A stretch of 64,000 nucleotides of DNA from Halanaerobiales bacterium (GTDB lineage: Bacteria; Bacillota; Halanaerobiia; Halanaerobiales; Halanaerobiaceae), in contig JADQBT010000002.1 of the NCBI GenBank assembly GCA_016278485.1, positions 1-64,000 on the forward strand, given 5' to 3'. The notes beneath the pieces are model-generated. The model was given only the letters and a program-made list of their open reading frames with translations, was not told where the DNA came from and did no database searches. The position numbers and the translations under genes are program-made. Below, in pieces: positions 1-64,000 of the stretch. Each line of letters starts with the position of its first letter. The stretch's first letter is position 1.

Positions 1-23
1 TCTAAAACATAGGTTAGTTGCAT
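1..23 (-). CDS. Start of an ORF running off the left edge, possibly tnpB
   Basis: Only seven codons are visible (MQLTYVL). An AGGTGA ribosome-binding site lies 7 bases upstream of the ATG. Placement after a tnpA-like remnant suggests an IS605 OrfB/TnpB protein, which often begins with a Leu-Thr-Tyr type strand. Seven residues cannot prove the family. Confidence 0.3.
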
Positions 24-41
24 ATTAATCACCTTTGATTT

Positions 42-104
42 TCAATATAGTGTTGCATAGTTTAAAAGAAACTTTGCATGTCTTGTACTTTTATAGGTAT
101 ACAT
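42..104 (-). pseudogene. IS200-type TnpA N-terminal remnant
   Basis: A 20-codon frame reads MYTYKSTRHAKFLLNYATLY and then stops. IS200/IS605 TnpA (Y1 HUH transposase) proteins commonly begin with a similar YKxxxHxxFLLxYH pattern, but here the frame ends where the catalytic HUH strand would start. It is either a decayed tnpA or a chance short frame ahead of tnpB. Confidence 0.35.
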
Positions 105-138
105 TATTAAAATCTCTTGAAAATTAGCTGTTAAGAAC

Positions 139-168
139 ATTATACCATAAACATACGTTCGCTTTCAA
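139..168 (-). promoter_or_regulatory. Sigma-A promoter with an embedded LexA (SOS) box
   Basis: On the minus strand TTGAAA (168-163) and TATAAT (144-139) are separated by 18 bases. The spacer contains CGAACGTATGTTTA (161-148), which fits the Firmicute LexA/DinR consensus CGAACRNRYGTTYC at all core positions. A repressor bound there would block RNA polymerase. The promoter drives the transposase-like frames toward the left edge. Confidence 0.55.
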
Positions 169-225
169 GTGTTTGTTATACAAAATTTTTATTTTCAGCT
201 TGACTAAAAATTAAAATAGCTGATT

Positions 226-266
226 CATCACCGCCCATTATCATAGGCGAGGATTTCTCAGCTATA
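226..266 (-). repeat. IS605-type right-end-like hairpin, copy 1
   Basis: The minus strand carries ATAGCTGAGAAATCCTCGCC followed by a short loop and a GGGCGG arm, giving a 10-position stem with G-U pairs and one mismatch. The same leader and stem recur at 14525-14560. Such hairpins mark the right end of IS200/IS605 elements and the 3' end of TnpB omega-RNA. Its 5' edge coincides with the point where the DUF2207-like frame breaks. Confidence 0.4.
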
Positions 267-423
267 ATTCGGTAATTCTTTCAGTAATAAGATAGTCTCC
301 GGATGGTTCTAATTTTAAAGTAATATCATAATTTGTAATTTCATATTCTTTTGCTAGAATAGGGAACGCTAAAAAGATAAATATTAGTACAAATATAGAT
401 ATCATTATTTTCTTATTTTTCAT
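262..423 (-). pseudogene. Truncated DUF2207-like membrane protein gene
   Basis: The frame starts at an ATG preceded by AGGTAGG and encodes a 20-residue hydrophobic signal followed by a strand pattern (ITNYDITLKLEPSGDYLITE) resembling the N-terminus of DUF2207 membrane proteins. It stops after 53 residues, exactly at the IS-type hairpin, whereas DUF2207 proteins run to about 500-600 residues. The rest of the gene is missing, so this looks like a gene broken by insertion and later deletion. The family call rests on the N-terminus alone. Confidence 0.45.
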
Positions 424-591
424 AAATATTACCTACCTAATGTTATTTTTCTACATTCTTATTAATTTTCCTTTTAAATTTAGAACACTGATAGAATATA
501 ATATATATTGATAATGAGATTGGGAAGTATGGATTATTGTTAGCTAAATATATTCCTGTTATAATTTGTACATATAAAGGAGGTTTTATTA

Positions 592-1371
592 ATGAGAAGA
601 AAAGCATCAATGTTTTTTATATTGAGTTTAAGTTTAATTTTGATCTTAGGTGCGGTTGCTTTTGCTCAGGACTCTGGCACAGATCCTATTGCTGAAGATG
701 GAACAACAATTGATGAACCAATTACCGAAGAAGAACCGACTGAGGTATATGAAAATTTAGCAGATTACTTAAATCAGCTGGAAGGTATCGATGAACTTGA
801 TCGACTTGTATTAGAAAAAAAACTAGCTGATTATGAAGAAAATATTTCATTAGATCTAATCATTTCAGTTGTAGATTCTTATGTTAAAGAAGAGATGGAT
901 TTGGGTGAGACTTTTGTTACCTTAAAAAATTTAAATGAAGCAATGGCAAAAGGTATGACTTCTGAAAATGTTTCAGATTTACTTAACCAGATTAAAGAAA
1001 ATGAAGATTCAAATCAAGTGGTTTTTCAAGCTGCGCTTGAATTACGTAAGATTTCAATGGTAGATACAAACAGTGAATTTACTAATCTATTTTCTGAAAA
1101 AATAGCAAAAATGATAGAAGAAGATGGTGAAGTAGAAATATCTGAACTTAAAAAGCTTGCAAGTGAGTATCGCAAAGAAGCTAGAAATAATAGTGCTCAT
1201 CAAGCAACTATGAAAGTCAAAGATAATAATAGTATAAATAAGAATAATATAAATAAAGCAAACGGTAATGGGAATAATGGTAATCAGAGTGAACATGCAA
1301 AAGGCAAGAGTGAAAATAAAGGTAATTCTAATAAGCCAAACAATAAAGGAAATAGTAAAAGCAAGAAATAG
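592..1371 (+). CDS. Secreted acidic protein with Asn/Lys-rich C-terminal tail, function unknown
   Basis: This 259-residue protein starts at an ATG 8 bases after AAAGGAGG. Residues 1-25 form a signal peptide ending near FAQD with no lipobox, so the product should be exported. Residues 26-50 are Glu/Thr/Pro-rich and acidic. Residues 50-200 look helical with regular Leu spacing and no cysteine. The last 55 residues are low-complexity Asn, Lys, Gly and Ser and strongly basic. I recognise no family. The charge split between the two ends suggests binding to a polyanion or the cell envelope, which is inference only. The gene stands alone, with a terminator right behind it. Confidence 0.75.
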   Translation: MRRKASMFFILSLSLILILGAVAFAQDSGTDPIAEDGTTIDEPITEEEPTEVYENLADYLNQLEGIDELDRLVLEKKLADYEENISLDLIISVVDSYVKEEMDLGETFVTLKNLNEAMAKGMTSENVSDLLNQIKENEDSNQVVFQAALELRKISMVDTNSEFTNLFSEKIAKMIEEDGEVEISELKKLASEYRKEARNNSAHQATMKVKDNNSINKNNINKANGNGNNGNQSEHAKGKSENKGNSNKPNNKGNSKSKK

Positions 1372-1397
1372 AGATTATAAATTTAAAGATAGTAAAG

Positions 1398-1425
1398 AGT
1401 CAGCTTTAATTAGCTGACTTTTTTT
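1398..1425 (+). terminator. Rho-independent terminator
   Basis: AGTCAGCT and AGCTGACT pair around a 6-base loop, followed by a run of seven T. It separates the secreted-protein gene from the ars promoter. Confidence 0.85.
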
Positions 1426-1433
1426 GATTTGAC

Positions 1434-1482
1434 TTGACATTAAAATAAAAATAGACTATTATATGAGTATAATCGAATATAA
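1434..1482 (+). promoter_or_regulatory. ars operon promoter with candidate ArsR operator
   Basis: TTGACA (1434-1439) and TATTAT (1457-1462) lie 17 bases apart. An imperfect dyad TTATAT-N12-ATATAA (1459-1482) overlaps the -10 and the start of transcription, which is where ArsR-family repressors usually bind. The promoter is clear; the operator is a guess. Confidence 0.65.
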
Positions 1483-1505
1483 AGATATGGGAGGTGTAAT
1501 TTTTA

Positions 1506-1880
1506 TTGGATTTAATAAATGTACTTAAAGCTTTATCCCATGAAAATAGAATCAGGATTTTAAATTTATTAAGAAAAAAAGAATTATGTGTATGTGAGTT
1601 AGAAAATATCATGCGAGTCAATCAATCAAATGTTTCCAGACATCTTAATAAACTTAAACAATCAGAACTAATAAAGAGCAAACAAGAGGCTCAGTGGGTA
1701 TTTTATTATTTAAATGAAGAATTAATAAAAAAGCATATGTTTATCAATAAAATTATTACAGATGAATTAGATGAATTAAAAGTCTGTCAAGAAGATAATA
1801 AACGATTAATAAATTATGATAAAAGTGACTTGACTTGTGAAGATATAAGTAAAAAAAATATAAATTTAGATAAAGTATGA
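1506..1880 (+). CDS. arsR: ArsR-family arsenical-responsive repressor
   Basis: This is a 124-residue winged-helix regulator, first gene of the arsenic operon. The start is a TTG 9 bases after GGGAGGTG. The HTH is plain (residues 10-65), with the recognition-helix region NQSNVSRHLNKL. The metal-sensing motif ELCVCEL (residues 26-32) supplies Cys28 and Cys30, as in As(III)/Sb(III)-sensing ArsR proteins. Binding arsenite there should release the promoter. The tail has two more cysteines, in VCQED and LTCED. acr3 follows after 19 bases, so repressor and pump share a transcript. Confidence 0.92.
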   Translation: MDLINVLKALSHENRIRILNLLRKKELCVCELENIMRVNQSNVSRHLNKLKQSELIKSKQEAQWVFYYLNEELIKKHMFINKIITDELDELKVCQEDNKRLINYDKSDLTCEDISKKNINLDKV

Positions 1881-1899
1881 TCTAAGAAGGGTGATTGTA

Positions 1900-2970
1900 A
1901 TGACTAAAGAGAAAAAAGAAGATAATTCCTTAGGTGTTTTTGAAAGATATTTGACCCTTTGGGTTGGAATCTGTATTGTAATAGGTGTTTTAATTGGTAG
2001 GCTTTTGCCAGCTTTTCCCAATACATTAAGCCAATGGGAATATGCTCAGGTATCAATACCTGTTGCTGTTTTAATTTGGTTTATGATTTATCCGATGATG
2101 GTGCAAATTGATTTTAGTAGTATTATGAATGCTGGAAAAAGGCCTAAAGGTTTAACTATAACTCTGGTTACTAATTGGATTATAAAACCTTTTACTATGT
2201 ATTTTTTCGCCTGGTTATTTATTGAAGTAATTTTTAGTAATTTTATACCAGATTTACTTAGTCAACAATATATTGCTGGAGCAATTTTATTGGGAGCAGC
2301 TCCATGTACAGCCATGGTCTTTGTTTGGAGTTATTTAACAGATAGTGATCCAGGCTATACCTTGGTCCAGGTTGCAATAAATGATCTTGTTTTGATTTTT
2401 GCTTATGCACCTATTGTTATGTTCTTGCTGGGGCTGAGTGAATTAACTGTACCTTGGGACACGATACTGCTTTCTGTATTATTATATATTGTAATACCTC
2501 TGATTGCTGGTTATCTTTCCCGGAAATATTTATTGAAAAACAAAGGTGTAGAATGGTTTGAAAATGTTTTTTTACAGAAATTAAGTAACTTTACTATTAT
2601 AGGTCTATTGCTAACCTTAATTATATTATTTTCATTCCAGGGAGATGTGATTATTAATAACCCTTTCCATATTTTATTGATTGCTATTCCATTAACAATT
2701 CAAACTTTCTTTATTTTTACGATAGCATATGGTTGGGCTAGAGTTTGGAAGGTTGATCATTCTGTTGCCGCTCCTGCAGGCATGATAGGTGCTAGTAACT
2801 TTTTTGAATTAGCAGTTGCAACAGCTATCTCTATTTTTGGCTTAAGTTCTGGTGCTGCCTTAGCAACAGTGGTTGGAGTTTTGGTAGAGGTGCCAGTAAT
2901 GTTAGGATTGGTCGCAATAGCTAACCGCACTAAACACTGGTTCCCAACTGGAGAAAAAGCTAATATTTAA
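1900..2970 (+). CDS. acr3: ACR3-family arsenite efflux permease
   Basis: This 356-residue integral membrane protein has about ten hydrophobic segments. It exports arsenite, As(OH)3, across the inner membrane using the proton gradient. The family signature GAAPCTAMVFVWSYL contains the conserved Cys136 required for transport in ACR3 proteins. I chose the ATG at 1900 over the in-frame GTG at 1891, because AAGGGTG lies 6 bases before the ATG and overlaps the GTG. It lies between arsR and a Cys-rich protein. No arsA ATPase is present, so transport should be secondary. Confidence 0.93.
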   Translation: MTKEKKEDNSLGVFERYLTLWVGICIVIGVLIGRLLPAFPNTLSQWEYAQVSIPVAVLIWFMIYPMMVQIDFSSIMNAGKRPKGLTITLVTNWIIKPFTMYFFAWLFIEVIFSNFIPDLLSQQYIAGAILLGAAPCTAMVFVWSYLTDSDPGYTLVQVAINDLVLIFAYAPIVMFLLGLSELTVPWDTILLSVLLYIVIPLIAGYLSRKYLLKNKGVEWFENVFLQKLSNFTIIGLLLTLIILFSFQGDVIINNPFHILLIAIPLTIQTFFIFTIAYGWARVWKVDHSVAAPAGMIGASNFFELAVATAISIFGLSSGAALATVVGVLVEVPVMLGLVAIANRTKHWFPTGEKANI

Positions 2971-2995
2971 AAACGGCATTAGGTATTTTTAAGAA

Positions 2996-3029
2996 ACTTA
3001 TACTTCAAGGTTAAAATCAACGTATAAGT
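2996..3029 (+). repeat. Inverted repeat between acr3 and the CopZ-like gene
   Basis: ACTTATAC and GTATAAGT form perfect 8-bp arms around 18 bases. There is no T-run, so it is probably an mRNA stability or partial-termination structure rather than a full terminator. Confidence 0.4.
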
Positions 3030-3078
3030 AGTTTATGGATTATTATTGTATTAGATTTCATTGAAAGGAAGCGGTTAA

Positions 3079-3603
3079 ATGAAATGTAATTGTGGTCATC
3101 AAAGTAGTGGTCAAGAGAACTCTAGTGAGATCGAGGATGATTTGAAAGCTAAAAAGCAGAGGTGTCCTGTTTGTGGTGGTAAAGTCAAAAAAGTATCATC
3201 AGATGTAGTGAATACCTTTGCCAATAAAGAAGTTAAATATATAAAAAAAGATACTAACCATTATATTTGTTTAGAGCATGATTGTAAGGTAGCCTATTTT
3301 AATGAAAAAAAAGAAATGATTACAATAGATGATATAAGGATGCCTATTTGGTTTAAAAAAGGTGCAGATCTTGTAATCATATGTTATTGTAATTATATTA
3401 CAAAAGAGCAGATAAGAGAGGCTGTCAGGGATCATGGATTAAAGTCTTGGGATGAGATAGTCTTACATTATCGCAAAAGAAAAAATTGTGCCTGTCACAA
3501 ATTAAATCCGATAGGAGAATGTTGTACAGATTATTTTTATGAGATTATAAATGAGACATTGGATAAACTAGGGAAAGAGGGAGTGATAAAATATGAAATA
3601 TAA
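3079..3603 (+). CDS. CopZ-N-like zinc/[2Fe-2S] cysteine-rich protein in the ars operon
   Basis: This 174-residue soluble protein has twelve cysteines: C3, C5, C29, C32, C64, C69, C102, C104, C137, C139, C148 and C149. CPVCGG (29-34) with C64/C69 resembles a zinc site. ICYCNYITKEQI and the later CAC resemble a BFD-like [2Fe-2S] fold. This layout matches the N-terminal domain of Archaeoglobus CopZ, a copper chaperone, but the heavy-metal-associated domain is absent. Its stop overlaps the arsC start by 11 bases, so the two are translationally coupled. A redox or metalloid-handling role beside ArsC is inference. AAGGAAGCGG precedes the ATG. Confidence 0.75.
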   Translation: MKCNCGHQSSGQENSSEIEDDLKAKKQRCPVCGGKVKKVSSDVVNTFANKEVKYIKKDTNHYICLEHDCKVAYFNEKKEMITIDDIRMPIWFKKGADLVIICYCNYITKEQIREAVRDHGLKSWDEIVLHYRKRKNCACHKLNPIGECCTDYFYEIINETLDKLGKEGVIKYEI

Positions 3604-3997
3604 AGTAGCTTTTGTATGTATTGGTAATTCATGTCGTAGTCAGATGGCAGAAGGGTTTGCTAAAGAGTATGCTAGTGATGTTCTGGAAGTTTATAGTGCA
3701 GGAACCAATCCAGCTGATCAAGTAAAGCCAAATGCTGTAAAAGCAATGGAAGAGTTAGGCATTGATATAAGTGAACAATACCCTAAATTATTAGAAGATA
3801 TTCCTGCTGAATTAGATATTTTGATAACAATGGGTTGTGGAGTAGAGTGCCCATATCTTCCCTGTAAGATGAGAGAAGACTGGGGATTAGATGATCCAGA
3901 TGGAAAGCCGATTGAGGTTTTTAGAGAAACTCGAGATGTTATTGAAGATAAGGTGAAGGAATTAATTGAAAAAGTAAGAAAAGATGAGCTTAATTAA
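3593..3997 (+). CDS. arsC: Arsenate reductase, LMW-phosphatase fold
   Basis: ArsC reduces arsenate to arsenite for export by ACR3. The 134-residue protein has the phosphatase-type CX5R loop at C9-R15 (FVCIGNSCRS), the DDP aspartate after REDWGL, and C82, C86 and C91 in the segment that carries the redox cysteine pair in thioredoxin-linked ArsC (C82/C89 in Bacillus and Staphylococcus). It therefore belongs to the thioredoxin-dependent class, which fits the small thioredoxin-like gene 75 bases downstream. GGGAG lies in the overlapping upstream gene. Confidence 0.92.
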   Translation: MKYKVAFVCIGNSCRSQMAEGFAKEYASDVLEVYSAGTNPADQVKPNAVKAMEELGIDISEQYPKLLEDIPAELDILITMGCGVECPYLPCKMREDWGLDDPDGKPIEVFRETRDVIEDKVKELIEKVRKDELN

Positions 3998-4071
3998 TTG
4001 GTTAATAAGAATTAATAGGAAGAATTGTTAGGAATTAAGAGAAACTAAAAATTTAAGGAGTGTGTTAAGTT

Positions 4072-4305
4072 ATGATGAAAATTGAAGTATTAGGTTCAGG
4101 TTGTGCCAAATGTAAAAAGACAACAGAATTAATTAAAAAGGAAATTGAGAATGCTGGTATTGATGCAGAAGTAATTAAAGTAGAAAAGATGGAAGATATT
4201 GTTAGTCGAGGAGTAATGATGACTCCTGCTGTAATAGTTGATGGGGAAACCAAATCTGCAGGTAAGGTTCCTTCAGCAAAGGAGATTAAAACTTGGTTTG
4301 AATAA
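4072..4305 (+). CDS. Small thioredoxin-like redox disulfide protein
   Basis: This is a 77-residue thioredoxin-fold miniprotein of the redox-active disulfide protein 2 type (TIGR00412-like). The active site GCAKC is at residues 10-14, and the cis-proline segment reads MMTPAVIVDG. Such proteins are often encoded in arsenic clusters next to permeases and can re-reduce ArsC or a permease partner. AAGGAG lies 11 bases before the first ATG; the second ATG is equally possible. It sits between arsC and the ArsP-type permease. Confidence 0.88.
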   Translation: MMKIEVLGSGCAKCKKTTELIKKEIENAGIDAEVIKVEKMEDIVSRGVMMTPAVIVDGETKSAGKVPSAKEIKTWFE

Positions 4306-4332
4306 TCGTTTGATTAGTAAGCTTGAGGGACG

Positions 4333-5310
4333 GTGAACAATATTTTTATATGGTTAGATAAATTAGTTGAATTGTTTGTAGTAAATGTTTTAGGAATATC
4401 TATGCTGACTAGATTTGGTTCAAGTGTACATTTTTTCTTCTATGATACAATTAAAATTATCATTTTGTTGGGAATCATGATTTTTGCAATATCTTATATT
4501 AGAAGTTATTTTCCACCAGAACGAACTAAAAAGATATTAGAGAGATTTAGTGGTATTACCGGTAATATTATGGCATCATTGCTGGGTATAGTGACACCAT
4601 TTTGTTCCTGTTCATCAGTACCAATCTTTATTGGTTTTATTGAAGCCGGAATTCCGCTTGGAGTTACTTTTTCTTTTCTAATAACTTCACCAATAGTAAA
4701 TGAAGCAGCTTTTGCTGTTTTGTTGGCTGCCTTTGGTTGGAAGATTGCTGTTCTTTATGTTTTGACAGGAGTGGTTATTGGAATTATTGGTGGTATTATG
4801 ATTGATTTATTCCATTTGGAAGATCAAGTGGAGGAATATGTTTATCAAATTAATATGGATGAAAAAGAAGTTGAAGTTCTTTCAAGAGAAGAAAGAGTTA
4901 GTTTTGCCTGGGAGAATGTTAAAGAAATTGTTGGTAGGGTCTGGATTTATCTAATTATTGGAATCGGAATTGGAGCGGTAATTCATGGTTGGGCTCCTGC
5001 ACCTGTTCTGGCCAAATATGCAGGTCCTGATAATCCCTTTGCAGTTCTTGTTGGAGTATTGATAGGTATCCCTCTTTATTCGAATGCAATTGGAACAATA
5101 CCTATTGCGGAAGCTTTAATAAGTAAGGGTGTTGGCATTGGCACAGCTTTATCTTTTATGATGGCAACAACTGCGTTATCATTACCAGCAATGGTCTTAC
5201 TTAGAAAAGTTATTAAACCAAAATTAATAGCTATTTTTGTAACTATTACTGGTGTCTCAATAGTATTTGTCGGTTATTTATTTAATATGATTGCAAACTA
5301 TCTAGTTTAA
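4333..5310 (+). CDS. arsP: ArsP/SO_0444-type permease (DUF318)
   Basis: This 325-residue protein has about eight membrane segments and the family signature TPFCSCSSVPIFIGFIEAGI, with a Cys-x-Cys near residue 92. Related proteins export trivalent organoarsenicals (ArsP) or act as metalloid permeases; the exact substrate here is not shown by the sequence. A hydrophilic segment around residues 168-195 separates two membrane halves. The GTG at 4333 has GAGGG only 3 bases upstream, a short spacing, and no better start is visible. It is the last gene of the ars operon. Confidence 0.82.
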   Translation: MNNIFIWLDKLVELFVVNVLGISMLTRFGSSVHFFFYDTIKIIILLGIMIFAISYIRSYFPPERTKKILERFSGITGNIMASLLGIVTPFCSCSSVPIFIGFIEAGIPLGVTFSFLITSPIVNEAAFAVLLAAFGWKIAVLYVLTGVVIGIIGGIMIDLFHLEDQVEEYVYQINMDEKEVEVLSREERVSFAWENVKEIVGRVWIYLIIGIGIGAVIHGWAPAPVLAKYAGPDNPFAVLVGVLIGIPLYSNAIGTIPIAEALISKGVGIGTALSFMMATTALSLPAMVLLRKVIKPKLIAIFVTITGVSIVFVGYLFNMIANYLV

Positions 5311-5369
5311 TTTAAAATTCTAAATCTAAGATTCATTAAAATATAATAGCTGAAAATACCTTGAAATAA

Positions 5370-5409
5370 AAGTTAGTCTTTGGTTTATTTAACAGAGGCT
5401 AACTTTTTT
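5370..5409 (+). terminator. Terminator of the ars operon
   Basis: AAGTTAG and CTAACTT pair around a 22-base loop and run into TTTTTT. The long loop can pair further (TCT with AGA). Confidence 0.65.
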
Positions 5410-5440
5410 AAAATTACTTTTAACAAAGAACTTTTGTGTT

Positions 5441-5535
5441 AAAGCTTTGGCTAAAAGACTTGCTATATCTGAGTCAGCGGTTTCCCGCTAAAAGTTGCGG
5501 AAGATATTGAAAATATTATTAATAATGATAAATAA
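5441..5535 (+). pseudogene. Remnant of a small DNA-binding or antitoxin-like gene
   Basis: One frame reads KALAKRLAISESAVSR and stops; after a one-base shift it continues KVAEDIENIINNDK and stops. Joined, they look like a helix-turn-helix or ribbon-helix antitoxin C-terminus. No start codon or toxin partner is seen. The remaining intergenic sequence between 5311 and 5596 holds only the ars terminator. Confidence 0.3.
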
Positions 5536-5596
5536 TCAATTATTACATATAATAATTTAGACTATTTTATTAATTAGTAAAGGAGAATTTACATAT

Positions 5597-8350
5597 ATGA
5601 TAGAAAGCAATTTTTATCAACAGAAAATAGATGAGGTCTTTGCAAAACTTAATACGAAAAAGGAAGGCCTATCGGAGAATGAAGCTACTAAGAGATTAAA
5701 GGAATATGGTAATAATGAGTTGATTGCTACTCACGGTACACCAAAGTGGTTACTATTTTTTTCTCAGTTTAAAGATGTATTAACAATCATGCTTGTTGTT
5801 GCATCGGCTATGTCATTAATTATTGGAAGCCTTCGTGATGCAGCTGTAATGTTTGCCATTGTTGTTATTAATGTAATTGTAGGTTTTTTTCAGGAAAACA
5901 AAGCAGAAGCAATTATGTCTTCTTTGAAAAAATTAGTCCAGTCTCCGGCTAAAGTATTTAGAGATGGTGAAGTCAGAGAGTTAGCCCAACAAAAATTGGT
6001 GCCAGGTGATATAATTTCGTTGGAAGAAGGAGATAAGGTACCTGCTGATAGTAGAATTATTGAGTCATTTAATCTCCGTACTGATGAAGTATCTTTAACC
6101 GGAGAGTCCCTGCCCCAAGAAAAACATAGTAATATAATCGAAGCAGAGAGTGCACTCGGTGACCTGGGTAATATGGTCTTTTTAGGTACTAATGTAGCTT
6201 CTGGATCAGCCAAAGCGGTAGTTGTTGAGACAGGTATGGAAACAGAAATGGGTAAGATAGCTAGATTAACTCAAGAAGAAGATAAGTCTAAATCACCTCT
6301 ACAGGAAGAATTAACAATCGTTGCTAATAGGCTTGCTATTTTTGCCGTTTTTATTGGTATTATATTGTTTGGGATAAGTATTTTCCGAGGATTAGACTTA
6401 TACTTTGCATTAATCTTTGGACTTGGTATTACAATTGCTATCGTGCCTCAGGCTCTTCCTATGCAGGTCACAGTTGCGCTTTCTCAGGGTGTTGACCGTC
6501 TGGCAAAAAGAAACGCAGTTGTTAAAAAATTATCATCTGCTGAAACTCTTGGTTCAACAAATGTTATTGCTACTGATAAGACAGGTACTCTGACGAAAAA
6601 TGAAATGACAGTAAAGTCTGTTTGGTTTGATGGTCAAGAATATAGTATTACAGGGCTTGGTTATGAACCAGAAGGCGATATTTTACATGAAGATGATAAA
6701 CCATTAGATAAAGAAGAGATCAAAGAACTTTCCATGTTATTTGAAGCGGCTACAATGGCTTCAAATGCAGAAATACATCCTCCAGACGATGATCATGCTG
6801 GTTGGTATCCGATTGGTGATCCGACTGAAGCAGCCCTGATCACTTTATCAACTAAATTAGGTGTGCGTTCTTCAAAAGAGGATGAAGAAAATCCAGAATT
6901 GCATGAATTTGGTTTTGATTCAGAACGGAAAAGAATGAGCTCTGTCAGAGAGATAGAAGATATGAATATTTTAACAATGAAAGGTGCCATCAATAGTGTT
7001 CTTTCTATTACAAAACATATCTATCGTGATGGAAAAAAAGTTGAAATAACTGAAGAAGATAAAGAGATGCTCAATTCTATAAACGAAAAATATTCTAAAC
7101 AGGCAATGCGTGTGTTAGCCATAGCTTATCGGAGACTTAATCCTGACGAGACAGATTATGTAATGGAGGAAATTGAAAGAGATGTTGTCTTTTTAGGTCT
7201 AGTAGCAATGATAGATCCACCTAAAGAAGGGGTAAAAGAAGCAATTGGAGATGCGCAGGCTGCTTATATAGATACCTTTATTATGACAGGTGATCATGCA
7301 ATAACAGCTAAAGCTATTGGTGAAGAAATTAATTTAGGTGCTGGTAAAGATGTACCTGTCTTTACAAGTAAAGATCTGGAGGAAATTTCTGATAATGAAT
7401 TAAAAGCTATAATGGACGCAAATAATTCTCTTATTTTTTCGCGGGTTTCACCTGAGGATAAGTTACGTATTGTTAAAAATCTAAAAGAGCAGGATAAAAT
7501 CGTAGCAGTGACTGGTGATGGTGTTAATGATGCTCCTGCTTTAAAAAGTGCCCATATTGGTGTTGCCATGGGACAGATGGGTACAGATGTCTCCAAAGAG
7601 GCGGCTGAACTTGTACTACTTGATGATAGTTATCCTACCCTTGTTCATGCAATTAGAGAAGGTAGGACAATCTATAATAATCTTAAAAAAACAGTACTTG
7701 CTTCTTTAACTACTAATGGGGCTGAACTTTCGGTTGTTCTTTTAGGTCTGCTTGGCGTAGCTATTTTTGATCTACCCATACCCATCCTTGCTATTCAGAT
7801 ATTATCTATTGATCTTTTAGCAGAGATATTACCTTTAACAGCTCTGACATTTGACCCTGGCTCTAAAAATTTGATGGTGACTCCACCTCGTGATCAGGAT
7901 GAGCATATGGTAAATAAGAGTACTGCCAGTGAAGTTGTTTTTCTCGGCGTACTGATGGGTTCTTTAGCATTTTTAAATTATTATCTTTTTGCTGTTGGTC
8001 GTGGCGAAGCTTTTTCAGCTGATCATCCATTATATCCAAGAGCTACCACTATAACTTATTTAACAATTGTATTCTGTCAGTTTATAAATATCATGTCAAG
8101 GCGATATAAATTTACCAGTTTATTCAATCTAAATTTCTTTAATAATAAGAAAATACTCTACTCGATTTTAATCTCTATAATTTTAGTATTAATTGTTATC
8201 TATACTCCTCTTAGTTCATTTCTAGAATATGCGCCACTTTTGTTTGAAGATTGGGTAAAAATATTTACAGCAGGTGCTATCTATTTATTAGCCTTTGAAA
8301 CTATAAAGTGGTTTAAAAGGAAAAATACAGATTATCAAATTATAGACTAA
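5597..8350 (+). CDS. P2-type cation-transporting ATPase
   Basis: This 917-residue ATP-driven cation pump belongs to the Ca2+-ATPase-like P2 group. Visible landmarks are the N-terminal cation-ATPase domain, the TGES actuator loop (SLTGESLPQE), the phosphorylation motif DKTGTLTKNE, the nucleotide-binding domain, the hinge TGDGVNDAPAL, and a six-segment C-terminal membrane domain. In M5 the Asn and Glu ligands remain (TTNGAELS). In M4 the usual PEGLP reads VPQALPMQ, and M6 reads IDLLAEILP instead of VNLVTDGLP. Ion specificity is therefore uncertain. AAGGAG lies 11 bases before the ATG. The gene is monocistronic. Confidence 0.88.
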   Translation: MIESNFYQQKIDEVFAKLNTKKEGLSENEATKRLKEYGNNELIATHGTPKWLLFFSQFKDVLTIMLVVASAMSLIIGSLRDAAVMFAIVVINVIVGFFQENKAEAIMSSLKKLVQSPAKVFRDGEVRELAQQKLVPGDIISLEEGDKVPADSRIIESFNLRTDEVSLTGESLPQEKHSNIIEAESALGDLGNMVFLGTNVASGSAKAVVVETGMETEMGKIARLTQEEDKSKSPLQEELTIVANRLAIFAVFIGIILFGISIFRGLDLYFALIFGLGITIAIVPQALPMQVTVALSQGVDRLAKRNAVVKKLSSAETLGSTNVIATDKTGTLTKNEMTVKSVWFDGQEYSITGLGYEPEGDILHEDDKPLDKEEIKELSMLFEAATMASNAEIHPPDDDHAGWYPIGDPTEAALITLSTKLGVRSSKEDEENPELHEFGFDSERKRMSSVREIEDMNILTMKGAINSVLSITKHIYRDGKKVEITEEDKEMLNSINEKYSKQAMRVLAIAYRRLNPDETDYVMEEIERDVVFLGLVAMIDPPKEGVKEAIGDAQAAYIDTFIMTGDHAITAKAIGEEINLGAGKDVPVFTSKDLEEISDNELKAIMDANNSLIFSRVSPEDKLRIVKNLKEQDKIVAVTGDGVNDAPALKSAHIGVAMGQMGTDVSKEAAELVLLDDSYPTLVHAIREGRTIYNNLKKTVLASLTTNGAELSVVLLGLLGVAIFDLPIPILAIQILSIDLLAEILPLTALTFDPGSKNLMVTPPRDQDEHMVNKSTASEVVFLGVLMGSLAFLNYYLFAVGRGEAFSADHPLYPRATTITYLTIVFCQFINIMSRRYKFTSLFNLNFFNNKKILYSILISIILVLIVIYTPLSSFLEYAPLLFEDWVKIFTAGAIYLLAFETIKWFKRKNTDYQIID

Positions 8351-8379
8351 AGTATAAATCATATAAAACTTATAAGGCA

Positions 8380-8415
8380 AGCCCTAACAATTAGTTTTAA
8401 CTGTTAGGGCTTTTA
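8380..8415. terminator. Bidirectional terminator
   Basis: GCCCTAACA and TGTTAGGGC form a 9-bp stem flanked by AA and TTTT. It serves both the ATPase gene and the convergent anti-sigma gene. Confidence 0.8.
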
Positions 8416-8418
8416 TAT

Positions 8419-9591
8419 TTAGTGGCGGTTAAATTTTCTATAGAATAGATAAGCAATAGCAAAAATAAACAAATAGGGTAGCATAGTTCCGATAAAAATT
8501 ATTATTTTATAAACGTGATCTACCATATTGCTAATTGCATTTCTAATTGCCCGCATGAAATCAAGAGTTCCAGAACTTATTGGTTCTGGTTGGTGAAATT
8601 CAACAGCAATTGTACTAAAATTAATCTGATTATCCAGATAAGTTTTGCGTCCTTGTAGACTTTCAATTTCAGTTCTAACTCTATTAAGTTCATTTTCTAT
8701 TTTTAAAATTTCTTCGACTTCTGAAGCCTGATCAAGTAATTGTCTGTATCTTTCTTCTTGTGATAAGAGATTATTTAATCTTATATCTAAATCAATATAT
8801 TCTTCCGTTACATCCTGACTTGAGATGGAACGTGAAAGTATTTGACCATATTCTTTAGTAGCTAATTGTTGCAATATCTGATTAAAATTTTCTGCAGGTA
8901 TCTTTAATTCGAACCAATAGAACTTTTGTTTATTCTGATTAAGCCAATTTCTAGAATTAGCTATATATCCATTGTGTTTTTCTACTAGATTGATGATATT
9001 CGTGTTAATCTCCTCAATATTTTTTAATTCAATAACCAGATTGGCTCTTTTTATTATTTTTTGTGCAGACTCTCTATTAAGCGAATCATCTGTCAGCAGA
9101 TTGCTATTTTGCTCTGGTAAGCTTTCTGCAGTTTGCATTTTTGCATCTTGAGTAGTTCGATAGAATGATAATTCATCTCTTGTTTGAAAATCATTATCTA
9201 AGGATCTATTATCATTTAAGAGAGTGCCTGGCAAGCCAGTTAAAGATATTAATAAGATGGCAGTCATTAAAGCAATTATCCCAACTGGCATTCTAACCGG
9301 TAGAGTAAAGAGATCTTTAATTCTATTAATTAGATTTTTTTTCTTATTTACACCTGTGTATTCTCTTTTTTTATCTTCATCAACTTTTTCTAAAATAGAT
9401 TCTACAAAATCAATTGGTGCTTTTTCTTTTTGTAGAGAGTTTAGTAAATTCTGATTTTCCTGATACTGATTTAATTCTTGTTGGCATTCTTGACAATTTT
9501 GTAGATGCTCTTTGATTAATTGCTCTTCTTGATTTGTTAGCTCATTATCAAAATAAAGTGCTAATAATTCCTTTATTTTTTCGTGTTTCAT
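8419..9591 (-). CDS. Anti-sigma factor: zinc finger plus DUF4349
   Basis: This is a 390-residue membrane protein. Residues 1-50 carry a zf-HC2 type HLQNCQEC zinc-binding motif that in this family clamps the ECF sigma factor. A membrane segment lies near 97-119. Residues 175-350 form a DUF4349 domain (strands, then a coiled coil around VEEILKIENELNRVRTEIE). A second membrane segment near 360-385 is followed by a basic tail. The DUF4349 part lies outside the membrane and probably senses envelope state. The start overlaps the sigma-gene stop by 4 bases (ATGA). Confidence 0.88.
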   Translation of the reverse strand: MKHEKIKELLALYFDNELTNQEEQLIKEHLQNCQECQQELNQYQENQNLLNSLQKEKAPIDFVESILEKVDEDKKREYTGVNKKKNLINRIKDLFTLPVRMPVGIIALMTAILLISLTGLPGTLLNDNRSLDNDFQTRDELSFYRTTQDAKMQTAESLPEQNSNLLTDDSLNRESAQKIIKRANLVIELKNIEEINTNIINLVEKHNGYIANSRNWLNQNKQKFYWFELKIPAENFNQILQQLATKEYGQILSRSISSQDVTEEYIDLDIRLNNLLSQEERYRQLLDQASEVEEILKIENELNRVRTEIESLQGRKTYLDNQINFSTIAVEFHQPEPISSGTLDFMRAIRNAISNMVDHVYKIIIFIGTMLPYLFIFAIAYLFYRKFNRH

Positions 9592-10169
9592 TTTAACCCT
9601 CCATTCTCAATTATTTTATATAAATCTTCACGCATTACAATACGTGCTCTACTTAATCTTGATTTAACGGTACCAATGGAAATCTCTAAAACCTCTGCAA
9701 TTTCTTTATAACTTAGTCCCTCAAATTCTCTTAAGACAAATACGGTTTTTTGTTTAGAAGGTAATTGATCGATTTTCTTTTGAATAGTTGCATTAAGTTC
9801 ATTACTCATCGTTATCTTTTCAGGATTATCTATTTCTTCTAGATTTTTTAAAGTTTTTTTCTGATCTTTGGCCTGGGAGAAACTGTCTGTTTTTAAATTG
9901 CGTTGTCTCTTTCTTAATTCATCTCGGCAAATATTTGTTGTAATACGAAACAACCAGGTAGAGAAACTAGAATTTCCTTTAAACTTACCAATACTTTTAT
10001 ATACGCGAATAAAACTCTCTTGGGCCATGTCAAGTGCATCTTCGTGGTTACCTAAGATGCGGTAGGTTGAATTATATACTTTGTGTTGATAACGTTGAAT
10101 TAGTTCTGTAAATGCTTGTTGATTACCGTTATTAATTTGCTTAACTAGTTCATTATCGGATAGTTCCAT
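9588..10169 (-). CDS. ECF RNA polymerase sigma factor (SigW/RpoE-like)
   Basis: This 193-residue group 4 sigma factor has region 2 (QHKVYNSTYRILGNHEDALDMAQESFIRVY) with the typical DALDMAQE helix, a linker, and region 4 (LREFEGLSYKEIAEVLEISIGTVKSRLSRAR) that reads the -35 element. It is coupled to the membrane anti-sigma factor directly downstream. GGGAGTG lies 8 bases before the ATG. Its promoter at 10198-10222 has the ECF form, so it should activate its own operon. Targets elsewhere are unknown. Confidence 0.93.
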   Translation of the reverse strand: MELSDNELVKQINNGNQQAFTELIQRYQHKVYNSTYRILGNHEDALDMAQESFIRVYKSIGKFKGNSSFSTWLFRITTNICRDELRKRQRNLKTDSFSQAKDQKKTLKNLEEIDNPEKITMSNELNATIQKKIDQLPSKQKTVFVLREFEGLSYKEIAEVLEISIGTVKSRLSRARIVMREDLYKIIENGGLK

Positions 10170-10197
10170 TCATTCTTCACTCCCTTCAAAACATTTA

Positions 10198-10222
10198 GAC
10201 GTAGAATAGGCAGTTTTGTTCC
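10198..10222 (-). promoter_or_regulatory. ECF-type autoregulatory promoter
   Basis: On the minus strand GGAAC (10222-10218) and CGTC (10201-10198) are exactly 16 bases apart. GGAAC-N16-CGTC is the classic form recognised by ECF factors such as SigW/RpoE. It lies 29 bases before the sigma ATG. Confidence 0.75.
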
Positions 10223-10291
10223 ATTATAGACTATTATAGTTATTTTATCTCGGAATAATTTTTTTATTGGGTAAAGAAGTATTATGTGTAG

Positions 10292-10438
10292 AATAAATTT
10301 GCTGATATTATCAAACTAAATGGCCATCCAACAAAAAGATTGCCAAATACTTTAAATATAAGTTTTATAGGATTTGACGGCAATCAAATTGTTGAAAAAC
10401 TTGATGATGTAGCGGTTTCAACCGGAAATATTCGCTGA
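10292..10438 (+). pseudogene. NifS-like cysteine desulfurase fragment
   Basis: A frame without a start codon encodes about 48 residues containing LNGHPTKRLPNTLNISFIGF and then VEKLDDVAVSTGNIR before a stop. This is the C-terminal part of a class V aminotransferase/cysteine desulfurase, whose proteins read GHPxxRLPNTLNISF and then VAVSTGSAC. The catalytic cysteine after the SxGS(A) segment is lost at the junction with the next fragment. Only a scrap of the gene survives. Confidence 0.75.
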
Positions 10439-10574
10439 TGAAGGAGGAGAGATATTAGCCTGTGGAACTTGTTTGAAATCTCGCCAGATGGATGATACTG
10501 TTGCCTGTCCTATTTCAACAATGATAGATTGTGTGGAAATGGTTGAGTGGGCAAATAAAACAGTTACCTTCTAG
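10428..10574 (+). pseudogene. DsrE/TusD-like sulfur-transfer protein fragment
   Basis: Directly overlapping the NifS scrap in another frame, about 48 residues read GGEILACGTCLKSRQMDD and end in VEMVEWANKTVTF. This matches the C-terminal half of DsrE-family or YedF-type proteins, with the conserved Cys in ACGTC. There is no start. Cysteine desulfurase and DsrE/YedF genes are often neighbours, so one deletion inside such a cluster could have joined the two. Confidence 0.7.
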
Positions 10575-10692
10575 GTTAGTGATTTAAACTAATAATCAAA
10601 GGGCCTATTCACTGATGCGATCCCCTTATGGTAGACAGATTAAAGGGTGGAAGAGTATGGGATACAGTAAAATTTTTAGTATTAAGTATACA

Positions 10693-10731
10693 TTAATATC
10701 CTGTAAGAATCAGATTCTTACAGGATATTAA
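10693..10731. repeat. Perfect 19-bp-arm palindrome
   Basis: TTAATATCCTGTAAGAATC at 10693-10711 and its exact reverse complement at 10713-10731 flank a single A. It lies 36 bases beyond the 3' end of the AbiGi-like gene. No T-run follows on either strand, so it is not a standard terminator. The sequence between 10575 and 10692 shows no gene. Confidence 0.8.
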
Positions 10732-10767
10732 AACCAACAAAAATTACTGAAGTTATATTAGTCTAAA

Positions 10768-11457
10768 TTATGTTTTTTCAATAAATTCCCAGGATATAAT
10801 TGATACATTCTTATAATTTTGTTTGATTAAATAATCTCCAATTTCAGAAATAAACTTTTTGGGAACAATTAAAGCTGAAACATCTTCATATTTAAAATTA
10901 TAATTTTCTAAACATCTCCATTCTTTTTCTCTATAAAATGTTTCATTAGTAGCTTCATTAAAATCGGTTATTTTTATATAGTTTTTAAATTGTACTGAAG
11001 ATAATTTTGGTTTTGAAGTAGATGATGTTCTATTTGATTTATTCCTAAAAATATTATTGTCTTTATTACATATTTCTGATAATATTTCTAATTTTTCAAT
11101 ATTTATATAAAAAACTGGATTGAAGTTTTTGTAGATAGATTCAGAAGAGAATCCAATTGCAACATTACCATAATATTTAGAATGAGTTGTGAGATCGTGA
11201 AGGGGGAGGTCGCATACACAACAAAAAGATTTTGATTCAATATCTTTTATAACTTCTTCTATACTTGTGGCTAATAACTTTTTTTCCACAAGTATTTTTT
11301 TTAGAATATTCAATGCTTCTTTATCTGTTTTTTCTTTTTTTATATATTGTGAGTTTATCATATCTCCAGGTTTATTAATTTTTGCCTCTACTTTAAATTT
11401 TGGTGCTCCAGTAAAATGCCAAAATATATTAGAATAAGCTGTAGGACTTTGTTTCAT
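10768..11457 (-). CDS. AbiGi/DUF2971-like putative abortive-infection protein
   Basis: This 229-residue soluble protein shows FWHFTGAPKF near the N-terminus, ALNILKKIL, then CDLPLHDLTTHSKYYGNVAIGF, NPVFYIN and a late EKEWRCLE. This series of short motifs is that of the AbiGi (PF10899) and DUF2971 families, found in phage-defence contexts. The mechanism is not known to me. I chose the ATG at 11457, 8 bases after AGAAGG; the GTG at 11466 overlaps the ribosome-binding site. It stands alone inside a decayed region next to a tRNA-Thr scar, as expected of an acquired defence gene. Confidence 0.6.
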   Translation of the reverse strand: MKQSPTAYSNIFWHFTGAPKFKVEAKINKPGDMINSQYIKKEKTDKEALNILKKILVEKKLLATSIEEVIKDIESKSFCCVCDLPLHDLTTHSKYYGNVAIGFSSESIYKNFNPVFYINIEKLEILSEICNKDNNIFRNKSNRTSSTSKPKLSSVQFKNYIKITDFNEATNETFYREKEWRCLENYNFKYEDVSALIVPKKFISEIGDYLIKQNYKNVSIISWEFIEKT

Positions 11458-11607
11458 ATTTTTCACCTTCTAATGCATAAGATTAATATTTCAATTATTA
11501 TTTCTTGTAATATTATATGATTTCTTTTACAACAAAGTGTAAGTTAGAGCGGTCTAACATCTTAATAATGGAGAGAAACTGTGAAATACTCTAAAATACT
11601 CTAAAAA

Positions 11608-11656
11608 ATAAATCGTAATCAGTAGGTTGTCCGTTCGAGTCCCATCACCAGCTCCA
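11608..11656 (+). pseudogene. 3' half of a tRNA-Thr(CGT), probable integration scar
   Basis: AATCGTAATCAGTAGGTTG followed by TCCGTTCGAGTC and CACCAGCTCCA reproduces the anticodon loop (CGT), variable loop, T-loop and CCA end of a threonine tRNA. The D-arm and 5' acceptor strand are absent. The T-stem no longer pairs (GTCCG against CCCAT), so it cannot be functional. Such 3' tRNA halves are typical attachment-site duplicates left by integrases. The rest of 11458-11843 shows no gene apart from the terminator below and an A/T-rich promoter region. Confidence 0.65.
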
Positions 11657-11673
11657 GTTATAGCATCGACCTT

Positions 11674-11696
11674 AGGGCCTTTACTGGCTCTTTTTT
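11674..11696 (+). terminator. Terminator behind the tRNA-Thr remnant
   Basis: AGGGCC and GGCTCT pair (one G-U) around TTTACT, followed by TTTTT. A tRNA-type terminator kept behind the fragment suggests the tRNA 3' region arrived or stayed as a unit. Confidence 0.55.
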
Positions 11697-11843
11697 ATTT
11701 TTCTTGCAGATGAGGCAGGAATTTAAGAATTCATATCTAAATTAATGTTTAAGGTTAATGTAAAACTAATTTAAGTAGATATTATTATTTTAAAAAAATG
11801 GATTATAGTGTATAATAAATAGCAGAGGAGGAATTATTACCCA

Positions 11844-14456
11844 ATGCATAATTTTACTCAGTTTGTTAATCCACATTTAGGTGAACTATTTGCAGATATT
11901 AAACTTGACAAAGAGTACATAAAAGGAGAAGAATGTTATTTATATGATAGTGAGAATAACAAATATCTTGATTGTATAGCTAACTATGGTGCTGTCCCCT
12001 TTGGTTACAATCCGAAAGAAATTTGGGATTGCATAATGGAAGTTAAAGATTCAGGAGAGCCATCTCTGGTTCAGCCATCATCACTTAAAGCAGCTGGTGA
12101 ATTAGCCGAACGGTTAATAGAACTTGCACCAGGAGACTTACAGTATGTTACTTTTAGTAATAGTGGAACAGAATCTGTCGAAGCTGCCATAAAATTATGT
12201 CGATCTGCAACAGGTCGTAAAGGAATTTTAACAACTAAAAATAGTTTTCATGGGAAAACCTTGGGTTCTTTATCTGCCACTGGCAACCCTGACTATCAAG
12301 CAGATTTTTATGCTCCAGTAGAAGGGTTTTCAGCTATTGAATATGGTAATTTAGAAGCTTTAGAAAAAGAATTAAAAGAAAAACCAAATTTTTATGCAGC
12401 ATTTATTTTAGAACCAATTCAGGGAGAAGGTGGAATTGTAGTTCCTCCGGAAGGTTATTTGAAAAATGCCAAAAAAATCTGTCATGAATATGGTGTATTA
12501 TTTGTGCTAGATGAAGTGCAGACTGGTTTAGGGCGCACTGGTTCATTATTTGCCTGTGAGCATGAAGATCTAGATCCAGATGTTTTGCTCTTAGCTAAAG
12601 CTTTAGGGGGAGGAATAATTCCGATTGGTGCATGTCTGAGTACAGAAGAAGTATATAATGAAAAGTTTGCCAATAAACACTCTTCCACCTTTGCCGGGAA
12701 TACTCTAGCCTGTAGAATTGGTAAGAAAGTCCTTGATATTTTAGATAGAGATAATCAGCATCTTATCAAACAGGTCAAAACAAATGGTAAGGAATTTAAA
12801 GCGAGATTAGAGAATTTACATGAAAAATATCCAAATCTAATCAAATCAATCCGTGGTAAAGGTTATATGTTGGGTATTGAATTTAATATTACTAAAGATA
12901 CTTTTCCAGGGAGCTTGTTGGGAGTGATGGCTGAACAGGAATTATTAACACCAATATTATCTAGCTATTTATTAAACAAAGAGAAGATAAGAGTTGCTCC
13001 TACTTTAAATGGTAATAATGTAATCAGAATTGAACCACCATTATGTTTGACACGTAAACAAACTATTGCTGCGGTCAATGGGATTGAGAATATGTTAGAA
13101 GTATTAGATAAAGGCAATACTGCTAAGTTAATAGCATATCTAATTGATGCTGATGATGACCGAGAATATCCTGCATATAAGAATGATTTTCTTAATGATG
13201 CCAAAGCTAATCCAAAAAGTGATGAAGGTAGATTTGCATTTTTGGTACATCCGCTTGATATTAATAATTATCCCGAATTTGACAGTAGCCTAGAAGTCTT
13301 TAGTGAAAAAGAACTGAAAAATTTAACAGGACGTTGGAATAATCTTGTCGAACCTTTTGTTGCTGGACAAACAAGGATAAAAGCTAAAAGCGGGAAAGAA
13401 GTTTATGGAGAATTTATAGCAATTCCTCATACTACAGAAGAATTATTAGAGATGACTAAGGATAAATCCTTAGACCAGGTGAAAAAAGCAATTAAACTTG
13501 CTAAAGAGAGGGGCGCAAAAATAGTAGGTCTTGGTGCTTATACATCAGTTGTCACCATGGGCGGACTTTACATACGCAATCATGAAATGCCTATTACAAC
13601 AGGTAATAGTTATACTGTAGTTGCTGCAGTTGATGCAGTATTAAACGCTCTTACACGTCTTAATATTTCACTTGAGAATTCTATTGCTGCTATAGTTGGT
13701 GCTACTGGCTCTATTGGTAAAGGTACTGCTGTCTTAATGTCACAATATGTATCACAATTAATATTGCTAGGAAATCCTGATAATAGTGTATCAAGTAGAA
13801 AAAGATTAACCAGAATAGCTGGTGAGATTTATCAATTTATTGCAAATCAACTAGCTAATGGTGTTCAGTTTAATCCTGGAAGTATAGGAGATAAGGTAAA
13901 GCAATTTTTACATTTTCCCTCGTCAGATGCTGATTTAAATGAATTTATTGAATTTGCGAGTGAATTATTAGATACTGATCCATATAAAAATCCAATTGCT
14001 ATCTCAACTCAGATTGAAGAAATGTTACCAAGAGCAGATGTTACGATTAGTGCTACAAATAATATTTCGAAATTTATCACTCCAGATATTTTAAAACACG
14101 GTGCAGTTGTCTGTGATATTTCACGTCCTAAAAATGTAAGCGAAGAAGTAGCGCAGCAGCGACCTGATGTATTAATGATAGATGGTGGAATCATAGAGGT
14201 GCCCGGAAAACCTTCTATGGGGTGGAACTTTGGTTTTAAAAAAGGACTTGTCTATGCCTGTATGGCAGAAACCATGCTACTTGCGCTGGATCATCATTAC
14301 CAGAACACCAGTATTGGTTCTTCTGGAGTAAATTTAGATAGTATTTTATTTACCAGAAATTTAGCGGAAAAGCATGGATTTAGATTAGCTGAGTTAAGAA
14401 GTTTTGATAGACCATTGAGTGAAAGCAAATGGGAAAAGATAATCCAGGCAATCTAA
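11844..14456 (+). CDS. Fusion: class III aminotransferase + acyl-ACP-reductase-like domain
   Basis: The 870-residue protein has two enzymes. Residues 1-425 form a class III PLP aminotransferase of the acetylornithine/putrescine type: NSGTESVEAAIKL, SFHGKTLGSLSATG, EPIQGEGG, LDEVQTGLGRTG, and Schiff-base Lys252 in LLAKALGGG. Residues about 455-870 resemble cyanobacterial aldehyde-forming acyl-ACP reductase: GLGAYTSVVT, TTGNSYT, Rossmann motif GATGSIG (619-625), and Cys806 in YACMAETMLL, aligning with the nucleophilic cysteine of that enzyme (FACFAEAMLL). Reduction of an acyl thioester to an aldehyde followed by transamination to an amine is a natural reading, but is inference. AGAGGAGG precedes the ATG. 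A terminator follows, so it acts alone. Confidence 0.85.
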   Translation: MHNFTQFVNPHLGELFADIKLDKEYIKGEECYLYDSENNKYLDCIANYGAVPFGYNPKEIWDCIMEVKDSGEPSLVQPSSLKAAGELAERLIELAPGDLQYVTFSNSGTESVEAAIKLCRSATGRKGILTTKNSFHGKTLGSLSATGNPDYQADFYAPVEGFSAIEYGNLEALEKELKEKPNFYAAFILEPIQGEGGIVVPPEGYLKNAKKICHEYGVLFVLDEVQTGLGRTGSLFACEHEDLDPDVLLLAKALGGGIIPIGACLSTEEVYNEKFANKHSSTFAGNTLACRIGKKVLDILDRDNQHLIKQVKTNGKEFKARLENLHEKYPNLIKSIRGKGYMLGIEFNITKDTFPGSLLGVMAEQELLTPILSSYLLNKEKIRVAPTLNGNNVIRIEPPLCLTRKQTIAAVNGIENMLEVLDKGNTAKLIAYLIDADDDREYPAYKNDFLNDAKANPKSDEGRFAFLVHPLDINNYPEFDSSLEVFSEKELKNLTGRWNNLVEPFVAGQTRIKAKSGKEVYGEFIAIPHTTEELLEMTKDKSLDQVKKAIKLAKERGAKIVGLGAYTSVVTMGGLYIRNHEMPITTGNSYTVVAAVDAVLNALTRLNISLENSIAAIVGATGSIGKGTAVLMSQYVSQLILLGNPDNSVSSRKRLTRIAGEIYQFIANQLANGVQFNPGSIGDKVKQFLHFPSSDADLNEFIEFASELLDTDPYKNPIAISTQIEEMLPRADVTISATNNISKFITPDILKHGAVVCDISRPKNVSEEVAQQRPDVLMIDGGIIEVPGKPSMGWNFGFKKGLVYACMAETMLLALDHHYQNTSIGSSGVNLDSILFTRNLAEKHGFRLAELRSFDRPLSESKWEKIIQAI

Positions 14457-14464
14457 AGAAAAAA

Positions 14465-14502
14465 GGTTAGACTAAAGATATTTTAGTCTAACCTAATTTT
14501 TT
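14465..14502 (+). terminator. Terminator of the fusion gene
   Basis: GGTTAGACTAAA and TTTAGTCTAACC pair around a short loop, followed by TAATTTTTT. Confidence 0.85.
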
Positions 14503-14524
14503 AAACTAATTAGCTTGATATTCT

Positions 14525-14560
14525 CCCCGCCTATTTTATAGGCGAGGCTTTCTTAGCTAT
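14525..14560 (-). repeat. IS605-type right-end-like hairpin, copy 2
   Basis: On the minus strand ATAGCTAAGAAAGCCTCGCC leads into a 10-bp stem (CCTCGCCTAT with ATAGGCGGGG). It shares its leader and stem with 226-266, including ATAGCTRAGAAAKCCTCGCC. No transposase gene is attached. It has no T-run, so it is not a normal terminator, although it sits 3 bases beyond the stop of the FAD enzyme gene. Confidence 0.45.
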
Positions 14561-14562
14561 GA

Positions 14563-15651
14563 CTAGGGTAATAATTTGCTAATTAATTTAAGATAATTGA
14601 ACTCTCCATTAAATACTTTTTGGCCAACCTTACCTTTTAATCCTTTGACCAGTATATCTAATTTTGCATTATCCAACTTTTCCAATGTTCTTCTTAAAGT
14701 TAAGGATTCATGATAACTGCTAACTAATTTACTTGTTAGTTCAGTATAGTCTCCTAATCCACAGATATCATGTGCTGCATAAATACCTGTCAATAATGAA
14801 GCAACCTGACCAAATCCTAAAAATGGCATAATAGAGCCAAAATTATTACCAACCAAAAAAGTATTGCCTATTCTCGGATATTTAGATTTACCAATTATAT
14901 ATCTTGTAACTTCAAAATCTCTTTTCATTTTAAAATTTTGTCCAATAATGACAGCTATTTCATCTAAAAAATTTTCCCAGAGTTTATTAATATCATATTT
15001 TTGATTTTCAGGATAATCAGGGTAAGCAATGACAATATTTGCTTTTTGCTGAGTGATCGGGATAAGGTAACTATAGCCCAGGGGAGCAAATTTGTGGTTT
15101 AACCAGGCTTCTACGGTATCAATATCAAAATTGCCATCTATAATAGCTCCCTTAAGCGTAACGGTTAGATCAACATCATATTCAGTAATTTTTGTAGCAT
15201 ATGTGGCATCGCCAGTTGCTAGTATAACATGTGAATATGCATGTAATAGTTCTTCATATGACTTCTGGGAATTAAAATGAATTTTACTATTTACTTGTTT
15301 TTCTAATTGTTTTTCAAATGAATTTTCAGCCCGGCCACGTAGGTTTGTAAAACCTAGATGACCAGTTATTTCAGCTGAGTTATTTTCAGAGTGTATAATT
15401 AGTTTTCTGATATTTGATTGTGGTTGTAAGAATATCTTGTGTTCTTCGGCAAAATACTTTATAGCATCATCTATTGGTTTAGAAAGAACTGATAATAATA
15501 GTTCGCAATTGAAAAATCTGTCACCAACCTGTGATCTCTTTTCATAAATGCTTGGGTTAATGCCGTTTTCTTCTAAAGTTATAGCCGCTGCTAAACCAGC
15601 CAGTCCAGCCCCCATAATAGCAACATTAATTTTTAGGACCTCCTTTTCCAT
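14563..15651 (-). CDS. FAD-dependent oxidoreductase, geranylgeranyl-reductase-like
   Basis: This is a 362-residue flavoprotein. The N-terminus holds the Rossmann FAD motif VAIMGAGLAGLAAAITLEENG followed by an acidic/basic strand end (IYEKRSQVGDR). ATGDATY and a late FLVGNNFGSIMPFLGFGQ resemble the second FAD contact of the geranylgeranyl reductase/PHBH superfamily. The substrate is unknown. It starts 6 bases after the gerKC stop. The ATG at 15651 has no ribosome-binding site of its own, whereas AAAAGGAGGT lies inside the first codons, 8 bases before an in-frame ATT at 15630; the true start could be that ATT or come from coupling to gerKC. Confidence 0.75.
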   Translation of the reverse strand: MEKEVLKINVAIMGAGLAGLAAAITLEENGINPSIYEKRSQVGDRFFNCELLLSVLSKPIDDAIKYFAEEHKIFLQPQSNIRKLIIHSENNSAEITGHLGFTNLRGRAENSFEKQLEKQVNSKIHFNSQKSYEELLHAYSHVILATGDATYATKITEYDVDLTVTLKGAIIDGNFDIDTVEAWLNHKFAPLGYSYLIPITQQKANIVIAYPDYPENQKYDINKLWENFLDEIAVIIGQNFKMKRDFEVTRYIIGKSKYPRIGNTFLVGNNFGSIMPFLGFGQVASLLTGIYAAHDICGLGDYTELTSKLVSSYHESLTLRRTLEKLDNAKLDILVKGLKGKVGQKVFNGEFNYLKLISKLLP

Positions 15652-15657
15652 ATTGAT

Positions 15658-16860
15658 TTATTTTATTATAATTCCCTTGTTAATCAGACCTGTACGACCA
15701 ATATTTCCTTCCACTTCGATCTCTACAGGTAAATTTGCAAAAATTTCGGGCCAGTTAGCTTCCATTTTAAGCCACTCCTTATATTTTAAACGATAAAATG
15801 CATTACCAAAACCAAAGATATCGCTTTTTAAAGATTGTGCCTTTTTGATGGATTTAGCGATCTCTTCTTCAATTTTATTGGCTAATCTTTGATCCATTTC
15901 CTTAGTGATTATAGATTGTTTTTTATAATTACTGGTACCAGTAATGCTTTCAATACGCCCGGTTACCTTTGTTTTGATCCGTATAAGTGGCTTGTTGTTT
16001 TTCATAACTGGTTTCACCTGAGTAGAAAAATTATGAACTGTGACATGGATCCGTGCTTTTTCATTACCAGGATGTATAAAATTAATTCCAGGAATCATAG
16101 CTTGATTTGTTATCCAGGACCATCCGCTAGTTTCCATTTTATTAAGTTTTCCAGACATTTTATCCCGATAAAATGTTGCCATACTGTCAATTTCTATTTT
16201 GGGAGGATCATCTGGTTTGGGTTTTTCCGCTTTCTGATCTGAAGCATCTTTTTTTTCTTGGAGGCTGATAATAGGTGCAGAAGCTTCAATACCAGGAGTA
16301 GATAATTTAATAAGAAATTCTCGCCCATTTTGAGTAATTATACCGGACAATTGATTAGATATATTTCTTAACAATTTTATTAGCCCTTGACCATTGGTGG
16401 TTTCAATAGGAAAATTTGCTGTCAAAACTTTTTTTACATCCCCCTCGGCAACAGCAATATTTAAAATAGGTCTACTCTGGCGCGAGCGAGCCAGAGTATC
16501 AATGATACCAATTACACCTTCTTTTGTAATTATTTCTTCGGATAATACTAATATACCTAGATGGCTATAATTTAATAGTCTAGGTATTTTTTTACGAATA
16601 TTTATTACTGCATCAATTGGTGTAGCCCCTTTACCACTGACGACCCAATAGGGTGGATGATCAGTTACATTGCTTTCTGCCCCTTTTGCTAATAATGGAT
16701 TGGAAATTTGAAAGATAACTATATATTGTTCTGTGGCTGGATCAAAATCATAGCCTGCGGCTAAAACGAGTGCATAATCTTCTGGATCATTATTATCCCA
16801 ACAGCCAGATAAGATAATCATCATAAATATAATTAAAAGAAATAATAATATTTTTTTCAT
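15658..16860 (-). CDS. gerKC: Spore germination lipoprotein GerKC (Ger(x)C family)
   Basis: This is the 400-residue C subunit of a GerA-type nutrient germinant receptor in the inner spore membrane. The signal peptide ends in the lipobox LSGC (Cys20), followed by the family hallmark WDNNDPEDYALVLAAGYDFD. The remainder has the usual Ger(x)C layout, including VVSGKGATPIDAVINIRKKI and the C-terminal region. The start overlaps the gerKB stop by 4 bases, so the three subunits are co-translated. A Lys/Asp-rich insert lies around residues 205-225. Confidence 0.92.
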   Translation of the reverse strand: MKKILLFLLIIFMMIILSGCWDNNDPEDYALVLAAGYDFDPATEQYIVIFQISNPLLAKGAESNVTDHPPYWVVSGKGATPIDAVINIRKKIPRLLNYSHLGILVLSEEIITKEGVIGIIDTLARSRQSRPILNIAVAEGDVKKVLTANFPIETTNGQGLIKLLRNISNQLSGIITQNGREFLIKLSTPGIEASAPIISLQEKKDASDQKAEKPKPDDPPKIEIDSMATFYRDKMSGKLNKMETSGWSWITNQAMIPGINFIHPGNEKARIHVTVHNFSTQVKPVMKNNKPLIRIKTKVTGRIESITGTSNYKKQSIITKEMDQRLANKIEEEIAKSIKKAQSLKSDIFGFGNAFYRLKYKEWLKMEANWPEIFANLPVEIEVEGNIGRTGLINKGIIIK

Positions 16861-17960
16861 TCTTTATTCTCTCCATTCCGGAATTTATAGAAACCGTATC
16901 CAATCCAGAGTAAGGTTAAAGTTATTACCAAAAAATACAAACCATATTTAGCGAACGTTTCTATAGAAAAAAAACTACTGATACTGAAAAGATCATCAAA
17001 TACAACTAGACTTAAAATACTAACTGTTAAACCAGTAGGAATTGTCATGAATTGATAACTTTTTAAATTAAATAATTGACTTAATATTTTAGAAATAGCA
17101 TAAATATAAGCTGTAACGGTAGTAAATAAGGACAATCCCCAACCAAATACAACAACAGATTCTGTTCGCTGGAGGAATTCACTTATCTGTACAGATCTTA
17201 ACATAGTTAGTAAAGGAAAGACTGAATTAGCACCTTGATAAGCTCCAATTACGCCAATAATTAGGAATACAACTAAAACCAGAAAAGTTATAGAAGCACC
17301 TACAGCAGATATTGGAATCCAAAATTTATATTTACTCTTATTTGTATCTGCATTTAAAATACCAATAATCCACATCTGATTAATAAGGGATATTGGTAAA
17401 AGAGTTCCCCGTATTACAGGTCCCATTCCCCGGGCCATGATTGGTTGAATATTCTTGAAATCAAAAGCTTTTAAAGGAATAACAATCAATAAAAATAGGA
17501 GTATAATAAATATGATACCAAGAAAATCGGCTGTCCTTGCCAGTACTTCAACGCCCAAATAGGCACAGATTGTGCTAACTATCAGCATTAATATGATGGT
17601 GACATAAAGAGGTGTATGAACCAGAAAACCTGTTTTAATTAGTTCACCATATAATCTTATTTCAGAAAAAGCAAAAAGAAGAAAAAAGCCTAATAAAATA
17701 ATACTTAACAATTTACTGCCCCATCTTCCTAATAATTTTTGACTGTATTCCACAATAGTTGTATGGGGGAAGCGCTGATCTAACAAATTAAAAAAATATA
17801 CAAAAAGTACTGATCCTATTAGAGCCAAAATAGCGGATATCCAGGCATCCTGGAGAGCATCTGCTGAGGTTAGAACAGGCAAAAATGAGACAATAATGGT
17901 GGAGCGCATTAAAAATATGATAAACCATAGTTGGTGACCAGCAATTCTTTCTTTTGCCAT
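16857..17960 (-). CDS. gerKB: Spore germination permease GerKB
   Basis: This 367-residue protein has ten or so membrane segments and belongs to the APC-type endospore germination permease family. It is the ligand-binding B subunit of the GerA-class receptor. The N-terminus (HQLWFIIFLMRSTIIVSFLPVL) is typical. The start codon shares one base with the gerKA stop (TAATG), and its own stop overlaps gerKC. The germinant cannot be read from the sequence. Confidence 0.92.
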   Translation of the reverse strand: MAKERIAGHQLWFIIFLMRSTIIVSFLPVLTSADALQDAWISAILALIGSVLFVYFFNLLDQRFPHTTIVEYSQKLLGRWGSKLLSIILLGFFLLFAFSEIRLYGELIKTGFLVHTPLYVTIILMLIVSTICAYLGVEVLARTADFLGIIFIILLFLLIVIPLKAFDFKNIQPIMARGMGPVIRGTLLPISLINQMWIIGILNADTNKSKYKFWIPISAVGASITFLVLVVFLIIGVIGAYQGANSVFPLLTMLRSVQISEFLQRTESVVVFGWGLSLFTTVTAYIYAISKILSQLFNLKSYQFMTIPTGLTVSILSLVVFDDLFSISSFFSIETFAKYGLYFLVITLTLLWIGYGFYKFRNGENKE

Positions 17961-19570
17961 TATTTAGTATCCTCCTCAGGTGAAGTTTTTTTCTGGTATT
18001 TTGGTTGTCTATCTGGTGTTCTTCCACCGAACAATTTTGGCCGTTTAACCTGGTTCCACAAATTGTGTCTGACTATTGAGTCTTTTAGATCACTCCAGAT
18101 GAGAGGAGCATAAGGCTGCATATAGGGTTGGCCAAATGAGCGTAGGGAACAGAGGTGTACTAAGGATAATATAAATCCGATTAGAATTCCATAAAGACCC
18201 AGAGCTCCAGCAAGTAAAATGAAAAAATATCTAAGCATGCGGGCTGATGAAGCCAGGGCATAACTTGGTGCTGTAAATGAGGCAATAGCTGTCAGGGCAA
18301 CAATTACTACCATGGGAGGAGAAACGAGTCCTGCATTGATGGCAGCTTCTCCCAACACCAGTGCACCTACAATACTGATGGCAGAACCGATTGATCTTGG
18401 TAAACGTAGGCCAGCCTCTCTCAGTACTTCAAAAATACTTTCCATAAGAAGAGATTCAAAAAGAATGGGGAAAGGTAGCCCTTCTCTGGTGGCGGCGATT
18501 CTTAGGAAAAGGGAGACCGGTAATAATTCGGGATGATAAGTAATTACTGCTATATAGAATGCTGGTAGTATGGTAGACATTTGAAAAGCAATAAATCTTA
18601 GTAATCTTATGAAACTACCAATAGGGAAAATTTCATAATAGTCATCTGGTGCCTGTAAAAGCATATTATAGGTAGTTGGCAGAATAAGCACAAAGGGAGT
18701 GTTATCAGTTAAGATTGCAATTTTTCCTTCAACTAGATTGGATATTACTTTATCCGGCCTTTCTGTTCTTTCAACTAAAGGAAAAATGGTTTTCGGTTGA
18801 TCTATGATAAACTCTTGAATATAGCCTGACTCTAAAATAGTATCCCAATCTATTTTTCTAAGCCGAGTTTCAATTTCTTCAATTAATTCTTCACTGGCCA
18901 GACCTTTAATATATGCCATTGCAACTCTGGTTCGGGAAAGTGAACCTATTTTCATATCTTTAATCCAGAGATGGGGTGAATGAATTCTGCGTCTGAGCAG
19001 AGAAGAATTTGTCACGATACTTTCTATAAAACCATCTCTGGGGCCTCTTATAGACATTTCTGAATTAGGTTCAGTAATACTACGCAATTTTAAACCTTTA
19101 GTTTCACAGACCATGCAGAACGAACTTCCTTCAAATAATAAAATAGAAGACCCGTTGGTGGCTTTTTCCATTGCATTATCAAAATCATCTAGTAGTTCAA
19201 CATCTTGATTATCTAGAATATGGTCACTGATATATTCTAGATCAACTTTCTTTTTCTTTAAATGTTCATTTATTTGCAATAAATCAACTTCTAAATTTTT
19301 CAGAAGATCATTTATCGCATTAGAATCAACTAAACCAGAGATGTAGAAGAGAACAGCTACTTTCTTTTCCTGACCAATTTTAATTTTTCTGAAATTAAGA
19401 TCATAACTTTCTCCAAAAACTGCTTTAATCTGTTCAATATTTTCATTCATGCTATTTTTAAACTTAATTTTATGTAATAATTTGTCCCGGTCTTCCAGAT
19501 TTAAAGATTCCTGATTATAAATTTTATTATTATTTTCAAATATATTTTTTAGTTTTTCAATTATTTTCAT
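17960..19570 (-). CDS. gerKA: Spore germination receptor subunit GerKA
   Basis: This is the 536-residue A subunit of a GerA-type receptor. A soluble N-terminal domain (1-290) is followed by the signature PTTYNMLLQAPDDYYEIFPIG and about five membrane segments (320-490), with SLLMESIFEVLREAGLRLP and IGSAISIVGALVLGEAAI between them. The C-terminal tail is basic and Pro-rich. It leads the gerKA-KB-KC operon. A GGATGGTGA ribosome-binding site precedes the ATG. The promoter 30-59 bases upstream resembles a forespore sigma-G site. Confidence 0.93.
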   Translation of the reverse strand: MKIIEKLKNIFENNNKIYNQESLNLEDRDKLLHKIKFKNSMNENIEQIKAVFGESYDLNFRKIKIGQEKKVAVLFYISGLVDSNAINDLLKNLEVDLLQINEHLKKKKVDLEYISDHILDNQDVELLDDFDNAMEKATNGSSILLFEGSSFCMVCETKGLKLRSITEPNSEMSIRGPRDGFIESIVTNSSLLRRRIHSPHLWIKDMKIGSLSRTRVAMAYIKGLASEELIEEIETRLRKIDWDTILESGYIQEFIIDQPKTIFPLVERTERPDKVISNLVEGKIAILTDNTPFVLILPTTYNMLLQAPDDYYEIFPIGSFIRLLRFIAFQMSTILPAFYIAVITYHPELLPVSLFLRIAATREGLPFPILFESLLMESIFEVLREAGLRLPRSIGSAISIVGALVLGEAAINAGLVSPPMVVIVALTAIASFTAPSYALASSARMLRYFFILLAGALGLYGILIGFILSLVHLCSLRSFGQPYMQPYAPLIWSDLKDSIVRHNLWNQVKRPKLFGGRTPDRQPKYQKKTSPEEDTK

Positions 19571-19599
19571 TTGCTTAATTTCACCATCCTATTATAATC

Positions 19600-19629
19600 T
19601 ATTATGTAAAAAATAGAACAGCACTATAC
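19600..19629 (-). promoter_or_regulatory. Sigma-G-like promoter of the ger operon
   Basis: On the minus strand GTATA (19629-19625) and CATAATA (19606-19600) are 18 bases apart. The Bacillus sigma-G form is GMATR-N18-CATNMTA, so the -10 fits fully and the -35 at 4 of 5 positions. Forespore expression is expected for germinant receptors. Confidence 0.5.
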
Positions 19630-19641
19630 TAACTACTTGAT

Positions 19642-19674
19642 AAAAAAAAAATACCCTGCAATATTGCAGGGTAG
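19642..19674 (-). terminator. Terminator of the LysM gene
   Basis: On the minus strand TACCCTGCAAT and ATTGCAGGGTA form an 11-bp stem followed by nine T. Confidence 0.88.
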
Positions 19675-19685
19675 AGAAAGAATAT

Positions 19686-20948
19686 TTACTGTGAAAAAAA
19701 TGAATTTACTGGTTTGCCATCTTTATAAAAGGTCCATCTTGTTTTACTGTCTTCATCTTGTGGTAGGATTAATTTTGTACCTGCTTTAAATTTAGCATTC
19801 AAATCATTCATATAATTAGCTCTAAGAATTGCTTGCATAGATAAGCTTCTATCAGATGCTATTTTATGAAGTGGTTCATTATTTTGTCTGACTGTATAAA
19901 TTTGATGTGCTTTTGTGAATGCAAGACTAATTGGCATTAATAGTTTTTTACCTCTATAAAGAGTTGCTTCATTGTCCAGATCATTAATTAAGCTAATAAC
20001 TTTTTCAGGAATGTTAAAATAATTAGCTATTTCTGATAATGTTTCATTTTGTTTTACTTGATAGTAATTATTTAATTCTTTGTTTTGACGTCTAATCTTA
20101 GCAATCTTGGCAGAATTCTCAAGTGGGATAACAATAATACTATCAGCTTGTATTTGATTAATATCTGTAATATTATTTTCATTTATGAGTTCAGATACTC
20201 TTACACCAAAGTGGTCGGCTATATTCCAAAATAAATCGCCTGCTTTAACTTTATAAAAAGTATAGGGCTTATATTCTGGAGCTGAATTATTTCCGCCGGG
20301 ATTATAATCTGGGTATTCAGGATACTGTGGATACTCAGGGTAATTCTGGTTTCCAGTATTTTTCTCAACAATCAATCTGCGTCCAACATAAAGGTCATAA
20401 GCATTTTGAATATCATTTAATTCTACTAATTTAGCTACAGTTGTATTAAATTTTTGGGCGATATTCCAGAGAATATCCCCAGGTTTAACATAGTAGTAGG
20501 AATTAGTTGGTTCTGGTTGATTATTTTGACTTGAAATCACGAGTTTTTGTCCGATATAAAGGTTATAGTTACTATCAATGTTGCTATTTAATGAGACTAA
20601 TTTTTCCATAGTAGTGCCAAATTTATTGGCTATTTTCCAGAGTGTATCACCAGTTTTTACAGTATATCTGGTAGTATTATTAGTATTAGTATTATTGCCA
20701 AAAGTAATAGTAATTTTATTATTAGTCCGGGTAATAACTAAACCTTGTCCAACATAGAGATTTGTTGGATTTACAATATTGTTTCTCTGCATAATTTGAT
20801 TAACTGGAACTTCAAATCTCTGAGAAATATTCCAGAGGGAATCGCCACTTTGCACCCTATAAGTTCTGACTTCGGCTTGAACTGTACTGACAGACAAAAG
20901 CATGACAAAGACTAAAAGAACAACAGTTAAAATGGAATATTTTTTCAT
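19686..20948 (-). CDS. Secreted protein with six LysM domains
   Basis: This 420-residue exported protein has a signal peptide (1-26, ending VQAE) and six LysM peptidoglycan-binding modules. They begin at YRVQSGDSLWNISQ, YTVKTGDTLWKIAN, YYVKPGDILWNIAQ, YKVKAGDLFWNIAD, YQVKQNETLSEIAN and YTVRQNNEPLHKIA. A Tyr/Pro-rich linker (YPEYPQYPEYPDYNPGG) separates modules 3 and 4. No catalytic domain is present; the C-terminus is a short WTFYKDGKPVNSFF strand pair. It probably acts as a cell-wall or spore-cortex scaffold. I chose the ATG at 20948, 8 bases after AAAGGAG; the ATG at 20966 overlaps that site. Confidence 0.92.
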   Translation of the reverse strand: MKKYSILTVVLLVFVMLLSVSTVQAEVRTYRVQSGDSLWNISQRFEVPVNQIMQRNNIVNPTNLYVGQGLVITRTNNKITITFGNNTNTNNTTRYTVKTGDTLWKIANKFGTTMEKLVSLNSNIDSNYNLYIGQKLVISSQNNQPEPTNSYYYVKPGDILWNIAQKFNTTVAKLVELNDIQNAYDLYVGRRLIVEKNTGNQNYPEYPQYPEYPDYNPGGNNSAPEYKPYTFYKVKAGDLFWNIADHFGVRVSELINENNITDINQIQADSIIVIPLENSAKIAKIRRQNKELNNYYQVKQNETLSEIANYFNIPEKVISLINDLDNEATLYRGKKLLMPISLAFTKAHQIYTVRQNNEPLHKIASDRSLSMQAILRANYMNDLNAKFKAGTKLILPQDEDSKTRWTFYKDGKPVNSFFSQ

Positions 20949-20979
20949 TTGAGGAACTCCTTTCATGTATTGTGAGGTT

Positions 20980-21008
20980 AGTATAACACTCAGTAATTAT
21001 TCAGTCAA
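20980..21008 (-). promoter_or_regulatory. Sigma-A promoter of the LysM gene
   Basis: On the minus strand TTGACT (21008-21003) and TATACT (20985-20980) are 17 bases apart, about 30 bases before the start codon. Confidence 0.75.
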
Positions 21009-21042
21009 TGGATATTACCATGTAAAATAAACCATAATTTTA

Positions 21043-21855
21043 TCAGTCAGTTTGCGCATTGATTTCATCGGGATGTTTAATTATCTGATTAGCTAAATGG
21101 CCCAGATCAAAGGCAACACAGTTAAATTTCTTTGCTGCTATTGGACAAATAATTGCTGCCGCTATGCCAGCAGGCACTAATAGAAGATCAAACTGATACT
21201 TATTTAGTTTGGCCAGAACTCTATCTAGATCAGCTACACCTGCAAATTTAGGAACAATACCAGAAATCTGACAGTAATCTTTTAAAACTTTTGCTAATAA
21301 ATCGGCTTTATTTCCAGCAATAGCAACCTTAATACCCTTTATATTTAATATTTTTGGCCAGTAATTAAGACTGTGAAGAGTATAATTAATAGTTGCACTA
21401 GTTAAGACTAGTTTATTAATGTTTATCTTGTTTAATTTAAATCCTTCATATAAAAGAGGAAGAAAATTGGGTAATAAACTAGTAGGTACTCCTACAAGAT
21501 TAGCCATTTTAATTGATTCTACCAGTCTATCTCTGGCTTGATAGTCAGGTACTTTTAGACCTGCATATTCTAAAAAATCAATCTCTTTTAGTTCTGCAAC
21601 TGTTTTTGATAAACCTTGTGCGAGAGTAAAAGCTTCCCCATCACCTAATCTAATTAGGGAAAATGATCTTTGGTTTTCTAAAGCATTAACTATTAAAGTA
21701 AATACTTTTTCTGGCTCTAAAAGCTCTATTAATTTATCCTGATTAGCTTTTATTCCTGCTCGGATTATATCTTCTAATGTATAGCCAGGTAAAATTTTAT
21801 TTGCGGGAAATGTATTTGAAACTAATTCATTATATACTTTTGCTTTTTCAAACAT
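21043..21855 (-). CDS. GT-D fold domain protein
   Basis: This 270-residue soluble protein carries SLIRLGDGEAFTLAQG (residues about 66-81), the RxGDGE motif of the GT-D-like fold found in some Firmicute glycosyltransferases. Later segments, GVPTSLLPNFLPLL and VAIAGNKADLLAKVL, look like Rossmann-type strands. The acceptor and donor sugars are unknown. I chose the ATG at 21855, 7 bases after AAAAGGAG; the longer frame from 21939 runs through a repeat-rich leader without a ribosome-binding site. It has no obvious partner gene. Confidence 0.65.
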   Translation of the reverse strand: MFEKAKVYNELVSNTFPANKILPGYTLEDIIRAGIKANQDKLIELLEPEKVFTLIVNALENQRSFSLIRLGDGEAFTLAQGLSKTVAELKEIDFLEYAGLKVPDYQARDRLVESIKMANLVGVPTSLLPNFLPLLYEGFKLNKININKLVLTSATINYTLHSLNYWPKILNIKGIKVAIAGNKADLLAKVLKDYCQISGIVPKFAGVADLDRVLAKLNKYQFDLLLVPAGIAAAIICPIAAKKFNCVAFDLGHLANQIIKHPDEINAQTD

Positions 21856-21975
21856 TTTTATACTCCTTTTAATAAATAATATGATTGGCACTAAATTGAT
21901 GTTAACTTTGCTGCTGACTTCAACGCTAACTTGACACAAACGTTAACGCTGACTAGAAGCTGGCTTGAAATTTTT

Positions 21976-22004
21976 TTTACATTAAAGTGAATAAATGATA
22001 TGAT
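21976..22004 (+). promoter_or_regulatory. Promoter of the rib operon
   Basis: TTTACA (21976-21981) and TATGAT (21999-22004) are 17 bases apart. Transcription would begin about 25 bases before the FMN riboswitch. Confidence 0.7.
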
Positions 22005-22035
22005 AAATATAAATTTAAATAAAATAATCTATAAT

Positions 22036-22141
22036 ACTAACAAGGATGGGTGAAATTCCCTACCGGTGGTAAAGTCCACAAGCCTCAGGGTTGATCTGGT
22101 GTAATTCCAGAACCGACAGTACAGTCTGGAAGGGAGTTAGT
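22036..22141 (+). promoter_or_regulatory. FMN riboswitch (RFN element)
   Basis: The conserved core GGTGAAATTCCCTACCGGTG is followed by AGCCTCAGGG, an ATTCCAGAACCGACAGT segment and CTGGAAGGGAG. CTAAC (22037-22041) and GTTAG (22136-22140) close the P1 stem. FMN binding should favour the terminator just downstream and shut off ribDEBAH. Confidence 0.95.
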
Positions 22142-22164
22142 GATTTTTTGTTATTAGATATTAT

Positions 22165-22197
22165 TAATCCCTTCCTATTTTGGTGGGGATTTTTGTT
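22165..22197 (+). terminator. Riboswitch expression-platform terminator
   Basis: AATCCC and GGGGATT pair around CTTCC...GGTG and run into TTTTTGTTTTTT, 20 bases before ribD. Confidence 0.75.
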
Positions 22198-22217
22198 TTT
22201 TCAAAGGAGGAATTTTA

Positions 22218-23321
22218 TTGAAGTCTAAAGAGCAAGAATTTATGGAACAGGCAATTAATTTAGCTAGAAAGGGAGAAGGATATACCAGTCCAAATCCCAT
22301 GGTAGGAGCTTTAGTTGTTAAAGAGGGTAAGATTATTGGGCAGGGTTATCACCAGCAATATGGCGGGCCACATGCGGAGGTCCATGCACTACAAGAAGCA
22401 GGTCAAGCAGCAGAAGGAGCCACTATTTATGTGACATTGGAACCATGTAGTCATTATGGAAAAACACCTCCCTGTGCAGAAAGAGTTATTAAATCTGGTA
22501 TCAAAAAAGCTGTAATAGCTATGGAAGACCCCAATCCAATTGTGGCTGGTCGTGGTATAAAAAAGTTGCAGGAAGCAGGTATTGAAGTTGAAGTAGGGCT
22601 TTTAAAAGATGAAGCTGTGAAGTTAAATGAGATTTTCATAAAATATATTACTACTGATTATCCATTTGTCTATTTAAAAACTGCCCAGACAACTGATGGC
22701 TATCTAGCCACTAAAACAGGAGATGCGAAATGGATTTCAAATGAAATGTCTAGAGAAAGAGGCCATCAAATTCGGCATAAGGTAGATGCTATTTTGGTAG
22801 GTATTGGCACGGTATTAAGTGATGATCCTCGCTTAACTACACGGCTACCCAATCAAGAAGGAAAAGACAGTATGAGAGTCATTCTTGATGCAAGACTTGA
22901 AATACCAACTACTGCTAAGGTTCTTAATCATGATTCGCCTGCCACTACATTAATTGTAACAGGTGAAAAAGTTGATAAAGTTAAAAGAACACTTGTTACA
23001 GCTAAGCAGAATGTAGAAATCTTAACTTTACCTTTAAATAGTGAGGGTAGGATACCACTAGCTGACTTATTACGTAATTTACATAGCCGTGGTATTAGTA
23101 GTATTTTAGTTGAAGGTGGAGGTAGAGTCAATCATTCATTTTTACATGCTGGATTAGGGGACAGGCTATATACTTTTATTACACCTAAAATACTGGGTGG
23201 TGAAGATGGTGTTGCTCCCTTTAGTGGACCAGGGCCAGCATTGATGCAAGATGTTAAAAATTTAGAAGATGTTAGTTTTGAAATCTTAGGAGATAATATA
23301 CTACTCACAGGAAAACTATAG
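22218..23321 (+). CDS. ribD: Riboflavin-specific deaminase/reductase
   Basis: RibD carries out the deamination and side-chain reduction steps of riboflavin synthesis. Residues 1-145 form the deaminase with the zinc site HAEVHAL and PCSHYGKTPPCAE. Residues 146-367 form the NADPH-dependent reductase (TTDGYLATKTGDAKWIS, VDAILVGIGTVLSDDP, LVEGGGRVNHSFL). The start is TTG, 6 bases after AAAGGAGG. It leads the riboswitch-controlled operon and is followed 11 bases later by ribE. Length matches the family. Confidence 0.96.
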   Translation: MKSKEQEFMEQAINLARKGEGYTSPNPMVGALVVKEGKIIGQGYHQQYGGPHAEVHALQEAGQAAEGATIYVTLEPCSHYGKTPPCAERVIKSGIKKAVIAMEDPNPIVAGRGIKKLQEAGIEVEVGLLKDEAVKLNEIFIKYITTDYPFVYLKTAQTTDGYLATKTGDAKWISNEMSRERGHQIRHKVDAILVGIGTVLSDDPRLTTRLPNQEGKDSMRVILDARLEIPTTAKVLNHDSPATTLIVTGEKVDKVKRTLVTAKQNVEILTLPLNSEGRIPLADLLRNLHSRGISSILVEGGGRVNHSFLHAGLGDRLYTFITPKILGGEDGVAPFSGPGPALMQDVKNLEDVSFEILGDNILLTGKL

Positions 23322-23332
23322 GAGGTGGGATA

Positions 23333-23980
23333 TTGTTTACAGGAATCATTCAAGAAATTGGTAAATTAAAAGGTAGAAAAAAAGCAAGAGATAAATATCA
23401 ATTAGAAATAAACTGTCAAAAAGTATTAGTAGATATCAATAAAGGAGATAGTATAGCAGTTAATGGAGTCTGTCTGACAGTCGTTGAATTTAGTAAGGAC
23501 AGCTTTATAGCAGATGTTATGCCAGAAACACTGCGGGCTACTAATCTGGTTAATTTGCTAAAGGGATCAGCTGTCAATTTAGAACAAGCTGTAAGAGCGG
23601 ATGGTTTTTTTGGTGGCCACTTAGTTTCCGGACATGTTGATGGAACAGCTAAGGTTAAAAATATTCGCTCTGAGAAAAATGCAAAATTAGTAGAGATTGC
23701 GATAGATGATGAGTTGACTAAATTTATGGTTGATAAAGGTTCTGTCACCTTAAATGGAGTTAGTTTAACAATTGTTAGGGTAGAGCAAGAATCTTTTTCT
23801 GTATCATTGATTCCCGAGACCTGGAGTTATACAAACTTAAAAAATATTAAACCAGGCACAGAAATTAATGTTGAAACTGATTTAATAGGTAAATATGTAG
23901 TCAAGCTGATGCAGCAAGGTCAGTCTAAGCATAGGACAAGTATAGACAAAAATCTATTAGCTGAAAATGGCTTTATTTAG
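23333..23980 (+). CDS. ribE: Riboflavin synthase alpha subunit
   Basis: This 215-residue enzyme dismutates two 6,7-dimethyl-8-ribityllumazine molecules to riboflavin. It shows the tandem lumazine-binding barrels: [10 protein letters not shown] and GVCLTVVE in the first half, [15 protein letters not shown] at the join, and [11 protein letters not shown] in the second. The start is TTG after GGAGGTGGGA. The length is normal for the trimeric enzyme. Confidence 0.96.
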
Positions 23981-23993
23981 GAAGGTGATAAGC

Positions 23994-25196
23994 ATGAATA
24001 CAATTAAAGAAGCATTAGAAGATATTAAGGCAGGTAAAATGATAATAGTTGTTGATGATGAAGACCGTGAAAATGAAGGTGACATCTTGATGGCAGCAGA
24101 AAAGGTGACTCAAGAAAGTATTAATTTTATGATCAAAGAGGCCAGAGGTTTAGTCTGTGTACCGATGACAGGGGAAAGAATTGATGAACTTAATTTACCA
24201 ATGATGGTTGATTATAATACAGATAGTCATCAAACAGCTTTTACAGTTTCAGTTGACCACCAGGATACGACAACTGGTATCTCTGCAGGTGAGAGAGCAC
24301 TTACTATTAAAAAATTAGTTGAGCCGGAGAGTAAAGCAGAAAACTTTAATCGTCCAGGTCATATTTTTCCTTTAAGTGCCTGTAAAGGAGGCGTTTTAAG
24401 AAGGGCAGGTCATACAGAAGCAGCAGTTGACTTAGCAAGCATGGCAGGATTAAAGCCGGCTGGGGTTATTTGTGAAATAATAAAAGAAGATGGTTCTATG
24501 GCCCGTCTGCCTGAACTTGAAAAGTTTGCTAAAAAGCACGAATTAAAGATTATCTCAATTGCAGAGCTCATAAAATACCGTAAAAAAGAAGAAAGTTTTG
24601 TAAAAGAAGTTGCAGAAGCCTATTTACCAACTGAATTTGGTGATTTTACAATAAAGGTATATGCAACAATGGTAGATGATAAAGAACATATTGCAATTAT
24701 CAAAGGTGATATTGAAAATCAAGAAGATGTATTGGTTCGAGTTCATTCCCAATGTTTAACAGGAGATATTTTTGGTTCAAAACGTTGTGATTGTGGGGAA
24801 CAACTTGAAGCGGCGCTTCAATTGATAGAAAAAGAAGGTTCTGGTTTGGTCCTTTATATGCGTCAAGAGGGAAGAGGAATTGGTCTAGTCAATAAGATTA
24901 AAGCCTATGCTCTGCAAGATAAAGGTTTAGATACAGTTGAAGCAAATGTTGAGCTAGGTTTTGATCCTGATCTGCGAGATTATGGTATTGGAGCACAAAT
25001 ACTGGCAGATTTAGGCTTAAAAACAATCAGGTTAATTACTAATAACCCGAAAAAAATTGTTGGCTTAGAAGGTTATGGACTGCAGGTTACAGATAGGGTA
25101 CCACTGGAAATAGATCCTAACGCAGAAAATGAATTTTATCTAAAGGTGAAAAAAGAAAAAATGGGACATATATTAAATTTTAATCAGGATTCATAA
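23994..25196 (+). CDS. ribBA: Bifunctional DHBP synthase / GTP cyclohydrolase II
   Basis: RibBA supplies both precursors of riboflavin. Residues 1-200 form DHBP synthase ([32 protein letters not shown]). Residues 205-400 form GTP cyclohydrolase II with the zinc cysteines in [20 protein letters not shown] and the [12 protein letters not shown] loop. I chose the ATG at 23994, behind GGAAGGTGA; the earlier ATG at 23967 lies inside ribE and has no ribosome-binding site. Both active sites look complete. Confidence 0.96.
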
Positions 25197-25216
25197 AATT
25201 GAGAGGAGAATTGATT

Positions 25217-25681
25217 ATGACTAATAATTATCAAGGTGATTTAGTTGCAGAAGAAATGGAAATAGGGATTGTCGTAGGTAGGTTTAATGAGTTTATTTCA
25301 AATAAATTACTTGATGGAGCTTTAGATGGACTGAAAAGACATGGTCTTCGAGAAGAAAATATTAGTATTGCCTGGGTGCCAGGTGCTTTTGAAATACCGC
25401 TTACTGCAAAAAAAATGGCTAGTTCCGGTAAATATGATGCTGTCATCACACTAGGGGCTGTCATTAGAGGCGAGACTCCGCATTTTGATTATGTATCAGC
25501 AGAAGTTTCCAAGGGGGTAGCCAGTGTCGGTCTTAATGCAGGACTTCCAGTAATTTTTGGAGTTCTAACTACAGATAATATTGAACAGGCGATCTCTAGA
25601 GCGGGAACTAAAGCTGGGAACAAAGGTTTTGAAGCAGCAATGACTGCTATTGAAATGGTAAATTTATTTAAAGAACTATAA
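25217..25681 (+). CDS. ribH: 6,7-dimethyl-8-ribityllumazine synthase
   Basis: This 154-residue shell-forming enzyme makes the lumazine precursor of riboflavin. [40 protein letters not shown] (with the catalytic His) and [23 protein letters not shown] are all present. I chose the ATG at 25217, 7 bases after GAGAGGAG; the TTG at 25199 overlaps that site. It is the last biosynthetic gene, and no terminator separates it from the encapsulin cargo gene. Confidence 0.96.
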
Positions 25682-25690
25682 GAGCATAAA

Positions 25691-25757
25691 ATATTCCACT
25701 TTACATATAATAGGTTTGTTAGAGAATGAGCTAAGGGGGTCAGGTAAAGTGGAATAT
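25691..25757 (+). promoter_or_regulatory. Long hairpin covering the start codon of the encapsulin cargo gene
   Basis: ATATTCCACTTTAC at 25691-25704 is the exact reverse complement of GTAAAGTGGAATAT at 25744-25757. The second arm includes the GTG start at 25749-25751. The 39-base loop carries the AAGGGGGT ribosome-binding site. In RNA the 14-bp stem would hide the start codon, so it is a candidate translational switch. A TATAAT at 25706-25711 in the loop might also serve as a weak promoter, but no -35 is visible. Confidence 0.6.
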
Positions 25758-26090
25758 CATGAACCAATAGAAAATTTATCACAAGAAGCTGTCGAATACC
25801 ATAGAGTTATCCAAAGTGTCAAAGAAGAATTAGAGGCAATTGGCTGGTATAATCAGCGGGCAGATGCAACTGATGATCAGACAGTTAAATCGATTATGGA
25901 ACATAATAGAGATGAAGAGATTGAACATGCAGTGATGGGAATTGAGTGGTTAAGAAGAAATTATCCAGTTTGGGAAGAAATGTTGAGAACTTTTCTTTTT
26001 ACCGAAACGCCAATTGCTGATCATCAAGAAGAGAACTCAGCAGATGAACTAAGTAGTGATCAGTCATTGGGGATCAATAATTTAAAATAA
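25749..26090 (+). CDS. Encapsulated ferritin-like protein (EncFtn)
   Basis: This 113-residue cargo protein is a two-helix half-ferritin that oxidises Fe(II) inside an encapsulin shell. The helices carry IGWYNQRADAT and EHNRDEEIEHAVMGIEWLRR, with the conserved Glu of helix 1 and the ExxH pair of helix 2. The C-terminus ends in a linker plus SLGINNLK, a typical docking peptide for the shell interior. I chose the GTG at 25749, 8 bases after AAGGGGGT, which gives the expected family length; a TTG at 25716 is upstream of that site. The shell gene follows 13 bases later. Confidence 0.93.
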   Translation: MEYHEPIENLSQEAVEYHRVIQSVKEELEAIGWYNQRADATDDQTVKSIMEHNRDEEIEHAVMGIEWLRRNYPVWEEMLRTFLFTETPIADHQEENSADELSSDQSLGINNLK

Positions 26091-26103
26091 AGGAGAATTA
26101 AGC

Positions 26104-26901
26104 ATGGATATCTTAAAAAGAAACTTAGCGCCAATTCCTACTACAGCCTGGGAACTAATTGATCAGGAAGCAAAAGAGATTTTGAAACTAAAACTACATG
26201 GTCGAAAAGTGACTGATTTTGTTGGACCAAAATGTTTAAAATTGGCTTCTGTCAATACAGGACGTTCGCAACGAATAGAGACTAATGCAGTTGAGGGTGT
26301 TAATTATTCAATTAGAAATACACTACCTTTGATTGAATTGAAAATACCATTTCAATTAAAAATTTCTGAATTTGAAGCTCTGGCCCGTGGCGCAAAAGAT
26401 GTTGATACAGCACCACTTATTCAGGCTGCAAAAAATATTGCTAGAGCAGAAAACAATATCATATTCTATGGGCTTGAAAATATCGTCAGTGGCATGGTTA
26501 CTCATTCAACACATCCATCCTTAAATATATCGGGAGATAGAACTCAGATTGTACCCAAATTAATAACAGGGATAAAACAACTCATTGAAGCAGGTGTTTC
26601 TGGGCCCTATAAATTATTATTAGATGCAAATTTCTATGCAGAAATATATGAAACGGCTGATCAAGGTTATCCATTAATCAAAAAAATTAAAGATTTAATT
26701 GGGGATAATATAGTTTTTGTAACTGAACCAGGCTTTAGAGCTTTGTTAGTTTCAGCCAGAGGAGATGATTATCAATTAATTGTTGGCCAGGATCTATCGA
26801 TTGGCTATAATTATCATACCTCAGAAAAAATTGAATTTTTTATTTTTGAATCCCTTACTTTTAGAGTAAATACCCCAGAAGCAGCTATTGTACTAAACTA
26901 A
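26104..26901 (+). CDS. Encapsulin shell protein (family 1)
   Basis: This 265-residue HK97-fold protein self-assembles into a nanocompartment. The N-terminus (MDILKRNLAPIPTTAWELIDQ) and later segments ELKIPFQLKISEFEALARGA and GPYKLLLDANFYAEIYE match Thermotoga-type encapsulins. With the EncFtn cargo it forms an iron-storage organelle. The well-known Thermotoga shell binds a flavin, and here the genes follow the riboflavin operon. AAGGAG lies before the ATG. Confidence 0.95.
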   Translation: MDILKRNLAPIPTTAWELIDQEAKEILKLKLHGRKVTDFVGPKCLKLASVNTGRSQRIETNAVEGVNYSIRNTLPLIELKIPFQLKISEFEALARGAKDVDTAPLIQAAKNIARAENNIIFYGLENIVSGMVTHSTHPSLNISGDRTQIVPKLITGIKQLIEAGVSGPYKLLLDANFYAEIYETADQGYPLIKKIKDLIGDNIVFVTEPGFRALLVSARGDDYQLIVGQDLSIGYNYHTSEKIEFFIFESLTFRVNTPEAAIVLN

Positions 26902-26937
26902 TATTATCTGGAGATTTTTTCTTCGGAGGAATTTGCA

Positions 26938-27765
26938 GTGGAAAAAAAATTCTATAAACACCGGGTACATGAGATAATTGAAAAGGCAGAAACAGGTGAT
27001 AAAGTTAGTGAAGTCTTTGATTATTTCATAGTAGGCCTTATTATCTTAAATGTACTGGCCATTATTTTAGAGTCTTTTTCCAGTATCTATTACCCATATC
27101 GGCATATCTTTAGTAGCTTTGAATTGTTTTCTGTAATAATTTTTACAGTAGAATATCTTTTAAGAATATGGACATCAGATTATATTTATCAATCTGCTAG
27201 TAAGACTAAAACAATTTTTAGATTTATTATTACACCAATGGCTTTAGTTGACCTCTTTGCTATCTTACCATTTTATCTACCAATGTTAATACCTTTTGAT
27301 TTGCGATTTCTGCGCTTACTTAGAATAATCCGTTTTCTTAGATTATTTAAATTAAATAGGTATTCAAATTCATTAAGATTAGTTGGCAAAGTATTAGAAA
27401 AGAAAAAAAGCGAACTATTTATTACATTAATTGTTACTTTAATTTTACTTTTGATAGCTTCTACCTTGATGTACTATTTAGAGAGTAAAGTACAACCAAA
27501 TGCATTTCCAAATATACTAGCTTCTTTGTGGTGGGCTATCTCTACTCTAACAACAGTTGGTTATGGTGATGTTTATCCTGTTACGGTCTGGGGAAGAATA
27601 TTGAGTGGTAGTATTGCATTTTTAGGTATCGGTTTAGTTGCACTACCAACTGGTATTTTAAGTTCTGGTTTTATGGAAGAATTAAGAGACCAGCAAGAGG
27701 AAGAAAATATAGATGAAAGAGAGGCAATTAAATATTGTCCTTATTGTGGGGAAAAAATAAAATAA
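26938..27765 (+). CDS. Voltage-gated-type potassium channel
   Basis: This 275-residue channel subunit has six membrane segments. S4 is the Arg-rich RFLRLLRIIRFLRLFKLNR (about residues 121-139). The selectivity filter TTVGYGDVYP lies near residue 205. The cytoplasmic tail is short and acidic and ends in a single zinc-ribbon half, YCPYCGEKIK. It should pass K+ across the inner membrane as a tetramer. The start is GTG behind CGGAGGAAT. The gap from the encapsulin gene is 36 bases, so it may share that transcript. Confidence 0.9.
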   Translation: MEKKFYKHRVHEIIEKAETGDKVSEVFDYFIVGLIILNVLAIILESFSSIYYPYRHIFSSFELFSVIIFTVEYLLRIWTSDYIYQSASKTKTIFRFIITPMALVDLFAILPFYLPMLIPFDLRFLRLLRIIRFLRLFKLNRYSNSLRLVGKVLEKKKSELFITLIVTLILLLIASTLMYYLESKVQPNAFPNILASLWWAISTLTTVGYGDVYPVTVWGRILSGSIAFLGIGLVALPTGILSSGFMEELRDQQEEENIDEREAIKYCPYCGEKIK

Positions 27766-27770
27766 AATTC

Positions 27771-27799
27771 TTGACATATAATTAAATTTTTGTTAGTAT
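27771..27799 (+). promoter_or_regulatory. Promoter of the T-box/dpp operon
   Basis: TTGACA (27771-27776) and TAGTAT (27794-27799) are 17 bases apart, ahead of the T-box leader. Confidence 0.75.
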
Positions 27800-27819
27800 T
27801 TTAATAATATAATTTAATA

Positions 27820-28058
27820 TTTCTAAAGCGTTTGACCGGGAGGAGTAATTTTAATCAATCTTTGACAGAGAGCCGGGAAAGCTGAAATCCGGTAATGACA
27901 TTATAATGAAACTCACCCGGGAGTTGTATGGCTGAATTAAGTAGGTCATACCAGTAATGTCTGCTGTTATCCTGACATGTTATCTTTTTTTAAGGTAACT
28001 ATAAATATGCGTAAGGTTGGTATATCCCTTGTTCCTTAATTGGAGTGAGGGATTTTTT
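27820..28058 (+). promoter_or_regulatory. T-box leader controlling the peptide transporter operon
   Basis: Stem I motifs are clear: GGAGGAGTAA, then CAGAGAGCCGGG with GCTGAAATCCGG, then CTCACCCGGGAGTTG. GTATGGC and GTCATAC enclose TGAATTAAGTAG, where the specifier codon lies. Depending on alignment it reads TTA (Leu) or ATT (Ile). The antiterminator element is degenerate (AAGGTTGGTATA) but keeps TGGT to pair with an uncharged ACCA end. A terminator follows: ATCCCTTGTTCC with GGAGTGAGGGAT and seven T. The rest of 28059-28203 is G/A-rich microrepeat sequence. Confidence 0.85.
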
Positions 28059-28203
28059 TATATCAAAATAAGGAGGTGAGTAGCGAGTAGTTGCGCGTAT
28101 CATGTAGTAATCAAGCGTAAATAAAGAGTACTAGAAATTAAGTAATGAGTAATGAGTATTGAGAAGCTAATATAACGAGTAGAGAGAAGGAGAGTAGAAT
28201 AAT

Positions 28204-29718
28204 ATGCAAAAATTAAGATTTACTGGTCTGGTTGTACTGACGTTAACTTTGCTTTTTCTGTTATCATTTGGGGTGGCGGCTGAAACAATGACGATTGCCA
28301 CAGCTTCAGATGCATTGACACTTGATCCATTAATGCTAAGTGAAACACCTACTTTGGCTGTTAATTTCAACATTTTTGAAGGACTTATCTATCTTGATAA
28401 TAAGATGGATATTCAACCTGGATTGGCGACTTCTTGGGAAAATGAAGATGATCTGACCTGGGTTTTTCATCTCCGTCAGGGAGTAACTTTTCATAATGGT
28501 GATGATTTTACAGCTGAAGATGTTAAATTTTCTCTTGAGAGAGCCCAGAATCATCCCAAATCTCAGTTTAAATCATCTGTGGCAGAGATAGATAGTATCA
28601 CAGTTAGGGATGAGCATACAGTTGCAGTTAAAACTAAGTATCCTTATCCATTGCTTTTGAGAAAAATTTGTTCAATTTATATCTATTCAAAGGATTATGT
28701 GGAAGCAAATAGTGATCAGCATCTGCAAAATAATCCAATTGGAACTGGTCCATATCAGTTAAGCTCATGGTCTAAAGATGAAAAGATGGTCTTAAGCTAT
28801 TATGAAGATTATTGGGGTGAAAGACCTGAAGTAGATAAAGCTATTTTAAAACCTATTTCAAACCCAGCGACCAGAGTTGCTTCACTACTTAGTGGTGAGG
28901 TAGATGTATTGATGGACCTGCCTGTGCAAGATGTTGAAAGGGTAAGTCAGGCAGATGGTGTGAAAGTAATACAAAGACCTGGATTAAGATTGATATTCCT
29001 GGGTATGAATACCCAAGAAGGACCTTTTGCAGATGTGAAAGTAAGAAAGGCTGTTTATCATGCAATCAATGAAGATGCAATTATAGAACATGTGATGAAT
29101 GGTCATGCATATCCGGCTGGCCAATTCTATCCAGATGATGTTTTTGGCTTTAATCCTGATGTGAAGAGAGTGGCATATGATCCGGAAAAAGCTAAAGAAT
29201 TACTTGCAGAAGCAGGTTATCCGGATGGTTTTTCTATCAAGTTTGATTCTTCTAATGACCGCTATATTAATGATGGTCAGATTGCCCAAGCTATTGCGAT
29301 TCAACTGGCTCGGGTTGGTATTGATGTTGAATTAAATGTACAGACTAAATCTGCCCATTTTGATAAAATTCTTTCCCGTAATACTAACTTTTATCTACTG
29401 GGTTGGACTAATAGTAATGGTGATGGTAGTGGCTCATTTGAAGGATTACTCCATACTCCAGATGATCAGTATGGACGTTTTAATCTTGGTAATTATAGTA
29501 ATCCTGAAGTAGATGCGTTAGTAGAAAAAGCTGCTAAAACGCTTGATGAGAAAAAGCGTTCAGAATTATTGCAACAAGCAGTAAAAATAGCTATGGATGA
29601 AGTGGCACAGATACCTCTTCATTATCAACAACAGCTTTATGCAGTTAAAGAAAATGTTGAATGGGTACCAAGACCAGATAAATATTTAAGAATATATAGT
29701 ATGGGATTTAGTGAGTAG
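28204..29718 (+). CDS. dppA: Dipeptide/oligopeptide ABC transporter, substrate-binding protein
   Basis: This 504-residue family 5 solute-binding protein collects peptides outside the inner membrane. The signal peptide (1-26) ends AAE with no lipobox cysteine, so it is a free periplasmic-type protein. Family marks are SDALTLDPLMLSET, LVYLD-like YLDNKMDIQPGLATSWE, FHNGDDFTAEDVKFSLER and GTGPYQLSSW. It is the first gene after the T-box and begins a five-gene transport operon. AAGGAGAG precedes the ATG. The peptide preference is unknown. Confidence 0.93.
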   Translation: MQKLRFTGLVVLTLTLLFLLSFGVAAETMTIATASDALTLDPLMLSETPTLAVNFNIFEGLIYLDNKMDIQPGLATSWENEDDLTWVFHLRQGVTFHNGDDFTAEDVKFSLERAQNHPKSQFKSSVAEIDSITVRDEHTVAVKTKYPYPLLLRKICSIYIYSKDYVEANSDQHLQNNPIGTGPYQLSSWSKDEKMVLSYYEDYWGERPEVDKAILKPISNPATRVASLLSGEVDVLMDLPVQDVERVSQADGVKVIQRPGLRLIFLGMNTQEGPFADVKVRKAVYHAINEDAIIEHVMNGHAYPAGQFYPDDVFGFNPDVKRVAYDPEKAKELLAEAGYPDGFSIKFDSSNDRYINDGQIAQAIAIQLARVGIDVELNVQTKSAHFDKILSRNTNFYLLGWTNSNGDGSGSFEGLLHTPDDQYGRFNLGNYSNPEVDALVEKAAKTLDEKKRSELLQQAVKIAMDEVAQIPLHYQQQLYAVKENVEWVPRPDKYLRIYSMGFSE

Positions 29719-29785
29719 TATATAATTCGGGGAGTTTAAACCTCCCCGGAACTATTATTTGAGAAGTAGAGGAGGAAAACAACCC

Positions 29786-30751
29786 ATGCTTGAGTATATT
29801 GGTAAAAGAATGTGGCAGACTTTAATCGTCCTGTTTACAGTGACAATTATTGTGTTTATTATGGTTAATGCGAATGGAGATCCAGTTCAGTCATTATTAC
29901 CTCCTGATGCAGAACCATGGGCAGTAGAAGAATTGAAAGCATCACTCGGACTTAATCAACCATTATATATTCAATATTTTAGATTTGTTAATAATGCATT
30001 ACATGGTGATTTAGGTATCTCTTATTATCAACAGGTGCCTGCACTTGGTCTAGTTTTAGAAAGATTACCGAAAACAATGGAATTGGCTTTAGCAGCTATC
30101 TTTATTTCTGTGATTATTGCTATTCCGGCTGGTATCTATGCGGCCATAAAACCGGAAAGTCCTTTTTCCAAATTAATAATGTTTGGTTCGCTGACTGGGA
30201 TTTCTTTACCTACCTTTTTGTCAGGAATTCTGTTAATTATGATCTTTGCTGTCAACTTAGCTTGGTTACCTTCATCTGGTAGAGGAGAAGTGGCACAATT
30301 TATTGGTATCCAATCAAGTTTGTTTACATTTGATGGTTGGCAACATATTATTATGCCTGCAACTACTTTAGGTTTATATATGGTAGCGATGTTGATTAGA
30401 TTAGTTAGGGCCGGGATGCGGGAAGTATTAAAACAAGATTATATTTCATTTGCCCGTGCAAAAGGAATGCCGGGTCGGGTAATTTATATTAGGCATGCAT
30501 TGAAGAATACGATGATACCTGTTATTACGGTTATTGGTTTGCAATTGGGAAGATTGATCGCGTTTTCGATGATTACCGAGAGGATTTTTGCCTGGCCCGG
30601 GATGGGAAAATTAATACTTGATTCAATAAACCGTCTGGACCGGCCTGTAATTATGTCTTATATACTTGTGGTGGCTGTCCTTTTTGCAGCTATTAATTTA
30701 ATTGTTGATTTATTATACTTCTTTTTTGATCCCCGGATAGAATTTAATTAA
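29786..30751 (+). CDS. dppB: Dipeptide ABC transporter permease DppB
   Basis: This 321-residue permease has six membrane segments and the coupling motif near YISFARAKGMPGRVIYIRHALKN. Together with DppC it forms the channel. I chose the ATG at 29786, 10 bases after AGAGGAGG; the TTG at 29759 lies before that site. The N-terminal MLEYIGKRMWQT is typical of the family. Confidence 0.94.
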   Translation: MLEYIGKRMWQTLIVLFTVTIIVFIMVNANGDPVQSLLPPDAEPWAVEELKASLGLNQPLYIQYFRFVNNALHGDLGISYYQQVPALGLVLERLPKTMELALAAIFISVIIAIPAGIYAAIKPESPFSKLIMFGSLTGISLPTFLSGILLIMIFAVNLAWLPSSGRGEVAQFIGIQSSLFTFDGWQHIIMPATTLGLYMVAMLIRLVRAGMREVLKQDYISFARAKGMPGRVIYIRHALKNTMIPVITVIGLQLGRLIAFSMITERIFAWPGMGKLILDSINRLDRPVIMSYILVVAVLFAAINLIVDLLYFFFDPRIEFN

Positions 30752-30764
30752 AGGAGGGCTAAGG

Positions 30765-31622
30765 ATGCGAGAATTATTTTATGATTTCAAAAAAGATAAA
30801 TTAGTTATTATGGCTAGTATTATTCTGATGTTCATTATTTTTGTAAGTGTGTTTGCAAGTTTGATTGCTCCCCACAATCCATATGATCTCACTTCAGTTT
30901 CATTAATGGATAGTATGCGTCCCCCTGCTTGGATGGAGGGAGGAGTAAGTAAATTTATATTTGGTTCTGATCTACAAGGTAGAGGAATATTAAGTACAAT
31001 TCTCTATGGAAGTAGAATTTCTTTGTTAGTTGGTCTGGCAGCGGTTGCATTGGGAGGAACGGTTGGTATCACTTTAGGTATGATTGCTGGATATTTTGGT
31101 GGCAAAATTGATAGCCTTATTATGCGACTGGCTGATATTCAATTGGCTTTTCCCACGATGATGATTGCAATTACAGTTATGGCTTTTTTAGGACGCGGTA
31201 TCTTTAAAATGATTATGGTAATTGGCTTGGCAACATGGGTAACTTACGCAAGGACAGCACGCGGCTCAACACTAGCTATTAAAAATAGTGAGTTTATTGA
31301 AGCAGCAAGATTAATTGGAGTTAGTAAAACTAAAATTATTATCCGTCATGTTCTGCCCAATATATTAACTCCTATTATTGTTATTGCTACTGTCCAAATT
31401 GCTCAGGTGATAATGTTGGAAGCAACACTTAGTTTTTTAGGTATGGGCGTTCCTTTAACAGAACCTTCACTTGGTCTGATGATTTCGAATGGTTATAAGA
31501 GATTGTTTAGTGGAAATTGGTGGTTAGTCGTATTTCCAGGCGGTTTCTTGATTTTAATTGTTTTAAGTATCAATATTATTGGTGACTGGTTGCGTGATAC
31601 GCTTAATCCAAAATTAAATTAA
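30765..31622 (+). CDS. dppC: Dipeptide ABC transporter permease DppC
   Basis: This 285-residue second permease has an N-terminal membrane anchor, the DPPC N-terminal region (FGSDLQGRGILSTILYGSRISL), and the EAA-type loop EFIEAARLIGVSKTKIIIRHVLPN that contacts the ATPases. AAAGGAGGG lies 6 bases before the ATG. The spacing from dppB is 13 bases. Confidence 0.94.
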   Translation: MRELFYDFKKDKLVIMASIILMFIIFVSVFASLIAPHNPYDLTSVSLMDSMRPPAWMEGGVSKFIFGSDLQGRGILSTILYGSRISLLVGLAAVALGGTVGITLGMIAGYFGGKIDSLIMRLADIQLAFPTMMIAITVMAFLGRGIFKMIMVIGLATWVTYARTARGSTLAIKNSEFIEAARLIGVSKTKIIIRHVLPNILTPIIVIATVQIAQVIMLEATLSFLGMGVPLTEPSLGLMISNGYKRLFSGNWWLVVFPGGFLILIVLSINIIGDWLRDTLNPKLN

Positions 31623-31663
31623 TACTCTCTGCATATTGAGAAGCGAGTAGAGGAGGAACAAAA

Positions 31664-32662
31664 ATGCAGAAAGAAAAAATATTGGAAGTCAAAGGTTTAA
31701 GAACACATTTTAATACCCGGGAGGGAATTGTTAAATCTGTAAATGGTGTTAGTTTTGATCTTCACCAAGGAGAGATCCTTGGTATTGTAGGGGAATCAGG
31801 GGCAGGAAAATCTGTAACTGGTTTTTCCATCCTGCGATTAATAGAACCACCTGGAGAAGTAGTCGCCGGGGAAGTTAATTTTAGAGGTCAAGATATTTTA
31901 AAACTAAAAGAAAAAGAGATGAATCAGATCAGGGGTAATAAGATATCTATGATTTTTCAAGATCCAATGACTTCTTTGAATCCGGTTCTCACTATTGGTC
32001 AACAGATAATGGAGGTACTGAGGTTTCATCTGAACCTTAGCCGAAAAAAAGCTAGATTAAGAGCTATTGAATTATTGAAGATGGTCGGTATTTCTTCACC
32101 AGAAAAAAGAATAGCACATTATCCTAATCAATTAAGTGGTGGGATGAGACAGCGTGTTGTAATTGCAATTGCACTGGCCAGTGACCCTGAATTAATAATT
32201 GCTGATGAACCTACTACTGCTCTAGATGTTACTATTCAAGCTCAGATTATAAGTCTTATGAAAAAATTAATTAAAGAAAGAAAGACTTCAATGATAATTA
32301 TTAGTCATGATTTGGCCTTAGTTTCTGAAATTGCAGATCGAATAATGGTTATGTATGCAGGTAAAGTTATTGAATATGGTGATAAAAGAAGTTTAATTAC
32401 TAATCCTGCTCATCCCTATACCACTGGTCTGATAGATTCTATTCCCGTCTTAAATAAGGATCAAGCTCGTTTAAAGCAGATTAAGGGACTAATGTCTAGT
32501 CCATTAAACTTACCAGAAGGCTGTAAGTTTAGGTCAAGATGTGAGCGAACAGGAAGTAATTGTGTGGGTGAACCAGAATTAAAAGAGATTGCTAATAACC
32601 ATCAAGTCGCCTGCCATGCTGCCCAACTTTTTTCAGAAGAACTAATGAAAGGAGTGGGTTAA
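31664..32662 (+). CDS. dppD: Dipeptide ABC transporter ATPase DppD
   Basis: This 332-residue ATPase has Walker A GESGAGKS, the Q-loop IFQDPMTSLNPV, signature LSGGMRQR, Walker B LIIADEPTTALD and switch ISHDLALVS. The C-terminal oligopeptide-transporter extension carries a cysteine set (CKFRSRC, CVGEPEL, CHA) that in related proteins binds a [4Fe-4S] cluster. AGAGGAGG precedes the ATG, inside a G/A microrepeat shared with other operon gaps. Confidence 0.95.
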   Translation: MQKEKILEVKGLRTHFNTREGIVKSVNGVSFDLHQGEILGIVGESGAGKSVTGFSILRLIEPPGEVVAGEVNFRGQDILKLKEKEMNQIRGNKISMIFQDPMTSLNPVLTIGQQIMEVLRFHLNLSRKKARLRAIELLKMVGISSPEKRIAHYPNQLSGGMRQRVVIAIALASDPELIIADEPTTALDVTIQAQIISLMKKLIKERKTSMIIISHDLALVSEIADRIMVMYAGKVIEYGDKRSLITNPAHPYTTGLIDSIPVLNKDQARLKQIKGLMSSPLNLPEGCKFRSRCERTGSNCVGEPELKEIANNHQVACHAAQLFSEELMKGVG

Positions 32663-32663
32663 A

Positions 32664-33629
32664 ATGAATTTGCTTGAAGTTAATGAACTTGAAAAACATT
32701 TTGCTGTTAACAATGGTCTTTTTGCTCGGCTTAAGGGAAATGAAAGTTTTGTGCATGCTGTAAATGGTGTTTCATTTTCTATTAAAAAAGGAGAAACATT
32801 GAGTCTAGTTGGTGAAAGTGGCTGTGGAAAATCTACTATTGGCAGAACAGTGTTAGGACTTTATCATCCCTCGGCAGGTGAAATCAAATATGAGGAAAAA
32901 AATATTAGTGACTTTTCAGAAAGAGAAAAATTTAAATTAAAAGAAAAGATGCAGATGATATTTCAAGATCCTTATTCATCTTTAAATCCACGCCAAAAGG
33001 TAAGTGAAATAATTAGTGAACCAATCAGAACCCATAATATTGTTGCTAAGCAGGAGGAAGAAGATTATATTCTTAATCTGCTAGACAAAGTAGGGGTTGA
33101 TGGCTCATATCTAAATCGTTATCCCCATCAGTTTAGTGGGGGTCAGCGTCAGAGAATTGGTATTGCTAGAAGTCTGGCTATGAAACCTGAATTTATTGTT
33201 GCAGATGAACCAATTTCTGCACTTGATGTATCAATTCAGGCACAAATTTTAAATTTAATGATGGATCTGCAGGAAGAGTTTGGATTAACATATCTTTTTA
33301 TTGCACATGATTTAAGTGTCGTTAAGCATATTAGCGACCGGGTGGCGATTATGTATCTAGGCAAGATATTTGAAATAGGTAATAAAAAAGATATTTTCGC
33401 TAATCCAGTTCATCCCTATACTAAAGCATTGTTTAATTCAATTCCTGAATTATCTATTAAGTCTAAAGAAAAATTTTCAGTGCTTGAGGGAGATGTTCCT
33501 GATCCTATTCAGCTACCTACTGGTTGTTATTTTCATTCGCGTTGTGAATATGCAAAAGATATTTGTTTAAAAGAAGAACCACTATTAAAAGAGGTGGAAG
33601 GTAGGCAGACTGCTTGTCACTTATATTAA
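32664..33629 (+). CDS. dppF: Dipeptide ABC transporter ATPase DppF
   Basis: This is the 321-residue partner ATPase. It has Walker A GESGCGKS, Q-loop IFQDPYSSLNPR, signature FSGGQRQR, Walker B FIVADEPISALD and switch IAHDLSVVK. The C-terminus also carries the cysteine set CYFHSRC, CLKEEP and CH. It starts one base after the dppD stop, so the two ATPases are made together. Confidence 0.95.
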   Translation: MNLLEVNELEKHFAVNNGLFARLKGNESFVHAVNGVSFSIKKGETLSLVGESGCGKSTIGRTVLGLYHPSAGEIKYEEKNISDFSEREKFKLKEKMQMIFQDPYSSLNPRQKVSEIISEPIRTHNIVAKQEEEDYILNLLDKVGVDGSYLNRYPHQFSGGQRQRIGIARSLAMKPEFIVADEPISALDVSIQAQILNLMMDLQEEFGLTYLFIAHDLSVVKHISDRVAIMYLGKIFEIGNKKDIFANPVHPYTKALFNSIPELSIKSKEKFSVLEGDVPDPIQLPTGCYFHSRCEYAKDICLKEEPLLKEVEGRQTACHLY

Positions 33630-33678
33630 TAATTGCATTTTATAAGAGAAGTAGAGAAATTGAGAAGGAGAGATAAAA

Positions 33679-34854
33679 TTGCAAGCATATAAAAATTTTA
33701 AATTATACAATCTTGAAAGTGGAGATTTAGTTGACAATCATGTTATTTTAGTCGAAGATGGACGGTTTAAAAAAATTGGGAGAGATGTAGAAGTTCCTGC
33801 TGCAGCTGAAGAAATAGACTTACAAGGCAAGACAGTACTGCCTGGTTTAATAGATGCGCATATTCATTCATTATCAGATGCTTCTGCTAATCCCCATCAG
33901 AATATGGAAGAGGAAAATGATGCGGTAACCATTTTAAAAGCGCAAAAATCTCTTAGGAAAACTCTTAGCATTGGTATTACTTATGTTAGAGATTTAGGTG
34001 GACCTAACTATTATGATCTTGGCTTAAGGGATGCTGAAATTAACGGTATAATACAAAGTCCTCGTCTACAGGTAGCCGGTAAAATGATTACGATGACGGG
34101 TGGGCATGGTTATCGAATTGGTCGAGAAGCTGATGGAGTTGCTGATCTTAGGAAAGCAGCCCGGGAACAGTTGCGAGCAGGTGTAGATGTAGTGAAAATC
34201 ATGGCAACTGGTGGTGTAATGACAGAAGGGGTAGAACCAGGCTCTCCTCAATTGACAGAAGCAGAGATGCGGGTAGCAGTCGAAGAAGCACATAAAGCAG
34301 GCAGAAAAACAGCCTCACATGCTCAGGGAACAATCGGCATCCAGAATGCTGTGCGAGCGGGGATAGATTCAATTGAACATGGTATTTTCCTGGATGATGA
34401 AACAGTTGCGATGATGATAGAACGAGGTACATTTTTAGTTCCGACTTTAGTTGCTCCATATTGGATTGTTGAATATGGAGTAGAAAACGGAGTGCCCAAA
34501 TATGCCGTAGAAAAAGCAAAAAGGGTTATTGATTCACACCTTGCTAGTTTTGAGTTAGCTCGGAAAGCTGGCGTAAAAATAGCAATGGGTACAGATGCTG
34601 GTACACCTTTTAATAAACATGGGAAAAACACCTATGAATTAAAGAAAATGGTGGAAGCTGGTATGTCTCCAAAAGAAGCTATCCAGGCTGCAACAACTGG
34701 GGGATCAGAGTTGCTGGGCATTGATGATAATTATGGATCAATTGTAGAAGGAAAAGTTGCTGATATGGTTGTTGTTGCTGGCAACCCAGCAAATAATATT
34801 GAAGTAATTTTTAATATTGAGCAAGTTTATAAAGCAGGTAATAAGGTTGTTTAA
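33679..34854 (+). CDS. Amidohydrolase-superfamily dipeptidase (prolidase/Xaa-Arg dipeptidase-like)
   Basis: This 391-residue metal-dependent hydrolase has the HxH pair in GLIDAHIHS, the carboxylated lysine in VVKIMATGG, histidines in TASHAQGT and SIEHGIFLD, and the catalytic Asp in MGTDAGTP: the full two-metal set of the amidohydrolase superfamily. Close relatives of this sort include prolidases and Xaa-Arg dipeptidases, and the position at the end of a peptide-import operon fits cleavage of imported dipeptides. The start is TTG, 9 bases after GAAGGAGAG. Exact specificity is not visible. Confidence 0.85.
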   Translation: MQAYKNFKLYNLESGDLVDNHVILVEDGRFKKIGRDVEVPAAAEEIDLQGKTVLPGLIDAHIHSLSDASANPHQNMEEENDAVTILKAQKSLRKTLSIGITYVRDLGGPNYYDLGLRDAEINGIIQSPRLQVAGKMITMTGGHGYRIGREADGVADLRKAAREQLRAGVDVVKIMATGGVMTEGVEPGSPQLTEAEMRVAVEEAHKAGRKTASHAQGTIGIQNAVRAGIDSIEHGIFLDDETVAMMIERGTFLVPTLVAPYWIVEYGVENGVPKYAVEKAKRVIDSHLASFELARKAGVKIAMGTDAGTPFNKHGKNTYELKKMVEAGMSPKEAIQAATTGGSELLGIDDNYGSIVEGKVADMVVVAGNPANNIEVIFNIEQVYKAGNKVV

Positions 34855-34935
34855 TAAATAAAGGAAAACATAGATATTGCTAGAATTGTAATACTATAAC
34901 TATAGAACTAGCTGTAAAAATGGAAGGATGATCTA

Positions 34936-35406
34936 ATGTTTATTAAGTTATTATTACTTTTCACTTTAGTTCCTCTAATTGAATTAGCACTTTTAATAAG
35001 ATTAGGGGAATATATGGGAGTTGTTTTAACTATAATTCTAGTAGCATCAACTGGAGCAATTGGCGTTAGTCTAGCAAGAAGTCAGGGATATAGGGTCATA
35101 GAAAGAATTAAGAATAATCTTAATCGAGGTGAGATGCCGACAGATGATTTAGTTGGTGGTTTATTAATTCTAATGGGTGGGGTAATGTTACTCACCCCTG
35201 GCATCTTAACTGATTTAACTGGTTTTTCTTTAATTTTACCAGGGACTAGAAATTTTTTTACGAAGCTAATTAAAAAAAGGTTTATAAAACATCTAAAAAA
35301 CAAAGATATTAATTTTAACTATCAGGCTGGTTTTGGTAACAGAGGGGCAAAACGTGAAGATGACTATATTGATATTGAGACTGATCAGCAGAAGGAGAAT
35401 GATTAA
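34936..35406 (+). CDS. fxsA: FxsA-family membrane protein
   Basis: This 156-residue inner-membrane protein of the UPF0716/FxsA family has three to four hydrophobic segments. Typical segments are PLIELALLIRLGEYMG, STGAIGVSLARSQG and LLLTPGILTDLTGFSLILPGTR (split over residues 79-104). FxsA of E. coli relieves exclusion of phage T7 by the F plasmid; its normal role is poorly known. The charged C-terminus is variable. The next gene starts 3 bases later. Confidence 0.9.
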   Translation: MFIKLLLLFTLVPLIELALLIRLGEYMGVVLTIILVASTGAIGVSLARSQGYRVIERIKNNLNRGEMPTDDLVGGLLILMGGVMLLTPGILTDLTGFSLILPGTRNFFTKLIKKRFIKHLKNKDINFNYQAGFGNRGAKREDDYIDIETDQQKEND

Positions 35407-35408
35407 AT

Positions 35409-35888
35409 TTGGTTAGTTTTCTGCAAGCTATCTTAATTGCTTTCATCGGATTAGCAGGCACTTTATTAGGAGCAAGAATATCTGTTGTTACTCGGAAAAA
35501 AATTGCCAGGGAGGACCGTGAATCTCAATTTAGATTGGCTGCAATTGATAAAAGATTGAAAGTACATCAGACTGCCTTTAAATTGTGGTCTGAATTAATG
35601 ACTAATCTGGAAGAAGAAATTATTTTTGAGCTTGCTCGTAAAAGTGAAAACTGGTGGTACGAGAATTGTTTATATCTGACTCCAGAAGCAAGAAAAAGTT
35701 TTAAGAAAGTTACGATTAATGTTTCCAGATATTATAAGATAGATGACCCAAAAGAAAAAGATAAGCTATATCAACAGATTAAAGAAGTTGGCAACATTAT
35801 TGTAAAAGGTGTAGAACTTCCTTCAATTGGAGAATATGAAATTATGAGAGTTAATGATATAAAAAATGATTATTGTAAAAAAGATTAA
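35409..35888 (+). CDS. Membrane-anchored protein of unknown function
   Basis: This 159-residue protein has one N-terminal membrane helix (about residues 2-24) and a soluble helical remainder rich in Lys, Glu and Trp (LWSELMTNLEEEIIFEL, SENWWYENCLYL). I recognise no family. The start is TTG, 9 bases after AAGGAG located in the end of fxsA, so the two genes are coupled. The helical, mostly cytoplasmic layout could be a small scaffold or sensor, which is only a guess. Confidence 0.7.
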   Translation: MVSFLQAILIAFIGLAGTLLGARISVVTRKKIAREDRESQFRLAAIDKRLKVHQTAFKLWSELMTNLEEEIIFELARKSENWWYENCLYLTPEARKSFKKVTINVSRYYKIDDPKEKDKLYQQIKEVGNIIVKGVELPSIGEYEIMRVNDIKNDYCKKD

Positions 35889-35945
35889 GCGAGATTAAAG
35901 AGATTCTTTAAAAGCATATTCTAAAAGAATTAGCGGGTGGTATTT

Positions 35946-36785
35946 ATGAATAATTTTTCAGAGTATAATTTCAAAATGATTGATGGAAAACAATTATATG
36001 CTAGAGAATGGAAATCTACAAGTAATGAGCAAGGCTTAGTTTGTCTTGTGCATGGGCTGGGTGAACATACTGGTCGTTATAATAATGTTGCCAATAAACT
36101 AAATAGTAGTGGTCTACATTTAATTGGAATGGATATGCGTGGACATGGGAAATCTCCTGGAAAGAGAGGCCATATCCCCGATTATGCGGTATTAATGGAA
36201 GATATTAGTGTCTTTATTAAAAATGCAAAGCATCTTCATCCAAATTTACCAATCTTCTTATATGGTCATAGTATGGGTGGAAATTTAGTAATCAATTATG
36301 GTTTAAGAAAAAAGCCGGATATTAATGGTATTATAGCTACTGCACCATGGCTTAAACTGGTTAATCCTCCTGCTAAAACAATGATCGCATTTTTAAAGCT
36401 GATGAACTATCTTTTGCCATCTTTTAGTCTACCCAATAATATTGATAGTAAAAAACTGTCACATGATAGTCAGGTTATTAAAGATTATCAAAATGATAAA
36501 TTTGTTCATAGTAAAATATCTGCTAGGCTCTTTGATTGCTTATATGAAGCTGGTTTTTGGGCTCTTGAAAATGCAAATAACTTTCCGCTTCCCCTTTTAA
36601 TTATGCATGGTACTGCCGATCAAATCACATCACATTCGGCCAGCCAATTATTTATCAAGAATGCACCTGCTTATTGTAACTGCAAGGAGTGGGAAGGCTT
36701 ATATCATGAGATTCATAATGAAAAACAAAGTGAAGAGGTATTAGCATACCTAATAAATTGGCTAAAAAAAATCCCTACTTTATAA
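35946..36785 (+). CDS. Alpha/beta hydrolase, monoacylglycerol-lipase-like
   Basis: This 279-residue serine hydrolase has the nucleophile elbow YGHSMGGNL, an oxyanion region VHGLGEHTGRY, the acid in MHGTADQIT and the histidine in LYHEIHNE. The pattern GLGEHxGRY plus MRGHGKSPGKRG is that of lysophospholipase/monoacylglycerol lipases (Hydrolase_4). I chose the ATG at 35946 behind GGGTGG; the GTG at 35937 overlaps it. It converges with a phospholipase-C-like gene. Confidence 0.88.
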   Translation: MNNFSEYNFKMIDGKQLYAREWKSTSNEQGLVCLVHGLGEHTGRYNNVANKLNSSGLHLIGMDMRGHGKSPGKRGHIPDYAVLMEDISVFIKNAKHLHPNLPIFLYGHSMGGNLVINYGLRKKPDINGIIATAPWLKLVNPPAKTMIAFLKLMNYLLPSFSLPNNIDSKKLSHDSQVIKDYQNDKFVHSKISARLFDCLYEAGFWALENANNFPLPLLIMHGTADQITSHSASQLFIKNAPAYCNCKEWEGLYHEIHNEKQSEEVLAYLINWLKKIPTL

Positions 36786-36794
36786 GGAAGGGAT
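36771..36794. terminator. Hairpin shared by the two convergent 3' ends
   Basis: ATCCCT and AGGGAT pair around 12 bases, with A-rich sequence on one side and TTAA on the other. The hairpin lies within the last codons of both convergent genes, which overlap by 6 bases. Confidence 0.4.
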
Positions 36795-37361
36795 TAAAGC
36801 AGGAATAGCAACGAAATTATTGTTATAGCTTATTTCTTTTACTAATTTTTTAGTCATTAATATACAAACTTTAAAGGTGAAATCTAGATCATTTTTAAAA
36901 CTTTGTTTTCTTTTTAAATAATCTTGATGCTTATAGTTAATAAAATTGGAAAGCCTCATATCATAAACCCCGTCATCACTTAGTTTATCTATTGAAGACC
37001 TTTCAAATAATTTTTTTGCAAATTTATTTAGTTGCCATTCATATTTAAAATGAGATAACTTCTTATTAATAAGTTCAGCTTCATTATGAGCTTGACAAAA
37101 GTAATCTGCTATATAATGAAATAATTCGCCCAATTTTAGTGAAAAATCTCTTAAATTTTCTTCCGGATTTAATTCTTGTAAGTCAAAATATTTTTGACAA
37201 AAATTTGTTAAATTATCTTTTTTGAAATGACTAACTGAATCATTTGTAAAATCAGGTTTTATACTACCAAACATAAGCCAGTTCTTAGAAATATTAATAT
37301 TACTTTCAGCTAAATATTTTGCTATATCCTTGGCCAAAAGTTTATGAGTTCTAGTATCCAG
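36780..37361 (-). CDS. Zinc-dependent phospholipase C-like protein, probable CTG start
   Basis: This is a Zn_dep_PLPC-like protein (PF00882 type) of 193 residues if started at CTG 37361. The visible metal-site pattern is THKLLA near the N-terminus, GSIKPDF, and LFHYIADYFCQAHN (HxxxD and a later His). The first His is only included if translation begins at the CTG, which lies 7 bases after a perfect AAGGAGG; the next candidate, TTG 37337, has no ribosome-binding site. No signal peptide is present, so the protein probably stays in the cytoplasm. Substrate unknown. Confidence 0.72.
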   Translation of the reverse strand: MDTRTHKLLAKDIAKYLAESNINISKNWLMFGSIKPDFTNDSVSHFKKDNLTNFCQKYFDLQELNPEENLRDFSLKLGELFHYIADYFCQAHNEAELINKKLSHFKYEWQLNKFAKKLFERSSIDKLSDDGVYDMRLSNFINYKHQDYLKRKQSFKNDLDFTFKVCILMTKKLVKEISYNNNFVAIPALIPSL

Positions 37362-37530
37362 TGTAAATCCTCCTTAATTATATATATATTTATATAATAG
37401 TATATCATAAATGTTAGTAATGTGTTTGTTAAGTCATAATTTAAATTTTGGTATTTATTTAAAAAGAAAGAGGAATTTTGACTAAATAAGCGAAGATAAT
37501 AATTAATGCAAATAATTGGGAGTGAATATC

Positions 37531-38382
37531 ATGAAAGAAGATTATCGCGGAACTTTAATTGAAAGTTTTATAGAAGTGGCTCCATATTTAAACAAATTGT
37601 TGCTCAGAGATACAGCAATAGCAATTACAGATCAGGAAGAGTATGTCGCTTATTTTCCAGGCGAAAAACTTGATCATAAAGTTAAACCTGGTGATAAACT
37701 TAAAGAAAGTAGTATAGTGGTAAGATCTATGCAAAATAGAAAACTTGAAGTTGATCGCATAGATAATACTGATCTTTTTGGGGTAGCATATATAGGTCTT
37801 GCTATGCCAATTATTAATGATGAAGATCAAGTAATCGGTGCAGTTTTTATCGGTGAATCAACAGATGAACAGGATATTTTACGTACTATGGCAGAGGAAT
37901 TAACTATTAATACAGAAAATGTTTCAGAATCATCCCAAAAAGTAGCTGCCAGAGCAGAAGAATTATCTTCCTTTGTGCAGGAGCTTAAGGAATTATCAGA
38001 AAAGTCTTATCAACAGATGGAAGATGTTGATCAAGTTGTTAATTTTATTAAAGATATTTCATCTAGAACTAATCTGCTTGGTTTAAATGCTTCGATAGAA
38101 GCTGCTCGAGTGGGTGATTTAGGAAATGGTTTTGGAGTAGTCGCAAAAGAGATCCGTGATTTATCAGAAAAAAGCAGTAAATCTGTTGCTAATATTCAAG
38201 ACCTACTCAATGGCTTGGAAAAGAGTAGCAAAAAAATAAAAGAAAGAGTTATCTCCATTGATGAAGTTTCAGAAGAACAAGCTGGTATTCTTGAAGATAT
38301 TGCAGCTTCCTCTGAGGAGATTAATGCCATGGTAGAAGAACTATCTAGTCTGGCTGACAGCCTAAGTGAAGACGATTGCTAG
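37531..38382 (+). CDS. Soluble methyl-accepting-chemotaxis-type signal transducer
   Basis: This 283-residue protein has no membrane segment. Residues 1-125 form a PAS/Cache-like sensor ([39 protein letters not shown]). Residues 140-280 form a short chemoreceptor signalling coil with the conserved tip [20 protein letters not shown] and [16 protein letters not shown]. It should couple CheA/CheW to a cytoplasmic cue. I chose the ATG at 37531, 6 bases after GGGAGTG; the TTG at 37516 overlaps that site. Confidence 0.85.
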
Positions 38383-38433
38383 AAAATATATAATTATTTT
38401 TTAAATTAATTTCTTGAATTGCAAAAAAAACTG

Positions 38434-38462
38434 TTGACAACCTATATTTCGTATGCTAAACT
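38434..38462 (+). promoter_or_regulatory. Promoter of the cold-shock gene
   Basis: TTGACA (38434-38439) and TAAACT (38457-38462) are 17 bases apart. The resulting 5' leader is about 58 bases. Confidence 0.7.
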
Positions 38463-38526
38463 ATAAAAGATGGAAATAAAAAAACAAGTAACAAATTCCA
38501 TCGCGAAATTAGGAGGAATTTATTTA

Positions 38527-38730
38527 ATGATTTACACAGGTACAGTTAAGTGGTTTGATGGGAAAAAGGGTTTCGGGTTTATTGAAAGAGAAGATGGCGA
38601 CGATGTATTTGCACACTTCTCAGCAATTGAAGAAGACGGCTTTAAAAACCTTGAAGAAGGTCAAGAAGTTGAATTCGAAATCGTTGAAGGCGATCGCGGC
38701 CCACAAGCTGCTAATATCGTAAAATTATAA
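38527..38730 (+). CDS. Cold-shock protein (CspA family)
   Basis: This 67-residue OB-fold RNA chaperone carries RNP1 KGFGFIER and RNP2 DVFAHFSAI, preceded by [11 protein letters not shown]. It melts RNA structure during growth at low temperature or general translation. I chose the ATG at 38527, 11 bases after AGGAGG; the longer frame from 38470 starts in the leader. A strong terminator follows. Confidence 0.95.
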
Positions 38731-38756
38731 AGCAAATAAAAGTTTTATAATAGAAT

Positions 38757-38796
38757 TAAAAGCCCTGATTGCTTACGAGTGGTCAGGGCTTTTTTG
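38757..38796 (+). terminator. Terminator of the cold-shock gene
   Basis: AAAAGCCCTGA and TCAGGGCTTTT pair around 14 bases and continue into TTTTTT. Confidence 0.85.
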
Positions 38797-38857
38797 GTTT
38801 ATAATAATATAAATGATCAAAATATATAATGATGCAAATAGAAAGGGTATATTTTAC

Positions 38858-40663
38858 ATGAATAAAAAAGAAATTATTAATTTAGCCGTTATAGCGCATG
38901 TAGATGCAGGTAAATCAACTTTGGTTGATGCTTTTTTAAATCAAAGTGGGATTTTTCGTGAAAATGAAGAAATTGTAGATTGTGTAATGGATAGTAATGA
39001 TATTGAGCGAGAACGGGGTATTACTATCTATTCGAAAAATTGTGCCATTGAATATAATGGGGTTAAGATTAATATTGTAGATACTCCAGGACATGCTGAC
39101 TTTTCTTCTGAAGTAGAGCGTGTAATTAAAGCAGTTGATTCAGTAATATTAATAGTCGACGCCAGTGAAGGTCCAATGCCACAGACACGTTTTGTTTTGA
39201 AAAAGTCATTGGAAAAAGGTATTAAACCAATTGTATTTATCAATAAAATTGATAAAAGTAGTGAAAGAGCTGAAGAAGTTATTGATATGGTGTTAGATCT
39301 TTTTATTGATCTTGATGCAAATGATAATCAATTAGAGTTTCCAGTAATTTTTGGGATAGCAAAAGAAGGTATAGCTAGATATGATCTTGAAGATGATAGC
39401 CAGGATTTATCCCCTTTGTTTGAAACAATAATTGAAAATGTAAATACTTATCCAGATTATAATGACCAACCATTACAGATGCAGGTTTATGATCTTGCCT
39501 ATGATGATTATCTTGGTAGAATAGGAATTGGCCGTATCTATCGGGGTAAAATGATAGATGGTCAAAAAGTAGGTATTTATAAAAGAGATGGTTCTGAACA
39601 GAAAGGCAAACTAAGTAAATTATCTGTATATGAAGGGCTAAATCAAATTGCAGTTGAAGAAGCAAATAGTGGAGAAATTGTTGCAATAGCTGGAATACCA
39701 GATATATCAATTGGTGAGACCGTCTGCGAACCAGATAATATATTACCTTTGCCTATGATTGAAATTGAAGAACCAACTTTAGCAATGCATTTTTTGATTA
39801 ATGATTCTCCGTTTGCTGGACTTGAAGGCGAATATCTAACCACAAGACACTTGAAGGCAAGGTTAGAAAGAGAACTAGAAGTTAATGTTGGGCTAAGAGT
39901 TGAAAAAGCGGAAGAGAGTGAAGCTTATAAAGTTTCTGGGCGAGGAGAACTTCATTTATCCATTCTACTTGAAAACATGCGGCGAGAAGGTTATGAAATT
40001 TCTGTATCTAAACCTGAAGTCTTAATGCATCGGGAAGATGGCAAACTTGTTGAGCCGATTGAGAGAGTGATCATTGATGTTCCCGAAAAATATTCAGGGA
40101 CTATAATTTCTAAGCTTAATCAAAGAAAAGGGATTATGCATTCTATGTTGGCAGAGAATGATTATGTGAATTTAGAATTTTTAGTACCTACTAGAGGTTT
40201 AATTGGTTTTCGTAGTGAATTTATTAATGATACTAGTGGAGAAGGTACTCTAGTCCGCTCCTTTGATCGTTTTGAACCACATAAAGGTGAGGTGCCACAA
40301 CGTAAGAACGGTGTCTTGATTTCTAATAGTGCTGGTACAGTAATGGCTTATGCATTATCAAGTTTAAGTGAACGGGGTATATTATTTGTTGAACCAGGTA
40401 CCAAAGTTTATGCAGGTATGATAATTGGTTTAAATAATAGAGATAATGATTTAACAGTTAATCCTTGTAAGAGTAAGAAACTTACTAATATGCGAGCATC
40501 TGGCTCAGATGACAGTGTTATATTAGCACCCGCGAAGAAATTTACCTTAGAAACGGCTTTGGAATTTATTAATGATGATGAATTAGTAGAAGTCACACCT
40601 AAGGCAATTCGTTTGCGCAAAAAAATTCTTAATGAAAAAATGAGAATGAGAAAAAGCAAATAA
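38858..40663 (+). CDS. typA: GTP-binding translation factor TypA/BipA
   Basis: This 601-residue ribosome-binding GTPase has the G domain with P-loop AHVDAGKST, switch-[11 protein letters not shown] and NKID. The EF-G-like domains II, III and V follow, then the TypA-specific C-terminal domain ([25 protein letters not shown] and [12 protein letters not shown]). TypA aids ribosome assembly, often under stress. I chose the ATG at 38858, since the upstream ATG at 38813 lies before the AAAGGG site. It forms its own unit, followed 27 bases later by a yccF-like gene. Confidence 0.94.
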
Positions 40664-40690
40664 GTTTTAATAAGACAGGAGGTTAATCAG

Positions 40691-41053
40691 ATGTCACTTT
40701 TAGGTAATATTATCTGGTTTATTTTTGGTGGATTTTTTGAAGCAGTAGCTTGGTGGTTTGCAGGAATATTATGGTATATTTCTATAATTGGTATTCCAGT
40801 TGGAAGACAATGTTTTAAAATGGCTAAATTGCAGTTGGCTCCTTTTGGCAAGCAGGTAGTTGACAGAGGCACTAAACCGCTGGGGATGATAGCAAATATC
40901 ATCTGGTTAGTTTTTTTTGGTTGGGAATTAGCTTTAATGAATTTAATTTCAGCTTTAATATTTGCAATTACTATTGTTGGTTTGCCATTTGCTAAACAAA
41001 ATTTAAAACTTGCGGCTGTTGCATTTATGCCGTTTGGCAAAGATATAAGATAA
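40691..41053 (+). CDS. YccF-domain inner membrane protein
   Basis: This 120-residue protein has two copies of the YccF domain (PF03733), each with a hydrophobic segment and a PFG motif: GNIIWFIFGGF with KLQLAPFGK, and ANIIWLVFFGW with AVAFMPFGK. The function is unknown. AGGAGG lies 7 bases before the ATG. It closely follows typA. Confidence 0.9.
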   Translation: MSLLGNIIWFIFGGFFEAVAWWFAGILWYISIIGIPVGRQCFKMAKLQLAPFGKQVVDRGTKPLGMIANIIWLVFFGWELALMNLISALIFAITIVGLPFAKQNLKLAAVAFMPFGKDIR

Positions 41054-41178
41054 TAAGCAAAATAATCACAAATAAAATACAAATAAGCTGAATATCTCTT
41101 GTCAAATTTTCTAGAAAATGATATAATGTTGGAGTTTGCGTGACAACAATATTATAAATATTCTAGGAGGAAGTTAGA

Positions 41179-41778
41179 GTGAAAAATTCGTTAACAGAAG
41201 ATGGTGCTAGTTTAATTTCAATGACTGATAATTATGCCAATCCTGCACCTTTAGGTTTACTCGGATTCGGTATGACAACTATTTTATTAAATATTCACAA
41301 TGCAGGATTTTTTGATTTAGGAAGTATGATTTTAGCAATGGGTATCTTTTATGGGGGGATGGCTCAAGTTATTGCTGGTATTATGGAATGGAAAAAAAAT
41401 AATACCTTTGGAACAACAGCTTTTACTTCATATGGTTTTTTCTGGTTATCTTTTGTAGGACTAATTGTTATGCCTGAACTAGGTTGGATAGAAGCGCCAG
41501 CTAATGGTGCATTAGTAGCATATTTGTTTATGTGGGGTTTATTTACTTTTGCTATGTATATTGCTTCACTGAAACTTAATAAAGCTACTCAATTTGTGTT
41601 TGGATCACTAACAATTTTATTCTTTTTATTAGCTTTAGGTGATGCCACTGGAAGTACCTTTATCAAGCAACTTGCCGGCTTTGAAGGAATTATATGTGGT
41701 TTTTCTGCTGTTTATACAGCTCTAGCACAGGTTCTAAATGAGGTTTATGCTAAAACTGTTCTTCCACTCGGAGAATAA
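41179..41778 (+). CDS. Acetate/succinate transporter, GPR1/FUN34/YaaH family
   Basis: This 199-residue protein has six membrane segments and the family signature [11 protein letters not shown] near the N-terminus. SatP/YaaH relatives move acetate and succinate with protons through a hexameric pore. The start is GTG after AGGAGG. Acetate transport fits a fermentative anaerobe. The gene stands alone between a promoter region and a terminator. Confidence 0.93.
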
Positions 41779-41807
41779 CAATAATTAATTAAATAGCTAA
41801 ATTTGAG

Positions 41808-41836
41808 CAGGATTCTTTTAGGGAATCCTGTTTTTC
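41808..41836 (+). terminator. Terminator of the acetate transporter gene
   Basis: CAGGATTC and GAATCCTG pair around TTTTAGG, followed by TTTTT. Confidence 0.85.
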
Positions 41837-41904
41837 TTTGCAGGAAACTTGCTATAATTAACGAAATATATAGTATAAAAGCAAGTGGGAAATGAGGTTT
41901 TAAG

Positions 41905-43584
41905 ATGGTTAATAATCCCGAAGAACGTCTGGGAGAATTACTCAAAAAATTTAATTATATTAACGATCTAGAATTAAAAGACGCAATCAAGAATCATAAA
42001 AAAAGCAATAAAAGTTTTTCTGAGTTTTTAGTAGACCATGACTATCTTGATGAAGAAGAGCTAATTCATGTCATGGAAATTCAGCTTGGTCTTCCGCGAG
42101 CTGATCTTTATGAATATGTATTGGGACCAAATCTTGCGCAATATATTCCTGAAAATATTGCAAAATATTATAAGGTTGTTCCCCTCCAAAAAAGTGGCAA
42201 TGATTTAAAAGTAGCGATGGCTGAACCTAATGATATAATTGCCATAGATGATATGGCGTTGGCTTCTAATTTAAAAATAAAACCATATATTGCAACCAGA
42301 AAAGAGATTAAACGAGCCCAGGGACTTATATATTCAATGGTGGGCCATAATACTGATGATATTTTCGCGAATCTATCTGATAATCGCGAAGATGATCAGA
42401 TAGAACTTGATGAATTAAAAGAAATGGTTGAAGATGCTCCGATTGTACAATTGACTAATGTAATAATTAATGAAGCTGTCCAGATGCGGGCTAGTGATAT
42501 TCATATTGAGCCTCAGGAACAAGAAGTAAAAGTGCGTTATCGTATTGATGGAGTATTACGTGAAAACATGATAGTCCCTAAATACTCACAGCAGGCATTC
42601 ATATCAAGGATTAAGATTATGGCTGGTCTGGATATCACAAAAAGAAAAACACCTCAAGATGGACGGGTTAAACTTAATTTAAGTGGACTGGAAGTTGATA
42701 TGCGTGTATCTACTTTACCAACTGTGCATGGGGAAAGTGTTGTTATTAGAGTACTAGAAAAAAATGATAATTTATTAAATATAGCTAAACTTGGCTTTAG
42801 TGATAAAAATCTATCTGTTTTTAAACAAATGGTATATAATCCGCATGGCATTATACTAGCAACAGGCCCTACTGGTAGTGGTAAGTCAACTACTTTATTT
42901 GCAGTTTTAAATGAATTGAATTCTGTTGAAAAGAAATTAATCACTATTGAAGATCCGGTTGAATATCAGTTGCGGGGAATCAATCAGGTACAAGTCAATC
43001 CACAGGCTGGTCTAAGCTTTGCTAAAACACTGAGATCAATTTTGCGACAAGATCCGGATATAATTATGGTTGGTGAGGTTAGAGATGAAGAGACAGCTAT
43101 GATTTCAGTTCGCGCTGCGCTGACTGGCCATCTTGTTTTAAGTTCACTGCATACTAATGATGCTGTTAGTTCAATTACTAGGCTTGTTGAAATGGGAGTG
43201 CCAGCATATTTGGTAGCATCTACTTTAAGAGGTGTTATCGCTCAGAGATTAGTACGTAGATTATGTAGCAATTGTAAGGAAGAATATTCTCCAGATGAAA
43301 AAGAATTTAAATTGCTAGCATTAAAACCTGGAGAAAAGCTCTATAAAGCAAAAGGCTGTTCTAAGTGTAATGCAACAGGTTATAGCGGAAGATTAGCAGT
43401 CCAGGAAGTTTTAAAAATAGATGATGATTTAGCAAAAATGATTGCAAATAACAAGGGTAAACAAGAAATTAAAGAGCTAGCTATTGAAAAAGGGATGATT
43501 ACTTTATTAGATGATGCAAAATATAAAGTTATAAAAGGATTGACATCTTATGAAGAATTAGAAAGAGTTATTGTTAAACTTTAA
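41905..43584 (+). CDS. pilB: Type IV pilus / type II secretion assembly ATPase PilB
   Basis: This 559-residue GspE/PilB ATPase has the N-terminal MshEN-type domain (1-150), then the ATPase with Walker A GPTGSGKST, Asp box ITIEDPVEYQL, Walker B PDIIMVGEVRDEETA and the His box TGHLVLSSLHTND. A zinc-binding CSNCKEE and CSKCNATGYSGR follow. It powers pilus extension or pseudopilus assembly. No pilC, pilT or pilin gene is adjacent. GAGG precedes the ATG. Confidence 0.93.
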   Translation: MVNNPEERLGELLKKFNYINDLELKDAIKNHKKSNKSFSEFLVDHDYLDEEELIHVMEIQLGLPRADLYEYVLGPNLAQYIPENIAKYYKVVPLQKSGNDLKVAMAEPNDIIAIDDMALASNLKIKPYIATRKEIKRAQGLIYSMVGHNTDDIFANLSDNREDDQIELDELKEMVEDAPIVQLTNVIINEAVQMRASDIHIEPQEQEVKVRYRIDGVLRENMIVPKYSQQAFISRIKIMAGLDITKRKTPQDGRVKLNLSGLEVDMRVSTLPTVHGESVVIRVLEKNDNLLNIAKLGFSDKNLSVFKQMVYNPHGIILATGPTGSGKSTTLFAVLNELNSVEKKLITIEDPVEYQLRGINQVQVNPQAGLSFAKTLRSILRQDPDIIMVGEVRDEETAMISVRAALTGHLVLSSLHTNDAVSSITRLVEMGVPAYLVASTLRGVIAQRLVRRLCSNCKEEYSPDEKEFKLLALKPGEKLYKAKGCSKCNATGYSGRLAVQEVLKIDDDLAKMIANNKGKQEIKELAIEKGMITLLDDAKYKVIKGLTSYEELERVIVKL

Positions 43585-44768
43585 TCTTTAAGATTATTGA
43601 TAACAATATTTGCTTTTCTTACTGCAGCAAAATATGTATTTCTCAAAGAATTAAAATCTATTGCATATTCATCAGTTATTTTTCTTAGTTCAGACCAATT
43701 AGCTTCTTCATAAGCGGTTATTAGTTTATAGATATCACCCATCACACCTTCTTTATGCATGATAGCCTGTTTTGTTTCTACAGCGATTGGTAGCTTAGAG
43801 AAGATTTCGGACCTATTTGTACTTAATATTACATCTATAAGTGAAAAGAGACCCATTAAAAACAGATTAAACTGCTTATCCTTAATCGAAAATAATTCTG
43901 CAAGGTCTTCAGCAAAATGAGCTCTAATCAGAGAATATTCGAATAAAATATCAGGTTTGTCTTCATTTAAGCCCCGCATTATTTTCATGGATATCCATTT
44001 TTTAAAATCATTTAAACCAAGTAGAACGAGAGCCTGGCGAATTGATTGAATTTCCTGACGGAAGCCAAAATAGGCAGAGTTGATTAATCTAAACATGTTA
44101 TAAGAAAGAGAGATATCATTTTTAATAATATATTCTATTTTGTCAAAATCAGGTTCTTTTTTATTGATTTCTCTAAGTAGATTGAGATAGTTTAGTTTAA
44201 AAGACGGTAAATTATTTGCAGTTAAGGCTGGCTTTTTATAAAATGTTCCCGCAAAATATTTAAAACCGGCTTCTTTGGCTCTAGCAAATTCTCTATTTGA
44301 AGTAATATTAGCTGCTATTAGTGCTATCTTGTTATTTTTCAGAATAGTTAAATTTTCCTTTTGTTTAATTGATAAGCGTTCTTTGAAATCAACTTTTATA
44401 TAATCAAGATAGTTTGAAAGTTGCTCAATATTTTCATCTAAAATAAAATCAGTTATTAAAATAGAAAATCCATTTTCTTTTAAATTTTTAGAGATATAGT
44501 TTAAGTTTTCGATACTAACATAATTATTATAAATAGATACACCAATTTTATTGCGAGAAAAAGAATTTATAGTTTCTTCTTTGAATATTTCATCTTTAAT
44601 ATTAAAAAAGATCTTATTTTCTAAATTGATATTACTATATTTAGATGCAATTTCTTTTAAAGAATTATCTTCAAAATTATCATCTTTGTTGACTTCAGAT
44701 TGAGTTTCATAAAAGACAACTTGTTTTTTAGCATTTAAAATAGGTTTTCTTGTTAATAATAGATCCAT
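43581..44768 (-). CDS. Degenerate EAL plus HDOD signalling protein
   Basis: This is a 395-residue cytoplasmic protein of the YuxH type. Residues 1-190 resemble an EAL domain that has lost its catalytic EAL signature (the core reads ILITDFILDEN). Residues 195-395 form an HDOD domain (DISLSYNMFRLINSAYFG, IRQALVLLGLNDFKKWISM). Such proteins tie c-di-GMP signalling to other outputs without hydrolysing it. It converges on pilB with a 4-base overlap, which hints at a link with pilus control. GGGGAG precedes the ATG. Confidence 0.85.
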   Translation of the reverse strand: MDLLLTRKPILNAKKQVVFYETQSEVNKDDNFEDNSLKEIASKYSNINLENKIFFNIKDEIFKEETINSFSRNKIGVSIYNNYVSIENLNYISKNLKENGFSILITDFILDENIEQLSNYLDYIKVDFKERLSIKQKENLTILKNNKIALIAANITSNREFARAKEAGFKYFAGTFYKKPALTANNLPSFKLNYLNLLREINKKEPDFDKIEYIIKNDISLSYNMFRLINSAYFGFRQEIQSIRQALVLLGLNDFKKWISMKIMRGLNEDKPDILFEYSLIRAHFAEDLAELFSIKDKQFNLFLMGLFSLIDVILSTNRSEIFSKLPIAVETKQAIMHKEGVMGDIYKLITAYEEANWSELRKITDEYAIDFNSLRNTYFAAVRKANIVINNLKD

Positions 44769-44912
44769 TGTTATATCTCCCCTTAATCTACTAATTCTCT
44801 ACAAAATTTATTTTACCTTTAATATAAATAACTAAATTTAAAGAATAGTGATAAAATGGAAGATTTTTAAAAGTAGAGGCTGCCAGGATGGGCTAAAGGC
44901 AGCCAGAGTGAT

Positions 44913-45122
44913 TTATTTTTTCTTAATCATGACAGAGGTAGATTTAATCATGGCTTCAACTTGATCACCTTTGCTTAATCCCATTTCATTGACAGATTCA
45001 TTTGTGATGATTGATGAAATTGTTTGTTGATTACCGATATCAACTTCTACCTGGGCCATGATATTATCTTTAGTTATATTTGTTATTTTTCCTTTTATTT
45101 TGTTTCTAGCACTATTACTCAT
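44913..45122 (-). CDS. Molbindin (TOBE/Mop domain protein)
   Basis: This 69-residue protein is a single Mop domain (SARNKIKGKITNITKDNI), as in molybdate-binding molbindins, which assemble into hexamers that store molybdate or tungstate. No mod transporter gene is nearby. AAGGAGG lies before the ATG. A GGCTGCC/GGCAGCC hairpin at 44879-44905 lies behind it but lacks a T-run. Confidence 0.93.
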   Translation of the reverse strand: MSNSARNKIKGKITNITKDNIMAQVEVDIGNQQTISSIITNESVNEMGLSKGDQVEAMIKSTSVMIKKK

Positions 45123-45315
45123 CTAGTTAACCTCCTTGTAATTTTATTATTAACTGTTTTTATCTTAATTATTTGTAAAAAAGGGTTTGCAGAGAAGCAT
45201 TATTGTATATAATATTTAATGGTGGGGTAAGGTGGCTTAGTAGGGTCAGGCTAATTATATTTTATTGTTATTTTAGCATTATCTAATTATCTTTGGAAAG
45301 TAGAGGTGAATAGTT

Positions 45316-45702
45316 ATTTTCTATTTATTATTAATAGTTACGTTTTTAGTGGCGCTTTTTGTTTGTTATCTAGTCACTAAAATTTTTGGAGATTCTGTTT
45401 ATCAAATATTAAATGTCATTGTTCCTGAGGCTATAAATGAAGCATGGGTAAAATATATTAAATTTGCTATTTATGTAGTTGGTATATCTGGTGGAGTGAG
45501 AGTCTGGGAGATTGAAAAGTATATTACCTCCCAAATTAGGGGAAGAGAAGTTGTACCACTTACTATGGAGCGCTGGACACTTGAAATATATCGGACTTTA
45601 ATAGGATCTTTAAAGAGCATTGCCACAGTATTACTTGTGTTTTTTGTATTTACTTTAATAGCCTATCTTGTTTTGAAAGTTTTTAATGCTAAAAGAAGTT
45701 AA
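45316..45702 (+). CDS. Small membrane protein of unknown function, probable ATT start
   Basis: The conventional frame begins at GTG 45349 in the middle of a membrane helix and has no ribosome-binding site. AGAGGTG at 45302-45308 sits 7 bases before an in-frame ATT at 45316, and starting there restores a complete helix (FYLLLIVTFLVALFVCYLV). The protein is then 128 residues, with hydrophobic segments near 3-22, 45-65 and 100-125 and a charged middle. I recognise no family. It is followed 24 bases later by the AlkD gene. Confidence 0.6.
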   Translation: MFYLLLIVTFLVALFVCYLVTKIFGDSVYQILNVIVPEAINEAWVKYIKFAIYVVGISGGVRVWEIEKYITSQIRGREVVPLTMERWTLEIYRTLIGSLKSIATVLLVFFVFTLIAYLVLKVFNAKRS

Positions 45703-45726
45703 ACAGTAGGGGGTATGAAAGGTTAT

Positions 45727-46395
45727 ATGAATGACTGGATAAAGTCAGTTAAGGGGATATTTGAAGATCATCGTCATCCTGAGCAAGCCGAAGGGATGGA
45801 AAGATATATGCGAGATAAATTTAAATTTTATGGTATCAAGAGTAAGGAGCGCAGAAAATTAACAAGAACTTTCTTAAACGATACGAAAAACTTTAAGCAA
45901 AAAGAATTAACAAATATTTGTTTGGCTTTATGGGAGCTGCCGGAAAGGGAGTATCAACATTTTGTAGTAGATATTTTAAAAAGAAGAGTTAATAACTTAG
46001 ATGAGAAGGGAATTAATCTACTGGAAAAGTTGATAACTAATAAATCCTGGTGGGATACAGTTGATATGTTAGCAACAAATATTAGCGGAAAGTACTTTAA
46101 AAAATATCCTGTGCAAATAAAACCTGTTACTCAGAACTGGATTGAGTCAGATAATATTTGGTTAAACAGATCAGCAATTCTCTTTCAATTAAAATATAAG
46201 GAAGAAACTGATGTTGACTTATTATTAAAATATATTAAAATTAAGTTAGATTCTGATGAGTTTTTTATCCAGAAAGCAATTGGTTGGGTATTACGTGAAT
46301 ATGCTAAGACTGACCCGGAATTAATTTATAATTTTGTGCAAAATAATGATTTAGCCAGTTTAAGTAGAAGAGAAGCACTAAAAAATATCAAGTAG
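45727..46395 (+). CDS. AlkD-like DNA alkylation repair glycosylase
   Basis: This 222-residue HEAT-repeat glycosylase is predicted to remove bulky or cationic alkylated bases. Family marks are KSWWDTVDMLA, DNIWLNRSAILFQLKY and FFIQKAIGWVLREYAK, which hold the DNA-gripping Trp and Asp residues of AlkD. The start is uncertain: the ATG at 45715 is only 2 bases from GGGGG, and the ATG at 45727 fits the family N-terminus (MNDWIKSVKGIFE) better. Confidence 0.9.
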   Translation: MNDWIKSVKGIFEDHRHPEQAEGMERYMRDKFKFYGIKSKERRKLTRTFLNDTKNFKQKELTNICLALWELPEREYQHFVVDILKRRVNNLDEKGINLLEKLITNKSWWDTVDMLATNISGKYFKKYPVQIKPVTQNWIESDNIWLNRSAILFQLKYKEETDVDLLLKYIKIKLDSDEFFIQKAIGWVLREYAKTDPELIYNFVQNNDLASLSRREALKNIK

Positions 46396-46415
46396 AAAGA
46401 AAGGAAAATGTCCTG

Positions 46416-49328
46416 GTGAAATACATATTTAAAAAATTAATGCTAGTTTTGCTATTAATATCTTTAATATTTCTTACATTTCCAGTAGAAACTGGAGCAG
46501 TTGAAATTGAATTTTGGACAATAAATTTACAACCTGAATTTAACGACTATTTTGCTGAAATGTTTAGTATTTATGAAAATGATAATCCAGGTGTGAAAAT
46601 TATTTGGCAGGACATGCCTTTTTCTGCAGTTAAACAAAAATTAATTTATCAATCAAGTGGTGATCAGGTGCCAGATCTGGTTAATTTAAATACTGAGATG
46701 GCGCTTGATTTACAAAGCAAGAATCTTTTATCTGCAGTTGATCAATTATCAATAAATATAGCAGACGAATATTTTGCTGGTATTTGGGAGGCTACTACTG
46801 TTGGGGAGCATGCCTATGCTTATCCCTGGTATCTATCAACAAAGGTGTTATTATATAATAAGGAAATTTTCAGATTAGCTGGTCTGGATCCTGCTTTACC
46901 ACCTGAAAACATGGACGATATTGAAAAATACAGTCGTCAAATCAGACATGAAACCGGTTTATATGGTTATATGCCCCAGGTAAATATTCTACAGGAGTTT
47001 ATAAAAGAGGGAATAGATCTTTTTGCTAATCAGGCAAAGACTGAAGTGGGTTTTTATAGTAAAGAGGCTGTAGAGCTGGTAAATAGCTATGCAAACTTGC
47101 GCAAATATGACCTTATACCAGCCAGTAGTTTATCTGGTGGCTTTAATGAGGCTCTACAGATGTTTCAGGAAGGTAGATTGGCAATGTTAGTCAGTGGGCC
47201 CCAGTTTTTAAAAAATATTCAAGAAAAATCACCTATGATCTATGAAAATATTGGTGTAGCGGCTTTACCTACAGGAAGAGCAAGGAAAGTTCACGCTGCC
47301 GCGATGAATCTTGTAATTCCTGTCCAAAGTGAGGTTCCCGTTGAGGCAGCGAAGTTTGCTGAGTTTATGAGTGGAGCTTTTGCTCAGTTAGAATTCAGCA
47401 AAAGGGCAGATATTTTTCCTTCTGCCAGGAAAGCAGTTCAGGATGAATATTTTTTGCAAAAATCTGATCAGCCTGATGTCATGGCTCGTCATGTTGTTGC
47501 AGGTCAATTAGAGTATGTTGAAGATATGAGCTTGACTGTTGAGAAGGCGGGTCAGTTAGTGAATGTCTTAAATGAGGAATTTTCCCGAGCTTTGCATGGC
47601 AAAATTGATGCCCATCAGGCAGTGGAAAATATGGCTGAAAAGTGGTCGCTTATACTAGGAAGTGAGTTTAATCCTAATCCAGTTCTGGTTGAAGAGATAG
47701 ATCTTTTTCTAGAGGAAATCAGGCTGAAAGCTGAAGTTGAGGCTACAGATGCTAATCTTACTGTTAGCAATACGCAGAGTCCTGTTATATTGAAAATCAA
47801 TGCGGCAGAGAGAAAAATTGGCCAGGTTAAAGTTAAGTTGAATCAGATACAAAGCCAATATCAGGATTTACCGGAACAGGAGATTTCCACTTTGCTAACT
47901 GAGGCGGGAAAATTCCTGGGACTGGCCCGGCAGAGTTATCAAAAGAAAAATATTAATGAGCAACAGATTGAAGATTATGCGACTAAAGCATTATCTTTAG
48001 CTGAATCTGCCTATTTGCTGACAATCCAAGTTAATAAGGTGCAGGCTCGAGGTCTCTGGCTTGATCATGGTTCTATTGCTCGGACAAAAGGAGAAGCTGG
48101 ACTAAGGCAGATGATTAGACAGATTGCTCAAAGTAATTTTAATGTTATCTATCCAGAAGTTTTTTATAAGGGATTGACTATTATACCTGATAATGAATTA
48201 TTTAGACAGGATACTATTTTTCAAAATTGGGATGTAGATCCACTAAAGGTAATCATTGATGAAGCTGCTAAATATGAGCTTGAAGTTCACGGTTGGGTCT
48301 GGGTATTTAATGATAATACTTCTGGTAAACCAGGACCAATTTTGCAGGAACATCCAACCTGGGCTGATCAGAATAAAGAGGGAGAGCTAGTTTCTTATCA
48401 TGGAAGTACCTGGTTAAGTCATAGTTGTCCTGAGGTACAGAACTATTTGCTGGCCCGGTATGAATATCTGGTAAAAAATTATCAACTTGCTGGTATTAAT
48501 TTGGATTATATTCGTTTTCCTGAGGAATACCATAATTCATTTGGCTATGATGATTACACAGTTAGGCTTTTTAAAGATAAATATGGATATGACCCACATC
48601 AGATTAAATCTGGTAGCAAAGAGACCAGAGAATGGATGCAATTTAGAGAAGACCTGGTTACAAAGATGGTGATTCTAGTAAGCAAAAAATTGCTCGCTAT
48701 TCAACCTGATTTAATCTTAAGTGCTGATGTTTTACCAGGTGTTGAAGAAGCAAGATTTCGGACTTTGCAGAACTGGGGTTTATGGCTTGAAGAAGGTTAT
48801 CTTGATTATGTTCTACCTATGACATATACGGAAAATCTTTTTTCTGAACTTAAAGACTGGCTTAGTGGTTCGGAGATTAATCGAGAGCAATTACTTTACC
48901 CTGGATTATCTGTTTTCAAGTTGACTCCTGAACAATTACTGGAACAGATTGAACTTGTTAATCAGCTTAATCCATTAGGAGTAAATTTATTTGCTTCAGC
49001 TCATTTAAAAGATGAACATTATCAATTATTGGTCAATGGTCCATTTAGGGAAAAAGCAATAAATCCACATGCTGAACCGACTAAAGCAATCAAATTATTA
49101 ACTGTTGATCTGATCAATAAAATCAACTTTTTGCATGAAAAAAATATCATTAATGATCAACAGTTTAAAATTTTAGAATTAGCAACAGAGGGTATAAGTT
49201 CAAAAAAATCACCTGCAGAATATGAAAAATACAGCAAAAAAATTAATGAATCTGATATTGATCTAACTGTAAATATGGCAATTTTGAGGTATTTAAATAG
49301 TTTAAAAATATTGGCTGAACAATTATAG
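46416..49328 (+). CDS. Fusion: sugar ABC solute-binding domain + GHL10 glycosidase
   Basis: The 970-residue exported protein has a signal peptide (1-28) without a lipobox. Residues 30-410 form a family 1 sugar-binding protein (IEFWTINLQPEFNDYFAEMF, YAYPWYLSTKVLLYNKEIF, FQEGRLAMLVSGPQFL). A coiled linker follows at 430-535. Residues 540-850 form a GHL10/DUF187 hydrolase TIM barrel (RGLWLDHGSIAR, VIYPEVFYKGLT, INLDYIRFPEEY, VLPMTYTEN). The two halves are normally separate proteins. It may capture and cut an extracellular polysaccharide. The start is GTG after AAAGG. No sugar permease genes are adjacent. Confidence 0.85.
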   Translation: MKYIFKKLMLVLLLISLIFLTFPVETGAVEIEFWTINLQPEFNDYFAEMFSIYENDNPGVKIIWQDMPFSAVKQKLIYQSSGDQVPDLVNLNTEMALDLQSKNLLSAVDQLSINIADEYFAGIWEATTVGEHAYAYPWYLSTKVLLYNKEIFRLAGLDPALPPENMDDIEKYSRQIRHETGLYGYMPQVNILQEFIKEGIDLFANQAKTEVGFYSKEAVELVNSYANLRKYDLIPASSLSGGFNEALQMFQEGRLAMLVSGPQFLKNIQEKSPMIYENIGVAALPTGRARKVHAAAMNLVIPVQSEVPVEAAKFAEFMSGAFAQLEFSKRADIFPSARKAVQDEYFLQKSDQPDVMARHVVAGQLEYVEDMSLTVEKAGQLVNVLNEEFSRALHGKIDAHQAVENMAEKWSLILGSEFNPNPVLVEEIDLFLEEIRLKAEVEATDANLTVSNTQSPVILKINAAERKIGQVKVKLNQIQSQYQDLPEQEISTLLTEAGKFLGLARQSYQKKNINEQQIEDYATKALSLAESAYLLTIQVNKVQARGLWLDHGSIARTKGEAGLRQMIRQIAQSNFNVIYPEVFYKGLTIIPDNELFRQDTIFQNWDVDPLKVIIDEAAKYELEVHGWVWVFNDNTSGKPGPILQEHPTWADQNKEGELVSYHGSTWLSHSCPEVQNYLLARYEYLVKNYQLAGINLDYIRFPEEYHNSFGYDDYTVRLFKDKYGYDPHQIKSGSKETREWMQFREDLVTKMVILVSKKLLAIQPDLILSADVLPGVEEARFRTLQNWGLWLEEGYLDYVLPMTYTENLFSELKDWLSGSEINREQLLYPGLSVFKLTPEQLLEQIELVNQLNPLGVNLFASAHLKDEHYQLLVNGPFREKAINPHAEPTKAIKLLTVDLINKINFLHEKNIINDQQFKILELATEGISSKKSPAEYEKYSKKINESDIDLTVNMAILRYLNSLKILAEQL

Positions 49329-49556
49329 ATTATTTTTGAACCAATTAATTATATCATCAGATTCATATAATGCTTTTCCATCTATTATTAAACAAGGGAC
49401 CTGTTTTTTACCACCAAGCTCAATTAATTCGACTTCGGCAGCAGGTTCTTTTTTTATATCCTTAGTTTCAACTTCTATTTTATTTTCTTCTAAATACCGA
49501 AATACTTTCTGACAATAAGGACAGGCTGGAAAATGATATAAAGTAAGTTTTTGCAT
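49323..49556 (-). CDS. Glutaredoxin-like protein
   Basis: This 77-residue glutaredoxin-fold thiol reductase has active site PACPYCQKV (Cys-Pro-Tyr-Cys), cis-proline segment KKQVPCLIIDG and a C-terminal LYESDDIINWF helix. It reduces disulfides or mixed thiols. It converges on the SBP-glycosidase gene with a 6-base overlap. AGAGAGG precedes the ATG. Confidence 0.93.
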   Translation of the reverse strand: MQKLTLYHFPACPYCQKVFRYLEENKIEVETKDIKKEPAAEVELIELGGKKQVPCLIIDGKALYESDDIINWFKNNL

Positions 49557-49604
49557 TTGAACACCTCTCTCAAATTTTTTTAACCAAGTTAAATATATAA
49601 TTCG

Positions 49605-49648
49605 TTAAGTTGTTCTTGATTCCTTTCTATATTTTTAAGTTGTTCTTG
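49605..49648. repeat. Two direct copies of a 14-base repeat
   Basis: TTAAGTTGTTCTTG occurs at 49605-49618 and again at 49635-49648, a 30-base period. It lies in the intergenic region ahead of the DUF2785 gene, whose -10 is about 50 bases further on. Confidence 0.6.
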
Positions 49649-49737
49649 TAATAAGCTTTATTAAAGAGGATTTTAATGTTTTATGGATAATAATAATATA
49701 TAATGAGAAAATTATTAATTAAGAAGGGATGATGAAT

Positions 49738-50562
49738 ATGAATGAAGCAGAAATTAAGGAAAGATTAATAATTATTAAGGGAAATGATTTTGAATTAAAA
49801 CCTGGCATGGACATCGATTTAATAACTAAAGAAATGCTAAAATATATTGGCTCTACTGATCCGGAATTGAGAGATCTTCTAATTTATCAAACTTTTTATC
49901 GCTGGATTTTAGAAGATAAATACAATGCTGAAAAACTTAGTGAAATTGCTGAAATAGCGATTGATGACCGCCATCTTTTATATAAATTAGGTGAAAAAGG
50001 ATCTGATTCAGTATTTACACGTACCTTTTCTTCACTACTTTGTGCTCTTATTTTACATGCAGATCGGAAACGCAATTTTCTCTCAGAAGATATGTTTCAT
50101 GAGATAAAGGGTGCATTATATAAATACCTGGAAGAAGAGAATGATACAAGAGGATTTGTGCCCGGAAAAGGCTGGGCCCATGGAATTGCTCATGTGGCAG
50201 ATGCATTAGAGGAATTACCGTATTTCGAGTATTTAACTGATGAAGATTTACATGAATTATTAGTCTTAATAAGAAATAAAATGATTACCAATCAGAGTAT
50301 ATATATTTCCCTGGAAGATGAAAGAATGGCCAATGCAGTTGTAACTGTATTTAAACAACATTGTATGGCAAAAGAAGATATTTTTAACTGGTTAGATTCA
50401 TTTAATAATATTGAAGCAGATTTTGATTGGGCAGAAGGACGTTTTGCTATTCATAACTTAAAATTATTCTTAAAGAGTCTTTACTTTAAGGTGGTTGCAG
50501 CAGAATCACTTGAACCTGAAATAGCTGAAAAAATTAAAGACGTAATACTTAAAACTAGATAA
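49738..50562 (+). CDS. DUF2785 family protein
   Basis: This 274-residue cytoplasmic alpha-helical protein matches DUF2785 (PF10978) through NDTRGFVPGKGWAHGIAHVADAL in its middle. The function of the family is unknown. I chose the ATG at 49738, 9 bases after AGAAGGG; the ATGs at 49729 and 49732 are too close to that site. The gene is monocistronic. Confidence 0.88.
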   Translation: MNEAEIKERLIIIKGNDFELKPGMDIDLITKEMLKYIGSTDPELRDLLIYQTFYRWILEDKYNAEKLSEIAEIAIDDRHLLYKLGEKGSDSVFTRTFSSLLCALILHADRKRNFLSEDMFHEIKGALYKYLEEENDTRGFVPGKGWAHGIAHVADALEELPYFEYLTDEDLHELLVLIRNKMITNQSIYISLEDERMANAVVTVFKQHCMAKEDIFNWLDSFNNIEADFDWAEGRFAIHNLKLFLKSLYFKVVAAESLEPEIAEKIKDVILKTR

Positions 50563-50624
50563 AAGGGTGGGAAGAGATGAAAGGCCACTTCTTGCTAATC
50601 TAGCATATAAATTTATGAAAAAGG

Positions 50625-50656
50625 GTTGTCGTGTTTTGTGCACGACAACTTATTGT
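50625..50656 (+). terminator. Terminator of the DUF2785 gene
   Basis: GTTGTCGTG and CACGACAAC form a 9-bp stem with a 7-base loop, followed by the T-rich TTATTGTTTAT. Confidence 0.7.
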
Positions 50657-50785
50657 TTATTTATAGTGAAATATATCACATGTGAAAAGGTGAGTTTAAC
50701 GTAGAATTTTACATAATATTAATGAAAAATGGAGATAATTAATAATGATTGACTAAATAATCGTAAATTATAAGTAAAAAAGTAC

Positions 50786-50814
50786 TTGCAAAAAGAAAAA
50801 ACATCTGTTATTCT
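50786..50814 (+). promoter_or_regulatory. Promoter of adhE
   Basis: TTGCAA (50786-50791) and TATTCT (50809-50814) are 17 bases apart. The stretch 50657-50785 has no gene; it holds a TCACATGTGA palindrome at 50676-50685. Confidence 0.6.
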
Positions 50815-50853
50815 TATATTTGTCAAATAAATCACATATTTTTTTGTTAAATC

Positions 50854-50871
50854 TTGTTAAATGTTTCACAT
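50854..50871 (+). promoter_or_regulatory. Candidate Rex (NADH/NAD+) operator
   Basis: TTGTTAA-ATGT-TTCACAT resembles the Rex site TTGTTAA-N4-TTAACAA: the left half is exact and the right half matches 5 of 7. It lies in the leader between the adhE promoter and start codon, where Rex could repress when NADH is low. Confidence 0.55.
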
Positions 50872-50906
50872 AGTATTAATTAAGTTATCTCTAAGGGGGC
50901 TAAATA

Positions 50907-53501
50907 ATGGAAAACAGAAAAGTAACAAATATTGAAGAGTTAGATGCACTAATTGCAGATGTTCTGCAGGCTCAGATGGACTATGCAACATATTCACAAG
51001 AAGAAGTAGATGAAATTTTTCGGAGAGCATCAATTGCTGCTAATGATCAGAGAATTCAGCTTGCCAAACTGGCTGTAGAAGATACAGGTATGGGAGTAGT
51101 AGAAGATAAGGTAATAAAAAATCACTTTTCATCTGAATTTATTTATAACAAATACAGAAACGATAAAACATGTGGTGAAATTGAAGTTGATTCATCTTAT
51201 GGGATTAAAAAAATTGCTGATCCAATTGGAGTATTAGCTGGTATTGTACCTGTTACAAATCCAACTTCAACTACAATATTCAAATCTTTGATTTCTTTAA
51301 AAACCAGGAACGTTATAATCTTTTCTCCTCATCCTGGAGCAAAGAAGTGTACTGTAGAAGCTGCTCGAGTAATTCTAAACGCGGCTATTGAAGCGGGTGC
51401 ACCTAAAAATATTATTGGCTGGATCGATGAGCCTTCTATTGAATTATCACAGAGATTGATGAAACATCCAGATGTAAACTTGATTCTAGCTACTGGTGGT
51501 CCGAGTATGGTTAAAGCAGCTTATTCTTCTGGTAAGCCTGCTATTGGGGTTGGAGCAGGCAATACTCCGGCCATTATAGATGAAACAGCTCATTTGAAAA
51601 TGGCAGTTAGTTCTATTTTGATGAGCAAGACATTTGATAATGGTGTTATATGTGCATCAGAACAATCAGTGACAATTTTAGATGAGGTTTATGCTGAAGT
51701 AAGACAAGAGTTTATTAACCGTGGAGCATATATTTTAAACGAAACTGAAAGAGAAAAAGTAGCTGATATACTTGTTGTTGATGGTCATATTAATCCTAAA
51801 ATTGTAGGACAGACGGCAGAACAGCTTGCGGAAATGGCTGGAATAAATGTACCAGAGGATGCTAAAATTCTGATAGCAGAGGTAGATGAAATTGGCATTG
51901 ATGAGCCATTTTCTTATGAAAAACTTTCTCCCACACTTGCTATGTATCGAGTAAATACATTTGAAGAAGCTGTAGATAATGCAGTTGAACTTGTTAAATT
52001 TGGTGGAATTGGTCATACTTCAGTTTTATATACAGATCAGATAAATCAAGAGCGTAAAGATTATTTTGGATCTAAAATGAAAACAGGAAGAATTTTGATT
52101 AATATGCCATCCTCACAAGGAGCTATCGGTGATATATATAATTTTAAGTTAGAGCCTTCGCTTACTTTAGGTTGTGGATCTTGGGGAGGAAACTCAATAA
52201 GCGAGAATGTGGGGGTCAAGCATCTAATGAATATTAAAACAATAGCGGAAAGAAAAGAAAATATGCTTTGGTTTAGAGTACCTGAAAGAATATATTTTAA
52301 GTATGGTTCTTTACCAATTGCTCTGCAAGAATTAGAAGGTAAAAAACGTGCATTTATTATGACAGATAAACCTCTTTCAGAGATGGGTTATACTGAACGG
52401 GTAACAGTTGAACTTGAAAAAGCGGATATTGATTATAGAGTATTTTCAGATGTTCAACCAGATCCTACTATTTCTACAGTGCGTAAAGCTGTTAAACAAA
52501 TGAATAGCTTTGAACCTGACATTATAATCGCCCTTGGTGGTGGCTCACCAATGGATGCTGCCAAAATTTCTTGGCTGTTATATGAACATCCTGAAGCTGA
52601 GTTCAAGGAATTATCGATGACGTTTATGGATATTAGAAAACGAATCTATAAATTCCCTGAGTTAGGAAATAAAGCTTACTTTGTAGCAATTCCAACTACT
52701 TCAGGTACTGGTTCTGAAGTGACACCATTTGCAGTAGTGACAGATGATGATACTGGTATTAAATATCCAATTGCCGATTATGAATTAACACCTGATATGG
52801 CAATAGTTGATCCAGACCTAGTTTTGTCTATGCCTGCTAAATTGACTGCTTACTCTGGAATAGATGCTTTGGTACATGCAATAGAAGCTTATGTTTCAGT
52901 ATTCTCTAATGAATATACTAAAGGTTTAGCTTTAGAATCAATCCGGTTAATCTTTAAATATTTACCTGATTCTTATCAACACGGTGCAGATGATAGGAAA
53001 GCGAAAGAAAAAATTCATTATGCAGCCACAACAGCAGGTATGGCTTTTGCCAATGCTTTTTTGGGTATTTGTCACTCAATGGCTCACAAATTAGGTTCTG
53101 CTTTTAAATTACCACATGGTCTTGCTAACTCCCTTTTAATAAACCAGGTTATTAAATACAATGCAAGTAATAAACCAGTCAAACAGACTGCGTTTCCTCA
53201 ATATAAGTATCCACTTTCTAAAACCAATTATGCTAAAATTGCAGATTATTTGGACCTTGGTGGAAGAACTGAAGATGAGAAAGTTGATCTATTAATTGAA
53301 GCAATTGCTGAGCTCAAAAGAAAAATTAATATACCTGAAAGCATTGAAGAGGCAGGTGTTACTGAGCAAAGATTACGCAGTAAACTTGATATTATCTCTG
53401 AGCTTGCTTTTGATGATCAATGTACTGGTGCTAATCCTAGGTACCCGCTTATCAATGAGATTAAAGAATTATATCTAAAAGCCTATTATGGTGAAGTATA
53501 A
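50907..53501 (+). CDS. adhE: Bifunctional aldehyde/alcohol dehydrogenase
   Basis: AdhE converts acetyl-CoA to ethanol in two NADH-dependent steps. Residues 1-440 form the CoA-acylating aldehyde dehydrogenase (GIVPVTNPTSTTIFKSL, nucleophilic Cys in GVICASEQS). Residues 460-864 form the iron-dependent alcohol dehydrogenase (ALGGGSPMDAAK, DALVHAIEAY, GICHSMAHKLG, LPHGLANSLL). The 864-residue length is normal, and the enzyme forms spirosomes in other species. AGGGGG precedes the ATG. The gene stands alone under a probable Rex site, the usual control of ethanol fermentation. Confidence 0.96.
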   Translation: MENRKVTNIEELDALIADVLQAQMDYATYSQEEVDEIFRRASIAANDQRIQLAKLAVEDTGMGVVEDKVIKNHFSSEFIYNKYRNDKTCGEIEVDSSYGIKKIADPIGVLAGIVPVTNPTSTTIFKSLISLKTRNVIIFSPHPGAKKCTVEAARVILNAAIEAGAPKNIIGWIDEPSIELSQRLMKHPDVNLILATGGPSMVKAAYSSGKPAIGVGAGNTPAIIDETAHLKMAVSSILMSKTFDNGVICASEQSVTILDEVYAEVRQEFINRGAYILNETEREKVADILVVDGHINPKIVGQTAEQLAEMAGINVPEDAKILIAEVDEIGIDEPFSYEKLSPTLAMYRVNTFEEAVDNAVELVKFGGIGHTSVLYTDQINQERKDYFGSKMKTGRILINMPSSQGAIGDIYNFKLEPSLTLGCGSWGGNSISENVGVKHLMNIKTIAERKENMLWFRVPERIYFKYGSLPIALQELEGKKRAFIMTDKPLSEMGYTERVTVELEKADIDYRVFSDVQPDPTISTVRKAVKQMNSFEPDIIIALGGGSPMDAAKISWLLYEHPEAEFKELSMTFMDIRKRIYKFPELGNKAYFVAIPTTSGTGSEVTPFAVVTDDDTGIKYPIADYELTPDMAIVDPDLVLSMPAKLTAYSGIDALVHAIEAYVSVFSNEYTKGLALESIRLIFKYLPDSYQHGADDRKAKEKIHYAATTAGMAFANAFLGICHSMAHKLGSAFKLPHGLANSLLINQVIKYNASNKPVKQTAFPQYKYPLSKTNYAKIADYLDLGGRTEDEKVDLLIEAIAELKRKINIPESIEEAGVTEQRLRSKLDIISELAFDDQCTGANPRYPLINEIKELYLKAYYGEV

Positions 53502-53574
53502 TTATTAAGTAGTTTATTGCTAGAATGAGTATAATATGATAATATTTAAAAAAGAGAAAAAAGGAGGTAAGACC

Positions 53575-54204
53575 ATGAAATATGATGAAAAAATATCATT
53601 TTATACTCATCTAGCAGGTTTCATTCTGGCAGTTATCGGAACAATTTATCTATTGTTTAGTCTTAAATTAAATTTAAGTCAAATATTAGTTACATTAGTA
53701 TATGGTATATCAGTCAGCTTTCTATTTTTAGCTAGCTCACTTTATCATTATAATAAAAAGGCAGAAAATGAAATAACTATTTGGCGCAAATTAGATCATT
53801 TGGCGATATTTTTTATGATTGCCGGATCTTATACTCCAATTATTTACGAATACTTATCTGGCACAATGCAGTGGACTATAATAATATTACAATGGGTTCT
53901 AGTTCTAGGTGGATTTTTCTTTAAATTCTTTTATTTAAATGCGCCTAGAATTCTTTATACTGTAATCTATCTTTTAATGGGATGGATTGGTATGGTGGCT
54001 ATTAGACAGCTCTGGCTCAATATGTCAGGTCTTGCGCTAACTCTTTTATTTGCAGGAGGACTCTCATTCACAATAGGGGCTATTTTTTACATTCTCAAGA
54101 AACCAAATAAAAATCCTGCTCTTGGATTTCATGAAATTTTTCATATATTCATTTTACTAGGAGCTATTTTCCATTATTTATTAGTCTATCAAGCTATGTC
54201 ATAA
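53575..54204 (+). CDS. Hemolysin III family membrane protein
   Basis: This 209-residue protein has seven membrane segments and the HlyIII/PAQR metal-site pattern: SSLYHYN, RKLDHLAIFFMIAGSYTP and a C-terminal FHEIFHIF pair of histidines. In bacteria the role is uncertain; PAQR relatives may be zinc-dependent hydrolases. I chose the ATG at 53575, 6 bases after AAAGGAGG. Confidence 0.92.
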   Translation: MKYDEKISFYTHLAGFILAVIGTIYLLFSLKLNLSQILVTLVYGISVSFLFLASSLYHYNKKAENEITIWRKLDHLAIFFMIAGSYTPIIYEYLSGTMQWTIIILQWVLVLGGFFFKFFYLNAPRILYTVIYLLMGWIGMVAIRQLWLNMSGLALTLLFAGGLSFTIGAIFYILKKPNKNPALGFHEIFHIFILLGAIFHYLLVYQAMS

Positions 54205-54207
54205 ATT

Positions 54208-54855
54208 CTATCCACCATAAGTAAGATCCTGTTCGTTATACCAGTTAAGCGCTTCATAAAATTTTTCATCTTTGAAGTCTGGCCAGTAATCATCAATTAC
54301 ATAAAAATCAGCATAAATTGATTGTGCTGGTAAAAATCCGCTTAGACGTCGCCTACCTCCCCAGCGAATAATAAGGTCAACTCTAGATATATCACTAGAA
54401 CGCAAATAAGGAATTATTTTATATTTTTTTTGGTCTTGATGGTTATTTAGGTGATTTAAGTCCCATTGCCAACCGTAATTAACCAAAAAATTAACTCTAA
54501 TACCACCTGATCCAATTTTTACTCTATCTTTTGTATAAGGTTTTAATTCTTCTGGGAACATAGGGGTTTCAGTGTTACCAATTACTAGTAGTGAAATATC
54601 TTCAGTTGCTATTAAATTTACGGCATCTACACAAGCTTTTTGAAATGCTTTAGTCTGATAAGTTGGCCTTTTAGTATTATCCATGGTAAAACCATAAAAG
54701 GTTAGTTCTTTAACACCTTCTTTTTTACATAGTTTTAATAGCTTCAAGCCCGGATTTAATCCATGTTGATAGCCTTTTTCTTTACTGAAGCCTTTATTGA
54801 TGGACCAACGTCGATTACCGTCAGGAATGACACCTATGTGTTCAGGTACTCTCAT
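54208..54855 (-). CDS. Divergent cis-prenyltransferase (UppS-like)
   Basis: This 215-residue member of the undecaprenyl-diphosphate-synthase family is shorter than the usual 240-250. The catalytic Asp lies in IPDGNRRWS (MDGNGRWA in housekeeping UppS). GHRAG is replaced by GYQHG, and the RTGGExRxSNF motif by RWGGRRRLSGFLPAQ, while the final YADFYVIDDYWPDF segment is kept. The changes suggest a different chain length or substrate. It is divergently placed beside a UbiA prenyltransferase, 79 bases apart. AGGTGA precedes the ATG. Confidence 0.8.
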   Translation of the reverse strand: MRVPEHIGVIPDGNRRWSINKGFSKEKGYQHGLNPGLKLLKLCKKEGVKELTFYGFTMDNTKRPTYQTKAFQKACVDAVNLIATEDISLLVIGNTETPMFPEELKPYTKDRVKIGSGGIRVNFLVNYGWQWDLNHLNNHQDQKKYKIIPYLRSSDISRVDLIIRWGGRRRLSGFLPAQSIYADFYVIDDYWPDFKDEKFYEALNWYNEQDLTYGG

Positions 54856-54934
54856 TTTATCACCTCATTTTTACTTTACTATATTATTACCAAAAAAGGT
54901 TAAATTTAATATTATTAATCGGAGGTTTTTAATA

Positions 54935-55882
54935 ATGTCTTTGAAAAGTTTTTTAAAGTTAGTTGAAATTCAAACTAAAGCTGCCAGTCAAATCCCACTA
55001 ATTCTTGGTAGTATATCAGCATTATATTTATTTAATAAATTTGATCTCATAAATTTCTTACTTATGTTTATATCTTTGCTTTGTATTGATATGGCGACTA
55101 CTGCAATTAACAATTATAATGATTATCGAACAGCTATTAAAAAAAGTGGTTTTAACTATGATAATCATAATGCAATTGTCAGGGACCAACTTTCTATATT
55201 TTCTGTAAGAATGGTAATTGGAACGCTTATTTTAATTGCAACAGTAACTGGTCTATTATTATTTTTAAATACGGATATAGTAGTGCTTTTGTTGGGTGTA
55301 ATTTCATTCATTGTTGCTATTTTATATACTTCTGGACCAATACCGATTTCACGGACACCTTTTGGAGAAATTTTTTCGGGATTTTTTATGGGATTCATTA
55401 TTGTATTTTTAAGTACATATATACATGTTCATGATTCGGACTTGCTTAATCTCACAATGCAAAACGATTTGTTTATATTTAAGATTAATTATCAATATTT
55501 ATTTAGTATATTTTTTATATCTATTCCTACAATGTTAGGTATCGCTAATATAATGTTAGCTAATAACATTTGTGATATTGAAGATGATAAAATTAATAAT
55601 AGATATACATTGCCTATCTATATTGGACGCAAAAATTCATTGCAACTATTTCAAGCTCTCTATTATAGCATTTATCTTTCAATAATCATCGGTGTAATCT
55701 TTAATATTTTACCACTCTTTTCATTAATAACTTTACTGACAGCTATTATTGTATATAAATCAATTAAACTTTTTAAAGTAAAGCAGACCAAAAAGGAAAC
55801 TTTTGTTTTATCTGTTAAAAATTTTATACTGATTAGTATAGTCCATATTGCAGGATTAATAATCAATTTATTAATCAGATAG
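54935..55882 (+). CDS. UbiA-family prenyltransferase (MenA-like)
   Basis: This 315-residue integral membrane enzyme transfers a polyprenyl chain to an aromatic or other acceptor. The first Asp-rich motif is NNYNDYRTAIKKSG and the second is CDIEDDKINNRYTLP, giving the MenA-like pattern. No menaquinone genes are in the window, and the acceptor is unknown. I chose the ATG at 54935, 9 bases after GGAGG; the longer frame runs into the divergent UppS-like gene. Pairing with that gene suggests a shared polyprenyl product. Confidence 0.85.
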   Translation: MSLKSFLKLVEIQTKAASQIPLILGSISALYLFNKFDLINFLLMFISLLCIDMATTAINNYNDYRTAIKKSGFNYDNHNAIVRDQLSIFSVRMVIGTLILIATVTGLLLFLNTDIVVLLLGVISFIVAILYTSGPIPISRTPFGEIFSGFFMGFIIVFLSTYIHVHDSDLLNLTMQNDLFIFKINYQYLFSIFFISIPTMLGIANIMLANNICDIEDDKINNRYTLPIYIGRKNSLQLFQALYYSIYLSIIIGVIFNILPLFSLITLLTAIIVYKSIKLFKVKQTKKETFVLSVKNFILISIVHIAGLIINLLIR

Positions 55883-55924
55883 TATTAATGAAGTTGAAGT
55901 TGGGTTAAATCAGGAGTGAATTAG

Positions 55925-56716
55925 ATGCAGCCAAAATTAAGTCAAGATATGAATAATAAGATTGTGAAGGCAATTGCTGAATTTGAAATGATTAAAGAAG
56001 GAGATAAGGTTTTAGTTGGCTTATCTGGGGGTAAAGATAGTAGTTTTTTACTTTATGCTCTTTCAGTTTTGCAAAAATATATGGCGGTTAATTTTCAGCT
56101 AGAGGCAGTGACGGTTGATCCTGGGTTTTCCAGTGATACAAATTTTCAACCATTAGTTAATCTATGTAAGGAACTTGAAGTAGATTATCATCTAATTAAG
56201 ACTAGAATTGCTGAATATATTTTAGCAGAAGAGAATACGAATCCGTGTTCAAAATGCGCGCATTTTCGTAAAGGAGCAATTATTAAATATATGTTGGCTA
56301 ATAATTTTAATAAATTAGCCTTTGGTCATCATTATGATGATGCTGTAGAAACATTTTTAATGAGTATTATCTATTCAGGACAATTGCAAACATTGCAACC
56401 AGTTCGTTTCTTATCTGAATCGGAAATTAATCTGATTAGACCATTAATTTACCTTCGTGAAAAAGATATTATTGCAGAGCAAAAGAAAATTGGTTATCAG
56501 ATTTTGCAAAGTCCGTGTCCTTATGATACAAAATCTGCCCGGGCTGTTATAAGGAACAAATATCAGGAACTATTTAATGATAAACAGATATTTTCTAATA
56601 TTAGCAAGGCAATGCGAGAGGGAAATAATATAGAACTCTGGCCAGAAGAAAAATCATATGAACAAATAAGCCAGGCAATGAAATATCTATGGACAAAAAA
56701 TACCAGCCCAAATTAG
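55925..56716 (+). CDS. TtcA-like tRNA thiolation PP-loop ATPase
   Basis: This 263-residue N-type ATP pyrophosphatase has the PP-loop SGGKDSS (34-40), CSKCAHFRKGAI (TtcA reads CSLCSRLRRG) and GHHYDDAVETFLM, followed by PCPYD. TtcA inserts sulfur at cytidine 32 of tRNAs using a [4Fe-4S] cluster held by such cysteines. A related role in another tRNA thiolation is possible. AGGAG precedes the ATG. Confidence 0.87.
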   Translation: MQPKLSQDMNNKIVKAIAEFEMIKEGDKVLVGLSGGKDSSFLLYALSVLQKYMAVNFQLEAVTVDPGFSSDTNFQPLVNLCKELEVDYHLIKTRIAEYILAEENTNPCSKCAHFRKGAIIKYMLANNFNKLAFGHHYDDAVETFLMSIIYSGQLQTLQPVRFLSESEINLIRPLIYLREKDIIAEQKKIGYQILQSPCPYDTKSARAVIRNKYQELFNDKQIFSNISKAMREGNNIELWPEEKSYEQISQAMKYLWTKNTSPN

Positions 56717-56727
56717 CTGGTATTTTA
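56699..56727. terminator. Bidirectional terminator between ttcA-like gene and pepT
   Basis: AATACCAGC and GCTGGTATT form a 9-bp stem with an 8-base loop, flanked by A-rich sequence on one side and TTAAAT on the other. It overlaps the end of the ttcA-like gene. Confidence 0.7.
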
Positions 56728-56738
56728 AATTCTATCTT

Positions 56739-57968
56739 TTAATTTTTTTCAGCATTTAACTGGGCAATATTAACAATAACTTCAACTGACTTTAACATCG
56801 ATTCTATTGGAATAAATTCAAATTTACCGTGAAAGTTATGGCCGCCCGTAAAAAGATTGGGAGTAGGTAACCCCATAAATGAAAGTCTTGCCCCATCGGT
56901 TCCACCACGAATTGGTTTGAGTTTTGGCTTGAGATTAGCCTTTTCCATTGCTTTTTTAGCTAGTTCAATGATTTCCATTTTAGTTTCTATCTTTTCCCTC
57001 ATATTATAATACTGATCTTTTAATTTGAGTTCTACGGTTCCGGCACCATATTCTTGATTTAATTTTCCAACAATGTCTTTTAGATAAGTTTTTCTTTTAG
57101 CAAAATTTTCTTCAGAAAAATCTCTGATAATATATTTCAAATATGTATTTTCTACTTCACCATCAATTTTTAGTAGATGATAGAAACCTTCATATTTTTC
57201 AGTATGCTCAGGGATTTCTTTACTAGGTAGACTGTTTATTAACTTGCTAGCGATTAACATTGAATTAACCATTTTATCTTTGGCTGTACCTGGATGAACA
57301 TTAATTCCTTTTATCTTAATTTCTGCAGATGCTGCATTAAAATTTTCATATTCTAATTCACCAATTTCACCACCGTCTATTGTAAATGCAAACTCGGCTC
57401 CAAATTTTTTTACATCAAAGTGATCAGCACCGCGTCCTACTTCTTCATCTGGTGTAAAACAGATTTTAATTTTGCCGTGTTTGATTTCAGGATGTTTAAT
57501 TAGGTAATGGATAGCAGTGATTATTTCGGCTATCCCAGCTTTGTCATCTGCTCCAAGTAGAGTAGTTCCATTTGTAACTATTAGATCCTGGCTAGTATAT
57601 TTTTTTAATTCAGGAAATTTAGCAGGAGTTAGTTCAATATTATTTTCTGCATTTAGTAAAATATTGTTACCATTATAGTTAGTTATTATTTTTGGATTAA
57701 TATTTTTACCACTATAATCAGGGCTTGTGTCCAGATGTGCTATAAAGCCTATAGTTGGAATCTCCTGATCTGTATTCGCAGCTAAAGTAGCCATTAAATA
57801 TCCGTTCTGATCAAGCGTTACTTTTTTTAAACCAATTTCTTTTAATTCTTCTGCTAATTTTTGTGCAAAATTGTATTGCTTATCAGTTGTAGGTGTGCTT
57901 TGCTTTGTTTCATCTGACTGAGTGTCAATTTTTACATAATCTAAAAATCTTTTTACTACCTCTTCCAT
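56739..57968 (-). CDS. pepT: Tripeptide aminopeptidase
   Basis: PepT, a zinc peptidase of the M20 family, releases N-terminal residues from tripeptides. Landmarks are [39 protein letters not shown] (catalytic Glu pair), [13 protein letters not shown] and [12 protein letters not shown] with a closing [11 protein letters not shown] chose the ATG at 57968, 9 bases after AAAGG; the ATG at 57977 overlaps that site. It would finish peptides brought in by the dpp system. Confidence 0.95.
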
Positions 57969-58041
57969 ATTATCCATCCTTTCAAATGATTAATCTAATT
58001 GAAGTATATTTAATTTAACAAAATAATGCAAACAAAATTAC

Positions 58042-58088
58042 TTGCTAAATATATATTTGCATGATAAAATATACAAAACAAATGTTCG
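58042..58088 (+). promoter_or_regulatory. Promoter of the Y-family polymerase gene with LexA box
   Basis: TTGCTA (58042-58047) and TAAAAT (58065-58070) are 17 bases apart. CGAACATTTGTTTT, read on the minus strand at 58088-58075, matches the LexA consensus CGAACRNRYGTTYC at all but one or two positions and covers the transcription start. Confidence 0.75.
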
Positions 58089-58104
58089 CAAAGGGTGAGT
58101 GGAT

Positions 58105-59367
58105 ATGGTTGAAAAATATATATATCAAAACTTTCCATCTAATATAATATTGTGTGTAGATATGAAATCTTTTTATGCAAGTATAGAAGCAGCAGCTAGG
58201 AACTTGGATCCCTATCAGGTGCCACTGGCTGTGGTAGGAGACAAAACCCGGCCAGGTTCAGTAATTTTAGCAGCTACACCAGCTTTAAAAGAAAAATACC
58301 AGATTAAGACTGCTAATCGTCTCTATGAAATTCCGGATAATTCTGAGATAGAAATTGTTGAATCGAGAATGGGACTATATGTAGAGCAAGCCACTGCAAT
58401 TACTAAATTTTTTACTAAATATGTGCCATTTATAGATATTCAGGTTTATTCGATTGATGAATCTTGGCTTAATTTATCAGGGATAGTGGGTAATTGGGAA
58501 GATGCTATCAAGAAATCTCGACAAATAAAAAAAGAGCTTTATGAACAATTTCATTTACCATGTAGTATGGGTCTGGGGCCAAATATGTTTTTAGCCAAAG
58601 TTGCCATGGATACAGAAGGTAAAAAAAAAGGTTTAGCTGTTTGGAAGTATCATGATGTCAAAAATAAGTTGTGGCCTTTACCACTTGCAAAATGTTGGGG
58701 TATTGGTAGTAGAATTACTTCTCACTTAAATAAAGTAGGGATTACTACTATTGGTGAATTAGCACAGTTACCATTGGCATATTTAGAAAAAAGGTTTGGA
58801 ATTATGGGAAATCAGTTACATTATCATGCCTGGGGGATTGATCTCTCTGAGGTAGGTGAATTTATTCCAGATGAGAAAAAAAGTATTGGCAGAGGTATTA
58901 CACTTTATGAAGATTATTGTGATATTAAACAAATTGAAATTGTAGTATTTGAACTGGCTGAAGTAGTTGCATCCAGGGCCAGAACCGCCCAGAAATCAGG
59001 TAAAACAGTTGGATTAGGTTTAACATATAGCAAGTCTGAAAAAGAAAAAGGTTTTTATAGACAGTTTACAAGTAAAACTTCTTTAGTTCTGGCTGAAGAA
59101 ATTTTAGAAGTTTGCCAAAAACTTTTAAATGAAAATTATCAACCAGGCCTTGCAGTTAGAAAAGTTCGTGTTAATCTTAGCAATTTAGTCGAGAGATCAC
59201 AGCAACAACTTAATCTTTTTGAAGATCGACAAAAAAAGATTAAACTTGCTAAACTACAAGATGAGTTACAAAGGAATTTTGATTATAAAGCATTATTTTT
59301 TGGGGTTAGTCTAAAGGAAGGTAGTATCAAGGAAAGAATAAATACGACTATTGGTGGTCATCATTAA
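58105..59367 (+). CDS. Y-family DNA polymerase (UmuC/UvrX-like)
   Basis: This 420-residue translesion polymerase has catalytic acidic residues in CVDMKSFYASIE and in YSIDESWLNLSG. The little-finger domain follows at 240-350. The C-terminus carries QLNLFED, a clamp-binding motif. It resembles the YqjW/UvrX branch more than DinB proper. I chose the ATG at 58105, 7 bases after AAGGGTGA; the GTG at 58099 overlaps it. The LexA box in its promoter makes it SOS-inducible. Confidence 0.92.
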   Translation: MVEKYIYQNFPSNIILCVDMKSFYASIEAAARNLDPYQVPLAVVGDKTRPGSVILAATPALKEKYQIKTANRLYEIPDNSEIEIVESRMGLYVEQATAITKFFTKYVPFIDIQVYSIDESWLNLSGIVGNWEDAIKKSRQIKKELYEQFHLPCSMGLGPNMFLAKVAMDTEGKKKGLAVWKYHDVKNKLWPLPLAKCWGIGSRITSHLNKVGITTIGELAQLPLAYLEKRFGIMGNQLHYHAWGIDLSEVGEFIPDEKKSIGRGITLYEDYCDIKQIEIVVFELAEVVASRARTAQKSGKTVGLGLTYSKSEKEKGFYRQFTSKTSLVLAEEILEVCQKLLNENYQPGLAVRKVRVNLSNLVERSQQQLNLFEDRQKKIKLAKLQDELQRNFDYKALFFGVSLKEGSIKERINTTIGGHH

Positions 59368-59458
59368 TTGAAATAAGTTAAACTGTGCAGGAATTTTATG
59401 TTATTTTGGAGAACTAAATATAATGATAGATAAATAAGTCTATGTTGGAGGTCAATTT

Positions 59459-61093
59459 ATGCAGAGGTTGAAAGCACGGTTTCGTTTTATTGCACTTATT
59501 TTAATTATATTTTTAGTAATTATTTTTTCTTTTCAAACATTTTTATTAATACAATTAAAAATAGATCTCTTATCAGGAAGCGGATTGTTAATAGAACTAT
59601 TACTTATCTTTATAATTTTCTTAGCTAGCTATTTTGTTTTTAAAATCTATGCAAAATACATCAAACCTATTTCTGATTTACAAGAGGTGCTTAATAACTT
59701 AGAAATTGAAGGTGATATTTTTTTTCAGATACCTGCCACTGGGATTATAGAGATAGATAATATGATTGATCAGTTTAATCGATTAATTGAACGATTAGAA
59801 GAGTTTGTTTTGAAAATTAAGATTAATAGAAGACAAAGACAAGAGGCACAAAGAGAACTTGAAAATAGTTATCGTCAACTGGAAGATAAAAATGAAGAGT
59901 TGATTGAAACTAAACAGGAATTAGAAGCTAGTTATGAGCAATTAGAAGCATTTAATGAGGAAATTCAAGCAAGTAATTCTGAACTGGAAAATTCATATCA
60001 AGAAATTGATAATTTGGCTAATAATTTAAATCAGATTATCTATTTGACTGCACAATTGGGTTCGGCTATTTATACAGATGAAGAAGTCTTTTGGAAGGAA
60101 GTTTTTAAAACTGCTATTCGCGTTGTTGATGAAGCTGATTATGGAAGTGTCTATTTATTTAAAAATGGTAAAGTTAAGTTTATAGATGCAATAGGACATA
60201 ATCTTTCTTTGCTTAAGTCAAGTGAGGTTAGTGAGGACTTATTTTCCAAAACAACTGATCAGGTAATTATCATACGAGATATTTTAAGTATTTCAGCTGA
60301 TGCAGATTCTCAGCAAAGTAAATTATTAAAAAAGGCGAGTAAACCAATCAAAGAAACAATTAGTTTCGGTCTATATTTTAAAAAGGAAAAAGTTGCTGGA
60401 ATAAGTCTTGATATTAAAGCTAATAGCGAAAATTCATTTGCCGAAAAAGCAATTTCAGCTATGCAGTCTTTTCAAAATCTTGCTTCTGCATTTTACACAA
60501 TTCGGCGCTATCATGATATCCACCAAAAAACGCAAAAAGAAATTATTTATTCAATTATTCAGATGCTTGAAATACATGATGAGTATACAAGAGGTCATTC
60601 AAGAAATGTAGCCTGGTTAGGCGAAAAAATTGCTAAAAAAATGGGAATGTCTGAAAAAGAGTGCGAAAAAACTTACTGGACAGGTATGGTGCATGATATT
60701 GGCAAAATTTTAATTCCAGAAAATATTTTAAATAAACATGCCTCACTTTCTGATCAAGAATATACTGAAATACAAAAACATCCTCTGTGGGGTTATCAAA
60801 CACTACAATCATCAGAAGAATTAAAGGAAATTTCACAATATGTATTATATCATCACGAGTATTGGAATGGTCATGGTTATCCAGAAGGAGTAACTGGTGA
60901 TCAAATACCACTTATTTCCCAGATTATTTGTGTTGCGGATAGTTGGGATGCGATGCGTTCTAATAGATCTTATCGTGAGGCTTTATCAAAAGATGTGGCT
61001 TTGGCAGAACTTGCTAAATTTAAAGGTGAACAATTCTCACCGGATGTAGTTGAAGCTTTTCAAGATTTACTTGCTAGCGGTGAGGTTTCTTAA
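59459..61093 (+). CDS. Membrane HD-GYP cyclic-di-GMP phosphodiesterase
   Basis: This 544-residue protein has two membrane helices (about 10-31, 38-62), a HAMP-like linker, a coiled coil (125-195), a GAF-like domain (200-345) and a C-terminal HD-GYP domain. The latter shows HDEYTRGHSRNVAWLG, MVHDIGKILIP, LYHHEYWNGHGYPEG and DSWDAMRSNRSYR, the full metal and GYP set. It should linearise c-di-GMP in response to a signal. GGAGG precedes the ATG. Confidence 0.92.
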   Translation: MQRLKARFRFIALILIIFLVIIFSFQTFLLIQLKIDLLSGSGLLIELLLIFIIFLASYFVFKIYAKYIKPISDLQEVLNNLEIEGDIFFQIPATGIIEIDNMIDQFNRLIERLEEFVLKIKINRRQRQEAQRELENSYRQLEDKNEELIETKQELEASYEQLEAFNEEIQASNSELENSYQEIDNLANNLNQIIYLTAQLGSAIYTDEEVFWKEVFKTAIRVVDEADYGSVYLFKNGKVKFIDAIGHNLSLLKSSEVSEDLFSKTTDQVIIIRDILSISADADSQQSKLLKKASKPIKETISFGLYFKKEKVAGISLDIKANSENSFAEKAISAMQSFQNLASAFYTIRRYHDIHQKTQKEIIYSIIQMLEIHDEYTRGHSRNVAWLGEKIAKKMGMSEKECEKTYWTGMVHDIGKILIPENILNKHASLSDQEYTEIQKHPLWGYQTLQSSEELKEISQYVLYHHEYWNGHGYPEGVTGDQIPLISQIICVADSWDAMRSNRSYREALSKDVALAELAKFKGEQFSPDVVEAFQDLLASGEVS

Positions 61094-61124
61094 ATATCAC
61101 TTAAAATAATAGGAGGAGATCATT

Positions 61125-61688
61125 TTGTTGAATGAATTAGTGGAAAAGAATCGTAGTGTACGTAGGTTTGCTGAGGATAATCCGGTCAATAAAGAAGATT
61201 TACTTGATTTGATTAAACTGGCTAGGCTTACCCCTTCTGCTGCTAATAAACAGCCATTAAAATATTTCATCTATACTAAAGCAGAACAAGAAAAAGTTAT
61301 GCCTCATTTGAAATGGGCCGGTTATATTACTGATTGGGATGGCCCTGAAGCAGGAGAAAGACCGACAGGTTTTATTATGATTGTTGGTGATAAAAATATA
61401 GCAACTAACTATTGGGCAGACCCAGGTATTGCTATCCAGACAATTATGTTGGGAGCAGTAGAAAAAGGACTTAGAGGCTGTATTATGGGGGCACTTAACA
61501 AGGAAGGCCTGAGAAAGGATCTTGCGATAGATGATCAATATGAAATACTTTATGTGCTTGCTCTGGGGCATCCAGCTGAAGAGATTAAGCTTGAACCTTG
61601 TGAAGAAGGAAATATTAAATACTGGCGCGATGAAGAGAATGTCCACCATGTTCCCAAGAGAAGTCTCTCTGAATTGATTTTAAATTAA
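61125..61688 (+). CDS. Nitroreductase-family FMN enzyme
   Basis: This 187-residue flavin oxidoreductase begins NRSVRRFAEDNPVNKEDLLDLIKLARLTPSAANKQPL, the usual FMN-binding nitroreductase N-terminus, with DPGIAIQTIMLGAVEKGLRGCIMG in the middle. The substrate is unknown. The start is TTG behind AGGAGGAGA (two adjacent TTG codons). Confidence 0.92.
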   Translation: MLNELVEKNRSVRRFAEDNPVNKEDLLDLIKLARLTPSAANKQPLKYFIYTKAEQEKVMPHLKWAGYITDWDGPEAGERPTGFIMIVGDKNIATNYWADPGIAIQTIMLGAVEKGLRGCIMGALNKEGLRKDLAIDDQYEILYVLALGHPAEEIKLEPCEEGNIKYWRDEENVHHVPKRSLSELILN

Positions 61689-61700
61689 TTAAGATAACTT

Positions 61701-61726
61701 AACCGTGCTGAGTTCTCAGCACGGTT
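61701..61726 (+). terminator. Hairpin behind the nitroreductase gene
   Basis: AACCGTGCTGAG and CTCAGCACGGTT form a long stem followed by ACAAATTTTAAA. The T-run is weak. Confidence 0.6.
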
Positions 61727-61774
61727 ACAAATTTTAAATAATAATTTTAAAGTTATAAAAAGAAGGTGTTAGAT

Positions 61775-63067
61775 TTGCAAAAAGTTAGTTTTATCCATGC
61801 AGCTGATATCCACTTAGGTAGTATGGTCCATTTTACTGGATCCCCACCTAATTATTTAGAAGAAAAAATAAATGAGGCTGTCTTTAATAGTTGGAATAAT
61901 TTAGTTGAATTAGCAATTCTTAAACAAGTGGATTTCATTTTGTTAGCTGGAGATATTTTTGATAGAGAACAGCGGTCTATTAAGGCGGCTGATATTTTTT
62001 ATCAAGGTATAAATAAACTAGCAAAAGAAAATATAAAAATCTTTATGATTGCAGGGAATCATGATCATTTGCAAGATTATCAAAGCATACTGTCAATGCC
62101 AGATAATTTTTATTTATTTTCGGCAGAAAAATTTGAAAGTAAATTACTTATGTTTAAAGACTTTACGGTTAAAATAATAGGTCGTTCTTATGCTAGTAGA
62201 GAGGAAACAAGAAATAATTTAAAAGATTTGCAGACTGAATTTGCTAATTTTTCAATTGTGATGCTACATACGGATTTGGCTGGTCAGGGAAGCCCTTATC
62301 TTCCTTTAAATAAAAAGGAGATACTAACTTTGTCTAATGTTGATTACTGGGCCTTAGGTCATCGACATTTGCCACAGCTAATAGATAAAAAACCTACTAT
62401 AGCTTATCCCGGAGTCCTACAAGCGAGAGATTTTGGTGAATTAGGCAAGGGAGGTTGCTGGTTAGTTGAACTAATTGATAAAGAGATAAATAAAATTGAG
62501 TTTAAAAATTTAGCATCTTTAGAATTTAAAAAAATAATTATTAAACTTACAGATGAAAGTGATTTGGAAACTTTTTCAGATTTAATAGATATTTTGCAGA
62601 AAAGAATAGAGAGATTATATTTACAAGCAGATCATAATTCAATATATTTATTAGAAATGATTTTAAAAGGTCAACATCCAATTAGTAAATTATTGTCTGA
62701 ACAAGGAAGTGAAGGGTTACAGTTTATTAAAGATGAGTTAAACAATCAACTTAGTCAGGCTCAATTATCAGTTTGGATAGAAAGAATTGTTGATCAATGC
62801 ATTAATGAATTTCCCATAAGTAAGTTGGAAGAATTAAAGGATAATAATCCTCTTTATCAAGAATTGGAAAGTTTGTTAGTTAAACTGCTTGCGGATAAAG
62901 AATTAAAAAATGAACTTTTGCAAGAAATGGGAGAGATTTGGACTACCAGGACAAATTTAGAAGAGTCTAATCCTTTACAATTTGAGGTTGATGATGATCA
63001 ATTACAATATATGATTGAACAGAGTAAAAGATATATCTTAAATAATCTCTTTTCAGGAGGAAAATAA
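61775..63067 (+). CDS. SbcD/YhaO-like DNA repair metallophosphoesterase
   Basis: This 430-residue nuclease of the Mre11/SbcD/YhaO type has the phosphoesterase motifs HAADIHLGS, LLAGDIFDRE, IAGNHDH, MLHTDLAG and LGHRH. With the ATPase encoded next it forms a DNA-end-processing complex. I chose the TTG at 61775, 8 bases after AGAAGG; the GTG at 61766 is too close. The stop overlaps the next start by one base. Confidence 0.92.
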   Translation: MQKVSFIHAADIHLGSMVHFTGSPPNYLEEKINEAVFNSWNNLVELAILKQVDFILLAGDIFDREQRSIKAADIFYQGINKLAKENIKIFMIAGNHDHLQDYQSILSMPDNFYLFSAEKFESKLLMFKDFTVKIIGRSYASREETRNNLKDLQTEFANFSIVMLHTDLAGQGSPYLPLNKKEILTLSNVDYWALGHRHLPQLIDKKPTIAYPGVLQARDFGELGKGGCWLVELIDKEINKIEFKNLASLEFKKIIIKLTDESDLETFSDLIDILQKRIERLYLQADHNSIYLLEMILKGQHPISKLLSEQGSEGLQFIKDELNNQLSQAQLSVWIERIVDQCINEFPISKLEELKDNNPLYQELESLLVKLLADKELKNELLQEMGEIWTTRTNLEESNPLQFEVDDDQLQYMIEQSKRYILNNLFSGGK

Positions 63068-64000
63068 TGTTTATCAGACGTATTGATATTAGAGATTTTG
63101 GTTTATTTCGTCAATCTAGCCTTATTGATTTACATCAAAATATCAATATAATTGGCGGATTAAATCGGGCGGGTAAATCTACGTTAAAGACGGTTTTAGC
63201 TTCATTAGGTTATGGCTATCAAAATAATGAACAAACTCCAGCAGCAAAAAAACAATATCAAATTGATGCTGTTCTAATTGATGTAAAATCAGCTAAATAT
63301 CATTTGGATATAACGGGATTTGGCAAACCACATTTATATAAAAATGAAGAAAAAAAAGAAATTTCTATCCAAAAATTATTTAAAAATATTGATAGATTTA
63401 CTTATCAAAATTTATTTGTCATAACTTTAGATAAGCTTATTTCTAATCCCGCCCATCTTAATGAAAAAGAAATTTCAAAACTACAAGCAATATTATTAGG
63501 GGCAGGCTTAAATGATTTTAGAAAATTACCTCTACTCCGGAGTGATTTATTACAAAGTGCTACTCGAATTGGTGGTAAATTTGGTAAAGTAGATGTAGCG
63601 GAATTTAAACCATATAATAAACAAATTAAGCGTGGTATTACTTTACAAAAAACTGCTCAGCAGGACTTATCAACTTTTAATAAGTTGAAAGAAGAGAAAA
63701 AATCATTAGTAATTAAAAAGGAAGAGACTCAAGCTAAAATAAACAAGTTAAATCAAAAAATCAGCCTATTAGACTTACTTGATATTAATTATGAATTATT
63801 AGATGAATATTTGATTTTGCAGGAGAATCTTTCCGGTGAAAAAGCAAGTAATATATTAAATTATCCAGCGCAAACAATTGAAAAAATTAAAAAATCAGAT
63901 CTTGAATTAATTACAATTGAGCAAGAAATTGAAGAGATAACAACAAAAATTAAAGCTGATGTTAGTAGTCTTGACAACGAAAGTTTAGTCAAATTTACTG
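63067..64000 (+). CDS. YhaN/SbcC-like ATPase, N-terminal part, cut by window edge
   Basis: The visible 311 residues are the start of an SMC-type ATPase partner of the preceding nuclease. The N-terminal RRIDIRDFGLFRQSSLIDL and Walker A GGLNRAGKST are followed by a coiled coil from about residue 195 on. The usual Walker A here is GPNEAGKST; the GGLNRAG form is a mild variant. The frame is open to the edge of the window. Confidence 0.9.
   Translation, partial: MFIRRIDIRDFGLFRQSSLIDLHQNINIIGGLNRAGKSTLKTVLASLGYGYQNNEQTPAAKKQYQIDAVLIDVKSAKYHLDITGFGKPHLYKNEEKKEISIQKLFKNIDRFTYQNLFVITLDKLISNPAHLNEKEISKLQAILLGAGLNDFRKLPLLRSDLLQSATRIGGKFGKVDVAEFKPYNKQIKRGITLQKTAQQDLSTFNKLKEEKKSLVIKKEETQAKINKLNQKISLLDLLDINYELLDEYLILQENLSGEKASNILNYPAQTIEKIKKSDLELITIEQEIEEITTKIKADVSSLDNESLVKFT

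Follow-up and report, generated by a model that had tools for sequence, protein, structure and literature searches.

Can one protein carry an acyl thioester through an aldehyde to a primary amine, and does it do so on its own? The question is raised by a gene on the plus strand at positions 11844..14456 of the 64-kb window (the whole stretch of DNA analysed here), an open reading frame with an ATG start that encodes an 870-residue fusion of a transaminase to a thioester reductase (TA-TR fusion). The gene is preceded by a TATAAT-like -10 element (11811-11816, plus strand, 10/12 match), from a promoter scan in which the count of promoter-like sites is not above shuffle expectation, and by a ribosome-binding site, AGAGGAGG (11824-11831, plus strand), graded good from its sequence. 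Downstream, a strong bidirectional intrinsic terminator hairpin (14464-14494; shuffle z -5.2) lies between the fusion gene and a convergent flavoprotein gene. Since there is no close co-directional neighbour, the original prediction that the gene stands alone with its own terminator is right locally. No acyl-activating enzyme or carrier protein adjoins the gene, which counts against the explanation that we favour below, and no dedicated ligase-ACP partner of the TamA kind was seen among the neighbours checked.

The adjoining flavoprotein (14563-15651, minus strand), which is geranylgeranyl-reductase-like, was considered as a pathway partner and not adopted, as it is shared with only one other fusion locus (L026, where it lies downstream with 36% identity) and has no match in L150. 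Upstream, an AbiGi-like gene (PF10899; 10768-11466, minus strand) was judged unrelated; beside it is a single-copy stretch that resembles the 3' end of a tRNA (11629-11656), and no tRNA gene was found within the window. Further downstream, an FMN riboswitch (RF00050, 105 bits; 22032-22145, plus strand) precedes apparent riboflavin synthesis genes.

Two predicted catalytic domains in one chain

The protein consists of an N-terminal class III transaminase, a variable linker and a C-terminal reductase domain resembling acyl-ACP reductase (AAR). The aminotransferase domain spans residues 26-417 (11919..13094, plus strand; Pfam PF00202, Aminotran_3, E 2e-90). Its Schiff-base lysine, Lys252 (12597..12599, plus strand), lies in the motif LAKALGGG, is invariant in an alignment of 41 fusions and falls on Lys300 of the Escherichia coli putrescine aminotransferase YgjG (residue number counted from the alignment). 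When the full-length model was compared with the PDB, the nearest solved structures for this half were the C-terminal domain of PigE and YgjG, both of which act on terminal amines or aldehydes. Membership in the putrescine aminotransferase family itself (NF008570) was not supported, with a score of 324.9 bits against a cut-off of 612.

The second domain, an AAR-like thioester reductase at residues 462-870 (13227..14453, plus strand), was delimited by phmmer, by the TIGR04058 profile and by structure modelling. In phmmer searches it matches the AAR entries 6jzq, 6jzu and 6jzz as well as the N-terminal half of the PigE structure 4ppm, with an E-value of 6e-13 for the AAR of Synechococcus elongatus (6jzq); against TIGR04058, the cyanobacterial AAR family, it obtains an E-value of 1.4e-24 at 87 bits, which is far below the family cut-off of 449.7 bits. 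The dinucleotide-binding loop is found as GATGSIG at residues 619-625 (13698..13718, plus strand), and among 53 reductase domains compared Gly619 is present in all, and Gly622 and Gly625 in 52. The predicted acyl-accepting nucleophile, Cys806 (14259..14261, plus strand), belongs to the motif YACMAETMLL, which starts at residue 804. In the sequence comparison it falls on Cys294 of AAR, a cysteine in 6jzq and a serine in 6jzz, and 52 of the 53 domains have a cysteine at this position. AAR Cys294 carries the acyl-enzyme, and in 6jzz the C294S substitution served to hold stearoyl-CoA (PMC7089970).

Modelled alone (m075a5b39776e), the reductase domain reaches a pLDDT of 90.9 and a pTM of 0.90, and seven AAR chains rank first among its PDB matches (E 2e-20 to 5e-18; TM 0.76-0.79 by target length), followed by the TAD domain of the carmabin pathway. 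The domain thus combines an AAR fold with a cysteine at the Cys294 position, and the alignment and the fold match together place Cys806 in the predicted active site. The original prediction had described a class III PLP aminotransferase with Lys252 joined to a C-terminal domain with GATGSIG and a cysteine in YACMAETMLL that aligns with the AAR nucleophile; all of these elements were recovered, and the structural check proposed for the two halves led to PigE and YgjG for the transaminase and to AAR for the reductase.

Two further regions stand out. The linker between the domains (residues ~425-461; 13116..13226, plus strand) varies in length and sequence, differs more among the aligned fusions than any other part and has a lower pLDDT at residues 441-460 of the full-length AlphaFold2 model, which was built from 41 fusion sequences with a mean pLDDT of 89.6 and a pTM of 0.84. 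Between the glycine motif and Cys806, the fusions contain a specific insert of ~50 residues (13800..13931, plus strand, limits approximate), recognised from the spacing and from a gap in the profile matches of separate reductases, and missing both from these and from AAR. Accordingly, the glycine-to-cysteine spacing is 175-188 residues in most fusions and 133-136 in separate reductases; in the protein studied here, Lys252, Gly619 and Cys806 are spaced by 367 and 187 residues.

The fusion occurs in many genomes

Both halves are conserved as one intact protein in relatives, with 45-66% identity over the full length, so the fusion is not a chance event; an assembly artefact is likewise ruled out, as many genomes carry the intact fusion. 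Scanning genome contigs turned up at least 547 relatives of the reductase domain. Among the best 80 of these loci, 65 are complete fusions with both motifs and the transaminase first, in answer to the call in the original prediction for a search for the same domain order. The fusions among these best 80 loci are found mainly in Syntrophomonadaceae, Dethiobacter, Peptococcaceae and Halanaerobiales, mostly in Bacillota; others come from Pseudomonas, Myxococcales and Chloroflexota. A tree of 53 reductase domains groups all 40 TA-TR fusions in a single clade (support 100/97) apart from the separate reductases and from a PigE homologue, the latter being a long branch of unsure placement.

In Pseudomonas (L096-L100), the fusion is clustered with a fatty-acyl-AMP ligase, a fatty acid desaturase and export-type genes, in what looks like a pathway for an unsaturated fatty amine. 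A Leisingera plasmid (NZ_CP035421.1) encodes a 1395-residue triple fusion of transaminase, reductase and adenylation domains (L180:7959-12146), in a cluster with another adenylate-forming enzyme, pabB, a 4-hydroxybenzoate 3-monooxygenase, an MMPL transporter and an outer membrane lipoprotein-sorting protein. The Pseudomonas and Leisingera fusions sit in biosynthetic-looking clusters with adenylate-forming enzymes. One otherwise intact fusion has an in-frame TAG near the end of the transaminase domain (L008:2713-2715; D*EID where relatives have DEEID), which may be a point mutation, a sequencing error or a suppressed stop.

A pair of separate genes and a third protein

We surveyed 59 genomes of the window's class (anaerobic Bacillota, the near relatives being labelled Halanaerobiales). 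Nine carry the fusion, each with a single reductase match, 27 carry a separate reductase and 23 have neither. A separate transaminase of a related subfamily, assigned by score and alignment start, accompanies the separate reductase in 25 of the 27 genomes; of the remaining two, one genome is 72% complete and the other has only a reductase fragment. This transaminase was found without a reductase in none of the 59. The fusion joins in one chain a reductase and a transaminase that many relatives encode by two genes.

A third protein shares the distribution of this pair. Designated c3 and 305 residues long, it occurs in exactly the 36 of 59 genomes that have a reductase, fused or separate, and is absent from the other 23 (examples are G000:C15:2701-3609 in L152, L132:6122-7036 and L054:3583-4506). 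In a wider sample of 200 genomes of the phylum, it is found in 127 of 130 reductase-positive genomes and in 25 of the 70 others, counts that are not phylogenetically independent; as c3 does occur without the reductase in these 25, it is not strictly bound to it. The p-values computed for the co-occurrence take no account of common descent and are descriptive only. The c3 family has no match in Pfam, NCBIfam or among solved structures. It was also considered as a distant copy of the reductase and rejected, the profile comparison giving a probability of 0.2% and no solved relative; a search of viral contigs yielded no further c3 sequences.

The separate reductase is encoded in a conserved operon of the order coaX-dusB-HTH regulator (in some)-c3-reductase-greA-lysS, where the gene names other than c3 are read from the sequences. 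The fusion can take the reductase's place in it: in L054 the order is dusB-regulator-c3-fusion-lysS, in L045 the fusion follows the regulator and c3, and 12 of the loci retrieved have the regulator upstream of the fusion. In the window's genome, coaX-dusB-c3-greA-lysS is kept with the reductase slot empty, and the sole reductase found is the reductase half of the fusion. A locus with the fusion in the operon (L174, genome G247) holds fusion, c3 and a separate reductase together, and there the separate enzyme (L174:8842-9918) no longer has the catalytic cysteine (GMAEVM). These arrangements are most simply explained if the fused reductase stands in for the separate enzyme within a common pathway, and the fusion probably works in one pathway with c3. 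The suggestion in the original prediction that a single protein may contain the whole chemistry is therefore doubtful as far as the pathway is concerned, because c3 co-occurs exactly with the reductase in the class and shares its operon in relatives.

Two observations on the two-gene genomes may be added. In L137, L144, L146 and L148, an SRPBCC/lipid-transport-like protein (Polyketide_cyc) is encoded beside or near the separate transaminase. In another genome of the class (G041), homologues of PigD and PigE are encoded side by side (L143:4601-9615) with an MMPL-type transporter nearby, and from their sequences would make up a MAP module of the prodigiosin type, which is unexpected in this group; the PigE homologue scores 1349 bits, above the family cut-off, and the PigD homologue 676 bits, below its own. 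The same genome also carries both separate genes, reductase and transaminase.

Proposed reaction and alternatives

We consider it probable that the protein is a bifunctional enzyme of the TamH type, which would convert an acyl thioester through an aldehyde to a primary amine, would likely draw on the cell's ACP pool and would belong to a pathway linked to c3. Cys806 would take over the acyl group from a phosphopantetheine thioester, NAD(P)H bound at GATGSIG would reduce the acyl-enzyme to a free aldehyde, and the N-terminal PLP domain would transaminate this aldehyde through Lys252, with glutamate as the probable amino donor. The mechanism is well supported by homology: this part of the original prediction, the two-step reaction in one chain, draws support from the structural matches, from the conservation of Lys252 and Cys806, from the co-occurrence of the separate genes and from the TamH of Pseudoalteromonas tunicata, PtTamH (PMC9594044). 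Substrate, cofactor choice, direction, product and the role of c3 we infer. Points that weigh against this reading are the scores under the AAR and PigE family cut-offs and the presence of c3 in reductase-free genomes of the phylum. The acyl donor would come from ordinary fatty acid synthesis as an acyl-ACP, or be an acyl-CoA, with no dedicated assembly line. The genome revealed one PP-binding protein, encoded 13 kb outside the window, and thus no sign of an assembly line or of a dedicated carrier; with a single carrier protein, and by analogy to TamH and AAR, acyl-ACP from fatty acid synthesis is the likeliest substrate.

Three other readings were weighed. The enzyme could run in reverse, with the transaminase deaminating a terminal amine and the second domain oxidising the aldehyde onto CoA or ACP; in principle either reaction can run backwards, and the nearest single-function transaminase, YgjG, is catabolic. 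We regard this as unlikely, given that the homologues TamH and PigE run biosynthetically (PMC9594044, PMC8341465), that AAR-type reductases are acyl-reducing, and that the locus of the separate reductase genes is a housekeeping one, with no genes for amine uptake or fatty acid degradation beside them. That the two domains serve unrelated substrates and were joined accidentally or only for co-expression is a reading to which we give little credence: the two genes are indeed unlinked on the chromosome in the two-gene relatives examined, but a separate transaminase is present in 25 of the 27 genomes with a separate reductase and in no surveyed genome that lacks the reductase, the fusions keep a constant order within a single clade, and TamH performs both steps on one substrate (PMC9594044).

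A conversion of a 3-acetyl-acyl thioester to a pyrroline or pyrrole, as by PigE, appears very improbable to us. PigE is the best curated match to the whole protein (NCBIfam NF053554, 549.5 bits in three stretches) as well as the nearest solved structure, and G041 shows that a relative can carry PigD and PigE homologues. However, the score stays below the 850-bit cut-off, the reductase-before-transaminase order of the family is reversed here, and G041 has its PigE homologue on top of a separate reductase and a separate transaminase; a PigD match was not seen in the window's genome either, a weak point because the control queries were equally silent.

Of greater interest than the enzyme itself is the conserved set of c3, reductase and transaminase, which in anaerobic Bacillota is a common and co-inherited feature without an antibiotic cluster. 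In the papers searched, we found no activity, substrate or product for members outside the prodiginine and tambjamine pathways, and no description of a comparable clostridial pathway to amines or aldehydes. One possibility, which we put forward tentatively, is that these bacteria share a widespread pathway in which c3, acyl-ACP reductase and transaminase would turn part of the acyl-ACP pool of fatty acid synthesis into a long-chain primary amine, or a lipid built from such an amine, as an ordinary constituent of the cell, and that TamH was recruited from this pathway. To our knowledge, fatty amines are not recognised as ordinary bacterial metabolites. The kind of enzyme is known and thinly studied, and as it takes acyl thioesters to amines it is useful as a biocatalyst, with hundreds of relatives to sample.

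Comparison with known systems

Four systems besides TamH invite comparison. Cyanobacterial AAR (6jzq, 6jzy, 6jzz; PMC7089970) shares the fold, the dinucleotide loop and the catalytic cysteine of the reductase half, whereas it is a separate protein paired with an aldehyde deformylating oxygenase, lacks the ~50-residue insert and has 19% identity in the structural alignment. The carmabin-pathway TAD (9e4s, 9e4u, 9e50, 9e56), the next-best structural match, belongs to a natural-product pathway and reaches a TM of ~0.63-0.68 to the reductase half; according to the PDB titles it binds NAD(H) and has a cysteine that forms a disulfide with dephospho-CoA, and a literature search found no paper on these structures. 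PigE (PDB 4ppm), from prodigiosin biosynthesis in Serratia, unites the same activities in one chain with the domains swapped; its substrate is a 3-acetyl-acyl thioester that PigD supplies (PMC8341465). The fourth is the separate pair of anaerobic Bacillota, a reductase of ~360 and a transaminase of ~420-470 residues with ~33-35% and 39-44% identity to the respective halves of the fusion. The pair has the same regulator and c3 as neighbours as some fusions do, and differs from them in being two unlinked genes with a reductase that lacks the insert; as far as we found, it is uncharacterised.

PtTamH itself, from the tambjamine YP1 pathway, is a 941-residue protein with an N-terminal transaminase and a C-terminal thioester reductase, whose chemistry was shown in 2022 (PMC9594044). 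It converts a C12 aldehyde to the C12 amine with glutamate, and C12-ACP on TamA to the same amine with NADH and glutamate, the aldehyde being seen when glutamate is omitted; free C12-CoA is not accepted (PMC9594044). Likened by its published description and numbers, it shares with the window's fusion the order of a class III transaminase and an AAR-like reductase in one chain, a linker of similar size, the PLP lysine, the GxxGxxG loop and the catalytic cysteine. The published positions Lys340, Gly707 and Cys887 give spacings of 367 and 180 residues (PMC9594044), the first identical to that found here and the second similarly long. As the long glycine-to-cysteine spacing is found in the fusions and in TamH, the ~50 extra residues are a mark of TA-TR fusions, one that would extend to TamH on the evidence of these numbers. 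The difference lies in the setting: TamH is part of an antibiotic cluster with TamA, a ligase-ACP fusion, and is reported to need NADH and acyl-ACP, whereas the window's fusion has no cluster and a single ACP in its genome. A TamA partner is a hallmark of the tam pathway and not of the enzyme family, and we place the 870-residue enzyme among the TamH-type fusions as a new member. Neither the fusion nor its chemistry is new, because PigE and TamH were characterised in 2021-2022; what is new here is the context, a reductase/transaminase and c3 set outside any antibiotic cluster.
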